Positions 1-64,000 of a stretch of 64,000 bases of DNA are shown one piece after another. The notes under the pieces were generated by a model, which made no database searches, had not been told where the DNA came from, and saw only the letters and a program-made list of their open reading frames with translations. A program made the position numbers and the translations under genes. The stretch covers positions 124,001-188,000 of the forward strand of contig PABH01000053.1 in assembly GCA_002702705.1 (NCBI GenBank). Reading direction: 5' to 3'. Position 1 is the stretch's first letter, and each line of letters starts with the position of its first letter. This DNA is from Anaerolineaceae bacterium (GTDB lineage: Bacteria > Chloroflexota > Anaerolineae > Anaerolineales > Anaerolineaceae).

Positions 1-2157
1 ATCAAACCATACACCAGTTGCATCAAATAATGCAGAGGAAATCGCAGGAGCTAATGGAATGTAAGGCATTTCTCCCATACCGCGTGCTCCGCCCGGGCCT
101 CGTGGATCTGCACATTCCATCACGATAGAATCAATTTTATCAGGAATATCAAGAGAGGTTGGTATAAGGTATGTTGAAAGCGTATTAGTTTTTGAATACC
201 CGTTTTCTTGAATAAAATTTTCCATCAATGTATAACCAGCTGCCTGAACAATCGCACCTTCCATTTGTCCAACAACTAACTGTGGATTAATTGCTTTACC
301 AACATCATCAGCACAAATAATATTTCGGAGTGTAATTTCACCGGTTTCAACATCAACATCAACTTCTGCACATTCAGCAACGTATCCATAAGCGAAGTTA
401 GGTATGCATTGACCGGTTTCTGGATCGAACGGTGTTGTTTTTGCTGGTTTATATTGGTATCGTGCAATTGCTGGGCGTTCTTCATTTTGCCATTTTTCCA
501 ACGCTGCTTTACCAGCACCATAAATGGAGTTTCCCGCCATAAAAGTCATACGTGAGGCTGAAACACTACCAGAATTGCCCGTTGTATCCGTGTCAGAAGC
601 GATTAATTCTACCTTTTCGACCGGAACACCTACTGCGTCAGCAGCCATTTGGCGAAAAACTGTATGCGAACCCTGGCCAACCTCAGCACCAGCATGTTTT
701 AATATCACCTTGTCGATTTGTGCACCACCAATTAATTCAATTTCCGCGGTACATTGTTCAGGTGCACCATATGAAAAACCAACATTTTTATAACCACAAG
801 CAAATCCGATCCCGGATTTTATGGTTTGATTTTGGTTGATTTTTTTTGAAGGACGCTGCCAAGAACCATTTTGTTCATTCCATCCAGCTTGAGTGGCACA
901 TGTTGTTACAACTTCCGGCATAGATACACCTGGTGGCATCGGACTGCCAACCGGAAGATAAGAACCTTCTTTAATGATGTTTTTCATGCGAAGCTCAACC
1001 GGATCCATATCCAGGGTTTCTGCCAGTTTATTCATTTGCATTTCGGCTGAAAATGCAGCTTGCGGACCACCAAAACCTCTAAATGCGCCACCTGGTATAT
1101 TATTTGTGTAAATTGTATAAGCATCTACCTTCACATTAGGAATTTCATAAGGTCCAGTTGCCATTAACGTCGCATTGCCGAGAACTTTAGTGGATGTATA
1201 CGCATATGCGCCGGCATCGGATTTTAGATCAACAGTTGCCCCTACTAATTTCCCGTCTTTTGTAGCACCCCATTTAGAATGAATTATATAGCGGTGGCGT
1301 TTATGGTGGCCAATAATCGATTCCTCACGGGACCAGATAATTTTCACAGGGCGTGGCGTTCCTTTTTCTTTTAATTTAAGTGCTGCCAATCCTAAGATAA
1401 TCTGGACAGACATGTCTTCACGCCCACCAAAAGCTCCGCCAATAGCAGGATAAACAATTCGAACTTGATCTAATGGCAAGTTGAGTGAATGAGCAACTTG
1501 TTCTTGATCTTCATGGGTCCACTGACCTGCAACAATGATTTTTAATTTACCGTTATCTTCCACGAAAGCCAAACCTGCTTCAGGTTGTAAATAAGCATGT
1601 TCCTGAACAGGTGTTTCATATTCTCCTTCGATGATGACATCGGCATCTTTTTCCCAGTTATCAAATTCACCATAGCGGATTTTATAGTGTAGGAGAACGT
1701 TCGTATCTTTATCGGGATGGACCAAAGGTGCGTTTGGTTGAAGTGCTTCTTCCAGTTTGCCAACGACGGGCAAATCTTCATACGTTACCTTGATCAACTT
1801 TAATGCTTTCTGAGCAATTTTTTCTGTTTCTGCTACAACAACAGCTAGCTGGTCCGAAACGCATCGAACTCGATCACCATAAATTTTATTTGAGCCTGGT
1901 CCACACAAAACCGGCTGGTCAGGCATGATCAATCCATATTCGTTATTCGGAACATCCTTGGCAGTTAGTATAAACAATACGCCATCCATACTTTCCGCTT
2001 CTGAGGTATCAATTTTACGAACGATAGCGTGTGGTTTCGCGCTAAACAATACTTTTGCATAAGTTTGATTGGGCAAGTTTATATCACCTGGATATAATGC
2101 CTTACCAGTAACTTTATCAAAAGCGTCTATTCTTTGAGATATTTTTCCAATTTCCAT
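1..2157 (-). CDS. Xanthine dehydrogenase family molybdopterin-binding subunit (partial, C-terminus off the window)
   Basis: Large catalytic subunit of a molybdenum hydroxylase, which hydroxylates heterocycles or aldehydes with water at a Mo-pterin centre. The open frame starts at the ATG at 2157, behind AAGGAG about 11 bases upstream, and runs 719 codons to the window edge with no stop. Seen: the Mo-pterin loop GGAFGGRED (about residues 239-247), PGGAFRGFGGPQ (about 352-363), AEVGQGSH (about 489) and the catalytic-glutamate motif GMGEMP (about 693-698). Since this last motif lies near the C-terminus, probably only a few tens of residues are missing. The Glu after GGAFGGR matches bovine XDH Glu802, and the second Phe of FRGFGGPQ matches Phe914. 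The Arg880 position reads as Asn in a by-eye alignment, so canonical xanthine binding is not assured. It has no Fe-S domain; the FAD/2Fe-2S fusion upstream in the same operon is the likely partner. No in-frame TGA is seen. Confidence 0.9.
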   Translation of the reverse strand, partial: MEIGKISQRIDAFDKVTGKALYPGDINLPNQTYAKVLFSAKPHAIVRKIDTSEAESMDGVLFILTAKDVPNNEYGLIMPDQPVLCGPGSNKIYGDRVRCVSDQLAVVVAETEKIAQKALKLIKVTYEDLPVVGKLEEALQPNAPLVHPDKDTNVLLHYKIRYGEFDNWEKDADVIIEGEYETPVQEHAYLQPEAGLAFVEDNGKLKIIVAGQWTHEDQEQVAHSLNLPLDQVRIVYPAIGGAFGGREDMSVQIILGLAALKLKEKGTPRPVKIIWSREESIIGHHKRHRYIIHSKWGATKDGKLVGATVDLKSDAGAYAYTSTKVLGNATLMATGPYEIPNVKVDAYTIYTNNIPGGAFRGFGGPQAAFSAEMQMNKLAETLDMDPVELRMKNIIKEGSYLPVGSPMPPGVSMPEVVTTCATQAGWNEQNGSWQRPSKKINQNQTIKSGIGFACGYKNVGFSYGAPEQCTAEIELIGGAQIDKVILKHAGAEVGQGSHTVFRQMAADAVGVPVEKVELIASDTDTTGNSGSVSASRMTFMAGNSIYGAGKAALEKWQNEERPAIARYQYKPAKTTPFDPETGQCIPNFAYGYVAECAEVDVDVETGEITLRNIICADDVGKAINPQLVVGQMEGAIVQAAGYTLMENFIQENGYSKTNTLSTYLIPTSLDIPDKIDSIVMECADPRGPGGARGMGEMPYIPLAPAISSALFDATGVWFD

Positions 2158-2176
2158 TTCCAGACAGCTCCTTGAT

Positions 2177-2530
2177 TTATCGTTTATATTTTTTTCCACG
2201 ATATCGAACAGAGGGAACATCTGTTACACCATATCGTGATGGCCCAAACAGCCGGTAAAGCACAAATGTAATTAATTGGAATACCATAAAGATCAAAAAC
2301 GAAATCACGACTGTGATAATTAACTTAACCAAAATATACGGGTCTTGCCAGCGTACTATAAGATCTCTTGGAATTGGATACCATTTGTTAATTTCGTTGG
2401 CGTTTAGGATTATCACAGAGGCTGCATAACCCATAATTGGGGCCAAGACAATTAATGCGAATCCAATACCACGCCAAATAGGGTGAATTGGGTCAGAGTT
2501 TTTTGGTTCAGGACGTTTTTGATCGTACAT
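2177..2530 (-). CDS. Small two-helix membrane protein inside the molybdenum hydroxylase operon
   Basis: 117 residues, start ATG at 2530 behind GGAGAG. I recognise no family. Two hydrophobic segments are visible, about residues 22-45 and 68-95, the second followed by a strongly basic tail (RGKKYKR at the end). With short polar ends, both termini are probably cytoplasmic. It lies between the FAD/2Fe-2S subunit (17-base gap) and the Mo subunit (19-base gap), so it is co-transcribed and probably translated alongside them. It could anchor the hydroxylase at the membrane or help pass electrons to it, but no heme- or metal-binding residues are evident. Function is unassigned; only the membrane topology and operon position are supported. 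Confidence 0.75.
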   Translation of the reverse strand: MYDQKRPEPKNSDPIHPIWRGIGFALIVLAPIMGYAASVIILNANEINKWYPIPRDLIVRWQDPYILVKLIITVVISFLIFMVFQLITFVLYRLFGPSRYGVTDVPSVRYRGKKYKR

Positions 2531-2547
2531 GATATTCTCTCCAAAAA

Positions 2548-3945
2548 CTATTTTTCCGTTGCTTTTTCGATGGCTGAAATAATTTTATAATAACCGGTAC
2601 ATCGACATAAATTTCCGGATATTGCTTGTTTAATTTCCAATTGTGTTGGTGTCGGTTTCTCTTCCAATAATTTTACTGCGGACATAATAAAACCAGGTGT
2701 ACAATATCCACATTGAACTGCACCTTCTTCAATAAAAGCCTTCTGAACCGGGTGAATTTCATCTTCTTTGGAATATCCTTCAACCGTTGTAATAACCGCT
2801 TTATGTGCTCTTTCTGCAGGCACTAAACAACTCATAACAGCCTGGTCATCCAAAATAACTGTACAAGCACCACATTCACCTTCTGCACAACCTTCTTTTG
2901 TTCCAATCAGCCCAGCATCTTCCCGAATAAGCCGCAATAGGCTTTTATCCCCAGCATTTTTTAGATGATAGGTTTTTCCATTAATAGTCGTTACGATCTC
3001 TTTATCTTCATTGTGTTTAGATTGTTCAGTTAACTGTTTTTTCTGATTTGGATTAGCTAATAAGACTGGATTAGTCGGAATTTTTGAAAGACCGCTATGC
3101 AGCTGTTCCAATGCACGTTTTGTTACAACTTTGATCATCGTATAACGATAAGCATTAGAACCGCGCACATCTGAAATTGGTCGTCCAGCTTTTTGAGCTA
3201 ATTTTGAGGCTTTTTGGATGATATCATCAGAAAGCTGTTTGCCAACCAAAAATTCTTCAGCTTCAGCAGCGTGGATAATCGTTGGAGCGACGGCTCCTAA
3301 AGTGATAATGGCATCCTTAATAAGATTTTCTTCAAATGTCATAATCACTGCTACATTCACCAATGAAATTGCTTGTGCTTTTCTCAATGCAAACTTTATA
3401 AAACTACCTTTTTGATTTGCTTCCATTGCAGGAAAAGAAATATCCTCTACCATTTCGTTGGCATATAATATGGTTTTACGAACACCTGTATAAAAATCCT
3501 TTAATAACACTTGCCTGGTATTATTTTTTGATCGTAACGTTAAAGTAGCATTTAGTGCAATCAACGGAGAAATCGTGTCGTTTGCTGGAGATGCTGTGAC
3601 CAAATTACCTGCAATAGTACCCCGATTTCGAATTTGTGGAGATCCAACTTCCCATGCTGCTTCTGCTAGTGGTAAAGCACGTTCTCGGATTAATTTAGAG
3701 GCGACACAATCATTATGTGTAACCAAAGGACCGAGATGAATGTTGTTGTCTTCATCTAGTGTAATTTTATCGAAGTCAGAAAGTCTTGAAATATCAATGA
3801 TAACTTCCAAATTCTTACGAACACCACGTTCAATTTCCAAGATTAGGTCAGTACCCCCTGCTATGAGGCGTGCCTTATCCTGATACTTGTCCAGGAGATC
3901 TAATGCTTCCTCTATGGTTGCAACGTTGTAATAATTATTCCACAT
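2548..3945 (-). CDS. FAD-binding subunit fused to 2Fe-2S subunit of molybdenum hydroxylase
   Basis: 465 residues joining two subunits that are usually separate. Residues 1-290 are the FAD module (CoxM/XdhB type), with AGGTDL at 29-34 and AGNLVTASPAND at 112-123. Residues 315-465 are the 2Fe-2S module (CoxS/XdhC type): plant-type cluster cysteines 353, 358, 361 and 373, and second-cluster cysteines 412/415 (CGYC) and 447/449 (CRC). All eight ligands are present. It takes electrons from the Mo centre through two 2Fe-2S clusters to FAD and then to an external acceptor. ATG at 3945 follows GGAGG. The XdhC-type maturation gene lies 11 bases upstream and the small membrane protein 17 bases downstream. 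The fusion order FAD then Fe-S is less common than separate genes. The likely catalytic partner is the Fe-S-less Mo subunit at 1-2157. Confidence 0.93.
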   Translation of the reverse strand: MWNNYYNVATIEEALDLLDKYQDKARLIAGGTDLILEIERGVRKNLEVIIDISRLSDFDKITLDEDNNIHLGPLVTHNDCVASKLIRERALPLAEAAWEVGSPQIRNRGTIAGNLVTASPANDTISPLIALNATLTLRSKNNTRQVLLKDFYTGVRKTILYANEMVEDISFPAMEANQKGSFIKFALRKAQAISLVNVAVIMTFEENLIKDAIITLGAVAPTIIHAAEAEEFLVGKQLSDDIIQKASKLAQKAGRPISDVRGSNAYRYTMIKVVTKRALEQLHSGLSKIPTNPVLLANPNQKKQLTEQSKHNEDKEIVTTINGKTYHLKNAGDKSLLRLIREDAGLIGTKEGCAEGECGACTVILDDQAVMSCLVPAERAHKAVITTVEGYSKEDEIHPVQKAFIEEGAVQCGYCTPGFIMSAVKLLEEKPTPTQLEIKQAISGNLCRCTGYYKIISAIEKATEK

Positions 3946-3956
3946 AAAATCCTCCG

Positions 3957-4745
3957 TTAAATTCGCATACTTGAAGCATTTGATTTGTTTTTAATTGAGT
4001 GAATTTCACTCATAATGCTGAGAGCAATCTCTTTCGGCGTCTCTGCATTTAAGTCCAACCCAATAGGAGAGTAAATTTTTTCCAGTTCAGATTCATTAAA
4101 TCCATGCTCCAGTAAATATTTTTTTGTTGTTAACCAGCGTCGTTTTGAACCAATCACTCCAATATACTTAACTTCTGATCTGATTAGGTCAGGTAAAATT
4201 TTTATATCAAAATCATACCCACGTGTGGTCATAATAACATAATCATGTGATGTTAGTTCTAAAGATTTAAATATGTTTTCAGGTTTTTCCAAAAATACTT
4301 GATCTGCAATTTTTTCTGGTAAAAGATTTATGATCTCATCTCGGTCATCGATTAATACCGTAGGCAAATCCATCCATTTTGCCAATGAACTTACTGCTTG
4401 GCCCACATGACCTGCACCAATAATGATGATTCGATTTGCAACCCCAATTAATTCTAAAAAAACTTCAACTGTTCCGCCACAAATTCCGGGATCACCATCT
4501 TGTGGCGAGACAAGATCATACGATAATACTTTTGTTTTTCCTGTAACAAATAAAGATTGAGCTTCTTGTATTACCCTTGCTTCTATTTCTCCACCACCAA
4601 TTGTCCCCAAAAAACTACCATCAGACATAACTAACATTTTACTACCTGCATGACGGGGTGTAGAACCGGTTGTTTTTGTTACTAAACACAAAACAGTCTG
4701 TCGGTTTTCTTTTATGATTTCATAAAGTTTCGTATAAATGCTCAT
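3957..4745 (-). CDS. xdhC: XdhC/CoxI family molybdenum hydroxylase maturation factor
   Basis: 262 residues. The N-terminal XdhC_CoxI domain (about 10-80) shows GSTPRHAGSKM and GTIGGGEIE, then DPGICGGTVEVF. The C-terminal Rossmann domain (about 105-245) opens with IIIIGAGHVGQAV. Family members bind Mo-pterin cofactor, assist its sulfuration and insert it into XDH-type enzymes. This placing between two Mo-enzyme gene sets suits one chaperone serving both. The start at 4745 (ATG AGC) has no Shine-Dalgarno sequence: the bases just upstream are GAATAAAAAT, preceded by a GC-rich hairpin (4756-4783). Translation may therefore depend on coupling or on that structure. The length is normal for the two-domain family form. 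Confidence 0.9.
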   Translation of the reverse strand: MSIYTKLYEIIKENRQTVLCLVTKTTGSTPRHAGSKMLVMSDGSFLGTIGGGEIEARVIQEAQSLFVTGKTKVLSYDLVSPQDGDPGICGGTVEVFLELIGVANRIIIIGAGHVGQAVSSLAKWMDLPTVLIDDRDEIINLLPEKIADQVFLEKPENIFKSLELTSHDYVIMTTRGYDFDIKILPDLIRSEVKYIGVIGSKRRWLTTKKYLLEHGFNESELEKIYSPIGLDLNAETPKEIALSIMSEIHSIKNKSNASSMRI

Positions 4746-4755
4746 ATTTTTATTC

Positions 4756-4783
4756 TACCCGCGCAAGTCAAATTGCGCGGGTA
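4756..4783 (-). promoter_or_regulatory. GC-rich hairpin between large Mo subunit and xdhC
   Basis: Perfect 11-bp stem TACCCGCGCAA (4756-4766) and TTGCGCGGGTA (4773-4783) with a 6-base loop. On the transcribed strand it is followed by GAATAAAAAT and the xdhC ATG, not by a U-run, so it is not a standard terminator. It starts only a few bases past the upstream stop codon. Possible roles are 3' protection of the upstream cistron, an RNase processing site, or control of xdhC initiation. Its GC content stands out from the AT-rich surroundings. Confidence 0.6.
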
Positions 4784-4788
4784 CTGGT

Positions 4789-7785
4789 TTACTTTTCTTG
4801 TAATGCGTGCCACACTCTTTCTGGTGTAGCAGGATTTGAGTCAACATTAGCTCCACATGCATCCAATATCGCATTTCCAACTGCTGGTGCGACTCCGTCT
4901 AACGGGATTTCAGCTACTGCCTTAAGTCCAAACGGATGGGTAGGTTCATATGTCTGCACAAAAATGGTTTCTAATTCGGGCATTTCATCTGCACGGAAAA
5001 TGTGATAATCAACTAAATCTTTTTCGCGGGCATTTCCATTTTCATCATAAACCATTTCTTCAGAAACAGCGTAACCTAAAGCCTGAACCATACCGCCCTC
5101 AATTTGGCCCGAAGCTGTAATTGGGTTAACAATTACCCCGGAATCAACTGCCATTACGAGTTTTTCAACTCGTACCTGACCCGTATTTGTATCTACCACA
5201 ACTTCTGCAAATTGGGCTGCAAAAGGTGGCGGTGAAGATTCGGACACAAATGAACCTACAGCCATGATTTGTTCTTGATCGGTATGATGTAATGCGTTTA
5301 ATGCAATTTCTTTCAGTGTCACAAAACTACCATCTGGTGCGATAGCCTTTTTATCAAACAAGTCAATTTCCTCAGGTGTTACTTCCATAGAAGGATATTT
5401 TGCTTTTAACATATTGACAGCACGTTCAGAAATTCTACGTGCTACTTTATCAGCTGCACGAATAACTGCACCACCGGAGATGTACGTTGTTGAAGAGGCA
5501 TAAGCTCCCACATCAAACGGTGTAAAATCCGTATCAGAAGAATAAACAATAACATCATCTACATCAACACCTAAAACTTCAGCAGCCATTTGAGCTAAAA
5601 CAGTATCGCTACCGGTTCCCAAGTCTGTTGCGCCAACCAATAAGTTGAATGAACCATCGTCATTCATTTTTAGACTGGCTCCGCCCATATCTAAATAGGG
5701 AATTGCTGTGCCTTGCATTACGGTTGCAATGCCGATGCCGCGTTTTAAATAAGGCTTGTCTGGAATATTTCTCCATTCTGGATTATTGTATTTTTGGTCC
5801 CAGCCAATAGCTGCCTTTCCTTGGTTTACACATTCTTCCAATCCGACCGTGTGAATGATTTCAGGTTTGGGTTCACGACCTTCACTCCAAGCAGTACTAA
5901 ATGGGTGCATTTCTCCTGCTCGAATGGCATTTTTCATTCTTAATTCTATTGAATCCAATTTTAATTTTCTGGCAATTTTTTCCATATGACGTTCGACAGC
6001 CCAATAGCCCTGTGGAACACCATATCCTCGATATGCACCTGAAGGTGGTGTATTGGTATAAACCACATCTGCATAAAATCGAATATTTGGATTTTCTCTA
6101 TATTTTCCTTCGCCAACATATAAGGCCATTGATTTATGTCCAGTATTGCCAGTTACTGTCAAAGCGTGACAACCATAGGCTCCTGTATCGCTTAATGCGT
6201 ACATTTCATTTGCCGTAATGGTGCCATCATTTTTAACACCAGTTTTCAAATGAATTCGCATGGGATGTCTGGAACGAGAAGAAACGAATTCATCTTCACG
6301 TGTATATTCATAAATAACTGGACGGCCAGTTGCAATGGTTAAGTGGGCGGCGACATCTTCAACCAATACTTCTTGTTTTCCGCCAAAACCACCACCAATT
6401 CTAGGTTTAATCACCCTAATACGCCTAACCGGTAATTGCAAAACAGGTGCTAACATTCTTCGAACATGGAACGGAACCTGTGTACTTGATTTAATTACTA
6501 AACGGTCATCCGGATCCCAGTAAGTTAGAACTACATGGGGTTCGATATGTGCTTGTTGAACCTTCGGTACTTCATAATCCCCTTCAAGAATAAAATCAGC
6601 TTCTTCGAAACCTTTTTCAACATTACCAATATCAATCCGGATTTCTGCTGCAAGGTTTTTCTTTGGATCAGAATCTGCAAAGTTTACATATTCAGGCTCA
6701 TCATGAATTTGAACCGCACCAGGTTTCATGGCGTCATTCATATCAAGAATGGTTGGTAACTCCTCATATTCAACTTCTATTAATTTTAATGCTTGGTTAG
6801 CAATCTCAATTGTCTCAGCGGCAACAAATGCAACCCTATCTCCAACAAATCGCACTTTATAATCAAGAGAAAAAGCGTCCAAAGGACCAGGAATCGGATC
6901 GGATTGACCTGCAGTAGAATAAATTACTCGTGGAATATCTTTGTAAGTTAAAACTGCGGCGACACCATCCAAAGCCTTTGCTTTGGAAACATCAATATGT
7001 TTAATTCTGGCATGAGCGACTGGGCTAAATAATACTTTAGCAACCAGAGTATCTTTACCAACAAAATCAGCGACAAATGAAGGTTTGCCTTGAACAAGTT
7101 TTTGGGCATCAACTTTTTTACTTGGTTTACCAACTTGAGTTGTTTTTTTCTTTACATCTTGTTGAATGGAAATTTTAGGGAAAACCTTTGTTGTCAGGTT
7201 TGAATTCGATGATGTCGGTGAGGTTCCGGGCTGTTGAGAGAGATCCAAAGGCAAACTATCAGGTGTTTGATAATCTGCTTCAATAGGTGGAACAATTTCC
7301 CCTCTCAAAAAAGCTGCGGCTCGTAAGACAGCTTCAACTGGTTTTGTATAACCTGTGCATCTGCATAAAATTCCCGATAAAACATCTCGCACTTCTTTTT
7401 CACTGGGATTATTGTTTTTTTCTAGCAAATGTTTGGAAGCCAAAACCATAGCGGGTGTGCAATATCCACATTGGATAGCTCCAGTTTCCATAAATGCTAT
7501 TTGAATTGGGTGAAGACCTTTTGTTTTTTTCCATCCTTGATCTAAAACTTCCCCAATCCCTTCAATTGTTTCAATTTTATGTCCATCAACTTGAGCAGCC
7601 AAAATATGACAAGAATTTACTGGTTTTCCATCAAGAAGAACTGCACAGGACCCACACTCACCGTTTTGGCATCCCCCGTTTTTTACACTTAATATGTTTT
7701 TATTTCTTAATATATCCAATAAGGTTTGGTGAGGTTGAACTTCCCATTCCAATTCATTCTGATTTAAGGTGATATTTATTAACAT
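4789..7785 (-). CDS. 2Fe-2S / molybdopterin-binding fusion subunit of a molybdenum hydroxylase
   Basis: 998 residues from the ATG at 7785, chosen because GAGG lies 6 bases upstream; the frame also allows a GTG at 7797. Residues 1-165 are the two-cluster 2Fe-2S module with cysteines 39, 44, 47, 59, 106, 109, 141 and 143. A Ser/Thr/Pro-rich linker (about 175-225) leads to the Mo-pterin domain. Seen there: GGGFGGKQE (about 463-471), SGAYRGYGVPQ (about 580-590), GATDLGTGSDTV (about 700) and KAVAEIPLDGVAPA carrying the catalytic Glu (about 958). Gln replaces the bovine XDH Glu802, and Tyr-Gly-Val replaces the Phe914 region, so its substrate differs from that of the Mo subunit at 1-2157. It resembles the fused Fe-S/Mo subunits of selenium-type xanthine dehydrogenase and YgfN/XdhD loci. 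The standalone FAD subunit upstream is its presumed partner. Confidence 0.9.
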   Translation of the reverse strand: MLINITLNQNELEWEVQPHQTLLDILRNKNILSVKNGGCQNGECGSCAVLLDGKPVNSCHILAAQVDGHKIETIEGIGEVLDQGWKKTKGLHPIQIAFMETGAIQCGYCTPAMVLASKHLLEKNNNPSEKEVRDVLSGILCRCTGYTKPVEAVLRAAAFLRGEIVPPIEADYQTPDSLPLDLSQQPGTSPTSSNSNLTTKVFPKISIQQDVKKKTTQVGKPSKKVDAQKLVQGKPSFVADFVGKDTLVAKVLFSPVAHARIKHIDVSKAKALDGVAAVLTYKDIPRVIYSTAGQSDPIPGPLDAFSLDYKVRFVGDRVAFVAAETIEIANQALKLIEVEYEELPTILDMNDAMKPGAVQIHDEPEYVNFADSDPKKNLAAEIRIDIGNVEKGFEEADFILEGDYEVPKVQQAHIEPHVVLTYWDPDDRLVIKSSTQVPFHVRRMLAPVLQLPVRRIRVIKPRIGGGFGGKQEVLVEDVAAHLTIATGRPVIYEYTREDEFVSSRSRHPMRIHLKTGVKNDGTITANEMYALSDTGAYGCHALTVTGNTGHKSMALYVGEGKYRENPNIRFYADVVYTNTPPSGAYRGYGVPQGYWAVERHMEKIARKLKLDSIELRMKNAIRAGEMHPFSTAWSEGREPKPEIIHTVGLEECVNQGKAAIGWDQKYNNPEWRNIPDKPYLKRGIGIATVMQGTAIPYLDMGGASLKMNDDGSFNLLVGATDLGTGSDTVLAQMAAEVLGVDVDDVIVYSSDTDFTPFDVGAYASSTTYISGGAVIRAADKVARRISERAVNMLKAKYPSMEVTPEEIDLFDKKAIAPDGSFVTLKEIALNALHHTDQEQIMAVGSFVSESSPPPFAAQFAEVVVDTNTGQVRVEKLVMAVDSGVIVNPITASGQIEGGMVQALGYAVSEEMVYDENGNAREKDLVDYHIFRADEMPELETIFVQTYEPTHPFGLKAVAEIPLDGVAPAVGNAILDACGANVDSNPATPERVWHALQEK

Positions 7786-7799
7786 TGGGTACCTCACAA

Positions 7800-8537
7800 T
7801 TAAAATTGACGCAGTAATCTTGAGACAAGTTCATTGATTACTTTATTTTGATATTCAAAAGATGACCACTTTGTAGATATTTGACTACGCGAAATTTTCA
7901 ACAAATCACTTAAATCGGTTAGGATGTTTGATTGATCAAGGTCCTTAAAAATAAGTGGTGTTTTCTCAGTTAATCCATTAATTACCATGGTCATTTTATT
8001 GTTCGTTAGATTTTTTGATAAGAATACCCCCACAATTGTAAAATCATCCGGTGTACGAGAAATCCGTTCGTATTTTATTGTCTGCTGAAGATCGATTTGT
8101 ATTTCTTCGATTAGTGCTTTTTTGCCGGATTTCAAATAATCAATTATCGCGATCATCTCCTCATTAACCAAAAACTTAGCACCAGTACACATAAACCAAG
8201 CTAAAATATCAGATCTTCCATCAGCGCAAAGCAAAGTCCCTGCCAAAGAAGCTGCATTTCGGATATTAAAGCTTTTTTCTTTTTTAATAATTTCAGTGAG
8301 CTCTAATGGGGTAAAGCTGCATTCAACCATTTCTTGTAATATGGTCATTGCACCGTATCGGAGCTGATCTTTTTCTTTTTTACAAAAACTCAAACCCAAA
8401 TCCTGTAAATCAATTACTTTTTGGAAATCTACCTGGTGTTTACTAATATATCCTCCACCACCAAGAACTTTCCATCCATCGTTAATATATGAATGTGCTT
8501 CTTGAAGTGATTTTGGACGTTTATAATCGGTTATCAT
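7800..8537 (-). CDS. Standalone FAD-binding subunit of molybdenum hydroxylase
   Basis: 245 residues, short for the CoxM/XdhB family (usually about 280-300). It keeps the flavin-binding core: VLGGGGYI near residues 24-31 (in place of the usual AGGTDL-type loop), the LRYGAMT strand near 60, and NIRNAASLAGTLLCADGRSDIL at 92-113. The C-terminal RISRTPDDFTIVGV segment matches the CO_deh_flav_C region. It passes electrons from the Fe-S clusters of the fused subunit immediately downstream to FAD and on to an acceptor. ATG at 8537 follows GAGGT. It is the first gene of the operon, just after the terminator at 8583-8616. The E. coli ygfM-type subunits are similarly divergent; that parallel is inference. 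Confidence 0.82.
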   Translation of the reverse strand: MITDYKRPKSLQEAHSYINDGWKVLGGGGYISKHQVDFQKVIDLQDLGLSFCKKEKDQLRYGAMTILQEMVECSFTPLELTEIIKKEKSFNIRNAASLAGTLLCADGRSDILAWFMCTGAKFLVNEEMIAIIDYLKSGKKALIEEIQIDLQQTIKYERISRTPDDFTIVGVFLSKNLTNNKMTMVINGLTEKTPLIFKDLDQSNILTDLSDLLKISRSQISTKWSSFEYQNKVINELVSRLLRQF

Positions 8538-8554
8538 TTAGGATACCTCGTTAT

Positions 8555-8584
8555 TTTATGAGATCGTACTTATTCATAGATCAA
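8555..8584 (-). promoter_or_regulatory. Possible promoter of molybdenum hydroxylase operon
   Basis: On the minus strand, TTGATC (8579-8584) and CATAAA (8555-8560) lie 18 bp apart, about 18 bases before the first gene's start. The -35 element overlaps the arm of the upstream terminator. The match is only moderate (4 of 6 in the -10), and the call rests partly on the need for a promoter after the terminator. Confidence 0.3.
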
Positions 8585-8616
8585 AACCAGAAACAAATAT
8601 TTTTGTTTCTGGTTTT
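8583..8616 (-). terminator. Strong hairpin terminator after the F420 gene block
   Basis: Perfect 15-bp stem AAAACCAGAAACAAA (8583-8597) with TTTGTTTCTGGTTTT (8602-8616) and a 4-base loop. It lies 16 bases past the stop codon of the LLM oxidoreductase gene. On the minus strand the 3' arm ends in TTTT. It separates the F420/SsnA block from the hydroxylase operon, so these are at least two transcription units. Confidence 0.75.
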
Positions 8617-8631
8617 TTAATCTATTTTGTT

Positions 8632-9630
8632 TTATATTGTCGAAAAAGTCTTAATCAAAGTTTCTATACTGCCACCAACAGGGTACAAAATGGGACAGGT
8701 ACAACCATTTTTTATGTACTCGCCTACTTTTTCTTTAGCTTCTTCAGGAGTTCCAGAGGCAGTAATTCTTAAAATCAGATCTTCTGGAACCAAATGTTTA
8801 GCTTTTTGAATTTGTTCATGTGTTGCAGGCCAGCCCAATATACTTTGAATTTCGTTGACTACGTCCATCGAAACACCTGAAGCCTTGGCTATATGCGGTT
8901 GCTGAGCAAGATATTGGGTTAACAATTCACGGGTTGTGTCAATTGCCTTATCATGATCTTCATCCACGGAGCATACAACCAATTGTGGACGGTCAATATC
9001 GTCTACTCTTCTGCCAGCCCTCTTTGCTCCAATATCAAGCAATTCTAAAGCACGAATATTGTATTCTGGCGGCACACAATAATTTAACACTGCCCCATCC
9101 GAAATTTCACCGGTTAATTCCATCATCTTATCACCGGTAGCGCCAATCATGATGGGTACATTTCGCGGTTCACGACGGCCATGAACAACATCCAATTCAA
9201 TTCCATTTACCTGTATAAATTCACCCTCAAATGTAACCCGTTCCATATTCAATAATCTGCGCATTACTTCGACAGTTTCTCGCATGGCTGTTAAAGGTTT
9301 TTTTCTGTCGATGCCCACATTTTTTGCTAGCGGATCCCACCAGGCCCCTATCCCACAAATCATCCGATCGGGGGCAAGATCATCCAAAGTTAAAAATGTG
9401 GCCGCCAACAAACCAATATTCCGTGTCCAATTGTTGATGACACCCGAACCAACTTTAATTTTATCAGTAACAGCAGCGTAAGCTGCCATTGGGACGATTG
9501 CATCACGTACCAAGCGGCTTTCCGCTTGCCAAACAGCCTCAAAACCATGCGCTTCAGCCATTCGGACATAGTCCAATCCATCTCGCAGATCATGCGAATC
9601 CTGTAAATATAATGCTACCCGTTCAAACAT
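8632..9630 (-). CDS. LLM-class F420-dependent oxidoreductase
   Basis: 332 residues of bacterial-luciferase-like TIM barrel, close in layout to the methylene-H4MPT reductase (Mer)-type F420 enzymes. Seen: the N-terminal barrel start with [18 protein letters not shown] (about 21-38), [14 protein letters not shown] (about 58-71), [19 protein letters not shown] (about 82-100) and [29 protein letters not shown] (about 154-182). These enzymes transfer hydride between F420H2 and a substrate; the substrate here cannot be read from sequence. ATG at 9630 sits behind GGAGGATAAAC and overlaps the end of cofC by 8 bases, a sign of translational coupling. This makes it likely that the cofactor made by the operon is used by this enzyme. 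It is the last gene before a strong terminator. Confidence 0.88.
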
Positions 9631-10270
9631 GTTTATCCTCCATCGTTTTGTCTTCAGAAAAATTGTTATCGTACGTTTGCATTTTTTTATATAAAGCTAA
9701 ATCAGCAGGATCATCCAAGTCAAAACCAGTTGACCCCATCTGTACTACCTCAATCCTTGCTTCTTTTTTTTGTGCCTGCCAAATATGGCGTTCAAATGAT
9801 CCGGGCCCAAAACTAAATTCGATTAATTCAGGTGGTGAAACCAACATGGCATTGGTTCCGTTCATATGCCGGTCGGGAGCAATCACAAGCCCTGGAGATG
9901 AATGGAAATTATTGATTAGTGATATGATATCCTCTTTGGATAAAAATGGAATATCCATCGGCATAATTAAAATCGACTGAGCAGAATAGGCTTTTGCCAC
10001 CAATACAGCTCTCTTAAGTGCCAAATTCAATCCCGCCTCTCCGTCTTCCTGTAAGGTTTTCGCTCCAAAACTTCGTCCTAATGCAAGCGCAGAAGTATCT
10101 CTGGATATGACTAAAATCTCTTTTATTTCAGAAACACTTCTCAAAACATTTAATGTATTTTCTAACATTTGTGCATTCAACTGTGTACGTTCATTTTCAC
10201 TTAACACTTCAGACAACCGGGATTTTGAACGTCGCAATGGCTTTACTGGGATAATCGCCCATAGGCTCAT
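9623..10270 (-). CDS. cofC: 2-phospho-L-lactate guanylyltransferase (F420 synthesis)
   Basis: 215 residues. The N-terminal nucleotidyltransferase signature is [18 protein letters not shown] (residues 6-23), followed by a GEAGLNLAL segment (about 77-85) and the metal-binding region [13 protein letters not shown] (about 103-115). CofC activates 2-phospholactate (or phosphoenolpyruvate in many bacteria) with GTP to give the precursor joined to Fo by CofD. Length is normal. ATG at 10270 follows GGAGAC. It overlaps the LLM oxidoreductase gene by 8 bases, and cofE lies 94 bases upstream. CofD and the Fo synthases CofG/H are not in this window, so they must be elsewhere. Confidence 0.9.
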
Positions 10271-10364
10271 AAAGAGTCTCCAAACATAAACTAAGACGGA
10301 TTAATAGAATGGGTATGAATTAAGATTGTCTGACAAATTCATTATACAACAAATTATAAAAATA

Positions 10365-11135
10365 TCACCTGAATAAATCTTCGTTTTCAGGACGAATCAC
10401 ATCACTAATAGAACCCTCACCCATTGAATAAGGGTATCCACGCACCAACACAACTGGTTTTCCTTCAGCAGCCTGTCCCATTAATATAGAAGCAGCCGCA
10501 GCCAATTCATCACATGTTCCAATTTCTGTAACTTGTAATCGGTAACCATACAAATCGGAATGTCCTCGTCTATCTAACACACCTTGGATACCAGACAGAC
10601 CAATCGTTATGCCCACAACACCTCTGCGCCAAGGACGTCCGTGAGAATCAATTATTAAAACGGCAATCGATTTTCCAGTTTGATCTTTAATTTTTTTTCG
10701 AATTTCATTCGCACTTTGATCAGGATTTTTAGGTAATAACAATACGGAAATATCGTTTTCATTTTTTTGCTTAATATTGGATTGATCAATACCTGCATTC
10801 GCACAAATGAATCCTAATTTATGCTCAACAACCATTAATCCTTTTCGAGTTCGTAGCACTTTATTGGACTCACTTAAGATAAGTTCTATTACACGAGGGT
10901 CTTTTCCGGTTTGTAAAACGTAGTTTAATGCCTTTTCAGAAGGGTGAATATCAGATAATTTGACATACCGATTTTCCGCCTTAGAAACGATTTTTTGGGC
11001 AATAATAAGAATATCACCATCTTCCCAAACCCAATTATTCCTTGCACATTCATTGGAGATGACTGAACTTAGATCATCTCCAATGTTCACCTCAGGGAAC
11101 CCTTCCAAAGCTTTTAAATAAAGCTCACTCGACAT
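10365..11135 (-). CDS. cofE: Coenzyme F420-0:L-glutamate ligase
   Basis: 256 residues, the single-domain CofE form. Seen: WEDGDILIIAQKIVSKAENR (about 37-56; IIAQKIVSKAE is the family signature), the GLMVVEHKLGFICANAGIDQSN segment (about 98-119), SHGRPWRRGVVGITIGLSGI (about 164-183, metal/GTP site) and VVLVRGYPYSMGEGSISDVIRP at the end. It adds the first L-glutamates to F420-0 using GTP. The start ATG overlaps the npdG stop region by 11 bases. The fused C-terminal nitroreductase-like domain found in actinobacterial FbiB is absent, so further polyglutamylation would need a separate protein. Confidence 0.92.
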   Translation of the reverse strand: MSSELYLKALEGFPEVNIGDDLSSVISNECARNNWVWEDGDILIIAQKIVSKAENRYVKLSDIHPSEKALNYVLQTGKDPRVIELILSESNKVLRTRKGLMVVEHKLGFICANAGIDQSNIKQKNENDISVLLLPKNPDQSANEIRKKIKDQTGKSIAVLIIDSHGRPWRRGVVGITIGLSGIQGVLDRRGHSDLYGYRLQVTEIGTCDELAAAASILMGQAAEGKPVVLVRGYPYSMGEGSISDVIRPENEDLFR

Positions 11136-11796
11136 TATTTATCCCGGTAATTTTTATGCCAGCATCATGTATACCGTATTTTTTATTTAAGCCAATTAAT
11201 ATCGATGTCATGCCTTCGACAACCACAGAATTTTCAATCGGGCCTGCATCCCATCCGGTTAAACCGGCATCCTCAACCAAGCCAATCACCAACTCGCGGT
11301 TTCCTTTGCCAGTTCCTGTTACTAACACATCACAATGCACCTCACTGTCACCCATTAAATGTTCATATGAAATGTTCTGAAAAGCTGCAACCACCGGAGT
11401 TTCGATACCAAATATATCTTGCGCTTCTTGAGAAGCACTCCCCGCTGGAGGCATTTGCACTTTGGTCACTTTGGGAGGAACCAGTGGTACGGTAACATCT
11501 ATTACAATTTTTCCTTTTACTTGGTCTTTAATCCCTTCACACATAGCCTGATGTGCCTGATAGGGAACTGTTAAAACCACTATCTCTGCTTCTTCTGCTG
11601 CTTGGGCATTATCCATTCCAACAACCACTCCTTCCCCAATCATCTGATTGAGTTCAGTCGCTGCATCTAATGCTTTCTCTAATTTTCTTGATCCAATAAT
11701 GACTTTATGTCCTTTTTTTGCCCAACGGTACCCTAGACCTTTCCCTTCTTTTCCCGTTCCACCTAAAATTGCGATAATTTTTTGTGTTGACTCCAT
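11125..11796 (-). CDS. npdG: NADPH-dependent F420 reductase
   Basis: 223 residues. The N-terminal Rossmann motif is IIAILGGTGKEGKGLGYRWAK (about 7-27), followed by IIGSRKLEKA, the usual NADP-phosphate-binding loop. Further on, VVLTVPYQAHQAM, IVIDVTVPLVPP and VVAAFQNISYEHL are family segments. The enzyme passes hydride between NADP(H) and F420, linking the F420 pool to general metabolism. ATG at 11796 follows AGGAGC. The gene lies 16 bases after the SsnA-like gene and overlaps cofE by 11 bases. F420 reductase clustered with cofE and cofC suggests the operon provides both synthesis and recycling of the cofactor for the LLM enzyme, and perhaps for the Mo enzymes. Confidence 0.9.
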   Translation of the reverse strand: MESTQKIIAILGGTGKEGKGLGYRWAKKGHKVIIGSRKLEKALDAATELNQMIGEGVVVGMDNAQAAEEAEIVVLTVPYQAHQAMCEGIKDQVKGKIVIDVTVPLVPPKVTKVQMPPAGSASQEAQDIFGIETPVVAAFQNISYEHLMGDSEVHCDVLVTGTGKGNRELVIGLVEDAGLTGWDAGPIENSVVVEGMTSILIGLNKKYGIHDAGIKITGINNVE

Positions 11797-11812
11797 CTGC
11801 TTTGCTCCTGTT

Positions 11813-13156
11813 TTAAAATTGGCTATTATAGTTTTCCCAAACTGATTTTGAGTTTTTTAAGGCTTCATTAAAAATTTTCTCTTCATCAATACCGATTAGT
11901 TGTCGGTTTGACATTAACACTTTTCCTGACACCATTGTCATTGTAACCATACTATGTTGCATTCCGAACAAAATATGCCATGGTAAATTCCCTGGTGTTA
12001 ATTCAGTAAAGGGTTTGTAGTCTACAAAAATCAAATCGGCAACTGCACCTTCATTAATTTTGCCCACAGGCACTCCAAAAAAGTGAGAAGCCATTTCGGA
12101 ATTGTTATAAATAGCCATATCAACAACTTCATATCCCCCCATACGACGCGGATCACGATTTACGAGTTTATGAACCAAATATGCGGTTTTCCATTCATCC
12201 CACATTGTGTTGGAAAACCCATCGTTCCCTAAACAGACCTTAACCCCAGCTCGCTTCATTGATTCTACATCACCAATTCCAACTGCGTTATTCATATTAG
12301 AACGAGGCTGATGAGTAACCCAAGTTTGGGTATCAGATAAAAGACAAATTTCTTTTGCATCAACATGGACCGCGTGCGCAACTATTGCATTTTTATTCAA
12401 CAAATTGAAATCACACAATCGATCCACGACCCGTTTACCACTCTTTTTCAGTGAATCATATTGATCTACAGTGTGTTCAGCAACATGAATATGAATTCCA
12501 AATTGCTCATCCATTGCTGAATGCACTTTACCTAGTGTGTCTTGAGAAAGGGTTAAGCTGGCGTGGAGGCCAAAAGAACCTGTCAGACGCCCACTTAAAT
12601 TATCACCTTTCTTAATTCGTTCAATAAATCGAACATTTTCTTTTATGCCAGCTTCAGCTTTTTCGTTTCCATCTCGATCTGTTACTTCATATGCGAGGGA
12701 AGCCCTTATGCCGGATTCGTCAATCACATCTGCGATCACATCCAATGAACCGTTTATAAAATTAGGGGAGGCATGATGATCAAACAAAGTTGTATTACCA
12801 TGCTTTATCGCATCGATAATAGAAACCCATGCAGAACTGCGAACAGCTTTTTCATCTAACGCTTTGTCTAAGGACCACCACAAATCTCGTAATATTTCAG
12901 GAAAAGCTGGTGGTGGATCAGTGGGGATAGCCAGACCTCGCGAATAAGCTCCATAAAAATGTGTGTGTGCACATATCAATCCGGGCATAACATATTGCCC
13001 ATTTGCATCCATTTTTTCTTCAAGAGGAAAATCTTCTAAAAGAGTAGACTGATCGGCAATTTTAAAGATTTTTCCTTCACGAATTAAAATTGCTTGATTT
13101 TCTAAAATTTGATTGGGTTGGTCCCAGGTAATAATCTTTCCATTTATAATGATCAT
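11813..13156 (-). CDS. ssnA: SsnA-like amidohydrolase
   Basis: 447 residues of the amidohydrolase superfamily. Metal ligands are visible: H64 and H66 in AHTHFYG, His in HIHVAEH (about 236-242), His in IVAHAVH and Asp in LGNDGF. The segments LWWSLDKALDE, DHHASPNFINGSL and PRSNMNNAVG match SsnA (recalled from the E. coli protein) better than the MTA/SAH deaminases. SsnA occurs in E. coli in the xdhD/ygfK selenium-associated locus, where its substrate is unproven; a deaminase or hydrolase of a purine-like compound is likely. ATG at 13156 follows TTGGAG. It begins the F420 block, placing SsnA, F420 enzymes and two Mo hydroxylases in one neighbourhood. The gene symbol reflects family membership, not proven function. 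Confidence 0.85.
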   Translation of the reverse strand: MIIINGKIITWDQPNQILENQAILIREGKIFKIADQSTLLEDFPLEEKMDANGQYVMPGLICAHTHFYGAYSRGLAIPTDPPPAFPEILRDLWWSLDKALDEKAVRSSAWVSIIDAIKHGNTTLFDHHASPNFINGSLDVIADVIDESGIRASLAYEVTDRDGNEKAEAGIKENVRFIERIKKGDNLSGRLTGSFGLHASLTLSQDTLGKVHSAMDEQFGIHIHVAEHTVDQYDSLKKSGKRVVDRLCDFNLLNKNAIVAHAVHVDAKEICLLSDTQTWVTHQPRSNMNNAVGIGDVESMKRAGVKVCLGNDGFSNTMWDEWKTAYLVHKLVNRDPRRMGGYEVVDMAIYNNSEMASHFFGVPVGKINEGAVADLIFVDYKPFTELTPGNLPWHILFGMQHSMVTMTMVSGKVLMSNRQLIGIDEEKIFNEALKNSKSVWENYNSQF

Positions 13157-13235
13157 CTAATTCTCTCCAATACTATTGAATAGTTCGAGTATTATTATTG
13201 TATCTTATCCGCAAAATTGCATAAGCTAATTTTAG

Positions 13236-13258
13236 TTTGAATTATAAAAAAATTCAAA
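13236..13258. promoter_or_regulatory. Inverted repeat in divergent ssnA / M20 intergenic region
   Basis: Arms TTTGAATT (13236-13243) and AATTCAAA (13251-13258) are separated by 7 bases. The repeat lies just upstream of a TATAAT (13266-13271) that would serve the plus-strand dipeptidase gene. No -35 at normal distance is visible, so an activator or repressor bound here is plausible. The palindrome is AT-rich and could be chance. Confidence 0.35.
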
Positions 13259-13332
13259 AAACACTTATAATCGTATGTGTTTAACAATTATGACGAAAAA
13301 ACATGACAAAACAATTCATTCAGGAGGCGATA

Positions 13333-14715
13333 ATGCCTAATAAAACAGAAGCACTATTATATGCAAATGAAAATTTACCAAAATTCAAATCTGATTTAGA
13401 AGATTTAGTAAAAATACCCTCCGTTTCAACAGACCCTAACCATACTACTGACATCAGAAAAACAGCTGACTGGTTGAAATCAAAATTATCAGACCTTGGT
13501 TTTCAAGAAACAAAAATAATTGAAACAGATGGGCATCCTGCAGTTTATGGATCGTATCAAGTAGGTCCGAATGCAAAAACCGTATTGATTTATGGCCATT
13601 ATGATGTTCAACCTGCTGACCCAATTGACTTGTGGAAAACGGAACCTTTTGAACCCATTATCAAAGATCAACGGATGTATGGCCGTGGGGCTTCTGATAT
13701 GAAAGGTCAGATAATCGCCAGTCTAGCAGCAGTAGAATCAATGCTGAAGAGTGGTGGCGCACCCGTTAATATAAAGTATATTATTGAAGGTGAAGAAGAA
13801 ATTGGCTCACCAAACTTGGCTAAAGCCTTAGAAAAACATGCCGATTTGCTGAGATGCGATGTAATCCTTAATCCAGATGCAGGTATGATATCACCGACTT
13901 CACCGACTATTGTCTATGGTTTGCGTGGACTTGCTTATTTTGAAATTATTATTAAAGGCCCAAACAGAGATTTGCATTCAGGCATGTTTGGTGGGATCGT
14001 CCAAAACCCAGCAATTGTTCTTAGCAAATTAATCGCAGGTATGGTAAATGAAGACGGTGTTATTCAACTTCCAGGCTACTATGATTCAGTGGAAGAATTA
14101 TCGCTTGAAGAAAGAACAGAACTTTCACGCCTTCCGATTAAGGATGAGGATTTAAAAGAACAAACTGGTGCAAAAAAATTACATGGCGAAATTGGATATA
14201 CTTCTGTCGAAAGAGTTGGTGCCCGTCCTACACTGGATGTAAATGGAATGTTATCCGGTTTTACTGGTAAAGGTTCAAAAACAATCATTCCTGCCTGGGC
14301 TATGGCGAAAGTTTCCATGCGATTGGTTCCACATCAAGATCCAAAAGTTGTTCACCAACAGCTTGTAACATATATTCAAAACAATGTACCCGACACGGTG
14401 GAGTGGGAAGTAATCCAACATGCTGGTGGACCAGCAGCGATTACGAACCGGGAACACCCTGGTGTGAAGGCATTAAGTGAAGCCCTAGAAGAAATATGGC
14501 ATCAAAAGCCCTTCTTTAAACGTGAGGGCGGCAGCATCCCTGTCGTGACCGAGATGCAACAAATTATTGGTACGGAATCCGTATTATCAGGATTTGGTTT
14601 GCCAGGCGATAATATCCATTCTCCAAATGAAAGCCTACACATACCAACCTGGGAAAAAGGAATTCTTGCGTTAATATTGTTTTTCTATAATTATGCAGGT
14701 GGATATGAAAACTGA
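13333..14715 (+). CDS. M20 family dipeptidase / metallopeptidase
   Basis: 460 residues from the ATG at 13333, chosen because CAGGAGG lies 5 bases upstream; an in-frame ATG at 13303 has no such site. Zinc-ligand motifs of the M20 family are present: YGHYDVQPADP (H and catalytic D, about 83-93), GRGASDMKGQ (D, about 118-127), IEGEEEIGSPN (catalytic E and ligand E, about 151-161), LNPDAGM (D) and a C-terminal DNIHSPNESL (H). The dimerisation domain lies between. The DVQPADPxxxW form and the IPVVTEMQ segment match the bacterial CNDP-like dipeptidases rather than DapE or ArgE. It probably cleaves small peptides in the cytosol. The next gene overlaps its 3' end by 11 bases. Confidence 0.9.
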   Translation: MPNKTEALLYANENLPKFKSDLEDLVKIPSVSTDPNHTTDIRKTADWLKSKLSDLGFQETKIIETDGHPAVYGSYQVGPNAKTVLIYGHYDVQPADPIDLWKTEPFEPIIKDQRMYGRGASDMKGQIIASLAAVESMLKSGGAPVNIKYIIEGEEEIGSPNLAKALEKHADLLRCDVILNPDAGMISPTSPTIVYGLRGLAYFEIIIKGPNRDLHSGMFGGIVQNPAIVLSKLIAGMVNEDGVIQLPGYYDSVEELSLEERTELSRLPIKDEDLKEQTGAKKLHGEIGYTSVERVGARPTLDVNGMLSGFTGKGSKTIIPAWAMAKVSMRLVPHQDPKVVHQQLVTYIQNNVPDTVEWEVIQHAGGPAAITNREHPGVKALSEALEEIWHQKPFFKREGGSIPVVTEMQQIIGTESVLSGFGLPGDNIHSPNESLHIPTWEKGILALILFFYNYAGGYEN

Positions 14716-15595
14716 AGAATTAAAATTACCATCTTATGGCGGTCAGGCCCTAATTGAAGGTGTGCTTATGCGCGGAAGTAAATACCTGGCCGCAGCTTTC
14801 AGAAAACCAGATGGCGCGATTGTCATCGAAACCGAGGAGCTTAGTAAAATTTACCAATCAAAACTTGCAAAAATCCCTTTCCTACGTGGTTTAGTGATTT
14901 TGTGGGATGCGTTAGGATTGGGAACGAAATATTTGACCATCTCTGCGAATTACCAAACTGAAGAAGAGGAAGAAAAAATCGAAGGCCCAATGTTGTACCT
15001 AACACTTATAGGTTCCCTTGCAGTCGCGGTTTTATTATTTTTTCTTGCCCCGGCTTTAATTGGAAAAGGAATTGACTCTTTATTAAGTATAGGAGCAACT
15101 TTTCAAAATCTAATTGAAGGATTGATCAGGCTTATTTTTGTAATTCTTTACATCTGGGGAATTGGCAAAATGCCCGATATCGCGAGAGTGTTTGCTTATC
15201 ACGGTGCAGAACATAAAACCATCAACGCGTTTGAAGATGGAAGTAATTTAACCCCGCAGCAAGTTCAAGGTTTTGGTTTGCAACACCCCCGATGTGGCAC
15301 GGCTTTTATCCTATATGTGGTTATCATTTCTGTGATCATCTTTACACTTATTGGATCAACAAATTGGTTGGTATTAATTCTTTCTCGAATTTTACTAATT
15401 CCATTTATTGCTATGTTGGCGTATGAATTCATCAGGTGGACTGCAGATCATTTGCAAAATCCGATTATTTCGTTATTTGCCAAACCAGGTATGATGTTAC
15501 AAAAACTCACTACGAATGAACCCGACGAAAAAATCTTAGAAGTCAGTATTGCAGCATTTAATGCCATGTACCAACTAGAAAACCCCACCAATTAA
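14705..15595 (+). CDS. DUF1385 family membrane protein
   Basis: 296 residues from the ATG at 14705 (AGGTGG just upstream). The family signatures are YGGQALIEGVLMRG (about 10-23), AYHGAEHKTINAFE (about 164-177) and HPRCGTAFILYV (about 194-205). Four or five hydrophobic segments lie at about 98-125, 138-155, 202-225 and 230-250. The family (YqhQ-like in Bacillus) is widespread in Firmicutes and Chloroflexota; its biochemical role is not settled, though conserved His/Glu/Cys residues suggest metal binding or hydrolysis. It overlaps the dipeptidase gene by 11 bases and ends just before a strong terminator. Confidence 0.9.
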   Translation: MKTEELKLPSYGGQALIEGVLMRGSKYLAAAFRKPDGAIVIETEELSKIYQSKLAKIPFLRGLVILWDALGLGTKYLTISANYQTEEEEEKIEGPMLYLTLIGSLAVAVLLFFLAPALIGKGIDSLLSIGATFQNLIEGLIRLIFVILYIWGIGKMPDIARVFAYHGAEHKTINAFEDGSNLTPQQVQGFGLQHPRCGTAFILYVVIISVIIFTLIGSTNWLVLILSRILLIPFIAMLAYEFIRWTADHLQNPIISLFAKPGMMLQKLTTNEPDEKILEVSIAAFNAMYQLENPTN

Positions 15596-15610
15596 TTTAT
15601 CTTTAAAATT

Positions 15611-15658
15611 AAAACACCACTCGATAATAATCCTTTTTCGAGTGGTGTTTTAATTTTT
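15611..15658 (+). terminator. Rho-independent terminator after DUF1385 gene
   Basis: Perfect 14-bp stem AAAACACCACTCGA (15611-15624) / TCGAGTGGTGTTTT (15638-15651) with a 13-base loop, followed by AATTTTTT. It closes the dipeptidase-DUF1385 unit. Confidence 0.85.
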
Positions 15659-15665
15659 TGATTGC

Positions 15666-15693
15666 TTGACTTGTTGCTTTGTTTTAATATACT
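15666..15693 (+). promoter_or_regulatory. Promoter of comEA-to-dgkA operon, probably leaderless
   Basis: TTGACT (15666-15671), 16-bp spacer, TATACT (15688-15693). The comEA ATG begins only 9 bases past the -10 box, so transcription should start within 2-4 bases of the start codon. There is no Shine-Dalgarno sequence. Confidence 0.6.
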
Positions 15694-15702
15694 TATTCTT
15701 AA

Positions 15703-16266
15703 ATGAGTAAAAAAGATATTCTTCAAATTATAACTTCAGTTGCTATCGGATTTTTATTATCCGGTTTAATTTTAATTATCAACCGTTCTCAGCCAAAGAC
15801 GATCATGGTTTTAAACCCTCCACCTACCGCGCCACCGATTATGGTTTTTATATCTGGTGAAGTTGAAAATCCAGATGTTTATGCACTTCCAAAGGGCTCA
15901 AGATTAATCGATTTGATTAACGCAGCTGGGGGCTTAAAAAATTTACATGAAAGCCCAAATATGAATTTGGCGGCTATCCTTTATGATGGACAGCACGTGA
16001 TTATTCAACCTCAAAATACACACCTAACAGTTAATGAAACCAATCTGGCAAGTGAAAGTGAAATAAAAATCAATATTAACGAAGCAACAACTGAAGAACT
16101 AACCGAATTGCCAGGAATTGGGAGTACAAAAGCGGATGCCATTGTACAATATCGCCTAACCAATGGTCCTTTTGACGAAATAGAGGATATACTTAACGTT
16201 CCAGGTATCGGTGAATATACTTTTGAACTAATTAAAGATTTAATTACGATAAATCAAATATACTAA
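15703..16266 (+). CDS. comEA: ComEA-like SLBB / helix-hairpin-helix protein
   Basis: 187 residues. The N-terminal membrane anchor (about 9-27) is followed by a proline-rich stretch, an SLBB domain (FISGEVENPDVYALPKGSRL, about 49-68) and a C-terminal double helix-hairpin-helix (ININEATTEELTELPGIGSTKA, then FDEIEDILNVPGIGEYTF). ComEA binds incoming double-stranded DNA at the cell surface during natural transformation. Length and domain order match the family. No comEC or comF lies beside it; instead it leads an operon with yqeY, the 7TM-HD phosphodiesterase, ybeY and dgkA. The start has no ribosome site and appears leaderless. Confidence 0.88.
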   Translation: MSKKDILQIITSVAIGFLLSGLILIINRSQPKTIMVLNPPPTAPPIMVFISGEVENPDVYALPKGSRLIDLINAAGGLKNLHESPNMNLAAILYDGQHVIIQPQNTHLTVNETNLASESEIKININEATTEELTELPGIGSTKADAIVQYRLTNGPFDEIEDILNVPGIGEYTFELIKDLITINQIY

Positions 16267-16276
16267 CGAGGAAGAA

Positions 16277-16723
16277 ATGACTATTAGAGAAGAATTAACC
16301 CAGTCCTTAACATCAGCAATGAAAGAAAAAAACGATCTTGCAAAAAAAACCATTCGCGGAATTCTTTCTAACATAAAAAATCAGGAAATCGAAAAACAAA
16401 CCGTTTTATCAGAAGAGGAGATAATTGCGGTATTGTATAAAGAATTAAAAATCCGTGATGAAGCGATTGAAGGAGCGGAAAAAATTAATCGCACTGATTT
16501 GATTGATGAAGCTGAACGAGAAAAAGAAATTATTAAAAATTACTTACCAAAAGAAATGGAAGAATCTGAGATTCGCCAAATTGTTCAAAATGCAATAAAA
16601 CAAATTGATGCAAAATCCATGGCTGATATGGGCAAGGTAATGAAAATCGTATTACCAGAACTTGCAGGAAAAGCACCAAACAGCCTTATCAGCAAAATCG
16701 TCAAAGACGAATTATCATCATAA
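16277..16723 (+). CDS. yqeY: GatB/YqeY domain-containing protein
   Basis: 148 residues. The YqeY signature is present throughout: MTIREELTQSLTSAMKEKNDLAKKTIRGILSNIKN at the N-terminus in pieces, EEIIAVLYKELKIRDEAI (about 48-65), YLPKEMEESEIRQIV (about 92-106) and MADMGKVMKIVLPELAGKA (about 116-134). The domain is shared with the tail of GatB and binds tRNA in that setting; a free YqeY may act in tRNA-dependent amidation. GAGGAAGAA precedes the ATG. The spacing to comEA (10 bases) and to the next gene (9 bases) shows co-transcription. Confidence 0.92.
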   Translation: MTIREELTQSLTSAMKEKNDLAKKTIRGILSNIKNQEIEKQTVLSEEEIIAVLYKELKIRDEAIEGAEKINRTDLIDEAEREKEIIKNYLPKEMEESEIRQIVQNAIKQIDAKSMADMGKVMKIVLPELAGKAPNSLISKIVKDELSS

Positions 16724-16732
16724 ACGAATGGT

Positions 16733-18835
16733 ATGAGACAGATTTTTCCAAAGCGAAAAAAAACAAAAAATAATACACTACTAAAATTAATCATCCTGGT
16801 TTTAACAGGAGCAGCAATCTTTGGCGCGTTGATTTTACCTATTTCATCACGCCCTTCCTCATATCAAATCACTGAAGGGAATGTTGCCTCTTTTGATATT
16901 CAGGCACCAAGAAATATTACGTATATTTCAGAAATTCTTACCAAGCAAAATAATGAACAAATCAAAAGTTCAATTCAAGCAATTTATTTGCCAACAGACC
17001 CCACTATTGCCAGACACCAGATTGATCGTTTAAGGAAAGCGCTAAATTATGTTTCTCTTGTAAGAAGCGATTCAAATACCAATCAAAATGAAAAAGTTGA
17101 TGATCTATCCGCATTAAATGACATTATTTTAGATAAAGATACTGCTTATTTAATTCTTAATCTTAGTGAAGAAACCTGGAATTCCATCCAACAAGAAAGT
17201 ATCACGGTTTTAGAACAATCACTTCAAAATACAATTCGTGAAAATCAAGTTGATGAAATTAGGCGTAAAATACCTGCATTAATTAGCTATTCATTTTCAC
17301 AGGAATCTTCAAGTATTATTGAAGATTTAATATCACCCTTTATTGTACCGAATTCACTTTATAGCGAAGAATTAACGCAGAATGCAATTACTGAAACGTT
17401 AGAGGAAACACCCCCCATCAACCAATCCTATTTTTCGGGTGAAATCATCGTGAGGCGAGGGGAAGTGATTGATGATTTGGCCTTTGAAGCGCTTAAACAA
17501 CTTAATCTTGTTAATCCAAAAGATCAAAATCAAATTTATTTTTCCGCAGCAGTTTTTTCGATTGTAGTAACAGTTTTATCAGGAATCTATTTTTATCGAC
17601 GTGAACTTGGTCGATCAAAAAAAATCAGAGAGCTTCTTGTCATTATCATTTTGTTTTTGTTATTTGTTTTTGCTGCAAAATTTTTAATCCCAAACCGCAC
17701 AATCCTTCCATTTATTTTTCCAATTGCAGGATTTACACTTGCCTTGGGTAGTTTGTTTGGATTTGAAGTTTCAATGTTTTTAACATTTGTGCTCGTGTTG
17801 ACCGTTTCATATGACATGCCAAACTTTGGCGAGTTAGTTCTTTTTTACATGGTACCAGCATTAAGCGGTATGCTGGTTCTGGGACAGGGAAGAAGGATCT
17901 CCATTTTTTTCCTTGCAGGCCTAGTAGTGGGAGTTGCTGGTTCAGGATCCATTATTGCCCTAAGAATTTTAGGAAATCAGACTGATTTAATTGGAATTTT
18001 TACGCTTGTATTGGCAAGTATGTTTAATGGCATGGCATCAGCTAGTTTGGGTCTATTGGTACAATATATTATTGCTCAATTTTTAGGTATAACCACCGCC
18101 CTCCAGTTACTCGAAATTGCTAGGCCAGACCACCCATTATTACAGCACATTCTAAAAAAAGCGCCTGGTACGTACCAACATTCACTCCAGGTGGCTAATC
18201 TCGCTGAACAAGCAGCCAAAGAAATTGGCGCGGATCAATTATTAACCAGGGTTGGTGCAATTTACCACGACGTGGGTAAAACTGTTAATCCAACTTTCTT
18301 TATCGAAAATCAAGTTAACGGTGCCTCAAACCCACATGATATATTAGATCCCTACACAAGTGCAGCCACTGTGATAGAACATGTAACCAACGGTGTGGAA
18401 TTAGCAAAAAAATATCATCTACCACTTAGAATTCAAAATTTTATGTTAGAACATCATGGAACGTTATTAACGCGCTATTTTTACGTAAAAGCAATTGAAA
18501 ATAACGGAAATGATGAAGCCAGTGTCTCAAAGGCTGATTTTATGTATCCAGGCCCCCCTCCTCAATCGAAAGAAACTGCATTATTAATGTTGGCAGATGG
18601 CTGTGAAGCACGTGCCAGAGCTGAAAAACCTCAATCAAAAGAAGAGCTATTAGTTGTTATTCAAAAAGTAATTGACTTTTGTCAAAAAGAAGGGCAATTA
18701 AACGACACAGAATTGACGTTAAAAGATCTAAAAACAATTGCTAATTCTTTTACAGAAACCTTAATAAATACCTATCATCCAAGAATTAAATATCCGGAAT
18801 TAAACAAACAACCAGTGACCAGTGATGCATCATGA
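16733..18835 (+). CDS. 7TM-HD family cyclic di-AMP phosphodiesterase (PgpH type)
   Basis: 700 residues. One N-terminal helix (about 16-36), an extracellular 7TMR-HDED region (about 37-260), a cluster of about seven membrane helices (260-455) and a cytosolic HD domain follow. HD residues: HSLQVANLAEQAA (about 483-495), YHDVGK (about 512-517, the HD pair), EHVTNG and EHHGT (about 575-579). The family hydrolyses cyclic di-AMP to pApA, controlling osmotic and wall homeostasis; no diadenylate cyclase gene is in the window. Neighbours ybeY (4-base overlap) and dgkA repeat the order seen in Firmicutes. No clear ribosome site precedes the ATG. Confidence 0.92.
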   Translation: MRQIFPKRKKTKNNTLLKLIILVLTGAAIFGALILPISSRPSSYQITEGNVASFDIQAPRNITYISEILTKQNNEQIKSSIQAIYLPTDPTIARHQIDRLRKALNYVSLVRSDSNTNQNEKVDDLSALNDIILDKDTAYLILNLSEETWNSIQQESITVLEQSLQNTIRENQVDEIRRKIPALISYSFSQESSSIIEDLISPFIVPNSLYSEELTQNAITETLEETPPINQSYFSGEIIVRRGEVIDDLAFEALKQLNLVNPKDQNQIYFSAAVFSIVVTVLSGIYFYRRELGRSKKIRELLVIIILFLLFVFAAKFLIPNRTILPFIFPIAGFTLALGSLFGFEVSMFLTFVLVLTVSYDMPNFGELVLFYMVPALSGMLVLGQGRRISIFFLAGLVVGVAGSGSIIALRILGNQTDLIGIFTLVLASMFNGMASASLGLLVQYIIAQFLGITTALQLLEIARPDHPLLQHILKKAPGTYQHSLQVANLAEQAAKEIGADQLLTRVGAIYHDVGKTVNPTFFIENQVNGASNPHDILDPYTSAATVIEHVTNGVELAKKYHLPLRIQNFMLEHHGTLLTRYFYVKAIENNGNDEASVSKADFMYPGPPPQSKETALLMLADGCEARARAEKPQSKEELLVVIQKVIDFCQKEGQLNDTELTLKDLKTIANSFTETLINTYHPRIKYPELNKQPVTSDAS

Positions 18836-19287
18836 CAAAATACTTCTACACTATTGAATTAAATGAATACAATCTTGAATTAAATTTTGAAAGAATAATA
18901 CATACAACTCTTAACTATTTAAAAGTCAAACCAAAATCAGAACTATCAATCGTATTTATTGATAATGACTACATGCAAGAATTAAATTCTCAATATCGTG
19001 GCTATGCGAAACCAACAGATGTCTTATCATTTGAATCTGGAGAAGAGGATATTGAAAGTGGAAATATGTACTTAGGTGATATTCTTATCGCTTATCCTTT
19101 TGTTGAACAACAAGCTATCAAATTAGGCAATCAACTCGAAAGTGAGTTAACTTTAATGATTGTCCATGGCATTTTACATCTTTGTGGTTTTGACCATGAC
19201 ACACCAAATAATAAAGAAACTATGTGGAAACATCAATATTCGATATTAGATTTATTACAAATACAACTAAACAAATTACCGGAGTAA
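18832..19287 (+). CDS. ybeY: rRNA maturation endoribonuclease YbeY
   Basis: 151 residues. The zinc motif HGILHLCGFDHD (about 115-126, three His ligands) is intact, and YRGYAKPTDVLSFE (about 55-68) is the second family block. YbeY acts in 16S rRNA 3' maturation and 70S quality control. It overlaps the upstream phosphodiesterase gene by ATGA, so translation is coupled. dgkA follows after 3 bases. Length is normal. Confidence 0.95.
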   Translation: MTKYFYTIELNEYNLELNFERIIHTTLNYLKVKPKSELSIVFIDNDYMQELNSQYRGYAKPTDVLSFESGEEDIESGNMYLGDILIAYPFVEQQAIKLGNQLESELTLMIVHGILHLCGFDHDTPNNKETMWKHQYSILDLLQIQLNKLPE

Positions 19288-19290
19288 TAA

Positions 19291-19659
19291 ATGATACCTT
19301 TTATTACAGATAGAATCCGGTCATTTAAACCTGCTTTTCAAGGCATATTGTTTATATTACGATATGAAAAAAACACTTGGATTCATCTTTTTGTTACGTT
19401 AGTTGTGACTGCATTTTCAATTCTACTTAAGATCAATAGCATTGAATGGCTATTTATCATAACAGCCGTGTTTATTGTTTGGTTTGCAGAAATACTTAAC
19501 ACTGCAATTGAAAAAACGGTTGATTTGATCACTTTAGAAAAAAACCCTCAAGCAAAGATCATCAAAGATCTTTCGGCAAGTTTCGTTCTATTATCGGCAT
19601 TATATGCTGTAATTAGCGGCTTAGTTATTTTTATTCCAAAGATAATCAACTTAATATAA
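19291..19659 (+). CDS. dgkA: Diacylglycerol / undecaprenol kinase family protein
   Basis: 122 residues with three membrane helices (about 36-53, 55-72, 97-118). The signature EILNTAIEKTVDLI (about 67-80) holds the catalytic Glu and Asn. Gram-positive-type DgkA proteins mostly phosphorylate undecaprenol, recycling the lipid carrier for wall synthesis; the neighbour set favours that role over diacylglycerol. GGAG precedes the ATG. It is the last gene of the operon, ending at a bidirectional terminator. Confidence 0.9.
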   Translation: MIPFITDRIRSFKPAFQGILFILRYEKNTWIHLFVTLVVTAFSILLKINSIEWLFIITAVFIVWFAEILNTAIEKTVDLITLEKNPQAKIIKDLSASFVLLSALYAVISGLVIFIPKIINLI

Positions 19660-19690
19660 AAAAATGGATTTTTTCAAAAATCCATTTTTT
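19659..19690. terminator. Bidirectional terminator between dgkA and the NarL-type regulator
   Basis: Perfect inverted repeat AAAAAATGGATTTTT (19659-19673) / AAAAATCCATTTTTT (19676-19690). T-runs flank it in both orientations, fitting the convergent gene arrangement. Confidence 0.75.
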
Positions 19691-19707
19691 TATATTACTT
19701 AAAGTAT

Positions 19708-20361
19708 TTACAGGTATTCTCGCAAATTATGTTCCACTGCGTAGGCAGCTGCCTCAGCGCGGTTTGACACACCTAATTTTGAGAGAATACTACTTACATA
19801 ATTTCTTACTGTCCCCTCACCTAAAAACAAAGCTTTTGCGATTTCTCGGTTCGTTTTACCTTCAGAAACCAACAACAAAACATGTTTTTCTTGTTGACTT
19901 AGACTTGCGAAAGCTGAAGCTTCTTCTTCTTTCACTGCCCGTCTAACTTCTTGAAAAACTCTTTGCGTTACGGCGGGGTCAAGTGCAGCTTCTCCACGTC
20001 CAACCTGTTCAATAGCACGCACCAAATCTTCACCGCCAATTTGTTTTAAAACGTATCCGGATGCGCCTGCTCGAATTGCTGAAAATAGCATTTCATCTTC
20101 AGCATAAGACGTAAGCATAATCACTTTAATATCCGGATAATTTCTAGTCACCTCTTCACAGGCTTCAATACCTGAAGACCCTGGCAAACGAATATCCATC
20201 AAAACGACATCCGGTAATAAACGCGAAACTTTTTCCAGAGCTTCTTTAGATGTACCTGCTTCACCAATTACTTCAAACTGCGGATGCCGATCCAATAAGG
20301 CTTTTAAACCCAAACGAACCACTTCATGATCATCTACCAGCAAAATTCGCTGCTTTGACAT
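19708..20361 (-). CDS. NarL/LuxR-type response regulator
   Basis: 217 residues. The receiver domain has acidic pocket D10/D11, phospho-acceptor D56 (LMD) and K106. The output domain (about 150-210) is a LuxR-type helix-turn-helix with [21 protein letters not shown] and [16 protein letters not shown]. It should activate or repress transcription when phosphorylated. ATG at 20361 follows AGGAGA. No histidine kinase lies nearby, so the partner is unlinked. The gene follows xthA by 12 bases in the same direction and is probably co-transcribed with it. Confidence 0.93.
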
Positions 20362-20373
20362 TAAAAATCTCCT

Positions 20374-21135
20374 TTAATCTAAAATCAACGTTACCGGGCA
20401 ATGATCTGATCCTAAAACATCACCGAGAATTTGAACATCTTTTACGCGTGACATTAAGGATTCAGATACTAAAAAGTAATCCAAACGCCATCCAACATTT
20501 CGTTCGCGGGCTTTGAAACGATAAGTCCACCATGTATATTCTACCTTATCAGGATACAATTCGCGATATGCATCTTTGAATCCATTTTGTAAATACCTTG
20601 TGATCCATTCCCTTTCTTCAGGCAAAAAACCACTGGTCTTTTGGTTTGATTTTGGATTTTCCAAATCAATTTCGGTATGGGCAGTATTAAAATCTCCGGT
20701 AATGATTATGTTTTCTCCTTGTGAATGCAACTCGTCACATTCTTCAAGAAGTTTTTTGTAAAAATCCAATTTAAAATCTACTCGATCCTGACCACGTTGC
20801 CCATTGGGAAAATAAATATTGTATAAATAAAAATCGTCAAATTTTTTTCGGATAACCCTACCTTCAATGTCAAACTCCGGCACGCCTAATCCTAAACGTA
20901 TTTCTAATGGTGGTATCCGACTATAACTGGCAACCCCACTATACCCCTTCCGCTCCGCAGAATTCCAGAAAGATTGATAACCAGGCAATTCACGTTGCTC
21001 ATCAGGAATCTGTTCTGGTAATGCTTTAATTTCCTGCAAACACAAAACATCTGAATCGATTCCACTTGCCCATTCATAAAATCCTTTATTTAAGGCAGCT
21101 CTTAATCCATTTACGTTCCAAGTTGTAATTTTCAT
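20374..21135 (-). CDS. xthA: Exodeoxyribonuclease III
   Basis: 253 residues of the exonuclease-endonuclease-phosphatase fold. Seen: TTWNVNGLRAAL (3-14), LCLQEIKA (about 31-38, metal-binding Glu), YNIYFPNGQ (about 105-113), TGDFNTAHTEIDL (about 147-159), RLDYFLVS (about 223-230) and a terminal LGSDHCPV (catalytic Asp-His). It cleaves abasic sites and degrades 3' ends in base-excision repair. Length is typical. It is divergent from the receiver protein at 21213 and shares the 77-base intergenic region with it. Confidence 0.95.
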   Translation of the reverse strand: MKITTWNVNGLRAALNKGFYEWASGIDSDVLCLQEIKALPEQIPDEQRELPGYQSFWNSAERKGYSGVASYSRIPPLEIRLGLGVPEFDIEGRVIRKKFDDFYLYNIYFPNGQRGQDRVDFKLDFYKKLLEECDELHSQGENIIITGDFNTAHTEIDLENPKSNQKTSGFLPEEREWITRYLQNGFKDAYRELYPDKVEYTWWTYRFKARERNVGWRLDYFLVSESLMSRVKDVQILGDVLGSDHCPVTLILD

Positions 21136-21212
21136 TCGCTACTCTTTCTTATTGTTGCTGTGGTAAACTATAGTTAGTTGTCTTGGTATCATTGTATCAA
21201 TTGGAGAACAAA

Positions 21213-21608
21213 ATGTCGAAAAAAATTGTATATATTGAAGACGACCTCGAAATGATTGACTTGGTTAAAATGATCCTAAACAATAAGGGATTTGAGGTCA
21301 TCGGCGCTCATGGTGGCCGCCAAGGGTTAGAGGTAGCCGTTGCTGAAAAGCCTGACCTTATTTTACTCGATCTTATGATGCCTGACGTAGATGGATGGGA
21401 TGTTTATCACCAGCTTAAATCATCAGAAGAAACGAATAAAATCCCAGTTGTTGTAATTACCGCCAAAGCACAAGCTATAGATCGTGTTCTTGGGCTTCAA
21501 ATAGCCAAAGTGGATGATTATATAAGCAAGCCTTTCCGCCCTGCAGAACTCATTAATAGCATTTTAAAAATTTTAGGTGAAGAGGAAGTTCAACCCTTAG
21601 AAAAATGA
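21213..21608 (+). CDS. Receiver-only response regulator
   Basis: 132 residues from the ATG at 21213 (GGAGA upstream; an upstream in-frame ATG at 21183 lacks a ribosome site). A single CheY-like domain: D10/D11, phospho-acceptor D53 in LLDLMMPDVDGWDV, and K106 (SKP). There is no output domain, so it must act through a partner protein. The next gene (DUF192) overlaps by 4 bases, then comes a LysM/M23 wall hydrolase. This suggests a cell-envelope connection, which is inference. Confidence 0.92.
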   Translation: MSKKIVYIEDDLEMIDLVKMILNNKGFEVIGAHGGRQGLEVAVAEKPDLILLDLMMPDVDGWDVYHQLKSSEETNKIPVVVITAKAQAIDRVLGLQIAKVDDYISKPFRPAELINSILKILGEEEVQPLEK

Positions 21609-22003
21609 GTGTGGATTACACATTTAACATGCAGCAATTATATGCAATCTTCAAATCAAATGATTTAAATAACATAGTCATTCATTATGTAACACCATGC
21701 ACATCTTTCTTCTCAAAATTTCGGGGGTTAATGTTTAAAACCAATCTTGCTGAAAACGAAGGAATTCTTTTAATTCAAGAAAAATCAAATAAAATCGATT
21801 CAGCTATCCATATGCTATTTATGAACTTTGATATATCAGTCTTTTGGCTTGATACAAATTTTTTCGTAGTAGATAAAACAATCGCAAAAAAATGGCGACC
21901 ATTTTATATTCCAAAACATAATGCAAAATATGTTTTGGAGACCCACCCCCGAATATTCTCAATGATAAATATTGGAGATCAATTAAGTTTTGAAGAAATA
22001 TAA
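21605..22003 (+). CDS. DUF192 family protein
   Basis: 132 residues. The DUF192 pattern is clear: SFFSKFRGLMFK (about 34-45), NEGILLIQ (about 51-58), IHMLFMNFDISVFWLD (about 68-83), ETHPRIFSMINIGDQLSFE at the end. Most DUF192 proteins are small, often exported beta-rich proteins of unknown function; this one shows no signal peptide. It overlaps the receiver gene by ATGA and the next gene by 14 bases. Confidence 0.85.
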   Translation: MSVDYTFNMQQLYAIFKSNDLNNIVIHYVTPCTSFFSKFRGLMFKTNLAENEGILLIQEKSNKIDSAIHMLFMNFDISVFWLDTNFFVVDKTIAKKWRPFYIPKHNAKYVLETHPRIFSMINIGDQLSFEEI

Positions 22004-23372
22004 ACAAATAATTTTATTTTTCATTTTTCTAATGACGTTATCTTTTTCCAACTCAAACGTTTCTGCCCAAGAAGAAACGCCAAATTTACCTGTATATATT
22101 GTTCAACCGGGCGATTCCATTAATTTAATCGCCCTCAAATTTAATGTATCCGCAGAAGATTTAATGCTGGCAAACGGTATTTCAGATCCAAATTTTTTAC
22201 AGGTCAATGCCCAGCTCATTATTCCAGGAATATCAGGTGCATCGGGTGTTTTAGCATTTCATCCCGTTCAATTAGGGGAAACAGCTCTTTCAATCTCGAG
22301 AAAGTCAAACCTGAACATTGAATCTTTATATAAAATTAATCGCATAACAAGCCCGTCTGAATTTTATTTAGGCTCTAATATTATTTACTCACAACCAAAA
22401 GATTCTATCGGAAATTTTAATGAAGGAAGTTTTATAACGCAAATAAATAATCAAAACGAAATCGAAGCATCAATCATTAATCAGACCAACAAATGGGCAT
22501 TACTTCAACGGAATCAACTGGAATATTCTTGGCAGTTTTTAAGCGGTGATTTATATATAGACCCTAATAAAAATTCTGATCAATCACAAACAAATATTGA
22601 GTTTAATGGTTTACCGTTAACTCAAGGTAAAACAGCTTCGATAAAAATCTTATCCGCCCAAGAAGTTATTGTGGCTCGCATTAATGATTATCAATTAAAT
22701 TTTGAAAAAATAAACGATCAATTTGCCGCCATTTTCGGCATTCATGCCTTTCATCAACCAGGCTTATACCCAATTCATATTGAATATCTTGATCAAAAAA
22801 ATAATAAAATTACCATTGACCAATTTATCATTATTCAAAGTGGTTTTTATGTAAGCGATCCCGCATTATATGTGGACCCAAGCACATTAGACCCTGCCAT
22901 AACCGAACCAGAAGAAGATATATTACGTGAATTAACTTCTGGTATAACAACAACCAAATATTGGGATGGTTTATTTGTTCCACCTGTTGATGAACCAATT
23001 TGTATTAAATCTTGGTTTGGGAACAGAAGATCCTACAACGATGGCCCATTTGACAAATATCATACAGGTGTTGATTATGGTGTTTGTGCAAACCTAAATG
23101 TTTATGCCCCTGCTGCTGGAATTGTTGTTTTTAGCGGACCTTTGACGATACGCGGTAATGCAACCATTATCGATCACGGACTGGGCGTATATTCTGGATT
23201 TTGGCATCAAGAAAGCACAAATGTTAAAGTTGGGGATTTTGTAGAACAAAAACAATTGATCGGTACAATTGGAAATACCGGAAGATCTACTGGCCCACAT
23301 TTACACTGGGAATTAATTACTAATGGAATTCAAGTCAATCCCCTTGATTGGTTAATCACTCAATATCCATAA
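21990..23372 (+). CDS. Secreted LysM / M23 family metallopeptidase
   Basis: 460 residues, probable TTG start at 21990 (GGAG 12 bases upstream). Signal peptide about 1-26 (KKYK, hydrophobic run, VSAQ). LysM domains at about 35-80 (YIVQPGDSINLIALKFNV) and 92-137 bind peptidoglycan. A middle beta region (about 150-290) is unassigned. The C-terminal M23 domain (about 345-455) has HTGVDYG and GPHLHWEL, which carry zinc ligands, and NATIIDHGLGVYSGFWH between. It should cleave peptide cross-links in the wall, or act as a scaffold if the wall is absent. Co-transcribed with DUF192 and a receiver protein. Confidence 0.92.
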   Translation: MKKYKQIILFFIFLMTLSFSNSNVSAQEETPNLPVYIVQPGDSINLIALKFNVSAEDLMLANGISDPNFLQVNAQLIIPGISGASGVLAFHPVQLGETALSISRKSNLNIESLYKINRITSPSEFYLGSNIIYSQPKDSIGNFNEGSFITQINNQNEIEASIINQTNKWALLQRNQLEYSWQFLSGDLYIDPNKNSDQSQTNIEFNGLPLTQGKTASIKILSAQEVIVARINDYQLNFEKINDQFAAIFGIHAFHQPGLYPIHIEYLDQKNNKITIDQFIIIQSGFYVSDPALYVDPSTLDPAITEPEEDILRELTSGITTTKYWDGLFVPPVDEPICIKSWFGNRRSYNDGPFDKYHTGVDYGVCANLNVYAPAAGIVVFSGPLTIRGNATIIDHGLGVYSGFWHQESTNVKVGDFVEQKQLIGTIGNTGRSTGPHLHWELITNGIQVNPLDWLITQYP

Positions 23373-23424
23373 ACCTAAGGTATAATTTCTAATGGAAGAA
23401 CATACTATTTAAAAGAGACAAAAT

Positions 23425-24993
23425 ATGATGGTTATAAAAAATAAATTAAATGAAAATTATTGGGAAACAATAGACATAAAAGATAAAGATGTTGAAGTTC
23501 TCATTAATCACTTGTTTGAGATTGAAACCCCCCTGAATACAAATCAACTTTTAGAAGTTTTTATAAAAAATCGCATTTCAGAAGAAAAAGAGAATCTCAA
23601 AAAAATTTCTCGAGGCAATGCAGCAATTTTCAAGCCATCAGAGGATTATCAACTAAATCAAAAGATTTTATTTATAGATTCTGAGGTAAAAAATGGCGTT
23701 GTGATTGCAAAGCGAAAAGGTAATAATCCGGAAATTGACAATTTTGACGTTATTGATGTTAAATTTGATGACGGCAGAACAAAACAATATGCATGTAACT
23801 TAATAGAACATAAATTAAATTCTGTTTCGGAAGTCGAAAATCTCGATGAAACTTTGGATTTTGATTTTATTTACCATAATTACAAAAAAACTTTAAGCAA
23901 AAAACTTGGTCGGGTTCTTGAAAACAATGAAGACCTAGTACAAATTGCAGGGTTTTGGTTTCCAAGTTCACTTTTGGTAGATGTAAATATTGGTTATTTA
24001 AATTTATCAGAAGCTGTACTTGAAGTCGCTGGTGGTGGCCCACTAACGACCAAAGAGATCCTTGAACAAATAGAACTGCCTACTGATGCAAACAGCTTAT
24101 TAACCGAGTTTTCTTTAAATTATGCGCTCCAGGAAGATAAACGTTTTGATGAGGTGGGACCGGCAGGAGAAACATTATGGTTTTTGCATCGTCTAGAACC
24201 AGAAAATGTTAAGCAACAACCAAAACATTTGATTTTTTCGGATCTCCAAACCTATGAAAAAGAAAAATATAGCGAATCCTTAACTCAAATCAATGCTGGT
24301 GTATTTGATGAACTTGAAGATGATATGGACCAAAACGAATGCGCTACGGAAGTAGCTATTTCCATTATTTATCCCCATCTCGCTTCAGGGACGCTTCCTC
24401 TTTCAAAATGTTTATCTGATTTATTTCCAACTTCTTATGAGGCTCCTCGAATTCGATTCACAATTGTTGACGGAGATACCAAACAAAAATTTCCAGGTTG
24501 GGTTGTTAGAGAACATAAGTACGTGTATGGCTTAAAAGATTGGTACGAAAATAACTCTGTATTACCAGGTAGTACGATTTTTATTAAACAGAGCAAGACC
24601 CCTGGTGAGGTTATAGTATCTATTGGAAAAAAACGCAATACACGTGAATGGGTTAGAACAGCTGATGCCACTCCAGAAGAACAATTAAATATAAGCATGA
24701 ATCAACAGTTGATATCTACCGAATTTGATGATCGAATGATTATCGCAATTCCTTCTCCACAATCAATAGAAGTTTTGTGGGACAAATACAAAAATTATCC
24801 TCTCGAAAAAATATTACCAATAGTTATCCGGGAACTAGCAAAATTAACCCCCCAGGGAAATGTTCATGCACAAGAAATTTATGCTGTTATTAATATTATA
24901 AAACGCTGTCCTCCAAGTTATACGCTTTATCTTTTGGATAAAGACGAAAACATCGAGCACTTAGGGGATTTATATTACAAAATTAAACACTAA
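23425..24993 (+). CDS. Unrecognised protein with winged-helix-like segments
   Basis: 522 residues; I do not recognise a family. Visible parts: an N-terminal helical stretch (about 8-60, INHLFEIETPLNTNQLLEVFI) that looks like a winged-helix; a small beta-barrel-like region (about 65-130) ending in DVIDVKFDDGRTKQYACNL; a second winged-helix-like block (about 190-245, AGGGPLTTKEILEQIELP), like HARE-HTH/RpoE-delta domains; a mixed beta region (about 310-430) with FPGWVVREHKYVYGLKDWY; and a C-terminal helical block (about 445-520). There is no signal peptide or membrane helix. The pattern suggests nucleic-acid binding. The next gene, 21 bases on, also ends in a helix-turn-helix-like segment, so the two probably form a unit. 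Confidence 0.7.
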   Translation: MMVIKNKLNENYWETIDIKDKDVEVLINHLFEIETPLNTNQLLEVFIKNRISEEKENLKKISRGNAAIFKPSEDYQLNQKILFIDSEVKNGVVIAKRKGNNPEIDNFDVIDVKFDDGRTKQYACNLIEHKLNSVSEVENLDETLDFDFIYHNYKKTLSKKLGRVLENNEDLVQIAGFWFPSSLLVDVNIGYLNLSEAVLEVAGGGPLTTKEILEQIELPTDANSLLTEFSLNYALQEDKRFDEVGPAGETLWFLHRLEPENVKQQPKHLIFSDLQTYEKEKYSESLTQINAGVFDELEDDMDQNECATEVAISIIYPHLASGTLPLSKCLSDLFPTSYEAPRIRFTIVDGDTKQKFPGWVVREHKYVYGLKDWYENNSVLPGSTIFIKQSKTPGEVIVSIGKKRNTREWVRTADATPEEQLNISMNQQLISTEFDDRMIIAIPSPQSIEVLWDKYKNYPLEKILPIVIRELAKLTPQGNVHAQEIYAVINIIKRCPPSYTLYLLDKDENIEHLGDLYYKIKH

Positions 24994-25014
24994 ATCAGAT
25001 GAGGGAAGGTAATT

Positions 25015-25446
25015 ATGAGTGAAACCAAAAGATTTAGTCTTGTTAAGCCCACTGAAGATACGCCCTTTCAAATTGATTTTGACTGGTGGAAAAATCACGA
25101 CCAAAATTGGCGTGTATATTTGCATAGTTTTTTGTGCGATGAGCATAAACCATTATTTTCAGAAGAAGATACAGCAATTCTAATCGATTATATTGATCCA
25201 GACACGGCTGAAGTCGTTACAGTTGACGGCCTTCAACATGTTTTAATGACTCACTGTTCTAAAAAAGAAGATTTCTTGACTGATCACACAACCATGGTGA
25301 ATTCAGTTTTCCGAATCTTTATTTCGAATGGAAATGCCCCCTTAACAATTAAGGAATTAAGTAGTATAACTGGCAAGCCTGCAAGAACCATCTTACAAAC
25401 ATTGGCTGGAACGCAGGTTTACAAAGGGATAAGACCAGTTCATTAA
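25015..25446 (+). CDS. Unrecognised small protein with C-terminal helix-turn-helix-like segment
   Basis: 143 residues, ATG behind AAGGTAATT. The N-terminal half (1-75) is acidic with Trp-rich DFDWWKNHDQNWRVYLHSFLC. The C-terminal half has a probable winged-helix (NSVFRIFISNGNAPLTIKELSSITGKPARTILQTLAG, in part about 96-132). It follows the 522-residue unknown protein by 21 bases and should be in the same transcript. It may be a DNA-binding partner of that protein. No database family is recognised. Confidence 0.65.
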   Translation: MSETKRFSLVKPTEDTPFQIDFDWWKNHDQNWRVYLHSFLCDEHKPLFSEEDTAILIDYIDPDTAEVVTVDGLQHVLMTHCSKKEDFLTDHTTMVNSVFRIFISNGNAPLTIKELSSITGKPARTILQTLAGTQVYKGIRPVH

Positions 25447-25458
25447 TTATTTTAATAT

Positions 25459-25531
25459 GCCCCCGTAGCTCAATGGACAGAGCACCGGACTTCTAATCCG
25501 TAGGTTGTGCGTTCGAGTCGCACCGGGGGCG
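25459..25531 (+). tRNA. tRNA-Arg (anticodon TCT)
   Basis: Cloverleaf of 73 bases. The acceptor stem GCCCCCG (25459-25465) pairs with CGGGGGC (25524-25530), discriminator G at 25531. Anticodon stem CGGA/TCCG encloses the loop CTTCTAA, giving anticodon TCT (reads AGA). The T-arm contains GTTCGAGTC. A T-run follows (25534-25538). AGA is a common Arg codon in this AT-rich sequence. Confidence 0.95.
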
Positions 25532-25557
25532 CCTTTTTAAAAACATTTTCAATTATC

Positions 25558-25586
25558 TTGCATTGGAAGATATATAACTTTATATT
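25558..25586 (+). promoter_or_regulatory. Promoter-like element downstream of tRNA-Arg
   Basis: TTGCAT (25558-25563), 17-bp spacer, TATATT (25581-25586). It points at a short reading frame at 25612 that has its own ribosome site. It could alternatively drive hsp20 and lon further downstream. Confidence 0.5.
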
Positions 25587-25611
25587 TAAGGTTATATTAG
25601 AAGGTGGAAAA

Positions 25612-25689
25612 ATGCGATTGATTAAATGTTTATCTAGTCGAAATTTCACTGCAAATCTCTTAAATTGGATTGTTAAAAATCAACCCTAA
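25612..25689 (+). CDS. Candidate small protein (25 residues)
   Basis: ATG at 25612 sits 5 bases after AAGGTGG (25601-25607), the best ribosome site in this intergenic region, and about 20 bases after the expected start of the promoter at 25558-25586. The frame encodes 25 residues, beginning MRLIKCLSS and containing ANLLNWIVK, a likely amphipathic helix with a net positive charge. It ends with TAA at 25687. No homologue can be named. The promoter, ribosome site and start codon in register are the only evidence; conservation is untested. Confidence 0.35.
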   Translation: MRLIKCLSSRNFTANLLNWIVKNQP

Positions 25690-25783
25690 TTGTTATTATT
25701 TGTTTACCATCTTCTTTGTCCAATAAACAATATTATGATACATTAATAAATGAAAAAACAGACAAAGTCAAAAAAGGCTGATT

Positions 25784-26218
25784 ATGACACAAAAAAACAA
25801 CCTTGAATCGATAAGTACTATAAATGCCAACAGCCTAAATAATCCTGCTGATCGAGATTCGAATCGTTGGCAAAATATTCAAAATAAAAACTATAATTGG
25901 CATCCTCCAACAGATGTTTATGAAACACAATCAGAACTGGTTATCAAAGTCGAAATTGCAGGTATGGAAGAAAGCCACTTTGATATTTCCATCGATAAAA
26001 ATGTTCTAATAATCCGTGGTATTCGAATTGACACGACGAGCCCTGAAAGAAAGGCTTACCATCAGGTTGAAATTGGTTTTGGGGAGTTCACAACCCAAAT
26101 TGAAATTAATATCCCCCTAGACCATGAAAACTCCTCTGCAGAATACGAAAATGGATTTTTAACAATCAAGATTCCAAAAGCGCTGCCAAAACAAATAAAA
26201 ATTACAAAAAAAGATTAG
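25784..26218 (+). CDS. Hsp20 / alpha-crystallin family small heat-shock protein
   Basis: 144 residues. The alpha-crystallin domain (about 42-140) starts WHPPTDVYETQSELVIKVEIAGM and includes FDISIDKNVLIIRGIR and AYHQVEIGFGEFTTQIEINIP. The usual C-terminal GFLTIKIPKA is present; the last residues contain KQIKI, matching the I-x-I oligomerisation motif. It holds unfolded proteins in solution. It lies 8 bases before lon, so chaperone and protease are probably expressed together under stress. No CIRCE-type repeat was seen upstream. Confidence 0.92.
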   Translation: MTQKNNLESISTINANSLNNPADRDSNRWQNIQNKNYNWHPPTDVYETQSELVIKVEIAGMEESHFDISIDKNVLIIRGIRIDTTSPERKAYHQVEIGFGEFTTQIEINIPLDHENSSAEYENGFLTIKIPKALPKQIKITKKD

Positions 26219-26226
26219 AAAATATC

Positions 26227-28719
26227 ATGGAAGAAAAAAAACAAAATTTTGATGAAATCAATGATCCCGAAGAGGGAAAACACACATCGCCAAACGATTC
26301 AAGTTTTGATATCGAAGATGAAGAACAAAGTAGTCCAGATGTACCAAAAACACTGCCAATCTTGCCATTAAGAGGTATTGTTGTATATCCACAAACAGCA
26401 GTTCCTTTGACAATAGGACAACCAAGGTCAGTGCAATTGGTTGACGAGGTTATGGCGACCAATCGCATGATTGGCTTACTCACTTCCAACAATCCTGAAT
26501 TAGAAAACCCAAATCCAGAAGATTTATACAATGTGGGTACGGTTGCAACCATTCATCGAATGTTTCGTGCTCCGGATGGTACGATTCGATTGGTTGTCCA
26601 AGGGTTATCAAGGTTCAAAATAGTTGAATTTATTTCTAAAGAACCTTATTTAAAAGCCACAATTGAACCCTATCCAGAAGATGAAGATTCATCCATTGAA
26701 ACGGAAGCTTTAGCAAGAAGCGTTAGGGAGCAATTTCAGCATATTGCAGAAATGATACCCTCTATTCCTGGAGAACTGGTTGCATCCATTACATCAATCC
26801 AAGACCCTTTACAAACCGCTTATACAATCAGCAATTTCCAAAGAATGGAAGTTTCTGATAGCCAAAACATACTGGAAATTGATTCAATTCATGAGAAATT
26901 AAAAAAATTGGTAAATATTCTCACCAGAGAAAGTGAAGTTCTCGAAATCGGTCAAAAAATACAAAACGAGGCGCGAGAAGAAATTGATAAAGTACAACGT
27001 GAATATTTTTTAAGAGAACAACTTAAAGCAATTCAACGAGAACTTGGTGAAGGAGATGAAAATTCCGTAGAAATCAACGAATTTCGTAATAAGATTAGCA
27101 CCCTAGGTATGCCCGAAGAAGCAGAAAAATTAGCCTTACGCGAATTAGATCGTCTTGAAAAACTCCCCGCTGCTGCTGCAGAATATGGTGTTATCCGAAC
27201 ATTTGTTGAGTGGATTGTTTCTCTCCCTTGGTCTGAAACATCTGAAGACAACCTTAATATTCCTCATGTTAGGAAAATTTTAGATAAAGATCACTATGGG
27301 TTAGAAGATGTAAAAGAACGAATATTAGAATTTTTAGCGGTAAGAAAGCTTTTTAAAGACCGAGAAACACTCGAAGATGACGCTAAGTTGGAAACAAATG
27401 ATCCTATTAGAAAAATGCATCAGGGATTCATATTGTGTTTTGTGGGTCCTCCTGGCGTCGGAAAAACCTCTTTAGGCCGTTCAATAGCACGTGCATTGGG
27501 AAGAAAATTTATTCGACTGTCTTTGGGTGGTGTAAGGGATGAGGCAGAAATCAGAGGCCACCGCCGTACATATATTGGTGCAATGCCGGGAAGAATTATT
27601 CAATCACTGCGGCGAGTGGGTACAAAAAATCCGGTGTTTATGTTAGATGAGATCGATAAGGTAAGTTCAGATTTTCGAGGAGATCCAGCCTCTGCTTTAC
27701 TAGAAGTGCTCGATCCTGAACAAAATTACGAATTTCGGGACAATTATTTAGAAGCACCATTCGATCTATCTCAAGTAATGTTTATTACTACAGCAAATCA
27801 GCTTGGCACGATACCATCCCCTCTTTTAGACCGCATGGAAGTAATCCAGATTTCCGGATACACCGAAAATGAAAAATTAAATATCGCACAAAAGTACTTG
27901 GTACCCCGGCAGCTCAAACAAAATGGATTAGAGCCTGAAGAAATTAATTTCGATCAAGCAGCACTTAAACATATCATACGTGCTTACACAAAAGAATCCG
28001 GTGTTCGAAATCTTGAAAGGGAAATTGGCACGATATGCCGAAAAATTGCAACAGCAATAACTGAAGGTAAAACAATTCCAGAGATGATTTCAGCCCAGGA
28101 AGTAAGTGAGTTGCTCGGAAAACCTAAATTCCATGAAACAGATGAAATTATCCGACGAACATCTTTGCCCGGAGTTGCCACTGGTTTGGCGTGGACTCCT
28201 GTTGGAGGTGATATTTTGTTTATCGAAGCAACCAAAATGCCGGGCTCAAAAGGCTTTACGATCACCGGATCAATTGGCAAAGTCATGCAAGAATCAGCAC
28301 AAACAGCTTTGTCGTTAGTTCGTAGTAAAGCTGCAGAATTAAAGATATCACCGGATGATTTTGCAAATAATGATGTCCACTTACATGTACCCGCTGGTGC
28401 ACAACCAAAAGATGGACCATCTGCTGGAATAACGATTACTACCGCCTTAGTTTCATTATTTACAAATCGTTTGGTAAGAGCTGACATCGCTATGACAGGC
28501 GAAATTTCATTAAAAGGTCAGGTGCTTCCAGTAGGTGGTATTAAAGAAAAATTATTAGCTGCACATCGATCCGGAATTAATACAGTCATTCTTCCAAAAA
28601 ATAATGAAGTTGATCTAGACGATATTCCAGAAGAAATCAAAAAAGAAATGACCTACCACTTAGTCGAAAATATTGAAGATGTCCTAAAATTTGCATTAGA
28701 ACCCGATCCAAAAAAGTGA
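26227..28719 (+). CDS. lon: ATP-dependent protease La (Lon)
   Basis: 830 residues in LonA order: N-terminal substrate domain (about 38-230, starting LPILPLRGIVVYPQ), coiled coil, AAA+ module with Walker A GPPGVGKTS (about 406-414) and Walker B VFMLDEIDK, and the C-terminal protease domain. The catalytic Ser is in PKDGPSAG (about 732) and the Lys in GGIKEKLLAAHR (about 775), so the Ser-Lys dyad is intact. The first 37 residues are an acidic extension. It degrades misfolded and regulatory proteins. Start at 26227 is 8 bases past hsp20; the ribosome site is weak, suggesting coupling. A receiver protein gene follows after 10 bases. Confidence 0.96.
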   Translation: MEEKKQNFDEINDPEEGKHTSPNDSSFDIEDEEQSSPDVPKTLPILPLRGIVVYPQTAVPLTIGQPRSVQLVDEVMATNRMIGLLTSNNPELENPNPEDLYNVGTVATIHRMFRAPDGTIRLVVQGLSRFKIVEFISKEPYLKATIEPYPEDEDSSIETEALARSVREQFQHIAEMIPSIPGELVASITSIQDPLQTAYTISNFQRMEVSDSQNILEIDSIHEKLKKLVNILTRESEVLEIGQKIQNEAREEIDKVQREYFLREQLKAIQRELGEGDENSVEINEFRNKISTLGMPEEAEKLALRELDRLEKLPAAAAEYGVIRTFVEWIVSLPWSETSEDNLNIPHVRKILDKDHYGLEDVKERILEFLAVRKLFKDRETLEDDAKLETNDPIRKMHQGFILCFVGPPGVGKTSLGRSIARALGRKFIRLSLGGVRDEAEIRGHRRTYIGAMPGRIIQSLRRVGTKNPVFMLDEIDKVSSDFRGDPASALLEVLDPEQNYEFRDNYLEAPFDLSQVMFITTANQLGTIPSPLLDRMEVIQISGYTENEKLNIAQKYLVPRQLKQNGLEPEEINFDQAALKHIIRAYTKESGVRNLEREIGTICRKIATAITEGKTIPEMISAQEVSELLGKPKFHETDEIIRRTSLPGVATGLAWTPVGGDILFIEATKMPGSKGFTITGSIGKVMQESAQTALSLVRSKAAELKISPDDFANNDVHLHVPAGAQPKDGPSAGITITTALVSLFTNRLVRADIAMTGEISLKGQVLPVGGIKEKLLAAHRSGINTVILPKNNEVDLDDIPEEIKKEMTYHLVENIEDVLKFALEPDPKK

Positions 28720-28729
28720 AACACACCAA

Positions 28730-29125
28730 ATGAAAAACAATACACCCAAAACGATTTTTGTGATTGAAGACGACCAAACAATGCGTTCATTGTTGAATAC
28801 ACTGTTGGAAATCGAAGGTTATAATGTAACAACCTTTTGTGATATCGGTCTATCACAGTTCATTAAAGAAATCGAATTTTATAAACCCAATGTAATTCTA
28901 ATGGACATCCATTTGAAAGATTTTAATGGCATAGAGGCATTAAAGACAATTCGTTACACAGAAACTATCAAAAATACATGTGTTCTCATTTCTTCTGGTG
29001 AATATTTAGAAGTGGAAGCTGTGAAAGCCGGTGCTACCGGATTTTTATTAAAACCATATATTCCAAACGATTTATTAGAACTCATATCCACATGTATTCA
29101 GAAGGAGAATAACCCCATTGAATAA
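28730..29125 (+). CDS. Receiver-only response regulator
   Basis: 131 residues, one CheY-like domain with acidic pair D14/D15 in VIEDD, phospho-acceptor D59 (LMDIHLKDFNG) and K108 (LKP). It lacks an output domain. The next gene, a PHP-AlbA_2 fusion, overlaps its end by 8 bases, so this receiver may control that protein. No histidine kinase gene is in the window. Confidence 0.9.
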   Translation: MKNNTPKTIFVIEDDQTMRSLLNTLLEIEGYNVTTFCDIGLSQFIKEIEFYKPNVILMDIHLKDFNGIEALKTIRYTETIKNTCVLISSGEYLEVEAVKAGATGFLLKPYIPNDLLELISTCIQKENNPIE

Positions 29126-30878
29126 AAGAACCGCACGTACCAATGCTAAATGGTACAAAATGGATGTTCACATCCACACCGCTGCCTCAAGCGATTTTCA
29201 ACAACCACAAACTTCAATGTTGGAAATTTTACAAAGAGCAGAAGCGAAAGGAATGGATATTATTGGTATTACTGACCATAATACTGTTTCTGGCTTTCGA
29301 AAAATGTCTCAAGAAATCAGCCAATTGGAAATGCTTAAGGGTTTAAACAGATTATTACCTAACGAAAAAAGTCGTTTAGATGAATATCATCGTTTATTAA
29401 ATAAAATATTAGTATTACCAGGATTTGAGTTTACAGCCACCTTTGGGTTCCATATCCTTGCACTTTTTTCCCCATCAAAATCAATACGGGAAATCGAACA
29501 CTTACTCTTGAACTTGAATATTCCAGAAAAATTAGTTGATGAAGGTGCTTCAACCGTTGGAGCAACCACTGATGTTTTACAAGCATATCAAGCGATTAAT
29601 CAAGCCGGGGGGTTTGTTATTGCAGCACACGCTAATTCCTCCAATGGCGTTGCTATGCGTGGATTTAATTTTGGTGGTCAAACGAAAATAGCATACACAC
29701 AAGATCCAAACTTGCATGCTTTAGAAGTGACTGATCTCGAGCAGGAAGGGCGTAGAACTACTGCCTCTTTCTTTAATGGTACTAAACCAGAATATCCTCG
29801 CCGAATGCACTGTATTCAAGGGTCGGACTCCCATCGCTTAATTCGCGATATAAACCGGAAAAAGAATTTAGGTGTTGGCGATCGGGCAACCGAAATATTA
29901 CTTGAAGAAAAAAGCTTTGAAGCCATTCTTAATGTTTTCACAGGAAATGATTTTTCCAAAACCAGACCTTTACGGGAAGTGTCTGCGCCTTCGTTTAATT
30001 TTATATTATCTGCTCTGGAAGAAGGGGCTAATATTATTCAAGATTTTCATCCCTCAATGACTATTCGCGGTGGCAAGTTGTATGCAATTCTGGCGGATAT
30101 TTGTGCATTCTCTAATACAAATGGCGGAACTTTATATATAGGAGTAGATCCAGAAAATAAAAACAACCCACCAGGTGTTCCTAATCCGCAAAAAAATATC
30201 GAGTTAATCGAAAAAGAAGTCAACAACCGAATCAGCCCACCGATTAAATGCGAAATCGATGTTCAAGATCTCAAAAATAAAAAAATATTACGCGCTATTA
30301 TATCTCGCGGTGAAGATGCCCCTTATGCATTGGATGAGAATAAAATTTATATTCGTGAAGAGGCAGAAACTAGCTTGGCTGTTCGAGATGAAATTGTTGG
30401 CTTAGTTATGCGTGGAAAAAACCTTACAGTCTCCTCTTACCAGCCACAAAAAGAAAGTGCATCCACCTCTCAGATAGAAGAACAAAAAACCTTAAATAAG
30501 ACCTCTACTGCAGATGATTCTGTAATCGAGCCAAAAACTGGAATCGAATTATTACCCCCTCAAGAGCGAAACGGGACGAAATATTTCGTTTTAAGGGATT
30601 TAAGAAATGGAAACACTGTAAAAAACGTGACCCAAAAATCTGCAAGAAGATTATGGCAATATGCAATTAAGCGATACAACGAGGTCTCACCCAATATTCA
30701 AAAAATAGATGTGACATGGCAAGGCAATTATGGCATTATAAGGAAATATAATGTCCTAAATTACACTAATTATGATTTGGTTTATAAACAGGATAACGCA
30801 TACAGATATTTCTTTGGCGTTACCTCCAACGGAATTCATGGACCTTGGAAAAGTTTAGTTGGAGAAATGGATGATTAA
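29118..30878 (+). CDS. PHP-domain / AlbA_2 (Schlafen-type) fusion protein
   Basis: 586 residues, probable TTG start at 29118 with AAGGAG 10 bases upstream. The N-terminal PHP domain (about 14-285) shows metal ligands in MDVHIHT (H18, H20), ITDHN (D53, H54), IAAHANS and GSDSHRL. It is a probable phosphoesterase. A central domain (about 300-435) matches AlbA_2 (formerly AAA_4): [20 protein letters not shown] and [13 protein letters not shown]. AlbA_2 occurs in Schlafen-like proteins and bacterial regulators that bind nucleic acid. The last 110 residues form a further mixed domain ([10 protein letters not shown], then [15 protein letters not shown]) that I do not recognise. It overlaps a receiver gene and precedes a MogA/MoaB gene by 8 bases. 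Confidence 0.85.
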
Positions 30879-30886
30879 ACACTAGA

Positions 30887-31375
30887 ATGAATATTTGTAT
30901 TTTAACGATCTCTGATCGATCATCAAAAGGGGTTCGAGATGATCTCTCTGGTCCAGCCATCTTAAATAAAATTGAATCATTGGGTTGGAATTCAGTTGGG
31001 TATGAAATTATTCCTGATGAAATTAATATTATTCGTGACCAATTAATTCAATGGTGTGACGAAATTGTTCCAGATATTATTTTTACTACTGGAGGTACAG
31101 GATTTGCACCTCGCGACGTTACACCAGAAGCTACTGAAAAAGTTATCGATAAAAAAACTCCTGGCATTTCAGAATATATTCGTTTACAAAGTATGAAAAT
31201 CACTCCTCATGCAATGCTCTCAAGAGGTATCGCTGGTATCCGAAAAAAAACATTGATCATCAACCTACCTGGAAGCCCAAAAGCGGCTTTAGAGAGCATT
31301 GATTTTATACTTCCTGCACTTCCACATGCAGTAGAATTGATTCATAACGATCCTAAATCAGAATCAAATCACTAA
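30887..31375 (+). CDS. Molybdenum cofactor biosynthesis protein of MogA/MoaB family
   Basis: 162 residues. The molybdopterin-binding fold is marked by TISDRSSKGVRDD (about 6-18), FTTGGTGFAPRDVTPEA (about 65-81), HAMLSRGIAGI (about 107-117) and LPGSPKAALESI (about 127-138). MogA adenylylates molybdopterin before metal insertion; MoaB forms are similar and the two cannot be told apart here. It would supply cofactor for the Mo hydroxylases at the left of the window. Its stop overlaps the convergent DUF58 gene by 4 bases. Confidence 0.92.
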   Translation: MNICILTISDRSSKGVRDDLSGPAILNKIESLGWNSVGYEIIPDEINIIRDQLIQWCDEIVPDIIFTTGGTGFAPRDVTPEATEKVIDKKTPGISEYIRLQSMKITPHAMLSRGIAGIRKKTLIINLPGSPKAALESIDFILPALPHAVELIHNDPKSESNH

Positions 31376-32676
31376 AATAATTGAGATTGAATAACTGAAC
31401 CAATCGGATCACCAAACTGAACAAGAGCAAATGGAATATTCTGAAATTCTAAATAAGATTTTACTTCAGAAACTTGGGAAACGCCCCCAAATGATTCCCG
31501 GTCGATTAGTATCAGAACGGGATTAAGATTTTTACGAATTAAGATTTCTAAGGCAATTTGAATATTTTCTCTTGTGTTTGGTGTAATTAAAACAACCGTA
31601 CTTCCTCGTGGAATTTGTTGGGCCATTGCCTCAATTAATCCATTCACAGGTAGTGAGCCATCACCTTCCAGAAAAGCCAATGTCTCCAGTATTTTTCCTA
31701 ACTGTCTCTCACCTTTTTCTGCCGGAATAACCGACATAATCCGGTCTGCACATGCAAAACCAACAGTTTTTTCTGCTTTTATATAAAAATTGATTAACGA
31801 AGAGGCAATACTTACACCGTATTCAAAGGTATCTGGAGGTAATTTAAATCCATCATCTTGTTTCCATGCCCAAAAAGCATCCACAATTAATGAATCTGCC
31901 TCTTCTTTTGATTTTTCTCTAGTAAAATTGGCAACTTTATCTCCATCTAATAAAACCCAAATATCAGCTTGTGGATCGCGATCAAATTCTTTTACCATGA
32001 ACCGATCTCTTTTTGCACTGCTCCGCCAATGAATATGGCTTAAAGGATCACCAGGTTGGTATTCTCTGACACCTGATGCAAATGATGTTGCATCTAATCC
32101 TTTTTGTCGAATTACCCTTCCTCCCGGCAAAAAACCAGGAGGTTCTGCTGCATGTTCAATGGGCTCGGTATAAGGCAAAACAATCAACTTCTTATCGCCA
32201 AAAAATAGTTTCTCACTTAAGAACATCCCAAAAGGATCTCCTGACCGTAATAATGTCGGTCCTAACACAAATGATCCTCGTTGTGTGAGAATAGATCTAG
32301 CATTATAAAAACGATTTTGGCGCGGACCAACACGCGAAAGCACCTTTGAGCTAGATTTGCCTGGTATTTCGCTTAAATCCTGAATATCAAGCCATAGACG
32401 CCACAAACCAACAGGGTTAATGATTTCAAACCGTTCTTCAAACACATTTCCGACCTGCAATCTTAATACTCGTTGCGTTCTTTGAACACTCATTTTTCTT
32501 ATGGATAACCATGTCCAAACCCAATTAACCAAGATTAAGAATAAACCTAACAATGCTAACCGAAGGAACACAACACGAGAGTTTGGAAATACAGAGTATT
32601 GACCTGTATACCAAGTCGCTAAAAATGCCAAAACAACAATCGCGGTGATATACCAAAATGTTCTACGAACGATCAT
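31372..32676 (-). CDS. DUF58 family membrane protein
   Basis: 434 residues. Two N-terminal helices (about 8-25 and 31-52) precede a cytosolic part with the DUF58 core GVREYQPGDPLSHIHWRSSAKRDRFMVKEF (in part, about 199-228). A VWA-like beta-alpha region follows (about 228-430). DUF58 proteins are regularly encoded beside MoxR ATPases and are thought to be their clients or partners. Here moxR ends directly before this start (TAA then ATG). Its exact role is not known. Confidence 0.92.
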   Translation of the reverse strand: MIVRRTFWYITAIVVLAFLATWYTGQYSVFPNSRVVFLRLALLGLFLILVNWVWTWLSIRKMSVQRTQRVLRLQVGNVFEERFEIINPVGLWRLWLDIQDLSEIPGKSSSKVLSRVGPRQNRFYNARSILTQRGSFVLGPTLLRSGDPFGMFLSEKLFFGDKKLIVLPYTEPIEHAAEPPGFLPGGRVIRQKGLDATSFASGVREYQPGDPLSHIHWRSSAKRDRFMVKEFDRDPQADIWVLLDGDKVANFTREKSKEEADSLIVDAFWAWKQDDGFKLPPDTFEYGVSIASSLINFYIKAEKTVGFACADRIMSVIPAEKGERQLGKILETLAFLEGDGSLPVNGLIEAMAQQIPRGSTVVLITPNTRENIQIALEILIRKNLNPVLILIDRESFGGVSQVSEVKSYLEFQNIPFALVQFGDPIGSVIQSQLF

Positions 32677-33648
32677 TTAATCATTTCTTCCACTAAAATC
32701 GCCACCTGGAACGCGAACCGTGTTTAATATTTCACTGACAATCTGATCGGCAGAGAGATTTCTTAATCGAGCTGAAGGCTGAATGACCATTCTATGGCCC
32801 ATTACATAATTAGCCAAACTTTTTACATCGTCTGGCAAAACAAAATCTCTTCCTAAAGTCGCAGCTCTTGCCTGACTCACTCTATATAAACTTAAGCTGC
32901 CTCGAGGACTAACTCCAAGGTAAACATCTTCATGATTTCTGGTAGCACGGCTTAACTCAACAATATATCTTTTTATCGGATCTGAAATATATACCGTTTT
33001 TATTGCTTCTTGAGCTTCTAAAATCTCTTTTTCAGTAACAATTTCTGATATATCTTCAATCGGATGTCTTAATTGTTGAAGCTCAAGTATATGAATTTCA
33101 TCCATTAGATTTGGATAGCCCATCTTAATTCTCATTAAAAAGCGGTCAAGTTGGGCCTCTGGCAAAGGAAATGTGCCTTCATACTCGATAGGATTTTGGG
33201 TAGCTAAAACCATAAAAGGATTAGGAAGTATATAGGTAACTCCATCAACAGTTATCTGCCTTTCTTCCATTGCTTCCAATAAAGAAGATTGCGTCTTGGG
33301 AGTTGCTCGATTAATTTCATCTGCAAGAACTATTTGAGCTAAGATTGGACCAGGTCGAAATTCAAATTCTCTTGTATTTTGGTTGAATATTGATACGCCT
33401 GTTACATCACTAGGCAGCATATCCGGTGTAAATTGAATCCGGTTAAATGAGCAGCCTAATGATTTTGAAAGACTTTTTGCCAATACCGTTTTTCCAACAC
33501 CAGGAACATCATCAATCAATAAATGCCCTTGACATAACAAACCAATAATGACCTGGTCAAGTATTACGGATTTTCCCACAATTACTTTTTCTAAATTCCG
33601 CATCAGTTTCTCTGAAAACTGCTTTACTTGGTGTAATTTTTCATCCAT
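32677..33648 (-). CDS. MoxR family AAA ATPase
   Basis: 323 residues. Walker A GVGKTVLAKSLSK (about 46-58), Walker B VLADEINRATPKTQSSLLEAMEE (in part, about 105-127), sensor-type ATQNPIEYEGTFPLPEAQLDRF (about 149-170) and a C-terminal lid. MoxR ATPases act as chaperones that insert cofactors or mature protein complexes together with DUF58/VWA proteins. GAGGAG precedes the ATG at 33648. It forms a two-gene unit with DUF58; the YfhO genes upstream lie 49 bases away and could belong to the same transcript. Confidence 0.94.
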   Translation of the reverse strand: MDEKLHQVKQFSEKLMRNLEKVIVGKSVILDQVIIGLLCQGHLLIDDVPGVGKTVLAKSLSKSLGCSFNRIQFTPDMLPSDVTGVSIFNQNTREFEFRPGPILAQIVLADEINRATPKTQSSLLEAMEERQITVDGVTYILPNPFMVLATQNPIEYEGTFPLPEAQLDRFLMRIKMGYPNLMDEIHILELQQLRHPIEDISEIVTEKEILEAQEAIKTVYISDPIKRYIVELSRATRNHEDVYLGVSPRGSLSLYRVSQARAATLGRDFVLPDDVKSLANYVMGHRMVIQPSARLRNLSADQIVSEILNTVRVPGGDFSGRND

Positions 33649-33697
33649 TGCATCTCCTCTTTGAATAAATAGTATTGTAAATAATCTTTTTTAAATT

Positions 33698-36004
33698 TCA
33701 AAAAGTATTTCTAAGGATAAATAACATAAGAAAACTAACGAGCGAAATCATAAATCCCAATCGATAACTGAATGGTTGGTAGAATAAAATAATTTTATGA
33801 TTTCCTGCAGGTACGTTTAATCCAGTAAACAAATAATCCGCCTCTTGAAGTTCAATTGTTTCTCTGTCGTCCAATATCGCCTTCCATCCTGGATAATAAT
33901 TATTTCGAATAACCAACCATCCATCGTTATCACTGGTATATGAGATTTCAAATGTATTCGCACTTTTATGCTGATAATGGACTGTGGCATCGGATAAGGA
34001 AGCGTTTTTTGGATTTTTATTCTGTAAGTCTTCTTTTTCAGTTAAAAATAAGCATCGGTTTACATTATTAATGTTCTTATTGTAAAGCAATTCTTTTAGG
34101 ATTTCATCAGCCGGACGCACCAGGCTGCAGTTATACCATTGAACAATATCGTCACTTTTTATATTGGCAATATTAGGAAAATCCACCCAAGGAGAATCCA
34201 AAGAAACAAATTTGGTAACACCCATATTTTTTAATACGGATTTTTGGTCGTAGATTGATAAAGTCGATAAATTGGTCATAAACATTGAATAATTACCAGG
34301 AACAAACGGGTCAAAATTATTAATCATTTGATATTGTGGGCTGAATAAATTTGTGTCAGGCAAAAACATCAAATCTTCTGATGATCTGGAATTAAAATCC
34401 TGAAATCTATCAAAACGAAAATTTTGATTAAATTTAATAAATTCTTCCGATCTTTTTTCAAGATAAACAATCTCAGATGTCCATCTTTCATTCTTTTGAT
34501 GAATCGGATCATAAAAATGATAATGTGCAAACTGATTATTTTGGTTTGCAAACCAATAAAGGTCAAGAAAAACTACCAACAAAATAAAAATATTGATTAG
34601 ATTTTTGTGTTTTTTAAACCATCGGTTTTTAATGATTGACAACCCACCAAAAAGTACGGAAAGCATTGAGCCCAAATAGAGGGAATTTACGATGGAAACA
34701 GGTAAGTCTATTAAATATGTTCGACTTACAAAAACACCAATTATTATTGCAATAAAAATGAAAATAAATATACCGGTTTTTCTTGCAGGAATTTGTTTTT
34801 TTTGCCAAAAAGCAAAACCAGCTGCAGCTAAAATTGAGCCACAAAATGTGTAAATCAGGATAAAGCGGCTAGGTGCCTGAAACAAATCAAATGTGGGAAT
34901 ATAATGGTAAAAAAATGGGAATAAAATAAAGTTTTTTCCTAGCGCCATCAAGAAACTAAAAGGAATCAGGACAAAACAAACTCGATAGAATAATATTTGG
35001 ACTGAAGACATTTTTTCTTTATTTCGAAGAATGATAATAATCGCAAAAATTATAAAAATAAAAGAAAAAACACCAAGATATATATGATCTTCCCAAAAAT
35101 TACCCCCACCCAAATAACGCCCAAACATTGGATTTCCCCAAAAATCAGGAAAAACAATTGATAGGATTCTCCATGGCCAAAAGGAATAATTAGTTGCATA
35201 AGCAAAACCCACTTCATCACTACGTTGTGATTGTAGTAAATATTCAGCTGTAGGGATTAACTGAATTGCACAAACCCCGATACTTATTAAAATATTCAGA
35301 GCGTATGTTATCATTAATTTAAATTTGTGGCTATGCGAAAACCACATGGCCAGAAAAAAAATACAACTGACCAATAATGTATAATAAGTCGTTTGAGCGT
35401 GTCCAGCTAATAATTGCATCGATATCGGAATAATCAAATCTAATCGAATATACTTTATTGATTTTTTGTCTTTTCGAAAAAGATCATAAACGCCAATGAT
35501 TATCCAAGGCATCCAAACCATTGCCCAAATCATACTTATAAAATTTATCCGATTTATTAAATAACCACTCAAAATAAACACAATACTGCCAAGTATTTTT
35601 GCAGATGTATTTAATTCAAGTTTAGTTAAAAGTCTGTAAAAACCTACCCCACCCAACTGTAAATGAAAAACTAATAAAATAGTGTATCCAAAAAATAAAC
35701 CTCGTGGTGGGTCAATCAAATAAAATATGATTAAACCCCAATTAGGTGGATAAAATAATGCGGATTGATAATTTGCTAATAATGGAGCTCCCCACCCATT
35801 ATAAGGATTCCATAAGGGGAGATTTCCTTGAAGAATCTGCTGAATGGCATATTCCATCCAGGGGAAAAATTGCGTTGATGTAGTTCCCCAATATAAAACT
35901 TTTTTATAGAAAATTGCTTCAATAAAGAAAATCAAGGGAGTTATTAATACTATGAAGAGAGCAAATGTATTTTTGTTTTTAATTATTTGCCTAAGCTTAT
36001 TCAT
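33698..36004 (-). CDS. YfhO family polytopic membrane protein (copy B)
   Basis: 768 residues with about 12-13 membrane helices and a large exposed C-terminal domain (about 480-745). The C-terminal block NNYYPGWKAILDD, then GLNVPAGNHKIILFYQP, is the YfhO signature; the final helix follows. YfhO-type proteins resemble GT-C glycosyltransferases and in Bacillus are linked to lipoteichoic acid glycosylation; the N-terminal LWNPYNGWGAPLLANYQS matches the first GT-C-like loop. Its start overlaps the upstream partner gene by ATGA. It is a paralogue of the 700-residue protein at 37575-39677. Probable role is transfer of sugars from lipid carriers to envelope glycans. Confidence 0.85.
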   Translation of the reverse strand: MNKLRQIIKNKNTFALFIVLITPLIFFIEAIFYKKVLYWGTTSTQFFPWMEYAIQQILQGNLPLWNPYNGWGAPLLANYQSALFYPPNWGLIIFYLIDPPRGLFFGYTILLVFHLQLGGVGFYRLLTKLELNTSAKILGSIVFILSGYLINRINFISMIWAMVWMPWIIIGVYDLFRKDKKSIKYIRLDLIIPISMQLLAGHAQTTYYTLLVSCIFFLAMWFSHSHKFKLMITYALNILISIGVCAIQLIPTAEYLLQSQRSDEVGFAYATNYSFWPWRILSIVFPDFWGNPMFGRYLGGGNFWEDHIYLGVFSFIFIIFAIIIILRNKEKMSSVQILFYRVCFVLIPFSFLMALGKNFILFPFFYHYIPTFDLFQAPSRFILIYTFCGSILAAAGFAFWQKKQIPARKTGIFIFIFIAIIIGVFVSRTYLIDLPVSIVNSLYLGSMLSVLFGGLSIIKNRWFKKHKNLINIFILLVVFLDLYWFANQNNQFAHYHFYDPIHQKNERWTSEIVYLEKRSEEFIKFNQNFRFDRFQDFNSRSSEDLMFLPDTNLFSPQYQMINNFDPFVPGNYSMFMTNLSTLSIYDQKSVLKNMGVTKFVSLDSPWVDFPNIANIKSDDIVQWYNCSLVRPADEILKELLYNKNINNVNRCLFLTEKEDLQNKNPKNASLSDATVHYQHKSANTFEISYTSDNDGWLVIRNNYYPGWKAILDDRETIELQEADYLFTGLNVPAGNHKIILFYQPFSYRLGFMISLVSFLMLFILRNTF

Positions 36005-37617
36005 GGTTTACATTCTGAAATTTTAAGAATTTTGTAATCCGGAAAATCAACAACCAGACTTACTTCGGATTTTTTAAAAATAGAATTAATTTTGTTTTCA
36101 TCATAGATGGTCCCATTGAACCATATATACTTTATCATGTGTTTTGTTACAAATACACATGCACTTGATTCGTTAATTTGGTAAGAATAAAGATTATTTA
36201 AGAATCTTTCTGTATCCTGTTTATTTATTGATTCCGGCCCATGGCCAGTGACTACGCGCAATTTCCCATAGGCTGGCAATTCATTGCTTACCTCAAATGG
36301 AGCTAAAACTACTGCGTTTTCCTCTGCGGTTTGTGAAATTAGATAATAAACATTAACCCTTTCCCTTAATATAAATTGGGGTTCATTTGGATTTAATATG
36401 GACAGAATCGCCCCAGTTAATAAAATTATTGGTGTAATTAACATACTTCCAATAATTATCCATTGAAAAAATTTTGGTTTGAGTTTTTCTAATGTCGGAA
36501 GTATTATGACAATATTTGCCAACCAAACACCATCCATCAATCTTCGTTGAACATTAATTGGTAAATACACCAAAATAAAAGCGATAACAACCCACAATAA
36601 TAAAATTTTTTTATTATCTTCAAAAAGAACTTCTTTTTGTTTTTTAAATAAAAACAATTCTAAAAGTATTGCAATGAGAAGAGGGCTAAATGCGAATAAA
36701 TAATCTATGAATGGAGGAGACGGTAAAATATTTTGAGCTGTCCACTGTTTCATAAATGGATCTGAATTAACAATCCAAAAATAATAAATAAAAGCAGGGA
36801 GTGAAATTAAAACTGCTAAGCTTTGCTTTAGGAACAAATTAAATTGAAAGGAAAATTTTTTCTTTACTAATGAAAACAACCACCATATTCCAAAAACCGT
36901 ATAAGCTATTACTAAATTTAAGGGTTGGAATATGGCTGCCATTAAAAAAAATAAACCAGTTCGCATAAATGGTTTAGCTTTGTTTGTAAAGTCCCATTGA
37001 AACAATTGCATAATCCCCAATAACATAAAGCCTCGGGAAAAACACAGATGTGGTAATCCAAAAACTGATAAAAAGCCGAAAGTTTCCGGAGAGTAAAATG
37101 ATATTGGAATTCGATCCATACCGAAAATTAATATAAGCCAATCCCAACCTGCACCAAACAAAACCAGAAGCAAACCTAATTGAATCGTATTTTTATTATC
37201 ATAAAATAAAACAAAAAAACGAATATACACATAAACCAAAAAGAACACACCAGCTATTCGAAAAAGGTGAAAAACACTAATTAACTGTTCATGCAAACCG
37301 GAACCACCAGCGATTTTTCCCAATAAAAGATAAGGAAAAAATGCAATCAATCCATTTTGATTCACTGCTGAATATGGACTGCGAAACAGCCAATCTCCAG
37401 AAGAACCAATTAGCATTTTTGCAATATAAGAATTTCCGTCTTCAACCCCAAACAAGAATCCTGAAAAGACAAACTGTTCATTTTGCATAAAAAAACCAAA
37501 AATATATGGAATCGTTGTAATCAATGTGACTAAGCCGCCCCAGATAATTAACAAATGTTTTATATTAGGTTTTGTTATTTCATTTTCCACTTCATAAGAG
37601 TAATGATCAAACTCCAT
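36001..37617 (-). CDS. Polytopic membrane protein, YfhO partner (copy B)
   Basis: 538 residues with about 11 membrane helices and a soluble C-terminal tail (about 420-538). It shares with the protein at 39674-41227 the segments PYIFGF, GFLFG-x-DG-x-SY-AKM, GxWLFxxPYS and VYLPxxxQRR, so the two are paralogues. I do not recognise a named family, but the loop pattern is like GT-C glycosyltransferases. AGGTG precedes the ATG. It overlaps the upstream YfhO-type gene by 43 bases and the downstream one by 4, so the four genes form one operon. Confidence 0.75.
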   Translation of the reverse strand: MEFDHYSYEVENEITKPNIKHLLIIWGGLVTLITTIPYIFGFFMQNEQFVFSGFLFGVEDGNSYIAKMLIGSSGDWLFRSPYSAVNQNGLIAFFPYLLLGKIAGGSGLHEQLISVFHLFRIAGVFFLVYVYIRFFVLFYDNKNTIQLGLLLVLFGAGWDWLILIFGMDRIPISFYSPETFGFLSVFGLPHLCFSRGFMLLGIMQLFQWDFTNKAKPFMRTGLFFLMAAIFQPLNLVIAYTVFGIWWLFSLVKKKFSFQFNLFLKQSLAVLISLPAFIYYFWIVNSDPFMKQWTAQNILPSPPFIDYLFAFSPLLIAILLELFLFKKQKEVLFEDNKKILLLWVVIAFILVYLPINVQRRLMDGVWLANIVIILPTLEKLKPKFFQWIIIGSMLITPIILLTGAILSILNPNEPQFILRERVNVYYLISQTAEENAVVLAPFEVSNELPAYGKLRVVTGHGPESINKQDTERFLNNLYSYQINESSACVFVTKHMIKYIWFNGTIYDENKINSIFKKSEVSLVVDFPDYKILKISECKP

Positions 37618-39677
37618 GTGAACACCTCAATGCCTAAACCAACAAATACAGTTGCTGGCCGAAATATCATGTCAATTTCATTATTTTGTTCGGGTAAATA
37701 TATAGATCGGAAAATTCCATCTTGAAACACTTTTTGTTCTTTTTCATTCACAATCACCTTCCATCCGGGATAATAGATTTCGCTGATTGTAACCATACCT
37801 TGTTGTTTTATATTAACTTTAATTCGATTTGGTGAATACGATAAAAACACCAAATTGTCTTCTTCAATAACCTCCTCACCACTGGCGGTTTTGATCCAAG
37901 CCCATTCCGGATTAATTTCATAAACATTTTTTTCTTCTTGAAAGCCTTTAAATTCCAATTCCAAACATTTATCCATCGGAAAATCCGAAATTATATATTT
38001 AACTGAAAGTTTTTCCATTAAACTTACATTCGGGCAATAGGAATCGTTGACGCTGTTTGGGTCTCCATCTGTAAAAGGAGGTAGAGTCACTGAATACCCT
38101 CTATCGGGCACTCCAGCAGCGCCAATAAAAAAATCAACATAGGATTTTAACTGCATGGGGTCAATTCCATTGATCTGATTTATTTCATAATAAGCGGCTA
38201 CTTCTTGAGTGATGGCATAACTTGGTGAATAGATTCGAAATGGTTTTTCAATATCGATCAATAGAGTGATTTCAGCATTTTTGGGTATTACTTCATCTTT
38301 TGGTCGGAATTCCAAACTAAAATAATTTACACCCCCAACATCGATAAATAGTAAGGAAAACATTGCAATACCCAATATAATTCCTGAAATTTTGTTGTGA
38401 AGCGCTAATCCAATCAACAAAAAAACAAAAACAGAAAAAATTTGAGCCCAAACAAAATTAAATTTAATTTCATTCGTTAGGAAACTGAAACCGATGAAAA
38501 AGATAGAGATAAATGCTAATACAGGTGCTAAGAAAAATAACCGGTCAAATTTGTAACTGCGGGTTTTTGACATAAGATAATCAAATCCAAACGAAGCCAA
38601 TATAGACAAACTAAACAAGCTAACAAAAAAGAATCTTGCTGGTACACGCAGTAAATTAATAAATGGAAGTTGAAACATTAACGATACAAATGGCAAAGCC
38701 CCGCCAAGACTTAACAAAAAGCTTATTAAGAATATCCAGATCCATATCCGTTCTTTATGATTATTTTTGTATAAAAAAACTACCAAAATAGATAAAAATA
38801 AAACCAACATTGAAGGGTAAATTACCCATTCTGAAAAACCACTAAAATCAGGGAAAATTAAACCAAATAATTTATCGAAGGTTAATGAATAATTCAGGTT
38901 GTCCTTAATGGACATACTTGATCTTGTTGAAAACCTTATAAACTCAACTAAAGGCAGCCAAACAGCCGCTGAAATCCCTAAAGCCACAATTGTATTAATG
39001 ATAATCAATTTAATTGAGTCACCAATTTCTTTTTTGAGCATCTGAATGGAATTATGGTTCAAGTAAAACACATAAAAAAACCAAAGCAAACCTGCAGGAA
39101 CAACCCATCTCGGGTCGGCGCTAATGATCATCCCAAGACAAATTCCCGGCAATACAAACATAGACCATCTATTATTCTTGTTCTTTAGCAAAGTGAAATA
39201 TAACAACCAAGGAGTCCAGGAAATAGCATAGAGAAATGTCAAATGCCCTGCACCAAAATGAGCGATGATTTTAACGCCGGCAAAAAATGACAACCCGCCA
39301 AACAGTGCAGCCGCTGAAGTTCTGTTATTTAAGCGCAAAAATTTATAAAATCCCACCACACCAAATATCAAATGGAATAAGAGTGAAAGGTTTATACCGA
39401 AGGGCTGTGAAAAAGGAAAAGCGATCCAACCAGGTAAATACCATAACCCCGATAGTGGATTTGCTGCAAACGGTGTTCCGGAATAAATCAAGTTCGTCCA
39501 TAAAGGTATTTGATGATTTTCTTCCAGAGAACGTTTAATATGTATGGTATTTGGATAATGTGTAATCGGAATATCTGAATAGTCTGATCCAGATATAAAA
39601 ACAAAATCACTCAAATGAATAATGATTAATGCAAAAAAAACTAGAATAACTAATACTTTCCATATCACACTTTTCAT
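37575..39677 (-). CDS. YfhO family polytopic membrane protein (copy A)
   Basis: 700 residues, about 12 membrane helices. The N-terminal loop PLWTNLIYSGTPFAANPLSG (about 58-77) corresponds to the same loop of copy B, and the C-terminal IYYPGWKVIVNEKEQ with a final membrane helix is the YfhO ending. It is clearly paralogous to the protein at 33698-36004 but divergent in the middle. It overlaps its upstream partner by ATGA (39674-39677) and its downstream one by 43 bases. The expected location is the cytoplasmic membrane with the C-terminal domain outside. Confidence 0.82.
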   Translation of the reverse strand: MKSVIWKVLVILVFFALIIIHLSDFVFISGSDYSDIPITHYPNTIHIKRSLEENHQIPLWTNLIYSGTPFAANPLSGLWYLPGWIAFPFSQPFGINLSLLFHLIFGVVGFYKFLRLNNRTSAAALFGGLSFFAGVKIIAHFGAGHLTFLYAISWTPWLLYFTLLKNKNNRWSMFVLPGICLGMIISADPRWVVPAGLLWFFYVFYLNHNSIQMLKKEIGDSIKLIIINTIVALGISAAVWLPLVEFIRFSTRSSMSIKDNLNYSLTFDKLFGLIFPDFSGFSEWVIYPSMLVLFLSILVVFLYKNNHKERIWIWIFLISFLLSLGGALPFVSLMFQLPFINLLRVPARFFFVSLFSLSILASFGFDYLMSKTRSYKFDRLFFLAPVLAFISIFFIGFSFLTNEIKFNFVWAQIFSVFVFLLIGLALHNKISGIILGIAMFSLLFIDVGGVNYFSLEFRPKDEVIPKNAEITLLIDIEKPFRIYSPSYAITQEVAAYYEINQINGIDPMQLKSYVDFFIGAAGVPDRGYSVTLPPFTDGDPNSVNDSYCPNVSLMEKLSVKYIISDFPMDKCLELEFKGFQEEKNVYEINPEWAWIKTASGEEVIEEDNLVFLSYSPNRIKVNIKQQGMVTISEIYYPGWKVIVNEKEQKVFQDGIFRSIYLPEQNNEIDMIFRPATVFVGLGIEVFTWSLIITLMKWKMK

Positions 39678-41227
39678 TGGTGCACCTGAAAGAGAAGATA
39701 ATCATCGTTTTCAAATACTGGCACATGTGAAAAAAATTTTGATTTTAGTTTTTCCCATTTAATTTTATTAATTAACACATAATCGATATTAAATTGTTCA
39801 TAAAAATACTCTGGTGTGACAGTGAAGGAATCCGCAAAGAATGCGTTAACTTGCGCTAAGGTTATTTCAAACTCAGGAGTTTCAAATGGATGCCCAAGCA
39901 TGACACGTTGATATGTAAATGCGGGCAAAATCAAACCCTCCTGCTCTTCAGTTAACACAACCCCATCCGGTAATCCAAATTCATTCAACCAATCAGATAC
40001 TTGAATAAGACTTGATTGAACGAATAGGTTTTCATTTTGTTGTGCAGTAGCGCTAACTGCCCCGGTGAGTAATATCAAATTACTCGGAATTATTAAAATT
40101 GTTATAATCAATAACAGCCGTTTCATTTTAGGCATAGAAATAAGTTCTTCATCATATAATGTTGTCAATAAACTAAAGAATAAAACAATGGTTCCAAAGA
40201 AAAATCCAACTAAGAATCTCCTTTGAAGATCCAGCGGCAAATAAACAAAAATCATAGCTAGAATCAGCCAACATAACAAAACAAATTGAAGTTTATTGAG
40301 TTTCAGTTTGTGAATGATAAATAAGCCTAACAAAAATAAATTAGCAACCAAAAAAGGTGAAAAAGAAAAAATAAAGTTAACAAACTTAGGCGCAGGAGTG
40401 ATATTTTGTGCATTCCAAGAAATCAGAGGCTCTATTTTTCGCACTATCTGGATTTGATAAATCAGGATAGGTGCAGCTGTCACCGAATAGATCATTAAGT
40501 TAAATAATCGGATATGTTTTGTCTTTTGAAGATCCCAAAGAAATCCGCCAAATAAAATCAATCCTCCGATTACAACAGCAAACGGGGAAATGTTTGCCAA
40601 AATAAATGCAACACATCCTAATTTAATTTTGTCCAATACTGTCACTTTTTCTTTGTTTGCAAAACGCAAAATATATACAAGCAAAGCCAAAGAAAAGATA
40701 AAATGTGGATTTACAAAAGCTGATAAAAATGGAAATGCTTCTGCCACCCAAAAATCAGCAGGTATGTCACCAGTAAGCAAGTAAAGCCAACCTAAACCAC
40801 CACCAAATAAAATACCTAATTTCAAATAAAAAGAAATTACGGACTTGCCAAAATTCTCACCCACAAACAAGTTTATTTGATGAAAAAAAATAATTGCACA
40901 CAAAATCCTAAAGAAATGAAATCCAATTTGCAAATCGCCAAAAAACAGTTCAGAAATCTTACCAATCAGGATGTAAAAAGAGAACAAGAATACTTTTGGA
41001 TGAGGAAGAGAGGAATAAGGCAAATGAAACAGCCAATTTCCATGTGCACCTTGATTCATTTTTGCTAAATAACTTAGACCGTCAATCGGATTGATTAAAA
41101 AGCCCAAGAATATATTTTGATGATCAGAACTTAAAAAACCAAAAACATACGGCAGGATTAATACCAGAATCCATATTGTAAAAATAAGTATGTTTCTCCT
41201 ACTTTTCATATAACTAAAAGTATACAT
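39674..41227 (-). CDS. Polytopic membrane protein, YfhO partner (copy A)
   Basis: 517 residues from ATG 41227; an alternative ATG at 41209 would give 511 residues and neither has a ribosome site. About 11 membrane helices and a soluble C-terminal part (about 400-517). It is homologous to the 538-residue protein at 36001-37617, with conserved PYVFGF near the start, DGLSYLAKM, GNWLFHLPYS and VYLPLDLQRRF. It is the first gene of the four-gene membrane operon and is divergent from the zinc-ribbon protein at 41309. Function not assigned; a GT-C-like glycosyltransferase is a reasonable guess. Confidence 0.75.
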   Translation of the reverse strand: MYTFSYMKSRRNILIFTIWILVLILPYVFGFLSSDHQNIFLGFLINPIDGLSYLAKMNQGAHGNWLFHLPYSSLPHPKVFLFSFYILIGKISELFFGDLQIGFHFFRILCAIIFFHQINLFVGENFGKSVISFYLKLGILFGGGLGWLYLLTGDIPADFWVAEAFPFLSAFVNPHFIFSLALLVYILRFANKEKVTVLDKIKLGCVAFILANISPFAVVIGGLILFGGFLWDLQKTKHIRLFNLMIYSVTAAPILIYQIQIVRKIEPLISWNAQNITPAPKFVNFIFSFSPFLVANLFLLGLFIIHKLKLNKLQFVLLCWLILAMIFVYLPLDLQRRFLVGFFFGTIVLFFSLLTTLYDEELISMPKMKRLLLIITILIIPSNLILLTGAVSATAQQNENLFVQSSLIQVSDWLNEFGLPDGVVLTEEQEGLILPAFTYQRVMLGHPFETPEFEITLAQVNAFFADSFTVTPEYFYEQFNIDYVLINKIKWEKLKSKFFSHVPVFENDDYLLFQVHQ

Positions 41228-41273
41228 GAAACTTTATTATCTCCCAAACGAACAAATAGAACTGTTATTTTTC

Positions 41274-41302
41274 TTGCCATATTATTTTTCCCAATCTATA
41301 AT
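41274..41302 (+). promoter_or_regulatory. Promoter giving a probable leaderless mRNA
   Basis: TTGCCA (41274-41279), 17-bp spacer, TATAAT (41297-41302). The start ATG of the next gene is at 41309, only 6 bases past the -10 box, where transcription itself should begin. No ribosome site is possible between them. Confidence 0.65.
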
Positions 41303-41308
41303 CGCATC

Positions 41309-42010
41309 ATGAGCCAAATAACTTTCCTTTACCAACTTCAAACAATAGATAGTGAGATAGATCGACTCACTAAACGAATTGATACAATCAATACCATCAT
41401 TTCTTCAGATCAGGAAATAATAAAGTCCTTATCCTCACTTGAAGATAGTAATAAAAAGCAATCGCTTCAATTGAAATCCCTGGAAAAAATCGAAGAAGAG
41501 GTATCTAGGAACAAATCCAAAATTAAACAAAGTGAAGACAAATTATATAGTGGTGTTGTAAAAAACCCGAAAGAACTCCAAGACTTACAGACCGAAATAA
41601 AATCAATCAAGAATCGCATCTCTGATTTAGAAGATGAACAACTTGAGATAATGCTTGTATTAGAAGATATTGATTCGGAAGTAAAACAAAAAAATTATTA
41701 TCACCAGCAATTAATTGAAGAAAAAACAAAAAATAATATTTCTCTGCTGCAAGAAAAAAAAGAACTTGAAATCGATCTTCAAAAGCAATTAACCCAAAGA
41801 GAACCTGCCATAAATCAAATTAGTGAAGACGTTCTAGCAAAATATAACCATCTCAGAAAAATCAGAAGCGGCGTTGCTGTGGCTATTTTGGATGAGAACA
41901 CTTGCTCTGCATGTGGAACAAGTTTGACATCAGCTGATGTGCAAAAAGTACGTGCACATGATTCAGATTATTTTTGCTCTTCTTGTAAAAGATTTTTGTT
42001 TAGTGGTTAA
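41309..42010 (+). CDS. Coiled-coil zinc-ribbon protein (C4-type)
   Basis: 233 residues. Residues about 15-165 form long coiled coils (LQTIDSEIDRLTKRIDTI onward). The C-terminal zinc ribbon has CSACGTSL (about 203-210) and CSSCKRF (about 223-229), four Cys ligands. The segment LYSGVVKNPKELQDLQTEI is typical of the family named for Chlamydia CT398 and found widely in bacteria. It may act as a nucleic-acid-binding or scaffold protein. Leaderless start; 3 bases before the NACHT-like gene, so the two are one unit. Confidence 0.88.
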   Translation: MSQITFLYQLQTIDSEIDRLTKRIDTINTIISSDQEIIKSLSSLEDSNKKQSLQLKSLEKIEEEVSRNKSKIKQSEDKLYSGVVKNPKELQDLQTEIKSIKNRISDLEDEQLEIMLVLEDIDSEVKQKNYYHQQLIEEKTKNNISLLQEKKELEIDLQKQLTQREPAINQISEDVLAKYNHLRKIRSGVAVAILDENTCSACGTSLTSADVQKVRAHDSDYFCSSCKRFLFSG

Positions 42011-42013
42011 AGT

Positions 42014-44431
42014 ATGCTGAATTGGTTTAAATATTTTCAATTAGAAAAAATATCATTTTTTATTGGTCTTTTCACAGGTACCATATTATGGTTTGTTTTA
42101 CTATACGTAAAAAAATGGATACCTTCTATTGGTAACTTTATTAAAAGCTCAATACGGTTAATTCGCCAACAACAATTGTCTGGGATTTTGATATCTGTTA
42201 AAAAATATGCTCTCCAAAAAGCCCAAACAAATCACCTTGCATCTTCATTGTTTTCTCATGAAGAAATTGGAATTAAACCAAAGTTAATTGCCATCAAGCA
42301 AGATTTCCGTATTGATAAAGAAAATATATTTGTTAGTGAAATTGAAAATCTAATTCCTTTTACCCCTGATACCCCTTATCTGTCCAGGAACTATCAAGTT
42401 CCTGAAATATCATTAGCTGATGCCCTGCAAAAAAACGCAAGTTTAATCATTACTGGCATGGCAGGCATCGGAAAAACATTTACTTTGGCGGATCTGGTCA
42501 TTTCTATTTGTTTGCAAAAACATGATGCAGGTTTGTTATTAAATAAAACACCTATATATTTTGATATCCAAGATGTAAATGAATCTTTAATTAACGATCT
42601 AGAGAATACCCAAAAAATTCATAAAATCCTCTTTGATGTCTTAATAAAAAAAATTTCCACGAACAATAAATCACGTCTTGAGAGATTTATTCAATCTGAA
42701 TTAAATGATAACAATGCAATATTAATTATTGACGGATTTGATTTGTTATCAAAAAAAGAATTTGACATTTATAAATTATTTTTACAGCAAATAATTGAGG
42801 AATACAAAGATGTTCAAATTGTGATTACAGCCTCCACCTATTGGGCTGATCTTGAAGAACACCAGTTTATACCTTTAGCAGTAAAACCCTTTTCAAATGT
42901 TGATATTGAAAATTTATACCGAATCTGGACTAATAATTGGAATTCACTCATACTAAAATCCGAAAATGATCTCTCTCCTGAACAAGTTGTTTTATTGAAT
43001 TGGGTATCAAAATACAAGCACCCATTAACAAAACTAGAATATACTTTACTTATTTGGGGAGCACTAGAAGGAAGTTTACGCGGAACGAATACCCTTTCTC
43101 TTTATGAGAATTTCTTTATAAAACTTTTGGGTAATAAGTTTAATAGAGAAAAAATTGGAGAACTTACTCATTCTTTCGTTGAAAAAGAAGCAAACCTAAT
43201 TAAGTCACCTCCGCTAACAACAAATCCTATCTTAGAATCATTAATTAATGTTGGTATTATTGGTTCATCAGAATCCAACAATATCTACTTTAAACACCCC
43301 GACCTTCTTGGATATCTTGCCAGTTTTTATCCTTTTGAACCGGCAGTTCAAAAAACGATTACTGAGTTATTTTCTTGGAGTATATATGCCTCCTATTTCG
43401 GTTTTCGAATTTCGAGAGAAGCAAATAGTAGTTGGGCTGACCCCTGGATTATTGATGATTCACCTCCGCTTTATCAAAATATTTTATTAATTGGTACCTG
43501 GCTTCGCCATACATCATCAAAATCAACATTTCGTCTAAATTTGATTAAGAAATTAATATCCCTTATTCAAAACAACACAATTGCACCCCACATTCGATTA
43601 AGATTTCTCTCAATATTTGCATTTGCAAATGATTCTTCCGGTTCATTATTTTTAAAACAAATGTTGAACAATGTTAACGATCAAATGAAAATTCTTGCAG
43701 CACTTTCCGCTGCTGTTTTCTCACCAGATAACAAAATTATTCCTGACCTAATTAATGCACTTAATACAAATAACAATTATTTACAAAAATGCTTGTGTCT
43801 TGCACTTACCAGTTTTGATAATGAGTTGGCTCTACATACCCTTGGCAAAATGTTATTGTCAGGAGAGGAAAGCATTCGCAAATTAATCGCTGAAAATATG
43901 GCAGCGATACCAGGTGAAGGTCATGAGATATTAAAAGATGCAATGACAATGGATGATATTTTGGTGAGGCGTTCAGCCCTTTTTGGCCTTATTCGAATAA
44001 ACGAACCTTGGGCATTTGAAATCATTGAAAAAACCTCTATAGAAGACAGTCAATGGGTTGTGAGAAATGTGGCTGCTCAAGCGCTCGAATCATTTCAAAA
44101 AGAAGAAAATAAACCGATTCCGGAAAAAAATCCTCCCTATTATGATGATCCTTGGTTGATTGAATATGCTAGCACGAAGAAACAAGGATTATCACCTGAC
44201 TATCCGCCTAATTCTATTATTCTTGAGGCATTAAAGGATGAAAACATCACAAATAAATTAAATGCACTTACCTTTGTTTCAAGATATTTTGATGATTCTT
44301 ATTTTCCAGAATTATTCCAGTCTGTTTTGTCAAAAAACAAGGAAGCCAGTGAATTAGCTGCCTCAACTTTATATCAATTAATATGTGCAGGGAAAAAGAT
44401 TCCTTCCCCGCTTCAATATGGATTATTTTAG
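42014..44431 (+). CDS. Membrane-anchored NACHT-like NTPase with HEAT repeats
   Basis: 805 residues. A single N-terminal membrane helix (about 15-32, FFIGLFTGTILWFVLLYV) is followed by a linker and a P-loop NTPase: Walker A GMAGIGKT (about 150-157) and Walker B ILIIDGFDLLS (about 236-246), the pattern of NACHT/STAND enzymes. A helical region (about 320-520) leads to repeated helix pairs (about 520-800; SAAVFSPDNKIIPDLINAL, RNVAAQALESF) that look like HEAT repeats. STAND proteins are signal-sensing switches, and many act in immunity, but no effector domain is visible here. It is co-transcribed with the coiled-coil zinc-ribbon protein. The tail overlaps the convergent DUF167 gene by 9 bases. Confidence 0.8.
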   Translation: MLNWFKYFQLEKISFFIGLFTGTILWFVLLYVKKWIPSIGNFIKSSIRLIRQQQLSGILISVKKYALQKAQTNHLASSLFSHEEIGIKPKLIAIKQDFRIDKENIFVSEIENLIPFTPDTPYLSRNYQVPEISLADALQKNASLIITGMAGIGKTFTLADLVISICLQKHDAGLLLNKTPIYFDIQDVNESLINDLENTQKIHKILFDVLIKKISTNNKSRLERFIQSELNDNNAILIIDGFDLLSKKEFDIYKLFLQQIIEEYKDVQIVITASTYWADLEEHQFIPLAVKPFSNVDIENLYRIWTNNWNSLILKSENDLSPEQVVLLNWVSKYKHPLTKLEYTLLIWGALEGSLRGTNTLSLYENFFIKLLGNKFNREKIGELTHSFVEKEANLIKSPPLTTNPILESLINVGIIGSSESNNIYFKHPDLLGYLASFYPFEPAVQKTITELFSWSIYASYFGFRISREANSSWADPWIIDDSPPLYQNILLIGTWLRHTSSKSTFRLNLIKKLISLIQNNTIAPHIRLRFLSIFAFANDSSGSLFLKQMLNNVNDQMKILAALSAAVFSPDNKIIPDLINALNTNNNYLQKCLCLALTSFDNELALHTLGKMLLSGEESIRKLIAENMAAIPGEGHEILKDAMTMDDILVRRSALFGLIRINEPWAFEIIEKTSIEDSQWVVRNVAAQALESFQKEENKPIPEKNPPYYDDPWLIEYASTKKQGLSPDYPPNSIILEALKDENITNKLNALTFVSRYFDDSYFPELFQSVLSKNKEASELAASTLYQLICAGKKIPSPLQYGLF

Positions 44432-44725
44432 AGTCGATATTACTAAATCTACTTGATCCGAATTGACGCCCAAAATCGTAACAATCATTCGATCTTGTCG
44501 GCCAGAGAATATTTCAATTTGACCGGCTTTAATTTTTAACAGTTCCGAAAAGGCTTTGATAATTAATTCATCTCTCAAAGAGTCATTAATATCTTTTGGA
44601 ACAAAAAATTCAATATTTCCTTCTTTATTAATTTTACCCCAACCTTGCTTTGTATTATCTCGAATACAGATCAATGTAACAGCCGCTCCACCTTTTGCGT
44701 TATTTAAATTAAAAATTTTTTTCAT
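44423..44725 (-). CDS. DUF167 (YggU) family protein
   Basis: 100 residues. The family layout is visible: basic N-terminus, VTLICIRDNTKQGWGK, a beta-strand block, LRDELIIKAFSELLKIKAGQIEIFSGRQDRMIVTILG (in part; about 51-87). Function unknown, but the gene is often found beside yggT and yggS, as here. The first residues (MKKIFNLNNAKGG) are preceded by no ribosome site. It is the last gene of the ten-gene run and is 6 bases past yggT. Confidence 0.85.
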   Translation of the reverse strand: MKKIFNLNNAKGGAAVTLICIRDNTKQGWGKINKEGNIEFFVPKDINDSLRDELIIKAFSELLKIKAGQIEIFSGRQDRMIVTILGVNSDQVDLVISTLK

Positions 44726-44731
44726 TTTTAT

Positions 44732-44995
44732 TTACCGCAAACTTGAGAATAAAATCACTAAGATCGTTTCAACAATTTGAATCAAGATAATAAGTACAAT
44801 TGGACTAAAATCAAACATGCCGGTTTTTGGCATAATCCTGCGAATTGGTCCAAGAAATGGTTCTAAAATTCTATCCATCGTTTCACGAACAGGATGATAG
44901 GGACTCATAACATAACTTAAAATAACATTGATAATTACCAAAAAAGAAAGAACATTTGCTGCTACACGAACTAAACTAACTAGAAATAAAGCCAT
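44732..44995 (-). CDS. yggT: YggT family membrane protein
   Basis: 87 residues from ATG at 44995, chosen because GAGAGGAAAGTT lies directly upstream; a longer frame reaches into yggS and is not needed. Two membrane helices (about 3-28 and 60-85) flank the conserved SYVMSPYHPVRETMDRILEPFLGPIRRIMP (in part; about 28-57). YggT-type proteins are linked to osmotic tolerance and cell division or cofactor insertion in plastids. Its position next to yggS and DUF167 is the common bacterial arrangement. Confidence 0.9.
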   Translation of the reverse strand: MALFLVSLVRVAANVLSFLVIINVILSYVMSPYHPVRETMDRILEPFLGPIRRIMPKTGMFDFSPIVLIILIQIVETILVILFSSLR

Positions 44996-45008
44996 AACTT
45001 TCCTCTCA

Positions 45009-45746
45009 TTATTTATAAATTCTTTCACCCATGATTGCAGTACCAATCCTGATAATGGTTGCTCCGGCTTGAATGGCAGCTTCAAAATCATGGCTTGTCC
45101 CCATCGATAATTCACGTAATTCCAATCCATCTACATTTTTTTGAAAAAAATCACGCAGCTTTCGTAATTTATAAAAATTGGTTAATGCTGTTTCATTGTC
45201 TGTAGAATATGGTGGCATTGTCATTAAACCCATCACACATAACTGTGAAAGCCCTAAAATATCCAAGAACTCTGGTAGCAAAGAGTGCCAATTATTTTCA
45301 TCACTCGCCTCCCAACCATATTTTTGTTCTTCACCACCCACATTATATTGAAGAAGAACAGGAATTTTTTTTCCTTCCTTTAGAAGTTGTTGGTTCAGCC
45401 TATTTGCGACTTTAAATCGGTCAATTGATTGAATATAATCATAAACGAAAGGTACTAAGTTCGTTTTACGACTTTGTATATGGCCAATCATATGCCAATC
45501 TACCTGGTTTGATAATTTGCCTAATTCTTCTTTTTTTCGGGCAGTTTCTTCAACATAGTTTTCTCCCAAATATTTTGCACCTGCTGAAATGACTTCACTG
45601 ATATCTTCTGTGGAATGCCCTTTCGTTACTACAACTAACTTAACTGATTCGGGTTTTCGGTCAAATTTTTCACAAAGTTGGTATACACGCTCAACCACTT
45701 TTAAATATCGATTTTTAATTTGGCCGTGATAATCTTTTTCAATCAT
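45009..45746 (-). CDS. yggS: YggS family pyridoxal-phosphate homeostasis protein
   Basis: 245 residues, alanine-racemase-like barrel. Seen: LVVVTKGHSTEDI (about 37-49, PLP Lys), GAKYLGENYVEE (about 55-66), WHMIGHIQSRKT (about 83-94), GLMTMPPYS (about 174-182) and LSMGTSHDFEAAIQAGATIIRIGTAI (in part; about 212-237). It binds PLP without catalysing a known reaction and buffers the free cofactor. The stop is 13 bases before the yggT start. pgeF ends 2 bases before its start. Confidence 0.93.
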   Translation of the reverse strand: MIEKDYHGQIKNRYLKVVERVYQLCEKFDRKPESVKLVVVTKGHSTEDISEVISAGAKYLGENYVEETARKKEELGKLSNQVDWHMIGHIQSRKTNLVPFVYDYIQSIDRFKVANRLNQQLLKEGKKIPVLLQYNVGGEEQKYGWEASDENNWHSLLPEFLDILGLSQLCVMGLMTMPPYSTDNETALTNFYKLRKLRDFFQKNVDGLELRELSMGTSHDFEAAIQAGATIIRIGTAIMGERIYK

Positions 45747-45748
45747 GA

Positions 45749-46531
45749 TTAATCCAATGTAATTAACACTGCAAACCTTCCGGATTTTTCACCTTCAGCT
45801 CGATGAGAAAACCATTCTGCCGTATTTCCAGCAGTACAAAAGTCTGACATTTCAATTGTGGTTACACCTGCCTGCTCTAATAACAAGGCGTTGGTTTTCC
45901 ACAGATCAAAATATGTCGAATTATTCCGATTATATATTATTTTATCCATAAATTCAGGTAATGAAGCACTTACGTTTTCAACAACATTTTTTCCAACTTC
46001 GTAGTGATCTCGACATATAGATGGTCCTATACCCGCAATAATATCATCAGGATTTACATCAAAATCGGTTTTCATTCTATTTATTGCTGCTTGAATGATT
46101 CTTTTTACTGTACCCTGCCAACCTGCATGCACCAAACCAATTATTTTCTTTTGAGGATCATATAAAAGAATCGGAACACAATCTGCAAATCGCATGAAGA
46201 GGGTTATCCCTTTCTGATTTGAGAGAATACCATCAGCCTTTTTATGGGGTTCATCCAATTTTCTGGGATTTGTTGTGGTAATAATCTCGTTTCCATGAAC
46301 TTGCCACACATCAAAAATTGATTTGACCGGTAAATCCAAACAATCGAATATTTTTTTACGATTTAAGGCGACGTTCTTATCCGAATCCCCTGTTGTACTT
46401 CCCAAATTTAAACTCTTATATGGAAAGGGGCTTACTCCACCGAAACGGGTAAAAACCCCATGTTTTATTTTGTGTTGATTGAATATCTCAAACTGATAAT
46501 ACCTTAGGCCATTTTTATTGACTTGTATCAT
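45749..46531 (-). CDS. pgeF: Peptidoglycan editing factor (laccase-domain, YfiH family)
   Basis: 260 residues. Signatures: GVFTRFGGVSPFPYKSLNLG (about 20-39), RFADCVPILLYDP (about 112-124), GLVHAGWQGTVKRI (about 130-143) and GIGPSICRDHYEVG (about 166-179). The His and Cys ligands of the metal site (HAGW, DC, GPSI-C) are present. PgeF removes wrongly incorporated L-Ser from peptidoglycan precursors in E. coli. It overlaps the DUF2085 fusion by ATGA and is in the usual yggS-yggT setting, which supports an envelope role. Confidence 0.92.
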   Translation of the reverse strand: MIQVNKNGLRYYQFEIFNQHKIKHGVFTRFGGVSPFPYKSLNLGSTTGDSDKNVALNRKKIFDCLDLPVKSIFDVWQVHGNEIITTTNPRKLDEPHKKADGILSNQKGITLFMRFADCVPILLYDPQKKIIGLVHAGWQGTVKRIIQAAINRMKTDFDVNPDDIIAGIGPSICRDHYEVGKNVVENVSASLPEFMDKIIYNRNNSTYFDLWKTNALLLEQAGVTTIEMSDFCTAGNTAEWFSHRAEGEKSGRFAVLITLD

Positions 46532-47520
46532 TTTTGTCTACGCAGATTATTAACTTTAATCTTTTCTTCCAAAACAAGTTTTGTTTCTCGCATACTTTCC
46601 TCAATCAAAGGAAAGAGATACCATGCCGTCATAAAACCAAATAAACTACCCGTAATGGTTCTAAGAAGAGGCGTGCTTTCTCGAATCGGAAGCCACACCG
46701 GGAGAGAATTAACTAACCCCGGTAGTTGTGAAGTACCGTCTAGCCCAATTGGAATAATCCCGAGAACCAACCAAATATACCAGGGAAGTGATTTTATTTT
46801 TCTCCCACTGATTATAAATATTAAGGCAAATAACAACATGGAAGCATAAATCGCTGTATCGCGCTGACATAATGCAACTTTATAGCCTAAAACTTCATTC
46901 CCGTTAAAATGCTGAGCGGCGCGTAAATCGATCTCATCTTCTCCCATGATCGATTCATATGTAACAACCCCTTCAACTCCTGCCAAAGAACGGGGATAAA
47001 AAGGTTGTTCCCCGTATATAAACCAGGAACGGAATGCCAGTTGATGACATAAAGGTCGGTATATGGTGTAAATAACATTTGCCGGCCCTTGAAAACCCGC
47101 CTTTAACAATACCGGAGCGAGAAACGGTAATCCTGCATATAACAATAGAAAAAAACTAATAAACCAGATATAAGCATCGGATAACCAAAAAGAAATACGA
47201 TCTGTCCGAGTGACTGTATCTCCTCTTTTAATTCTCGCTTCAAATCGTTCATCACCCACATTTGTCAATTGTGTGCTGCGATCGATCGAAGCACCAAGAG
47301 TCATTTTTAATTTTTGAATATTTATTTCATCAGTTAATAAATATGGCCCTGTCTTCACAACGGGAACTTTATCAGCATAAATTTCTTTTAGTCTGGTTGT
47401 CGTAGTGACATCAACAATTTGAAGTTCGTGTGGATATTCATTTTTTAACTCAGTAAACATATCCTTTACTTCATCACAGGCGGTACAATCTGGTTTTACA
47501 TACAAAACAACATTAATCAA
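46528..47520 (-). CDS. Glutaredoxin-like / DUF2085 membrane fusion protein
   Basis: 330 residues with a probable TTG start at 47520 (AGAGG 6 bases upstream). Residues 1-80 are a glutaredoxin-like domain with the redox motif CTAC (about 13-16, DCTACDEVK). The rest is a membrane protein with helices near 120-142, 205-225, 232-250 and 282-302; YRPLCHQLAFRSWF (about 155-168) and CQRDTAIYASMLLF (about 212-225) are the DUF2085 markers. The Cys-His in the membrane domain could bind metal. It sits between ccdA and pgeF, so a thiol relay across the membrane is plausible. The fusion is noteworthy. Confidence 0.82.
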   Translation of the reverse strand: MINVVLYVKPDCTACDEVKDMFTELKNEYPHELQIVDVTTTTRLKEIYADKVPVVKTGPYLLTDEINIQKLKMTLGASIDRSTQLTNVGDERFEARIKRGDTVTRTDRISFWLSDAYIWFISFFLLLYAGLPFLAPVLLKAGFQGPANVIYTIYRPLCHQLAFRSWFIYGEQPFYPRSLAGVEGVVTYESIMGEDEIDLRAAQHFNGNEVLGYKVALCQRDTAIYASMLLFALIFIISGRKIKSLPWYIWLVLGIIPIGLDGTSQLPGLVNSLPVWLPIRESTPLLRTITGSLFGFMTAWYLFPLIEESMRETKLVLEEKIKVNNLRRQK

Positions 47521-47529
47521 GAGAAACCT

Positions 47530-48249
47530 CTAAATTCCAAAATTTATAAAAAACCCAAACTGGTTCAAACGTTCTAGCACACCAAAAAACAACATACCAC
47601 CCACAATAATCAAAATTACCCCCATAACAACTTCAACATAATGCATCGCTTTTCCGTACTTTTGGATAATTGTAGTAACCCAACCAATTCCCAAAGCGGC
47701 AAATAAAAATGGGATTGCTAATCCAGCAGAGTAAGCGGATAATAATTTTACGCCTTCCGTTATCGATCCTCCATTGATCGCTAGTGTCAGAATAGTACTT
47801 AATACTGGCCCAACACAGGGTGACCAGCCTGCTGAAAAAAATACACCCATTAAGGCTGAAGATAAATAACTACGACTTTTTTCACTGCTGGATTGTGGTC
47901 GGATATCATATTCCAAAAATTGAAGTCGAAATATACCAGTTAGATGTAAACCAAAAATGATCACGACTAATCCACCAATTTTTGCCAACCAAAAACGAAG
48001 ATCGTATAGAACACTGCCAATAGCAGAAAACGCTACCCCAAGTGCGATAAATACAATACTAAAACCTAAAACAAAAGCAATCCCGTGTGAAAATGTTTCC
48101 CATTTATTTGCCTTTGAAGGATCCAATCGTATTGATGCCAAAGACCTACCACTAAGATAACTAATATACGCTGGAACAAGTGAAAAAACACAAGGCGACA
48201 AAAAAGAAGCCAATCCAGCAAGAAACGCTAATCCAATCGTAACAGTCAT
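47530..48249 (-). CDS. ccdA: CcdA-type cytochrome c biogenesis / thiol-disulfide membrane protein
   Basis: 239 residues with six membrane helices. Cys-containing helix motifs FLSPCVFSLVPAYISYLSG (about 16-34) and GWSPCVGPVLSTI (about 141-153) are the reactive pair of the DsbD gamma/CcdA family. It moves electrons from cytosolic thioredoxin to outside thiol partners, for cytochrome c maturation or for other exported thiol enzymes. The gene downstream encodes a glutaredoxin-like fusion, and the gene upstream a Tat-exported transpeptidase. No cytochrome c maturation genes are near, so the target is open. Confidence 0.93.
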   Translation of the reverse strand: MTVTIGLAFLAGLASFLSPCVFSLVPAYISYLSGRSLASIRLDPSKANKWETFSHGIAFVLGFSIVFIALGVAFSAIGSVLYDLRFWLAKIGGLVVIIFGLHLTGIFRLQFLEYDIRPQSSSEKSRSYLSSALMGVFFSAGWSPCVGPVLSTILTLAINGGSITEGVKLLSAYSAGLAIPFLFAALGIGWVTTIIQKYGKAMHYVEVVMGVILIIVGGMLFFGVLERLNQFGFFINFGI

Positions 48250-48255
48250 ATGTTT

Positions 48256-49350
48256 TTAACCTTCTCGTATATCAACAATGGTTCCTCCCGGCATGGATAC
48301 TGAAATGTCACCAGGATACAATGAAACATGAGGGGCAGTCCATCGAAAGACCCATTTTGCGTCTTCAGGTCTCGCATTGATACAGCCATGCGAGCGTGGT
48401 GTACCATAATCATTATGCCAAAAAGTTGAATGAATTGCGACCCCTTCACCGGTAAACAAAGAAGTCCAGGCCACACCAGCCAAATCATAACCTCCACCAG
48501 TTGTCCCACCACTCATATGAAGTGAAATCAATTTTCGCCAAATCGGATGCGGCCCTAATGGTGTTCCCCATTCTTCAACTAACTCTCCGTAAGCATTCCA
48601 CTTAGCTCCGGAAGAGATTTGGCAAAAATAAACTTCCGTATTTCCTTCGTAACATGACATAAATTGTCTACCGGGTGTGACATCGACGATAACGCGTTTT
48701 TCTTCCACATCTGGTGAGATCGGTTTTAATTCTTCTTCTGTCAATGGCCTAAATGCAGATCCTTCAGCCCAAAACATATCTCCATATCCAAATTTTTCAT
48801 TCACGTGATAAAAGATGGTGCCGTCACTACCCACTTTTACGTCATCAATCCAAATCGTTTGGCTGTAATATAAACGAGGATAGAGGGTTTCTTTTAAAGA
48901 TGGAGAGCGCACAGGTGGATTTTCTAAAATCAGATCAACATAGGGGACTGTAACTTCTGCCCAAAAACCAGCGCTTTCATTTGGTAAAGAAGTCAATGGG
49001 TCATTGATTTTTACACCAACAGGTTGAACAGAAGGTGCATATAAATAACCATCCGGGGTTTCAATCCATTTAGAATTCAGTACGCCAGCAGGAACCTCTC
49101 CAACCAATTCACGCAACCAATTAACTACTGCATCTTCATATAAAACCCCGACGGAAGCGGCATTTGCACTTGGGGCTGAGCGTAAATTGACCTTTCCAAC
49201 ACAGACTCTGCCTAATCGTTCTGCATCTGGCCAGATCAATCCTTGAGCATTCACGTTTTTATACCAGGGATAAACTGTAAGGGCGCCGCCAAAAGCAACC
49301 ACACCTTTAAGAAAATCTCTTCGAGAATACTTTTTACTAAAAAAATTCAT
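48256..49350 (-). CDS. Tat-exported L,D-transpeptidase (YkuD domain)
   Basis: 364 residues. A twin-arginine signal is clear: YSRRDFLKGVVAFGGAL (residues 8-24), with export expected after VNAQG. An SH3-like domain occupies about 45-110 (GKVNLRSAPSANAASVGVLY). The YkuD domain (about 225-355) has HSTFWHNDYGTPRSHGCINARPED, in part, with the catalytic His and Cys (SHGCIN). It makes 3-3 cross-links in peptidoglycan or attaches proteins to it. Its Tat route is unusual for this class. ccdA begins 6 bases downstream, and a Cys nucleophile needs a reducing system, so the pair fits. Confidence 0.92.
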   Translation of the reverse strand: MNFFSKKYSRRDFLKGVVAFGGALTVYPWYKNVNAQGLIWPDAERLGRVCVGKVNLRSAPSANAASVGVLYEDAVVNWLRELVGEVPAGVLNSKWIETPDGYLYAPSVQPVGVKINDPLTSLPNESAGFWAEVTVPYVDLILENPPVRSPSLKETLYPRLYYSQTIWIDDVKVGSDGTIFYHVNEKFGYGDMFWAEGSAFRPLTEEELKPISPDVEEKRVIVDVTPGRQFMSCYEGNTEVYFCQISSGAKWNAYGELVEEWGTPLGPHPIWRKLISLHMSGGTTGGGYDLAGVAWTSLFTGEGVAIHSTFWHNDYGTPRSHGCINARPEDAKWVFRWTAPHVSLYPGDISVSMPGGTIVDIREG

Positions 49351-49403
49351 ACCTGAAAGATAATCTTAACCATATTTTCTGTCAACTATTTTTTAAATCT
49401 AGG

Positions 49404-50933
49404 CTATAAATTAAATTTTTTATTAAGAATTAAAGTTTTAACTTTTTCAATTTCTGGTCCCCATAATGCATCCCCTGCTTGATAAGGAATTTCACTTCGA
49501 ATCAAATCATAGGCTATTTGGGTACCATCTCCTAATTTTGCATTGGGCTGGATTTTAAATCGCAAATCAATTGCGCGTGCTGCGGTATAGAATTCAATAG
49601 CCAAAACATGGGTCGTATTTAATAAAATTTGTAAGGTGTGCCTGGCAGCCGTCATCGCGTTTGCATTGTGATCTTCCTGTTCCGCCGATGTTGGTAAGGA
49701 ATGAACACTATCAGGATGGGCAAGTGATGTATTTTCTAAAACAAGACTGGCTGCAGTATATTGAGGCATCATTAAACCAGAATTTAAACCTGCCGCTTCC
49801 GGAGAATCCACTAACATTGGCGGTAAACCTGCATTTAAATTTGCGTCAGTCATCCGATTAACTCTGCGTTCGGAAATAGAGCCAATCTCTGATAAAACAA
49901 TACCCAAAAAATCCATAGCCACACCTACAGGTTCACCATGGAAATTACCACCAGACAAAGCAACACCAGGATCAAAAATTAATGGGTTATCGGTTGCAGC
50001 GTTAATTTCTCTTTGCACGATTTGACCCACAAACGCTAAAGTGTCTCGAGCAACACCTTGAACTTGAGGTGCACAACGTAAAGAATAAGCATCTTGTACT
50101 CTGCCTGTAGAGTTAATGAGGGTGGAATTGTTTATTAGTTGACGAATATGGTTAGCAACATCTAACTGTCCCAATTGACCTCGCGCTGCATGAATTCGGT
50201 GATCAAAAGCATCTTCACAACCTAACATAGCTTCCAAACTTAATGCTAACGATAGTTCAGCTGCTTTTAATAAATAATTTGTGTCATAAATACACAAAGC
50301 CGCAATCCCTGCTGAAAAAGTAGCACCATTATTGATCGCTAGCCCTTCTTTTGGACCTAAAATTAATCGGTCGATCCCTGCTAATTGCATCGCTTTTTTT
50401 CCGCTATGAATCTTTCCATTAAACCAAGCAAAACCGGATTCTGCTTCTTCATCAGCTTCATCTTTCGTAAAAACCAATGCCATGTGTGATAAGGGACCTA
50501 AATCCCCTGAAGAACCCAAAGATCCTTGGGAAGGGACAACAGGAGTTAAGTTTTTATTCAACATTTCCACTAAGGTTTCTACAACTTGTAAACGTACACC
50601 AGAGAATCCTTTAGCTAAGGTATTAGCCCGTACCAACATCGCTGCCCGAACGATCTCTGTAGATAAAGGAGCACCTGTCCCAACAGCGTGACTGATAATT
50701 AAGTTTCTACTTAGTTTTGCAGAATCCTGATCTGCAATCCTTTTATCAGCGAATATGCCAAAACCTGTATTAATTCCATAAACAGGCAATCCACTATTAA
50801 CGATTTTCATTTTATTTTCATAAGATCGTTGGATATTGTGAATTCCTTGTTCTGAGATTTTGACTTTTTCATTAAATCTGGAAACATTTACAACTTCATC
50901 TACGGTTAAATGGTGACCGTCAATTGATACCAT
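49404..50933 (-). CDS. hutH: Histidine ammonia-lyase family protein
   Basis: 509 residues from the ATG at 50933 (AGAGGATC just upstream; a TTG at 50951 is also possible). The MIO prosthetic-group region is GSLGSSGDLGPLSH (137-150), with Ser141-Ser142-Gly143 in place of the usual Ala-Ser-Gly. SHAVGTGAPL (81-90) has the His expected in HAL, and EQEDHNANAM carries the Glu typical of HAL rather than the NQDxxS of PAL/TAL. It should deaminate histidine to urocanate. No hutU, hutI or hutG gene is near. It lies in a co-directional run between a phytol-kinase-like gene and an L,D-transpeptidase gene. Confidence 0.85.
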   Translation of the reverse strand: MVSIDGHHLTVDEVVNVSRFNEKVKISEQGIHNIQRSYENKMKIVNSGLPVYGINTGFGIFADKRIADQDSAKLSRNLIISHAVGTGAPLSTEIVRAAMLVRANTLAKGFSGVRLQVVETLVEMLNKNLTPVVPSQGSLGSSGDLGPLSHMALVFTKDEADEEAESGFAWFNGKIHSGKKAMQLAGIDRLILGPKEGLAINNGATFSAGIAALCIYDTNYLLKAAELSLALSLEAMLGCEDAFDHRIHAARGQLGQLDVANHIRQLINNSTLINSTGRVQDAYSLRCAPQVQGVARDTLAFVGQIVQREINAATDNPLIFDPGVALSGGNFHGEPVGVAMDFLGIVLSEIGSISERRVNRMTDANLNAGLPPMLVDSPEAAGLNSGLMMPQYTAASLVLENTSLAHPDSVHSLPTSAEQEDHNANAMTAARHTLQILLNTTHVLAIEFYTAARAIDLRFKIQPNAKLGDGTQIAYDLIRSEIPYQAGDALWGPEIEKVKTLILNKKFNL

Positions 50934-50957
50934 GTTTGATCCTCTTTGCAAAAAAAA

Positions 50958-51659
50958 TTAAAAAAGGGCTAACCCAGCCAACACAACAACAATTGGTACA
51001 GAAAGGTTATCAAAATCCTTTACTGGTACAGTTTCAATAATGGCCGCTAAAATGCTTAATAAAACAATTCTCCCAGTAATTGATTCAAAACTTAACGAAA
51101 AAATACCAGCACGAATAAATATCCAAAGAATTAAAATAGTCATTAAAAAACTTCCAAGAAACATCGCAATCGTGCCCGCTAACGTTTTTGTTTTTGACCA
51201 TGGAATTGGCCTTGATTTAATTCTTCTGCCAACAATATCAGCCAAACCGTCCCCACCACATAAAACCATCAACCCAATGATACCAGCTGGATGATTTTTC
51301 CAAAACAAGATGGTTAACAAAACAAACATGATGCCATAAATTAATGGGCCTTTTAGGATCTCTTTAGGATCACCACTACGTGACATAGCTTCCACAGCAG
51401 CTTGATCTTTAATAATCCCTATCCCTATCAAAAAAAATTGAACTGTAATTAATAAGGGCACCACAGCAGCCACAAACCTTGAAGCAGGAACTTGAGGGAA
51501 CATCAGCCAGCACAAAACAAATATTGGGCCTGTACCTATATGAATAATTTTTCGACTAAGTTGACTCGAAATAAAACCTTTTAAAGCCATAAAATCGACC
51601 AATCTAAGCCAAACCAATGCAGAAATGAGGGTTAGAACAAATGCTAAAAATAAACTCAT
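50958..51659 (-). CDS. Phytol/dolichol-kinase-like membrane protein
   Basis: 233 residues with about seven membrane helices. The pattern SRKIIHIGTGP (about 35-45) and GGDGLADIVGRRIKSRPIPWSKTKTLAGTIAMF (in part; about 133-165) is the SEC59/VTE5 kinase and CTP-transferase-like motif. Members use CTP to phosphorylate polyprenols or phytol, or make CDP-lipids. The bacterial substrate is not known; undecaprenol or a phytol-like alcohol is plausible. Its ATG overlaps the smpB stop by one base (TAATG). Confidence 0.8.
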   Translation of the reverse strand: MSLFLAFVLTLISALVWLRLVDFMALKGFISSQLSRKIIHIGTGPIFVLCWLMFPQVPASRFVAAVVPLLITVQFFLIGIGIIKDQAAVEAMSRSGDPKEILKGPLIYGIMFVLLTILFWKNHPAGIIGLMVLCGGDGLADIVGRRIKSRPIPWSKTKTLAGTIAMFLGSFLMTILILWIFIRAGIFSLSFESITGRIVLLSILAAIIETVPVKDFDNLSVPIVVVLAGLALF

Positions 51660-52111
51660 TAATACCCTTTAATCGATCTTGCAGCTTCCCGTTCTTGATC
51701 TCTACGAGCTATATTTTCCCGTTTATCGTAGAGTTTTTTACCTTTGCCAATAGCTATTTCGATTTTTGCTAATCCATGCCTGAGATATATCTTGACTGGA
51801 ACAATCGTTACACCTTTTTGACGAACAGCGTCCCACATTTTATTGATTTCTTTTTTGTGAAGTAAAAGCCTTCGTTTCCTTTTGGGATCATGGTTTAAAT
51901 AACTGGCTGCTTCATAAGGCGCAATATGGGCATTCACCAGCCAGGCTTCACCATCTTCTACTTGAATATAGGCTTCAGAAATACTAACCTGATTTGCTCG
52001 GACAGATTTGATTTCACTTCCATGTAATGAGATACCTGCCTCGAAAGATTCTAGTAAAAAATATTCAAAACCGGCTTTTCTATTTTTTGCAATTATTTTT
52101 ATATTGTCCAT
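51659..52111 (-). CDS. smpB: SsrA-binding protein
   Basis: 150 residues from ATG at 52111. The family motifs are present: ARKN-like IIAKNRKAGFEYFLLESFEAGISLHGSEIKSVR (in part; about 5-37), VNAHIAPYE (about 63-71), LLLHKKEINKM and RREK-like tail DKRENIARRDQEREAARSIKGY. SmpB carries tmRNA to stalled ribosomes in trans-translation. The ribosome site is weak; a TTG at 52138 would extend the protein with sequence not found in the family. No tmRNA gene was found in this window. Confidence 0.93.
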   Translation of the reverse strand: MDNIKIIAKNRKAGFEYFLLESFEAGISLHGSEIKSVRANQVSISEAYIQVEDGEAWLVNAHIAPYEAASYLNHDPKRKRRLLLHKKEINKMWDAVRQKGVTIVPVKIYLRHGLAKIEIAIGKGKKLYDKRENIARRDQEREAARSIKGY

Positions 52112-52226
52112 AGCCAAAATTTTAACACATCCTTCCAAGACATTAGCATATACAATCCATTTCGAAAAACAAAGTGAATATTATCATTAATATGGTGTCA
52201 AATAAACATAAAACAGGAGTATTTTC

Positions 52227-52922
52227 GTGGATCAATCCAACCCTCAATCATTTAATATTTTTGAAAACCCGATGATATTTCGAGTATTTCCACCTGTTGA
52301 TCCTAAAAATAATAGAAACAACTTTTTATTACTTCATGGATGGACCGGGAACGAATCCTCGATGTCTGTGTTCTTAAAAGCCCTCCCAAAAAACCACTAT
52401 TCAGTATCACCAAGGGGCCTTTTCCAAATATCTTCAGAAAGTTATGGGTGGTTAAATATTTCTGATTATCCAACCCCAAATTTTTCTGACTTTTATACTT
52501 CTGTTGATATTCTAATGGAAAAATTTGAGAGTTTGTTAAAAAAAATGGATATCCCAACGATGGATAAGTGGAATGTGATTGGATTTAGTCAAGGGGCTGC
52601 TGTTGCCTCTGTATTAGCTGTACGATATCCGGATTATTTTAAGAAAATCTGTCTTTTATCCGGATTTATCCCTGAAAATCCACCAAAAATAGAATCTCAA
52701 CTATCCAATCTTGAAATTTTTATATCGCACGGTATAAATGACGATAAGGTGCCATTTAAACAGGCTGTAAAATCGGAAAAATTCTTTTTGTCAATCGGAG
52801 CATCCGTTGTTTTTTGCCAAGAAGAACAAAATCATAAAATTGGTGCAACTTGCAGCATCAATTTAAAAAAATTCCTCAACTCAGAATTATCTGCGTTGCA
52901 AAAAAGAGAAAGCGCTCAATAA
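52227..52922 (+). CDS. Alpha/beta-hydrolase, phospholipase/carboxylesterase type
   Basis: 231 residues, GTG start at 52227 with AGGAG 7 bases upstream. The hydrolase elements are FLLLHGWTGNE (about 32-42, oxyanion region), the nucleophile elbow GFSQGA (about 117-122, Ser), and Asp in HGINDDKVP (about 172-180). A His near QNHKIG (about 203) completes the triad. The layout matches the small acyl-protein thioesterase / carboxylesterase family. Substrate not known. Its last 36 bases overlap the convergent SH3b gene. Confidence 0.85.
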   Translation: MDQSNPQSFNIFENPMIFRVFPPVDPKNNRNNFLLLHGWTGNESSMSVFLKALPKNHYSVSPRGLFQISSESYGWLNISDYPTPNFSDFYTSVDILMEKFESLLKKMDIPTMDKWNVIGFSQGAAVASVLAVRYPDYFKKICLLSGFIPENPPKIESQLSNLEIFISHGINDDKVPFKQAVKSEKFFLSIGASVVFCQEEQNHKIGATCSINLKKFLNSELSALQKRESAQ

Positions 52923-53513
52923 AATTCCTATAATTCCCAAAACCATAATAATTAAGCCTACTGGAATACCTCCTGGAACTTGATTAAAAGCTTTTTCTTC
53001 AAATGTTGGAATTTGAATGGGTGCAGGCTCTGTATATGTCGGAAGTCTGGTTGCTTCTACCGTTATAACAAATTGAGCAGCTAATGTTGGATCAATTGTT
53101 GCAGTAAATTCTGGTGTGGGGCTTGGTGGTGGTTCAACAATCGGCAAAAAACCAGGATCCACATCAACATTAAATGCATAAACCCATGCTTTTCCACCTT
53201 CAACACCTGGATAAGCAATTTGAATCCACTCTCCACCTGCAGATTTTCCCAAAGCTGGTACTTCCTGACCTACTAACAATAACCCCACTTTTGGAAAGAT
53301 TGTATTGGGGCCAGACCGAATATTAATAAATTCTTCACTACCAGCAGTATTCACCCTAACCATTGGCCCAGCAACGGTTCCGGTTACAGTTGGAATTGAT
53401 CCTGTTGGAAGCTGTCCTTCGGGAACTGCTTGGGCTTGGGATACATTCAGAAAAACAAAAGCCAAAATGGCCAAAATTCCAAATAAAATTGCGAACATCT
53501 TTCTCATATCCAA
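52887..53513 (-). CDS. Exported SH3b-domain protein with C-terminal membrane anchor
   Basis: 208 residues. Signal peptide about 1-29 (VSQAQA). An SH3b domain (about 50-125) has NIRSGPNTIFPKVGLL and GGEWIQIAYPG. A proline/threonine-rich stretch (about 125-170, PPPSPTPEFTATIDP) leads to a C-terminal membrane helix (about 184-202) and a basic tail (QRR). It probably holds an SH3b domain at the surface through the C-terminal anchor. No enzymatic domain is visible. Convergent with the esterase gene (36-base overlap); divergent from the zinc-ribbon gene. Confidence 0.8.
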   Translation of the reverse strand: MDMRKMFAILFGILAILAFVFLNVSQAQAVPEGQLPTGSIPTVTGTVAGPMVRVNTAGSEEFINIRSGPNTIFPKVGLLLVGQEVPALGKSAGGEWIQIAYPGVEGGKAWVYAFNVDVDPGFLPIVEPPPSPTPEFTATIDPTLAAQFVITVEATRLPTYTEPAPIQIPTFEEKAFNQVPGGIPVGLIIMVLGIIGILLSAFSFLQRR

Positions 53514-53530
53514 AAAAACTCCTAATTACT

Positions 53531-53559
53531 TTATACTTCGCCTAATCCAAGATTATAAT
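53531..53559 (+). promoter_or_regulatory. Promoter placing transcription start at an ATG (leaderless)
   Basis: TATAAT (53554-53559) lies 7 bases before the ATG at 53567. The -35 position (53531-53536, TTATAC) is a weak match with a 17-bp spacer. The strong -10 and the short distance suggest a leaderless message. Confidence 0.4.
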
Positions 53560-53566
53560 ATATGTT

Positions 53567-54157
53567 ATGGATCAGAAAACATATCATGGGAAATTATCAC
53601 CACAGGATTTTTCTAGAGCTTTATTTGCTCATTTTCACCGTGGAAATCTTCAGGTTCAGCAACTTGGAGATGGCAATAAATTAATTGTGCAAATTGCCAC
53701 TCGTAAAAACCCTGCTTCGGGTGGCCAAACAGCAATAGGTGTATCATTACAAGCTGTTGAAGATGGCGTCATGGTTCAAGTTGGAAAACAAGCCTGGGGT
53801 GGAGTCGCAGCCAGTCTTGGCTTTTCAGCACTGACGGCTTTCAGAAATCCGCTTTCCTTGTTGAGTCGTATAGATGATATCGCCCAAGATATCGAAAATA
53901 TTCAAATCCGTGATGAGATTTGGGATATTATCGAAATTACGGCAAAAAATCTTGGCGCGGGTTTTGCACTTTCTGAAAGATTACGAAAATATGTCTGTGA
54001 ATATTGTGACACACCCAATCCAACAGGTGAATCTCACTGCATCGCTTGTGGAGCACCTTTGGGGGGTATACAGCCGATTACATGCCGATCATGTGGATAT
54101 ATTGTCTTAAGAAATGAAAAACATTGCCCAAATTGTGCAAAACCACTTTATCCTTAA
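53567..54157 (+). CDS. Double zinc-ribbon protein
   Basis: 196 residues. Residues 1-135 form an unassigned domain with FSRALFAHFHRGNLQVQQLG and a GGxxAxG-rich middle; similar proteins of Anaerolineae are common but unnamed. The C-terminus has two zinc ribbons: CEYCDTPN...CIACGAPL (about 144-168) and CRSCGYIV...CPNCAKPL (about 174-194), each with CxxC pairs. Function is not known; zinc-ribbon tails of this type usually bind protein or nucleic acid. The stop overlaps the zwf stop by 4 bases (convergent). Confidence 0.78.
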   Translation: MDQKTYHGKLSPQDFSRALFAHFHRGNLQVQQLGDGNKLIVQIATRKNPASGGQTAIGVSLQAVEDGVMVQVGKQAWGGVAASLGFSALTAFRNPLSLLSRIDDIAQDIENIQIRDEIWDIIEITAKNLGAGFALSERLRKYVCEYCDTPNPTGESHCIACGAPLGGIQPITCRSCGYIVLRNEKHCPNCAKPLYP

Positions 54158-55656
54158 TTTTCAGGATTTCTCCACCAACGATTATTTCCCTGAATAAATT
54201 GATCAGCCCCTAAGGGTCCCCACGTTCCAGCTTCATAAACAGGTAAATATTTTCTCTTACTGATCTCCCAACCTTTAAAAATCCGATCGGTAAAAGCCCA
54301 TTGGGCAATAACTTCATCTGACCTTGTAAATAATGTGGCATCTCCATACAAAGCATCTTGAATCAACCGCACATAAGCTTCAGGTGCCTTGCTATGAAAG
54401 GATGTCTCATAATCAAAATCCATCTTCACCGGGGCAATCTGATTTACCGGCCCAGGCATTTTTGCGCCAAATGTAAGCGTGATCCCTTCATCGGGCTGCA
54501 GTCTTAATACTAAAACATTAGGGGCATCTCCAGCCGTGTTTTGCCAATTAAATAAGGGCAATGGAACTTGTTTATAATGAATCGCAATTTCTGTCATCCG
54601 TTTTGGTAAACGTTTTCCAGACCGAAGATAAAAAGGAACACCTGACCAACGCCAATTTTCAACATACAATTTTGCTGCTAAAAACGTCTCCGTTACTGAT
54701 AATGGATCGACTCCATCCTCATCTTTATAAGCTTTCACCCGTTCATGATTAACATAACCAGAACCATACTGCGCTCTAAATGTGTTTTCAAGTACTTCTT
54801 CGGGTGAGTAAGGTTTTAAAGCCCTTAAAACCTTAACTTTTTCATCACGAACACAGTCCGCACTAAAAGCGACCGGCGCTTCCATTGCTGTTAAGGCTAA
54901 CAACTGCATTAAATGATTCTGGAACATATCTCGAATTACGCCGGCAGATTCATAATACCCTGCTCTCGTTCCGACCCCAACAGTTTCTGCAACGGTTATT
55001 TGTACATGGTCAACATATCGGCGATTCCACAAAGGTTCAAAAATTCCATTTGCAAAACGTAACACCAAAATATTCTGAACCGTTTCTTTTCCAAGATAAT
55101 GGTCAATTCGATAAATTTGGTTTTCTTCAAACACGGTATGCACTAAAGATTCTAATTTTTTTGCTGATTCCAAATCACTACCATAGGGCTTTTCAATCAC
55201 AATTCTTGTCCACCCCGGTGCAACGTGATTATTATTATGATTACCCAGACTTTGAATAATGTCATCATAGGAATCTGGTGGCGTTGCCAGATAAAACAAA
55301 ACATTTTTTATCTTCTTTTCGTTAATCAATTTGTTAATTTGATCGTAACCAGCTTGCTTTTCAAAAGTGGATTCGATATAGGTTGTATTTTTAAACAATT
55401 CGTTAACAGCAGTTTCCTGATAATCTTTATCAGAATAAGTTTTTACAGCATCAATAAACACCTCTCGTAAATGATCATCAGTCCATGATCTTCTGGCAAA
55501 ACCAATTAAGTATAATTCTTTTGGAATTCGTCCTGCGAGGTAAAGCTCATAAATGGCTGGTATTAATTTTCTTTTTGTTAAATCCCCCGTCACACCAAAT
55601 ATGACAATTGCTGTTTGTTGTAATTTTGAAATTTTATCCACATTGTTCATTTTCAT
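54154..55656 (-). CDS. zwf: Glucose-6-phosphate 1-dehydrogenase
   Basis: 500 residues. The N-terminal NADP-binding motif is VFGVTGDLTKRKLIPAIYEL (about 18-37), followed by the substrate motif RIDHYLGKETVQNIL (about 178-192, catalytic His). The C-terminal region has the family blocks YLRSGKRLPKR (about 339-349) and LRLQPDEGITL. It opens the oxidative pentose phosphate pathway and makes NADPH, which could feed the F420 reductase. Start at ATG 55656; an ATG two codons downstream is also possible. No gnd or pgl gene lies nearby. Confidence 0.95.
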   Translation of the reverse strand: MKMNNVDKISKLQQTAIVIFGVTGDLTKRKLIPAIYELYLAGRIPKELYLIGFARRSWTDDHLREVFIDAVKTYSDKDYQETAVNELFKNTTYIESTFEKQAGYDQINKLINEKKIKNVLFYLATPPDSYDDIIQSLGNHNNNHVAPGWTRIVIEKPYGSDLESAKKLESLVHTVFEENQIYRIDHYLGKETVQNILVLRFANGIFEPLWNRRYVDHVQITVAETVGVGTRAGYYESAGVIRDMFQNHLMQLLALTAMEAPVAFSADCVRDEKVKVLRALKPYSPEEVLENTFRAQYGSGYVNHERVKAYKDEDGVDPLSVTETFLAAKLYVENWRWSGVPFYLRSGKRLPKRMTEIAIHYKQVPLPLFNWQNTAGDAPNVLVLRLQPDEGITLTFGAKMPGPVNQIAPVKMDFDYETSFHSKAPEAYVRLIQDALYGDATLFTRSDEVIAQWAFTDRIFKGWEISKRKYLPVYEAGTWGPLGADQFIQGNNRWWRNPEN

Positions 55657-55726
55657 CAGTTTTTCCCAATTGTTTATTCAAAATTTTATCGAATAATTAA
55701 ACAAATACAAGAATATATATTACTTT

Positions 55727-55735
55727 TGATATAAT
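55727..55735 (+). promoter_or_regulatory. Extended -10 promoter of prs
   Basis: TGA directly before TATAAT (55730-55735) forms an extended -10 element. No -35 is evident. The prs ATG at 55804 has AAAGGA about 7 bases upstream, giving a leader of about 60 bases. Confidence 0.4.
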
Positions 55736-55803
55736 CAGAGTAAATAAATTAATTTTATTGGTATCTGGTAATAAATTTTTTTATTCTTTTAAAAGGATAT
55801 ATT

Positions 55804-56757
55804 ATGGCCAGTCATCCTTTACATATTTTTTCAGGCTCATGTTATCCAGAATTGGCTCAAGAAATTGGAGACTACCTCCATCTACCCGTGGGAAAAGCCC
55901 AAACAACACACCTTCCGGATAGCGAAATACATGTTAAACTCGATGAAGTAGTCAGGGAACATGATGTTTTTTTTATCCAATCCATAAATCGACCCGTAAA
56001 TGAGGGTTTGATGGAATTGTTGTTATTTGTTGATGCTTTCCGCAGAGCGAGTGTAAATAAATTAAACATTGTTATCCCATATTTTCCATATGCTCGCCAG
56101 GAAAGAATGGCAACCGGACGTGAAGCAATCAGTGCAAGAGTCGTTGCTGATCTGATAGAACGTCAAGGTGCATCACGGGTTATTTTTATCGATATTCACA
56201 ATCCTGCGATTCAAGGTTTTTTTAACATTCCTGTTGATCCATTAAGTGCAGTTCCAACCATGTGTAATCATTTACAAAAATATGACCTAAGCGATTCTGT
56301 AATTGTTAGTCCCGACGTAGGCCGTGCATCATTGGCTGGTAAATATGCAGAATTATTAGGTTTACCGCTCGTTGTGATGCATAAAAGAAGAGAAAATTTT
56401 TCAAATACAAAAGTGACCCACTTGGTGGGTGACATTCGGGGAAAGAGACCAATACTCATAGATGATATGATTGCTGGGGGAAGTGTATTAAAACAAATTG
56501 ATATTCTTTATGAACATGGTGCGAGTAAAAAATTATGGGCATCAATCACCCACCCAATTCTCTTACCTTCTGCTATTGAACAACTGAATAGAGATGATAG
56601 AATTGAAAAGTTAATCGTTACAAACACGTTAAAATTACCCGATGAGGCAAAAAACAATAAAAAGATAGAACAAATAACAATCGCACATTTATTAGCCAGC
56701 ATAATTGAGAAAATTTATAAAGGCGAAAGCATTTCGAATCAACTTATTAAATCGTAA
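55804..56757 (+). CDS. prs: Ribose-phosphate pyrophosphokinase
   Basis: 317 residues, usual length for bacterial PRPP synthetase. Seen: SDxEIHVKL-type [11 protein letters not shown] (about 38-48), [15 protein letters not shown] (about 60-74), [11 protein letters not shown] (about 96-106), [12 protein letters not shown] (about 129-140) and the PRPP loop [14 protein letters not shown] (about 218-231). In this loop the canonical DDMIDTxGT is replaced by DDMIAGGSV, a shift that also appears one residue short. It makes PRPP from ribose 5-phosphate and ATP. AAAGGA precedes the ATG. degV follows after 39 bases. Confidence 0.92.
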
Positions 56758-56796
56758 TTAATATTCAACTAATTAAATTGATAATGGAGATTTATC

Positions 56797-57639
56797 ATGG
56801 CAGTTATTTTTGCAGATACAACCTCAAGTATTCCCACCGAAGAAGCAAAACAGCTTGGTATTGAGTTTTTACCTCAGATAATCGTGTTTGGTGATGATAC
56901 TTACCGGGATGATTATGAAATGGATTCAACAACTTTCATAAATCGGTTAAAAACTGAAAAAGATTTGCCAAAAACTGCAGCTCCTCCACCTGCTTTATAT
57001 GGTCCACTTTTCGAAAAACATTTAAATGCAGGCAATACAATCATCGTTTTAACTCCTTCACAAAAAGTTAGCGGTACTTTTCGTAGTGCAGAGGTTGCTG
57101 CACAGGATTTTGCATCAGATAAAATTCATGTAATAGATACCCAAAGTATTGGTGCTAGCCTCGCAAGTATTGTTAAAAGCGCAAATGATTGGTGTAAAGC
57201 CGAATTGGAGGATCAAGAAATCATCCAAAATGTAGAAAACTTAATAAGTCGGGAACAGAACTTATTTGTAGTAGATACACTAGAATACTTACATAAAGGC
57301 GGCAGAATTGGCGGAGCAAAAATGTTAGTTGGTAGTCTGTTGCAAGTAAAGCCAATTTTAAGTCTCCGAAAGGGACAGGTTGAACCGGTAGAAAGTCAAC
57401 GCACAAAAAAGAAGGCGCTTTCCAGATTAAAAGAGCTTGTTCTGGAAAATTGTCCCACTGATGCCAGTTCAAAACTTGCCATCCAACATGGTGGAGCATT
57501 GGAAGATGCTCAAATGTTAGCAAAAGATTTCGAACAAACATTAAACATACCGCATGTACCGATATACCATCTGCCCCCCGCTTTTCTTGTCCATGCAGGA
57601 CCCGGTGTTATGGGTGTAAGCTATTTCATTAAAGATTAA
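56797..57639 (+). CDS. degV: DegV family fatty-acid-binding protein
   Basis: 280 residues. N-terminal ADTTSSIPTEEAKQLGIEFLPQII (in part; about 6-29), TAAPPPALYGPLF (about 60-72), a SGTFRSA fatty-acid-head-binding turn (about 91-97) and DTLEYLHKGGRIGGAK (about 159-174) are the family markers. DegV proteins bind fatty acids and in Firmicutes (as FakB) present them to the kinase FakA; no fakA is near. GGAG precedes the ATG. Confidence 0.9.
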   Translation: MAVIFADTTSSIPTEEAKQLGIEFLPQIIVFGDDTYRDDYEMDSTTFINRLKTEKDLPKTAAPPPALYGPLFEKHLNAGNTIIVLTPSQKVSGTFRSAEVAAQDFASDKIHVIDTQSIGASLASIVKSANDWCKAELEDQEIIQNVENLISREQNLFVVDTLEYLHKGGRIGGAKMLVGSLLQVKPILSLRKGQVEPVESQRTKKKALSRLKELVLENCPTDASSKLAIQHGGALEDAQMLAKDFEQTLNIPHVPIYHLPPAFLVHAGPGVMGVSYFIKD

Positions 57640-57710
57640 ATTGTTAATTATATTCTTCAATAATTTATGGGATTAATTTGATGGATCGAATGTTTTAATT
57701 TAAAAAAACT

Positions 57711-58388
57711 ATGGATTTTAACCTTGATAAACAATTAATATATCTGGATAATCATTTGATTGTTCTTAATAAACCTGCAGGACTCCGTGTCATTCCAGAT
57801 GGTTATGATCCTTCACTATCCAATTTAAAAAATCTTCTGCTCTATAATTTCAATAATATTTATATTGTCCATCGGTTAGATAAGGATACAAGCGGTGTTA
57901 TGTTGTTTGCTTTGGATAAAGAAACCCATAAAAACCTTAACGAACAATTTACTAATCGTACAATTAATAAAAAATATATTTCGATTTGTGCAAATATCCC
58001 TGAATGGAAATATTTGTCATACCAATCAAAAATCAAAGTTAATGGAGATCGTAAACATAGAACGGTACATCATGAACAAGGAAAATTATCCAAAACAGAT
58101 TTTATGGTCTATAAAACAAATAAATTAAAACAACGTTCCGTTATTTTATCTGCATTAAAAACCGGATATACACACCAAATTCGATCCCACCTTAGTTATC
58201 TTGGATTCCCAATTCTATGTGACCCCCTTTATAAGAACATTCACAATCACCAGATTGATGATACTCCTAGCCTCTTAAACCGACTTGCTCTGCATGCGTT
58301 AAAAATTGTTTTTTTTCATCCATTTTTAAACAAAAGAGTTTGTTACGAAGCTCCCATACCTGAAGATATTCAATCCATTATGTTTTAA
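57711..58388 (+). CDS. RluA family pseudouridine synthase
   Basis: 225 residues, short for the RluA family because no S4 domain is present. The catalytic motif is VHRLDKDTSGVMLFAL (about 51-66, Asp in RLD). LDNHLIVLNKPAG (about 12-24) and QIRSHLSYLGFPILCDPLY (in part; about 156-174) are the other conserved blocks. It converts uridine to pseudouridine in rRNA or tRNA. The start (ATG 57711) has no ribosome site. It ends at a bidirectional terminator shared with hppA. Confidence 0.9.
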   Translation: MDFNLDKQLIYLDNHLIVLNKPAGLRVIPDGYDPSLSNLKNLLLYNFNNIYIVHRLDKDTSGVMLFALDKETHKNLNEQFTNRTINKKYISICANIPEWKYLSYQSKIKVNGDRKHRTVHHEQGKLSKTDFMVYKTNKLKQRSVILSALKTGYTHQIRSHLSYLGFPILCDPLYKNIHNHQIDDTPSLLNRLALHALKIVFFHPFLNKRVCYEAPIPEDIQSIMF

Positions 58389-58421
58389 AAAGAATGGCTG
58401 GTTTGAGCCAGCCATTCTTTT
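58388..58421. terminator. Bidirectional terminator between rluA-type gene and hppA
   Basis: Perfect 14-bp stem AAAAGAATGGCTGG (58388-58401) / CCAGCCATTCTTTT (58408-58421) with loop TTTGAG. T-runs flank both sides, matching the convergent genes. Confidence 0.85.
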
Positions 58422-58427
58422 GCCTTT

Positions 58428-60743
58428 TTAACTATTTTTTATGACTGATTCTGATACGTCTGGTACTGGACGTTTACTTTGAATTAAAGCCCAACCTATC
58501 AGGCCAACCAAGAATGCAACAACGATCCAGCCCACCCAATTTAAAGGTTGATATTTAACAATAACCGGTGCCGCGAGCAAACTGACCAAATTCACAACTT
58601 TAATCATGGGGTTTAATGCTGGTCCGGCAGTATCTTTTAATGGATCACCTACGGTATCTCCAACAACCCCAGCTTTATGACGTTCCGATCCCTTGCCTGT
58701 GTTCGCATGTAAATCCCGTGGTTCGTCCTCAATTGCTTTTTTAGAATTATCCCAAGCACCACCAGTATTAGACATAAACACAGCCAATAATTGACCACTT
58801 AAGATAACCCCAGCCAAAAATCCGCCAAGCGCCTCCACTTGAAGCACCATACCCACAACTAGCGGTGTAATAATAGAAATTACTGCCAGCGGAATTAATT
58901 CCTTTTGTGAGGATCGGGTTGAGATTCCTACAACACGGGCATAATCTGGCTTCACAGTTCCTTCTAAAATTCCAGGAATCTTAAATTGTTTCCGAACTTC
59001 TTCTACCACCTGGCTAGCTGCACGGCTTACCGCACGAATGGACAAGGAACTAAACAACCAGGGGAGGGCACCGCCGATCAATAACCCAACAAAAACCTTG
59101 GTTTCTGATACACGAATATGTTCAATAACAGGTATACCAAGCTGTAATTGAACTCTGCCTACATCAGTAATAAATGAAGCAAAGAGTGATACTGCAGCGA
59201 TCACTGCTGACGCAATTGCCACCCCTTTTGTAATAGCTTTCGTTGTATTACCAACAGCATCCAGATCAGCCATAATTTGGCGGGCATTTAATGTCTCTTC
59301 GTCCACAAGACCATGCCAAGCCATCTCTCCAATACCGTTGGCATTATCCGAAATTGGACCAAATGAATCCATCGCCACGTTATTTCCCGTCTGGCTTAAC
59401 ATTCCAATACCAATCATAGCTACAGCATACAAAACATAAATAGCCGGTTCATTTGCATATAAAATTAACGCCAGGATAAAACTGATCGCGATCACCACAG
59501 CCGCCCAAACGGTTGATTCCATACCCACAGACAAACCCGAAAGAATGGTTGTAGCTGTACCAGTTTTTGAAGATTGCACAATTTCCTGCACAGGAGGTTT
59601 TTTGGTCGCTGTAAAATATGAGGTTAGAGGATTAAACACAACCGCAAGACCTACGCCAATGGTAGTAATCATGCCGAGCCGCCAATCTCCTGCATAAAAA
59701 ATGCCAATAATAAATGCCCAAAAGACAGTATTTATACTGGAAACTTCATAAGAACGGAACATGGCTTCTTCAGCATCACCCGCTCTCAGGAATTTGATGG
59801 GGAAATTTTTCCAAACCGGCACCAAAAAAGTACCTAAAATTGAGCTGATCACACCAACCCCACGGATAATTAAAGGATATACAATCCATTTTAATTCTCC
59901 GGTAATCTGAACGAGTGCAATACCCAAAATCAGACCTGAAACAATCGTTACTTCGTAACTTTCAAAAATATCAGCCGCCATGCCGGCACAATCACCCACG
60001 TTATCGCCTACAAGATCTGCAATAACAGCAGCGTTTCGAGGATCATCTTCTGGAATATCTTGCTCAACTTTTCCAACCAGATCTGCCCCAACATCAGCTG
60101 CTTTTGTATAAATTCCCCCACCAACCCGCATGAATAAAGCAATTAACGTACCGCCAAAACCGAATCCTAACAAAGCATCAGGAGCCGCCTTACCAAAAAT
60201 CACAAAAATAATTGTCCCACCTAATAAACCCAAGCCATCCGTCAACATTCCGGTAATCGTACCGGCATAATATGCAATGGATAAAGCTTCGTTAAAATCC
60301 CGTCTCGCAGCAGAAGCGGAGCGAACAGATGCTTGAATCGCCATCCGCATGCCAATTTGACCAACCATTAATGAGAATGTGGCACCCAGCACAAACGCAA
60401 TTGAACGGCCAATCGCAATAATCATTTGGACATTTTGTCCAACAAACTCTTCTTCAGCCTCCAGTGAAGGCGCAACCACGTATACACTTAAAAACAATGC
60501 GATGGTTAACAATAAAATTGCAGGTAAAATCGTCTTTAATTGCCGGTTTAGATAACTATCCGCTCCTATACGAATAGCATTCCAAACTTCTTGCATTTTT
60601 TCTGTACCTTTATCCTTTTGCAGTACACTCCTACGCAGCCAAACCGCATAAGAAAGACTGATTAACGCAATAAAGATTACGCCAAGCACAGCAATTTGTT
60701 CAAAATTGCTTAAACCATGCCTGGCGAGGCCAAGAATGTCCAT
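58428..60743 (-). CDS. hppA: Membrane-bound proton-translocating pyrophosphatase (K+-independent)
   Basis: 771 residues, about 16 membrane helices. The pyrophosphate-binding motifs are ADVGADLVGKVE (about 212-223) and DNVGDCAGMAAD (about 247-258); a C-terminal DTVGDPLKDTAGPALN also matches. It couples hydrolysis of PPi to proton export. The subclass residue region GNTTKAITKG (about 495-504) has Lys and Thr where K+-dependent forms have Ala and Gly, so K+ should not be needed and H+ is the expected ion. CGGAGGA precedes the ATG. It ends at a shared terminator. It probably makes use of PPi released in biosynthesis. Confidence 0.94.
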   Translation of the reverse strand: MDILGLARHGLSNFEQIAVLGVIFIALISLSYAVWLRRSVLQKDKGTEKMQEVWNAIRIGADSYLNRQLKTILPAILLLTIALFLSVYVVAPSLEAEEEFVGQNVQMIIAIGRSIAFVLGATFSLMVGQIGMRMAIQASVRSASAARRDFNEALSIAYYAGTITGMLTDGLGLLGGTIIFVIFGKAAPDALLGFGFGGTLIALFMRVGGGIYTKAADVGADLVGKVEQDIPEDDPRNAAVIADLVGDNVGDCAGMAADIFESYEVTIVSGLILGIALVQITGELKWIVYPLIIRGVGVISSILGTFLVPVWKNFPIKFLRAGDAEEAMFRSYEVSSINTVFWAFIIGIFYAGDWRLGMITTIGVGLAVVFNPLTSYFTATKKPPVQEIVQSSKTGTATTILSGLSVGMESTVWAAVVIAISFILALILYANEPAIYVLYAVAMIGIGMLSQTGNNVAMDSFGPISDNANGIGEMAWHGLVDEETLNARQIMADLDAVGNTTKAITKGVAIASAVIAAVSLFASFITDVGRVQLQLGIPVIEHIRVSETKVFVGLLIGGALPWLFSSLSIRAVSRAASQVVEEVRKQFKIPGILEGTVKPDYARVVGISTRSSQKELIPLAVISIITPLVVGMVLQVEALGGFLAGVILSGQLLAVFMSNTGGAWDNSKKAIEDEPRDLHANTGKGSERHKAGVVGDTVGDPLKDTAGPALNPMIKVVNLVSLLAAPVIVKYQPLNWVGWIVVAFLVGLIGWALIQSKRPVPDVSESVIKNS

Positions 60744-60835
60744 CTTTTCCTCCGAAATGAATAATATTTGGTTGTAGATTGGGTATTTACAGTTTGTGTC
60801 TCTGACACTTTGGGTACGGTACGTCCTTCGAACTA

Positions 60836-60864
60836 AATTTTACTGATTTGAACCAATTTGTCAA
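60836..60864 (-). promoter_or_regulatory. Possible promoter of hppA
   Basis: On the minus strand, consensus TTGACA (60859-60864) is followed after 17 bp by AAAATT (60836-60841), a weak -10. The leader would be about 90 bases. Confidence 0.3.
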
Positions 60865-60910
60865 ATTAATCCAGAAAACATTAATAAATTATTAGAATGC
60901 CAAAAATGTA

Positions 60911-60939
60911 TTGACTTCAATCTCTCGTTGTTGTATATT
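60911..60939 (+). promoter_or_regulatory. Upstream (distal) promoter of rpoD
   Basis: TTGACT (60911-60916), exact 17-bp spacer, TATATT (60934-60939). It precedes a perfect hairpin by about 34 bases. A message from here would have a leader of about 235 bases before the rpoD ATG. Confidence 0.6.
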
Positions 60940-60972
60940 GTTAGTTGCTTAAAGCTTATATTAAATACTAAC

Positions 60973-60995
60973 ACGAGCGGATTATATCCGCTCGT
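60973..60995 (+). promoter_or_regulatory. Hairpin in the rpoD leader
   Basis: Perfect 10-bp stem ACGAGCGGAT (60973-60982) / ATCCGCTCGT (60986-60995) with a 3-base loop, then TTTG. It follows the distal promoter and precedes the proximal one. It could be an attenuator, the end of a short RNA, or a protein-binding site. The T-run is too short for a confident terminator. Confidence 0.5.
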
Positions 60996-61073
60996 TTGTA
61001 TGCCTAGAGATTTAATCGTGAATAATTGCGCAATAAATTAAGATATATTAAAAATCTATGTTGCTTCAAAGTA

Positions 61074-61102
61074 TTGAATTTATATATGAAAAAGTGTATG
61101 CT
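61074..61102 (+). promoter_or_regulatory. Proximal promoter of rpoD
   Basis: TTGAAT (61074-61079), exact 17-bp spacer, TATGCT (61097-61102). The leader would be about 72 bases, with AGAGG near 61161 as the ribosome site. Confidence 0.5.
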
Positions 61103-61180
61103 GATTTAGTGTGCCCCTAATATATTAGAAAGATTTCCTTTGAAGCACACATCTTAAAGAAAGAGGTTGTTTTTTAGCGT

Positions 61181-62389
61181 ATGAACAATTTCATTAATGA
61201 CGTTGATGAAAATATGGAATATTCAACAATCGCAAGATTGGTTGAGTTGGGTCGCCAGAAATCGTATGTGACAATTGATGATATTTTGCATTTCTTTCCG
61301 GATGCAGAACAAGATGTAGACCAACTTGAAGAAGCATTTGCAGCTTTAATGAGCGCAGGCATTCCTTATATTGAGGATGAAACACCACTAGACGGCCCAT
61401 CCGATGATGATCTCGAACCTGATGCAAAAGACGAAGAGGAAGAAGAGAAGAAAACAACCTTAGATGACCTTGAAAATATCGACACGGACGACACAATTGG
61501 TCTTTATTTAAAAGAAGTCAGCCGCGTTCCTTTGTTAACTGCAGAAGAAGAAGTTGAACTTGCACAAAGAATAGAACGAGGTCGTATGGCACGAGAAGAA
61601 CTGGCAAAAGGCCATGTTCTAAATGATCGTCGCTCCCAGCTCAGAAAACTTATCGAAGATGGATGGGATGGTCGAGAACATCTAATTACTGCAAATTCCC
61701 GTTTAGTGATTAGTGTCGCAAAAAAATATATGGGAAGGGGTGTCCCATTTTTAGATCTAATTCAAGAAGGTAATATTGGTTTAATTCGAGCCACAAAAAA
61801 GTTTGATTACCGTAGAGGCCATAAATTTTCTACTTATGCAACATGGTGGATTCGCCAGGCAGTAACCCGAGCAATAGCTGATCAGGGGCGTACAATTCGC
61901 GTACCGGTTCATATGGGCGATCAAATTAATAAGTTACTCCGAATTCAGCACCAATTAACCCAAAAATTGGGTAGAGAACCAAGTGTAGAAGAACTAGCGG
62001 AAACACTTGATGTTACCCCGAAAAAAGTAGAAAACATGATTCAAGTTGCCCGGCGTCCTCTATCATTAGAGACCCCAACAGATGATGAAGAAGACTCCGT
62101 ATTAGGTGATTTTATTGAAGACGATGAAGCTCCACCTCCGGATGATACAGCAACTTATAATTTATTAAAGGAACACTTGGAAGAAGTTTTAAGTGATTTG
62201 CCGCCAAGGGAAGTCCGAATATTACAACTTCGTTATGGGTTGCTCGACGGTCAGGCTTATACATTAGAAGAAGTTGGTCGGAAAATGGGTGTAACGAGGG
62301 AACGCGTACGCCAGATTGAGGCGCAAGCCTTAAGTCGTTTACGACACCCGGTTATTCGTCGAAAATTAAGGGATTATTTAGGAGATTAA
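61181..62389 (+). CDS. rpoD: Primary RNA polymerase sigma factor
   Basis: 402 residues. Region 1.1 (about 1-75), an acidic linker (about 66-100, DEEEEEKK), region 1.2 [31 protein letters not shown] (in part; about 104-134), region 2 with [16 protein letters not shown] and [31 protein letters not shown] (in part; about 170-235), region 3 and region 4 [21 protein letters not shown] at the end. All sigma-70 housekeeping elements are present, so it recognises TTGACA/TATAAT promoters, as seen in this window. Short for a sigma-70: the long non-conserved insert of E. coli is missing. Confidence 0.95.
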
Positions 62390-62394
62390 GCTTG

Positions 62395-62426
62395 ATGAAG
62401 CGTGGTAAAACACGCTTCATTTTTTA
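62395..62426 (+). terminator. Rho-independent terminator after rpoD
   Basis: Stem ATGAAGCGTG (62395-62404) / CACGCTTCAT (62411-62420), loop GTAAAA, then TTTTT. It begins 6 bases past the rpoD stop. Confidence 0.85.
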
Positions 62427-62562
62427 TTAGTATGTTAGCTATAATTAATCAATATCTTATAAAATCCCATCAGGAACAATGATTGCAACCAAAACAATTT
62501 GTGGATTCTAAAATACTTGCATAATCAATTAACTTATTGCATACTAAACGTTGGAGGTGGCA

Positions 62563-64000
62563 ATGGCAAAAATATCTTTAAGAGAATATATCCGTGAAAT
62601 TGAAAACCTGATTGACCGGGGCGAAACAGATCAAGCAATAAGTCACTGTAAACATATTCTAAAATATTATCCAAAACATATTGATTCTTATCGATTGTTA
62701 GGGAAAGCTTTTTTAGAAAAACAGAAATACGGTGATGCTGGTGACATTTTCCAGCGGGTTTTATCCTCCGTACCTGAAGATTTCATTTCTCACATTGGTA
62801 TGAGTATCATCCGCGAAGATGAAAACAATCTGGATGCTGCCATCTGGCACATGGAAAGAGCCTTTGAAGTCCAACCCTCCAATAAAGCTGTTCAAGATGA
62901 ATTAAGGCGTCTATATGCAAACCGAGATGGAATTGCACCTCCCAAAATCAGATTAACACGAGGCGCACTTGTACGGATGTACGCCAGAGGAGATTTATAC
63001 ACCCAGGCTATCGCGGAAATTCGTGCTGCTTTGGTAGAAGATCCAAATCGGACAGATCTGGAAGTGATTTTAGCTCGACTGTATTATTTACAAGGACAAG
63101 AAGTTGAGGCAACTGAAGTATGTTCGAAATTAATCATTAAACTTCCATATTGTTATGAAGCAAATCGCATTTTGTCAGAAGTATTACAAGGAACTTCACG
63201 TACAGAAGATGAAAAAATTTTCCGTCAACGGGTTATTGACCTCGACCCATATAACCAATTTTTAACTGACACGATAAAATCTCCTGCCGATGTTCCTGAC
63301 AATGCAGTTATGATTGATTATTTAGAATGGGATCCAACTTTATTAGAAACTGATCAACCAGATTGGGCTCAGTCCATCGGTGTGAAAGTAAATGAAGATG
63401 AAGAACAGGCATATGAATGGGATGCTTTTGATAATTCTTTAGAAGATTACAATGAACAGGATAAGGAAGAGCAACAAAATCCACCTGAAATTGATCAACC
63501 TGATTTAGAAGAACCTGAAACACTGGAAAGACCCATTATTCCTTCTTTTGGTTCAGATGAAGAGGAAGAAATCCCCGAATGGATGAGAGAAGCTGGATGG
63601 GAAGTCTCTGAAAATGATAATGTTGAGGCTGAAAGAGGATTTAACATTGATATGCAGGATGTTGAAATCCCTCAAGCAGATGAAACTTCTGGACTAGAGC
63701 CAGCCGATATTCCTGAATGGCTTCAAGACATAGCACCTGAGATTTCTCCTTCAGAAGATGATAAAGTTGGTCTTGATGAAATTGTTGAAGATGAAGAAGA
63801 AATCGAAAAATTTGAAAGTTTATTTTCTGACTCTAAATCGTCCAACGAAGATGTAGATTTTTCACCACCACTAAATGAAGAAACATCTCCTATCTGGCTC
63901 CGTGACTTGGCAAATGCCTCTGAAACGGAATCAAGCGAACCTACCTCCGAGATACCTTCCAGTGAAACACCAGACTGGTTGGCCGATCTCACTGATGAGG
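62563..64000 (+). CDS. TPR protein with repeated Trp motifs in an acidic tail (partial)
   Basis: At least 479 residues; the reading frame runs off the window. ATG at 62563 follows GGAGGTGG. Tetratricopeptide repeats fill about 1-225 (ETDQAISHCKHILKYYPKHI and AIAEIRAALVEDPN). The rest is acidic and Pro/Ser-rich, with short repeats of a common core: DQPDWAQSI, IPEWMREAGW, IPEWLQDIAPE, SPIWLRDLANA and TPDWLADLTDE. The consensus is [IST]PxW[LM]xxL/I, as for a short linear binding motif held in disordered sequence. Such proteins are common in Anaerolineae and their partner is not known. The gene stands alone after the rpoD terminator. Confidence 0.85.
   Translation, partial: MAKISLREYIREIENLIDRGETDQAISHCKHILKYYPKHIDSYRLLGKAFLEKQKYGDAGDIFQRVLSSVPEDFISHIGMSIIREDENNLDAAIWHMERAFEVQPSNKAVQDELRRLYANRDGIAPPKIRLTRGALVRMYARGDLYTQAIAEIRAALVEDPNRTDLEVILARLYYLQGQEVEATEVCSKLIIKLPYCYEANRILSEVLQGTSRTEDEKIFRQRVIDLDPYNQFLTDTIKSPADVPDNAVMIDYLEWDPTLLETDQPDWAQSIGVKVNEDEEQAYEWDAFDNSLEDYNEQDKEEQQNPPEIDQPDLEEPETLERPIIPSFGSDEEEEIPEWMREAGWEVSENDNVEAERGFNIDMQDVEIPQADETSGLEPADIPEWLQDIAPEISPSEDDKVGLDEIVEDEEEIEKFESLFSDSKSSNEDVDFSPPLNEETSPIWLRDLANASETESSEPTSEIPSSETPDWLADLTDE

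Follow-up and report, generated by a model that had tools for sequence, protein, structure and literature searches.

A PHP-AlbA_2 protein with a third domain in an hsp20-lon gene cluster of Chloroflexota, and a stand-alone receiver that seems to belong with Lon

We analysed a 64-kb stretch of DNA (the window) that encodes a 586-aa protein in which a PHP phosphoesterase domain is followed by a Schlafen-type AlbA_2 domain and a C-terminal domain (CTD). Our preferred reading, with a probability of roughly 0.45, is that this PHP-AlbA_2-CTD protein is a housekeeping metal-dependent phosphodiesterase of the Chloroflexota that most likely acts on a nucleic acid, with the PHP domain as its sole catalytic domain. 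In the mechanism that we propose, the PHP barrel alone would carry out catalysis, via its metal site, on a predicted nucleic-acid substrate (RNA 5' ends or lesion-bearing DNA). The AlbA_2 domain, which appears to have lost the Schlafen motif, and the basic CTD would form a putative binding or positioning module. The PHP gene looks vertically inherited and was probably an early member of the hsp20-lon stress cluster in which it lies. The receiver encoded directly upstream would belong to the Lon side of this cluster, and the enzyme would not need it.

The hsp20-lon context suggests the housekeeping or stress role. The nucleic-acid substrate is a guess, because small molecules are also substrates of PHP enzymes, and the nearest folds include enzymes of that kind. 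An earlier note on this DNA had proposed a regulated defence nuclease made by two genes. In its place we put two ideas open to test. One is that of a conserved, uncharacterised enzyme in which known domains are joined to a new one; the other is that of a stand-alone receiver with Lon protease as its steady genomic partner. Adjacency or overlap of genes in one genome can mislead without a check of co-occurrence across genomes. Among the literature matches listed (titles of open-licence PMC papers), no paper on the PHP-AlbA_2-CTD architecture was found.

The cluster has the order tRNA-Arg, hsp20, lon, receiver, PHP-AlbA_2, moaB, and its features in the window are as follows.

25459..25533, + strand: tRNA-Arg (tct), bordering the cluster upstream (ARAGORN)
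25784..26218, + strand: Hsp20 small heat-shock protein, encoded by the first cluster gene (Pfam HSP20, 3.8e-11)
26227..28719, + strand: Lon protease, here called Lon-A, the paralogue with the receiver downstream (Pfam Lon_C, 2.7e-85)
28730..29125, + strand: receiver-only response regulator, 131 aa (Pfam Response_reg, E 1.4e-20)
29118..30878, + strand: PHP-AlbA_2-CTD protein, 586 aa, TTG start (ORF, Pfam, NCBIfam)
29145..29972, + strand: PHP phosphoesterase domain, residues ~10-285 (TrlF profile, motif residues, structural match)
29985..30422, + strand: Schlafen AlbA_2 domain, residues ~290-435 (Pfam, structural match to 2kyy)
30423..30527, + strand: low-confidence linker, residues ~436-470 (pLDDT <50 at residues 408-467)
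30528..30866, + strand: new C-terminal domain, residues ~471-583 (confident isolated model; net charge +8 here)
30887..31375, + strand: MoaB/MogA-type molybdopterin-binding protein, encoded by the last cluster gene (Pfam MoCF_biosynth, 3.3e-33)

Domains of the enzyme

The PHP domain was recognized by Pfam (E 3e-7, residues 16-71 of the 586-aa protein) and by two NCBIfam profiles. The best PHP profile was TrlF (103.6 bits, 1.3e-29), which covers residues 10-269, followed by Ppl (72.1 bits), whose match ends at residue 241. To compare members, we used an alignment of 84 relatives, a redundancy-filtered subset of 110 loci, in which Pfam PHP matched 81 of the 84. Ten motif positions (H18, H20, D26, D53, H54, E104, H112, H171, D237 and H239) show no variation among the 84 relatives, in keeping with the intact metal ligands described in the earlier note; which of these positions bind metal we take from PHP structures.

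All ten positions are also kept in 15 of 18 loci from the wider phylum. This set excludes the TrlF-like L154, and L155, which the ORF script did not recover. Cys stands in the D26 column in two of the 18, perhaps through an alignment shift. One protein, L153 (genome G330; 3890-6106), has lost nine of the ten positions and has kept the AlbA_2 and CTD signature residues. It may be a non-catalytic derivative, so that at least one lineage could use the protein in a role without catalysis.

The full-length model has a low pTM (0.52), and its PHP half was compared with known structures using VIA-align; a Foldseek ranking was also run. The PHP barrel aligns to several PHP structures with Z 13-19. The highest score was for EndoQ with dU-DNA (Z 19.5, rmsd 3.3 over 229 residues), followed by TM0559 (Z 17.0), PsfC (Z 16.6), which we take to act on a small molecule, RNase AM (Z 15.8, rmsd 3.2 over 192 residues) and AMP-bound CV1693 (Z 13.7); HisK reached Z 7-8. 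In the model, nucleic-acid enzymes are thus among the nearest folds of the PHP half, and small-molecule enzymes are too.

This mixture bears on a second reading, which we regard as possible but rather unlikely: that the protein hydrolyses a small nucleotide or a signalling phosphate ester, with the AlbA_2-CTD part as a regulatory ligand-binding region. The presence of PsfC, CV1693 with AMP, and HisK among the nearest folds speaks for it, as does the AMP site that RNase AM and CV1693 share according to passages of PMC9410882. Against it stand the nearest profile (TrlF), the highest structural Z (EndoQ) and the basic CTD, none of which is decisive. We keep a nucleic acid as the probable substrate of the proposed phosphodiesterase.

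The earlier note had seen the PHP domain joined to a Schlafen-type AlbA_2 domain, and the domain search recovers this architecture. Pfam SLFN_AlbA_2 matches residues 324-418 (E 5.4e-20), and PF04326 was matched in 84 of 84 members. The modelled domain aligns to 2kyy with Z 11.8 and rmsd 2.3 over 112 residues (VIA-align), and to the SLFN entries listed with Z 7.1-10.9.

The catalytic motif of Schlafen proteins is ExxxxExK, and conservative changes of each of its residues abolish SLFN14 activity according to passages of PMC12215978. Two other AlbA_2 proteins of the same genome (L222 and L223) carry ExxxxExK, by eye. We mapped the motif through a single profile-to-sequence alignment, to L223 (probability 80%), since the alignment to L222 stopped short of the motif. 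At the places of E, E and K, the window protein has A304, D309 and H311. Mapped in this way, the first E is present in 0 of 84 relatives and the last K in 0 of 84. Because ExxxxExK is missing, the AlbA_2 domain is unlikely to be a Schlafen nuclease.

An AlbA_2 domain with an altered motif could still be a nuclease if D309 and H311 took the places of E and K, which we consider very improbable. The second motif place is acidic (D/E at D309) in 77 of 84 relatives, and F310 and H311 are invariant, which speaks for this idea. It is opposed by the loss of the first glutamate in all 84, by the inactivating effect of each conservative change in SLFN14 cited above, and by the loci of other families of the phylum: the A304, D309 and H311 residues are absent from most of the 18 wider-phylum loci. 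A binding role of AlbA_2 together with the CTD is what we would expect under the preferred reading.

The CTD comprises about 113 residues (about 471-583), close to the third domain of about 110 residues described in the earlier note, and it has no confident Pfam or PDB sequence match. Pfam finds nothing after residue 418 of the 586-aa protein. A CTD alignment of 61 picked member sequences gave a best E of 0.016 against Pfam, and there was no match at E ≤ 5 against PDB sequences. Modelled alone, residues 468-586 have a pLDDT of 92.4 and a pTM of 0.85. For this fold, Foldseek retrieved no match at E ≤ 0.001 from the PDB or from BFVD, and the best VIA-align Z was 4.2. Failure to match is no proof of a new fold. 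Matches that would make the CTD a dsRBD, a chromodomain or an Sso7d-like domain were weak and were not used. An internal duplication of two beta-beta-beta-alpha halves looks plausible by eye and was rejected (hhalign of the halves, probability 0.4).

The mean net charge of the CTD is +6.0 (sd 2.4), compared with -2.6 for the PHP domain and -5.7 for AlbA_2. The CTD was found in 28 of 201 phylum genomes, always where the whole-protein profile matches, and is present more than once in 18 of these 28. It is common to the family and not unique to the window genome. Relatives of ~770-810 aa (L123-L140, families f35 and f71) have two full CTD copies; many of them carry an extra partial copy, and genomes of family f45 do likewise.

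Conservation of the locus and the defence question

From hsp20 to moaB, the intergenic gaps in the window are 8, 10, -8 and 8 nt. The two ORFs lie where the earlier note had placed them, with the receiver ORF overlapping the PHP-AlbA_2 ORF by 8 nt. This overlap is no family-wide trait: it occurs in 4 of 86 adjacent pairs, in which the gap varies from -11 to 385 nt (start codons chosen by script). Around the PHP gene, tblastn detected Lon in 93 of 110 loci and MoaB in 95 of 110; hsp20 was detected in 55 of 110, many loci being too short to include it. The usual order across these 110 loci is hsp20-lon-receiver-PHP-AlbA_2-moaB.

Some further ORFs accompany the cluster. Two upstream ORFs in the window, at 23425-24993 (522 aa) and 25015-25446 (143 aa), have no confident Pfam or NCBIfam match. 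They recur near 42 and 43 of the 110 loci, respectively, many loci being too short for them, and relatives of the 143-aa ORF have 45-65% identity. The PHP gene and moaB are separated by at least 200 nt in 35 of 68 named loci with moaB (L046, L054, L055 and others), and 34 of these 35 gaps hold an ORF that resembles a GNAT acetyltransferase by eye. Farther downstream in the window, 42014-44431 encodes an 805-aa protein with NACHT/AAA and HEAT-repeat parts (Pfam NACHT 1.8e-6, HEAT_2 3.9e-11) that resembles STAND signalling or defence proteins.

Within the order, the PHP-AlbA_2-CTD protein is present in 152 of 201 genomes at E ≤ 0.001 and in 130 of 201 at E ≤ 1e-20. The matches are mostly full length, with 51-67% identity and one strong copy per genome (one genome, G183, has two). 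A strong match is missing from 71 of the 201 genomes, so the PHP gene is not essential throughout the order. At E ≤ 1e-20, 43 of 301 genomes from the wider phylum match. A pattern-based genome scan confirmed 279 stretches, and the best 80 of these are nearly all from Chloroflexi/Anaerolineae; the loci from the scan and those from the order genomes partly overlap (G190 is the same genome as G481). One MAG contig titled 'Chlorobiaceae' (L101) carries a Chloroflexota-type locus and several of the window neighbours, and is probably from a mislabelled bin.

The enzyme's pairwise distances correlate with Lon's at r 0.74 (n=57) and with MoaB's at r 0.71 (n=66), and those of Lon and MoaB correlate with each other at 0.64 (n=48); in each case, 0 of 999 permutations reached the observed value. 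By these protein distances, the PHP gene appears to diverge along with lon and moaB as closely as lon does with moaB. We searched 50,697 phage records and 72,556 plasmid records and found no place covering 80% of the PHP-AlbA_2-CTD protein. Partial matches occurred in two records of one phage and in 463 plasmid records; among the plasmid matches listed (20 rows), these cover residues 1-283 only and are annotated as TrlF or SMC. A pattern scan of IMG/VR found no PHP-AlbA_2-CTD protein. The gene looks like a core-type chromosomal gene that is vertically inherited and syntenic, and not like a defence-island gene.

The earlier note had drawn a parallel to some defence or stress systems. The inheritance and synteny, together with the lack of any full-length copy in the phage, plasmid and IMG/VR searches, argue against defence. 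We therefore hold it to be improbable that the protein is a phage-defence effector related to Ppl and TrlF. That idea has its attractions: the PHP domain is closest to those of TrlF and Ppl, Ppl is an anti-phage family in both PADLOC and NCBIfam, TrlF proteins occur on plasmids that are mostly predicted to be conjugative, and the NACHT/HEAT protein lies 11 kb downstream, but tblastn matched the latter in just 6 of the 110 loci, the majority of the 110 not being long enough to include it. The PADLOC match to Ppl (E 2.7e-17) extends over the PHP part alone, and the AAA/SMC-like ATPase is absent, the scores of 104 and 72 bits falling below the cut-offs of 350 (TrlF) and 1000 (Ppl). No whole-protein match to a defence family was found with PADLOC, and searches of phages, plasmids and IMG/VR revealed no mobile context that would point to a known anti-phage system.

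The receiver and Lon

The upstream gene had been described as a receiver-only regulator, correctly: D14, D59 (the phosphoacceptor), S89 and K108 are intact in 87 of 87 rows, with the window counted twice. The earlier note had further coupled this receiver to the PHP enzyme. Across genomes that coupling is not supported, and the receiver's steady partner is Lon.

We built a receiver alignment of 28 rows by taking every second of 62 sequences (31), removing four with long N termini and adding the window sequence. In a profile search over 22 genomes, orthologues scored 109-153 bits, and the best other receiver reached 90.1. A receiver call required E ≤ 1e-27, and no more than 22 candidates per genome were scored. 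For Lon-A the best E decided, the weakest accepted hit being at 7.6e-262 and the strongest rejected one at 1.7e-249.

Upstream sequence of 450 bp or more is available for 106 loci, and in 86 of these the receiver gene lies directly upstream of the PHP gene. As raw counts that ignore phylogeny, the same 201 order genomes include 130 with the enzyme, 133 with the receiver and 105 with both, which leaves 28 with the receiver and no enzyme and 25 with the enzyme and no receiver. Obligate co-occurrence was thus not observed. Of the 22 genomes searched with the receiver profile, 15 (14 distinct) have the enzyme without an adjacent receiver; none of these has an orthologue elsewhere, the best score being 87.2 bits.

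Of the 142 genomes that are Lon-A-positive by score, 110 have the enzyme, and the receiver is present in 95 of these and in 27 of the 32 without the enzyme. Given Lon-A, the receiver is about equally frequent with or without the enzyme; therefore the enzyme adds nothing to receiver presence. In all 27 enzyme-less cases, the receiver gene immediately follows lon and shares its strand, and five Lon-A-positive genomes have neither enzyme nor receiver (G009, G023, G036, G049 and G107). Twelve enzyme-less Lon-A loci were viewed in detail; 11 have the receiver, and the one without it is L202 (G023, 56% identity).

Viewed from the receiver, Lon-A is present in 122 of 133 genomes by score and in 130 of 133 when Lon fragments at contig ends are counted. 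A Lon fragment lies directly upstream of the receiver in 8 of the 10 genomes with receiver and PHP gene that lacked a Lon-A call; the contig-end check covered receiver genomes, and by score ten further genomes have the PHP gene only. After this check, three receiver genomes are without Lon-A: G019, G046 and G199, the last of which is also without the PHP gene.

In the wider phylum, we viewed 20 enzyme loci. Four have lon directly upstream of the enzyme and no receiver (L148, L152, L156 and L159), three have lon and the receiver upstream (L151, L155 and L158), and 13, one of them the TrlF-like L154, have no Lon, receiver or MoaB alongside. Relatives of the fusion in housekeeping loci without a receiver, which the earlier note had named as evidence against its proposal, exist in part of the family. 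On the basis of the co-occurrence counts and the wider-phylum loci, we consider the receiver and the enzyme to be separate companions of Lon, and the receiver seems to belong to the Lon side of the cluster rather than with the PHP enzyme.

Control of the enzyme by the receiver where both are present is unlikely in our judgement. The adjacency in 86 of 106 loci and the invariant phosphorylation residues are what such control would predict, and two of the genomes named above (G019 and G046) have the receiver and the enzyme with no Lon within ~3 kb upstream. Receiver and enzyme distances also correlate (r 0.70, n=62), but the receiver-Lon correlation is about equal (0.68, n=49). The 28 receiver-only and 25 enzyme-only genomes, the near-equal receiver frequency in Lon-A genomes with and without the enzyme, and the 15 enzyme genomes that have no adjacent receiver and none elsewhere in the orthologue range all weigh against control. 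We continue to read the enzyme as independent of the receiver.

Lon-A and the stand-alone, phosphorylation-competent receiver (26227-29125) form the steadier pair, and the receiver is a possible Lon regulator. A more far-reaching joint proposal, unlikely as a whole, would be that the PHP-AlbA_2-CTD protein is a phylum-specific housekeeping nuclease that removes damaged or capped nucleic-acid ends and whose nucleic-acid-binding domain has a fold not seen before, and that the receiver, under control by phosphorylation, acts on Lon as an adaptor or regulator, much as RssB serves ClpXP. If the receiver-Lon link were true, two-component signalling would directly control Lon proteolysis in Anaerolineales-type bacteria. 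According to PMC7078487, Caulobacter FixT is degraded by Lon, and this is the sole sense in which there is a precedent for Lon with stand-alone receivers.

Comparison with known systems

The PHP domain relates the window protein to several known families. TrlF (NF045780) provides its best PHP profile (103.6 bits), and the PHP domain of a plasmid TrlF has 27% identity to it. Unlike TrlF, the window protein has no AAA-like ATPase, scores below the 350-bit cut-off and carries AlbA_2 and the CTD; TrlF is plasmid-borne, whereas the window gene is chromosomal and appears to be vertically inherited. Ppl (NF042955, PADLOC PDLC02208) likewise has a related PHP domain (72.1 bits), but the window protein is without its ATPase part, is below the 1000-bit cut-off and was found in no mobile context.

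Endonuclease Q (PfuEndoQ) is the top structural match, at Z 19.5, in a comparison that covers the PHP half, although it has no significant sequence match to the window protein. RNase AM (YciV) and the TM0559-type phosphoesterases share the PHP fold (Z 15.8 and 17.0). According to passages of PMC9410882, RNase AM is a 5'-3' exoribonuclease of the PHP type that has a three-metal site and deFADding activity. The window protein scores 31.9 bits against the 375-bit Rnm cut-off, and it has both AlbA_2 and the CTD, whereas RNase AM and the TM0559-type enzymes have neither. With the Schlafen/AlbA_2 proteins (PF04326), the window protein shares the AlbA_2 fold; it differs from them in being without ExxxxExK and in carrying a PHP domain in front.
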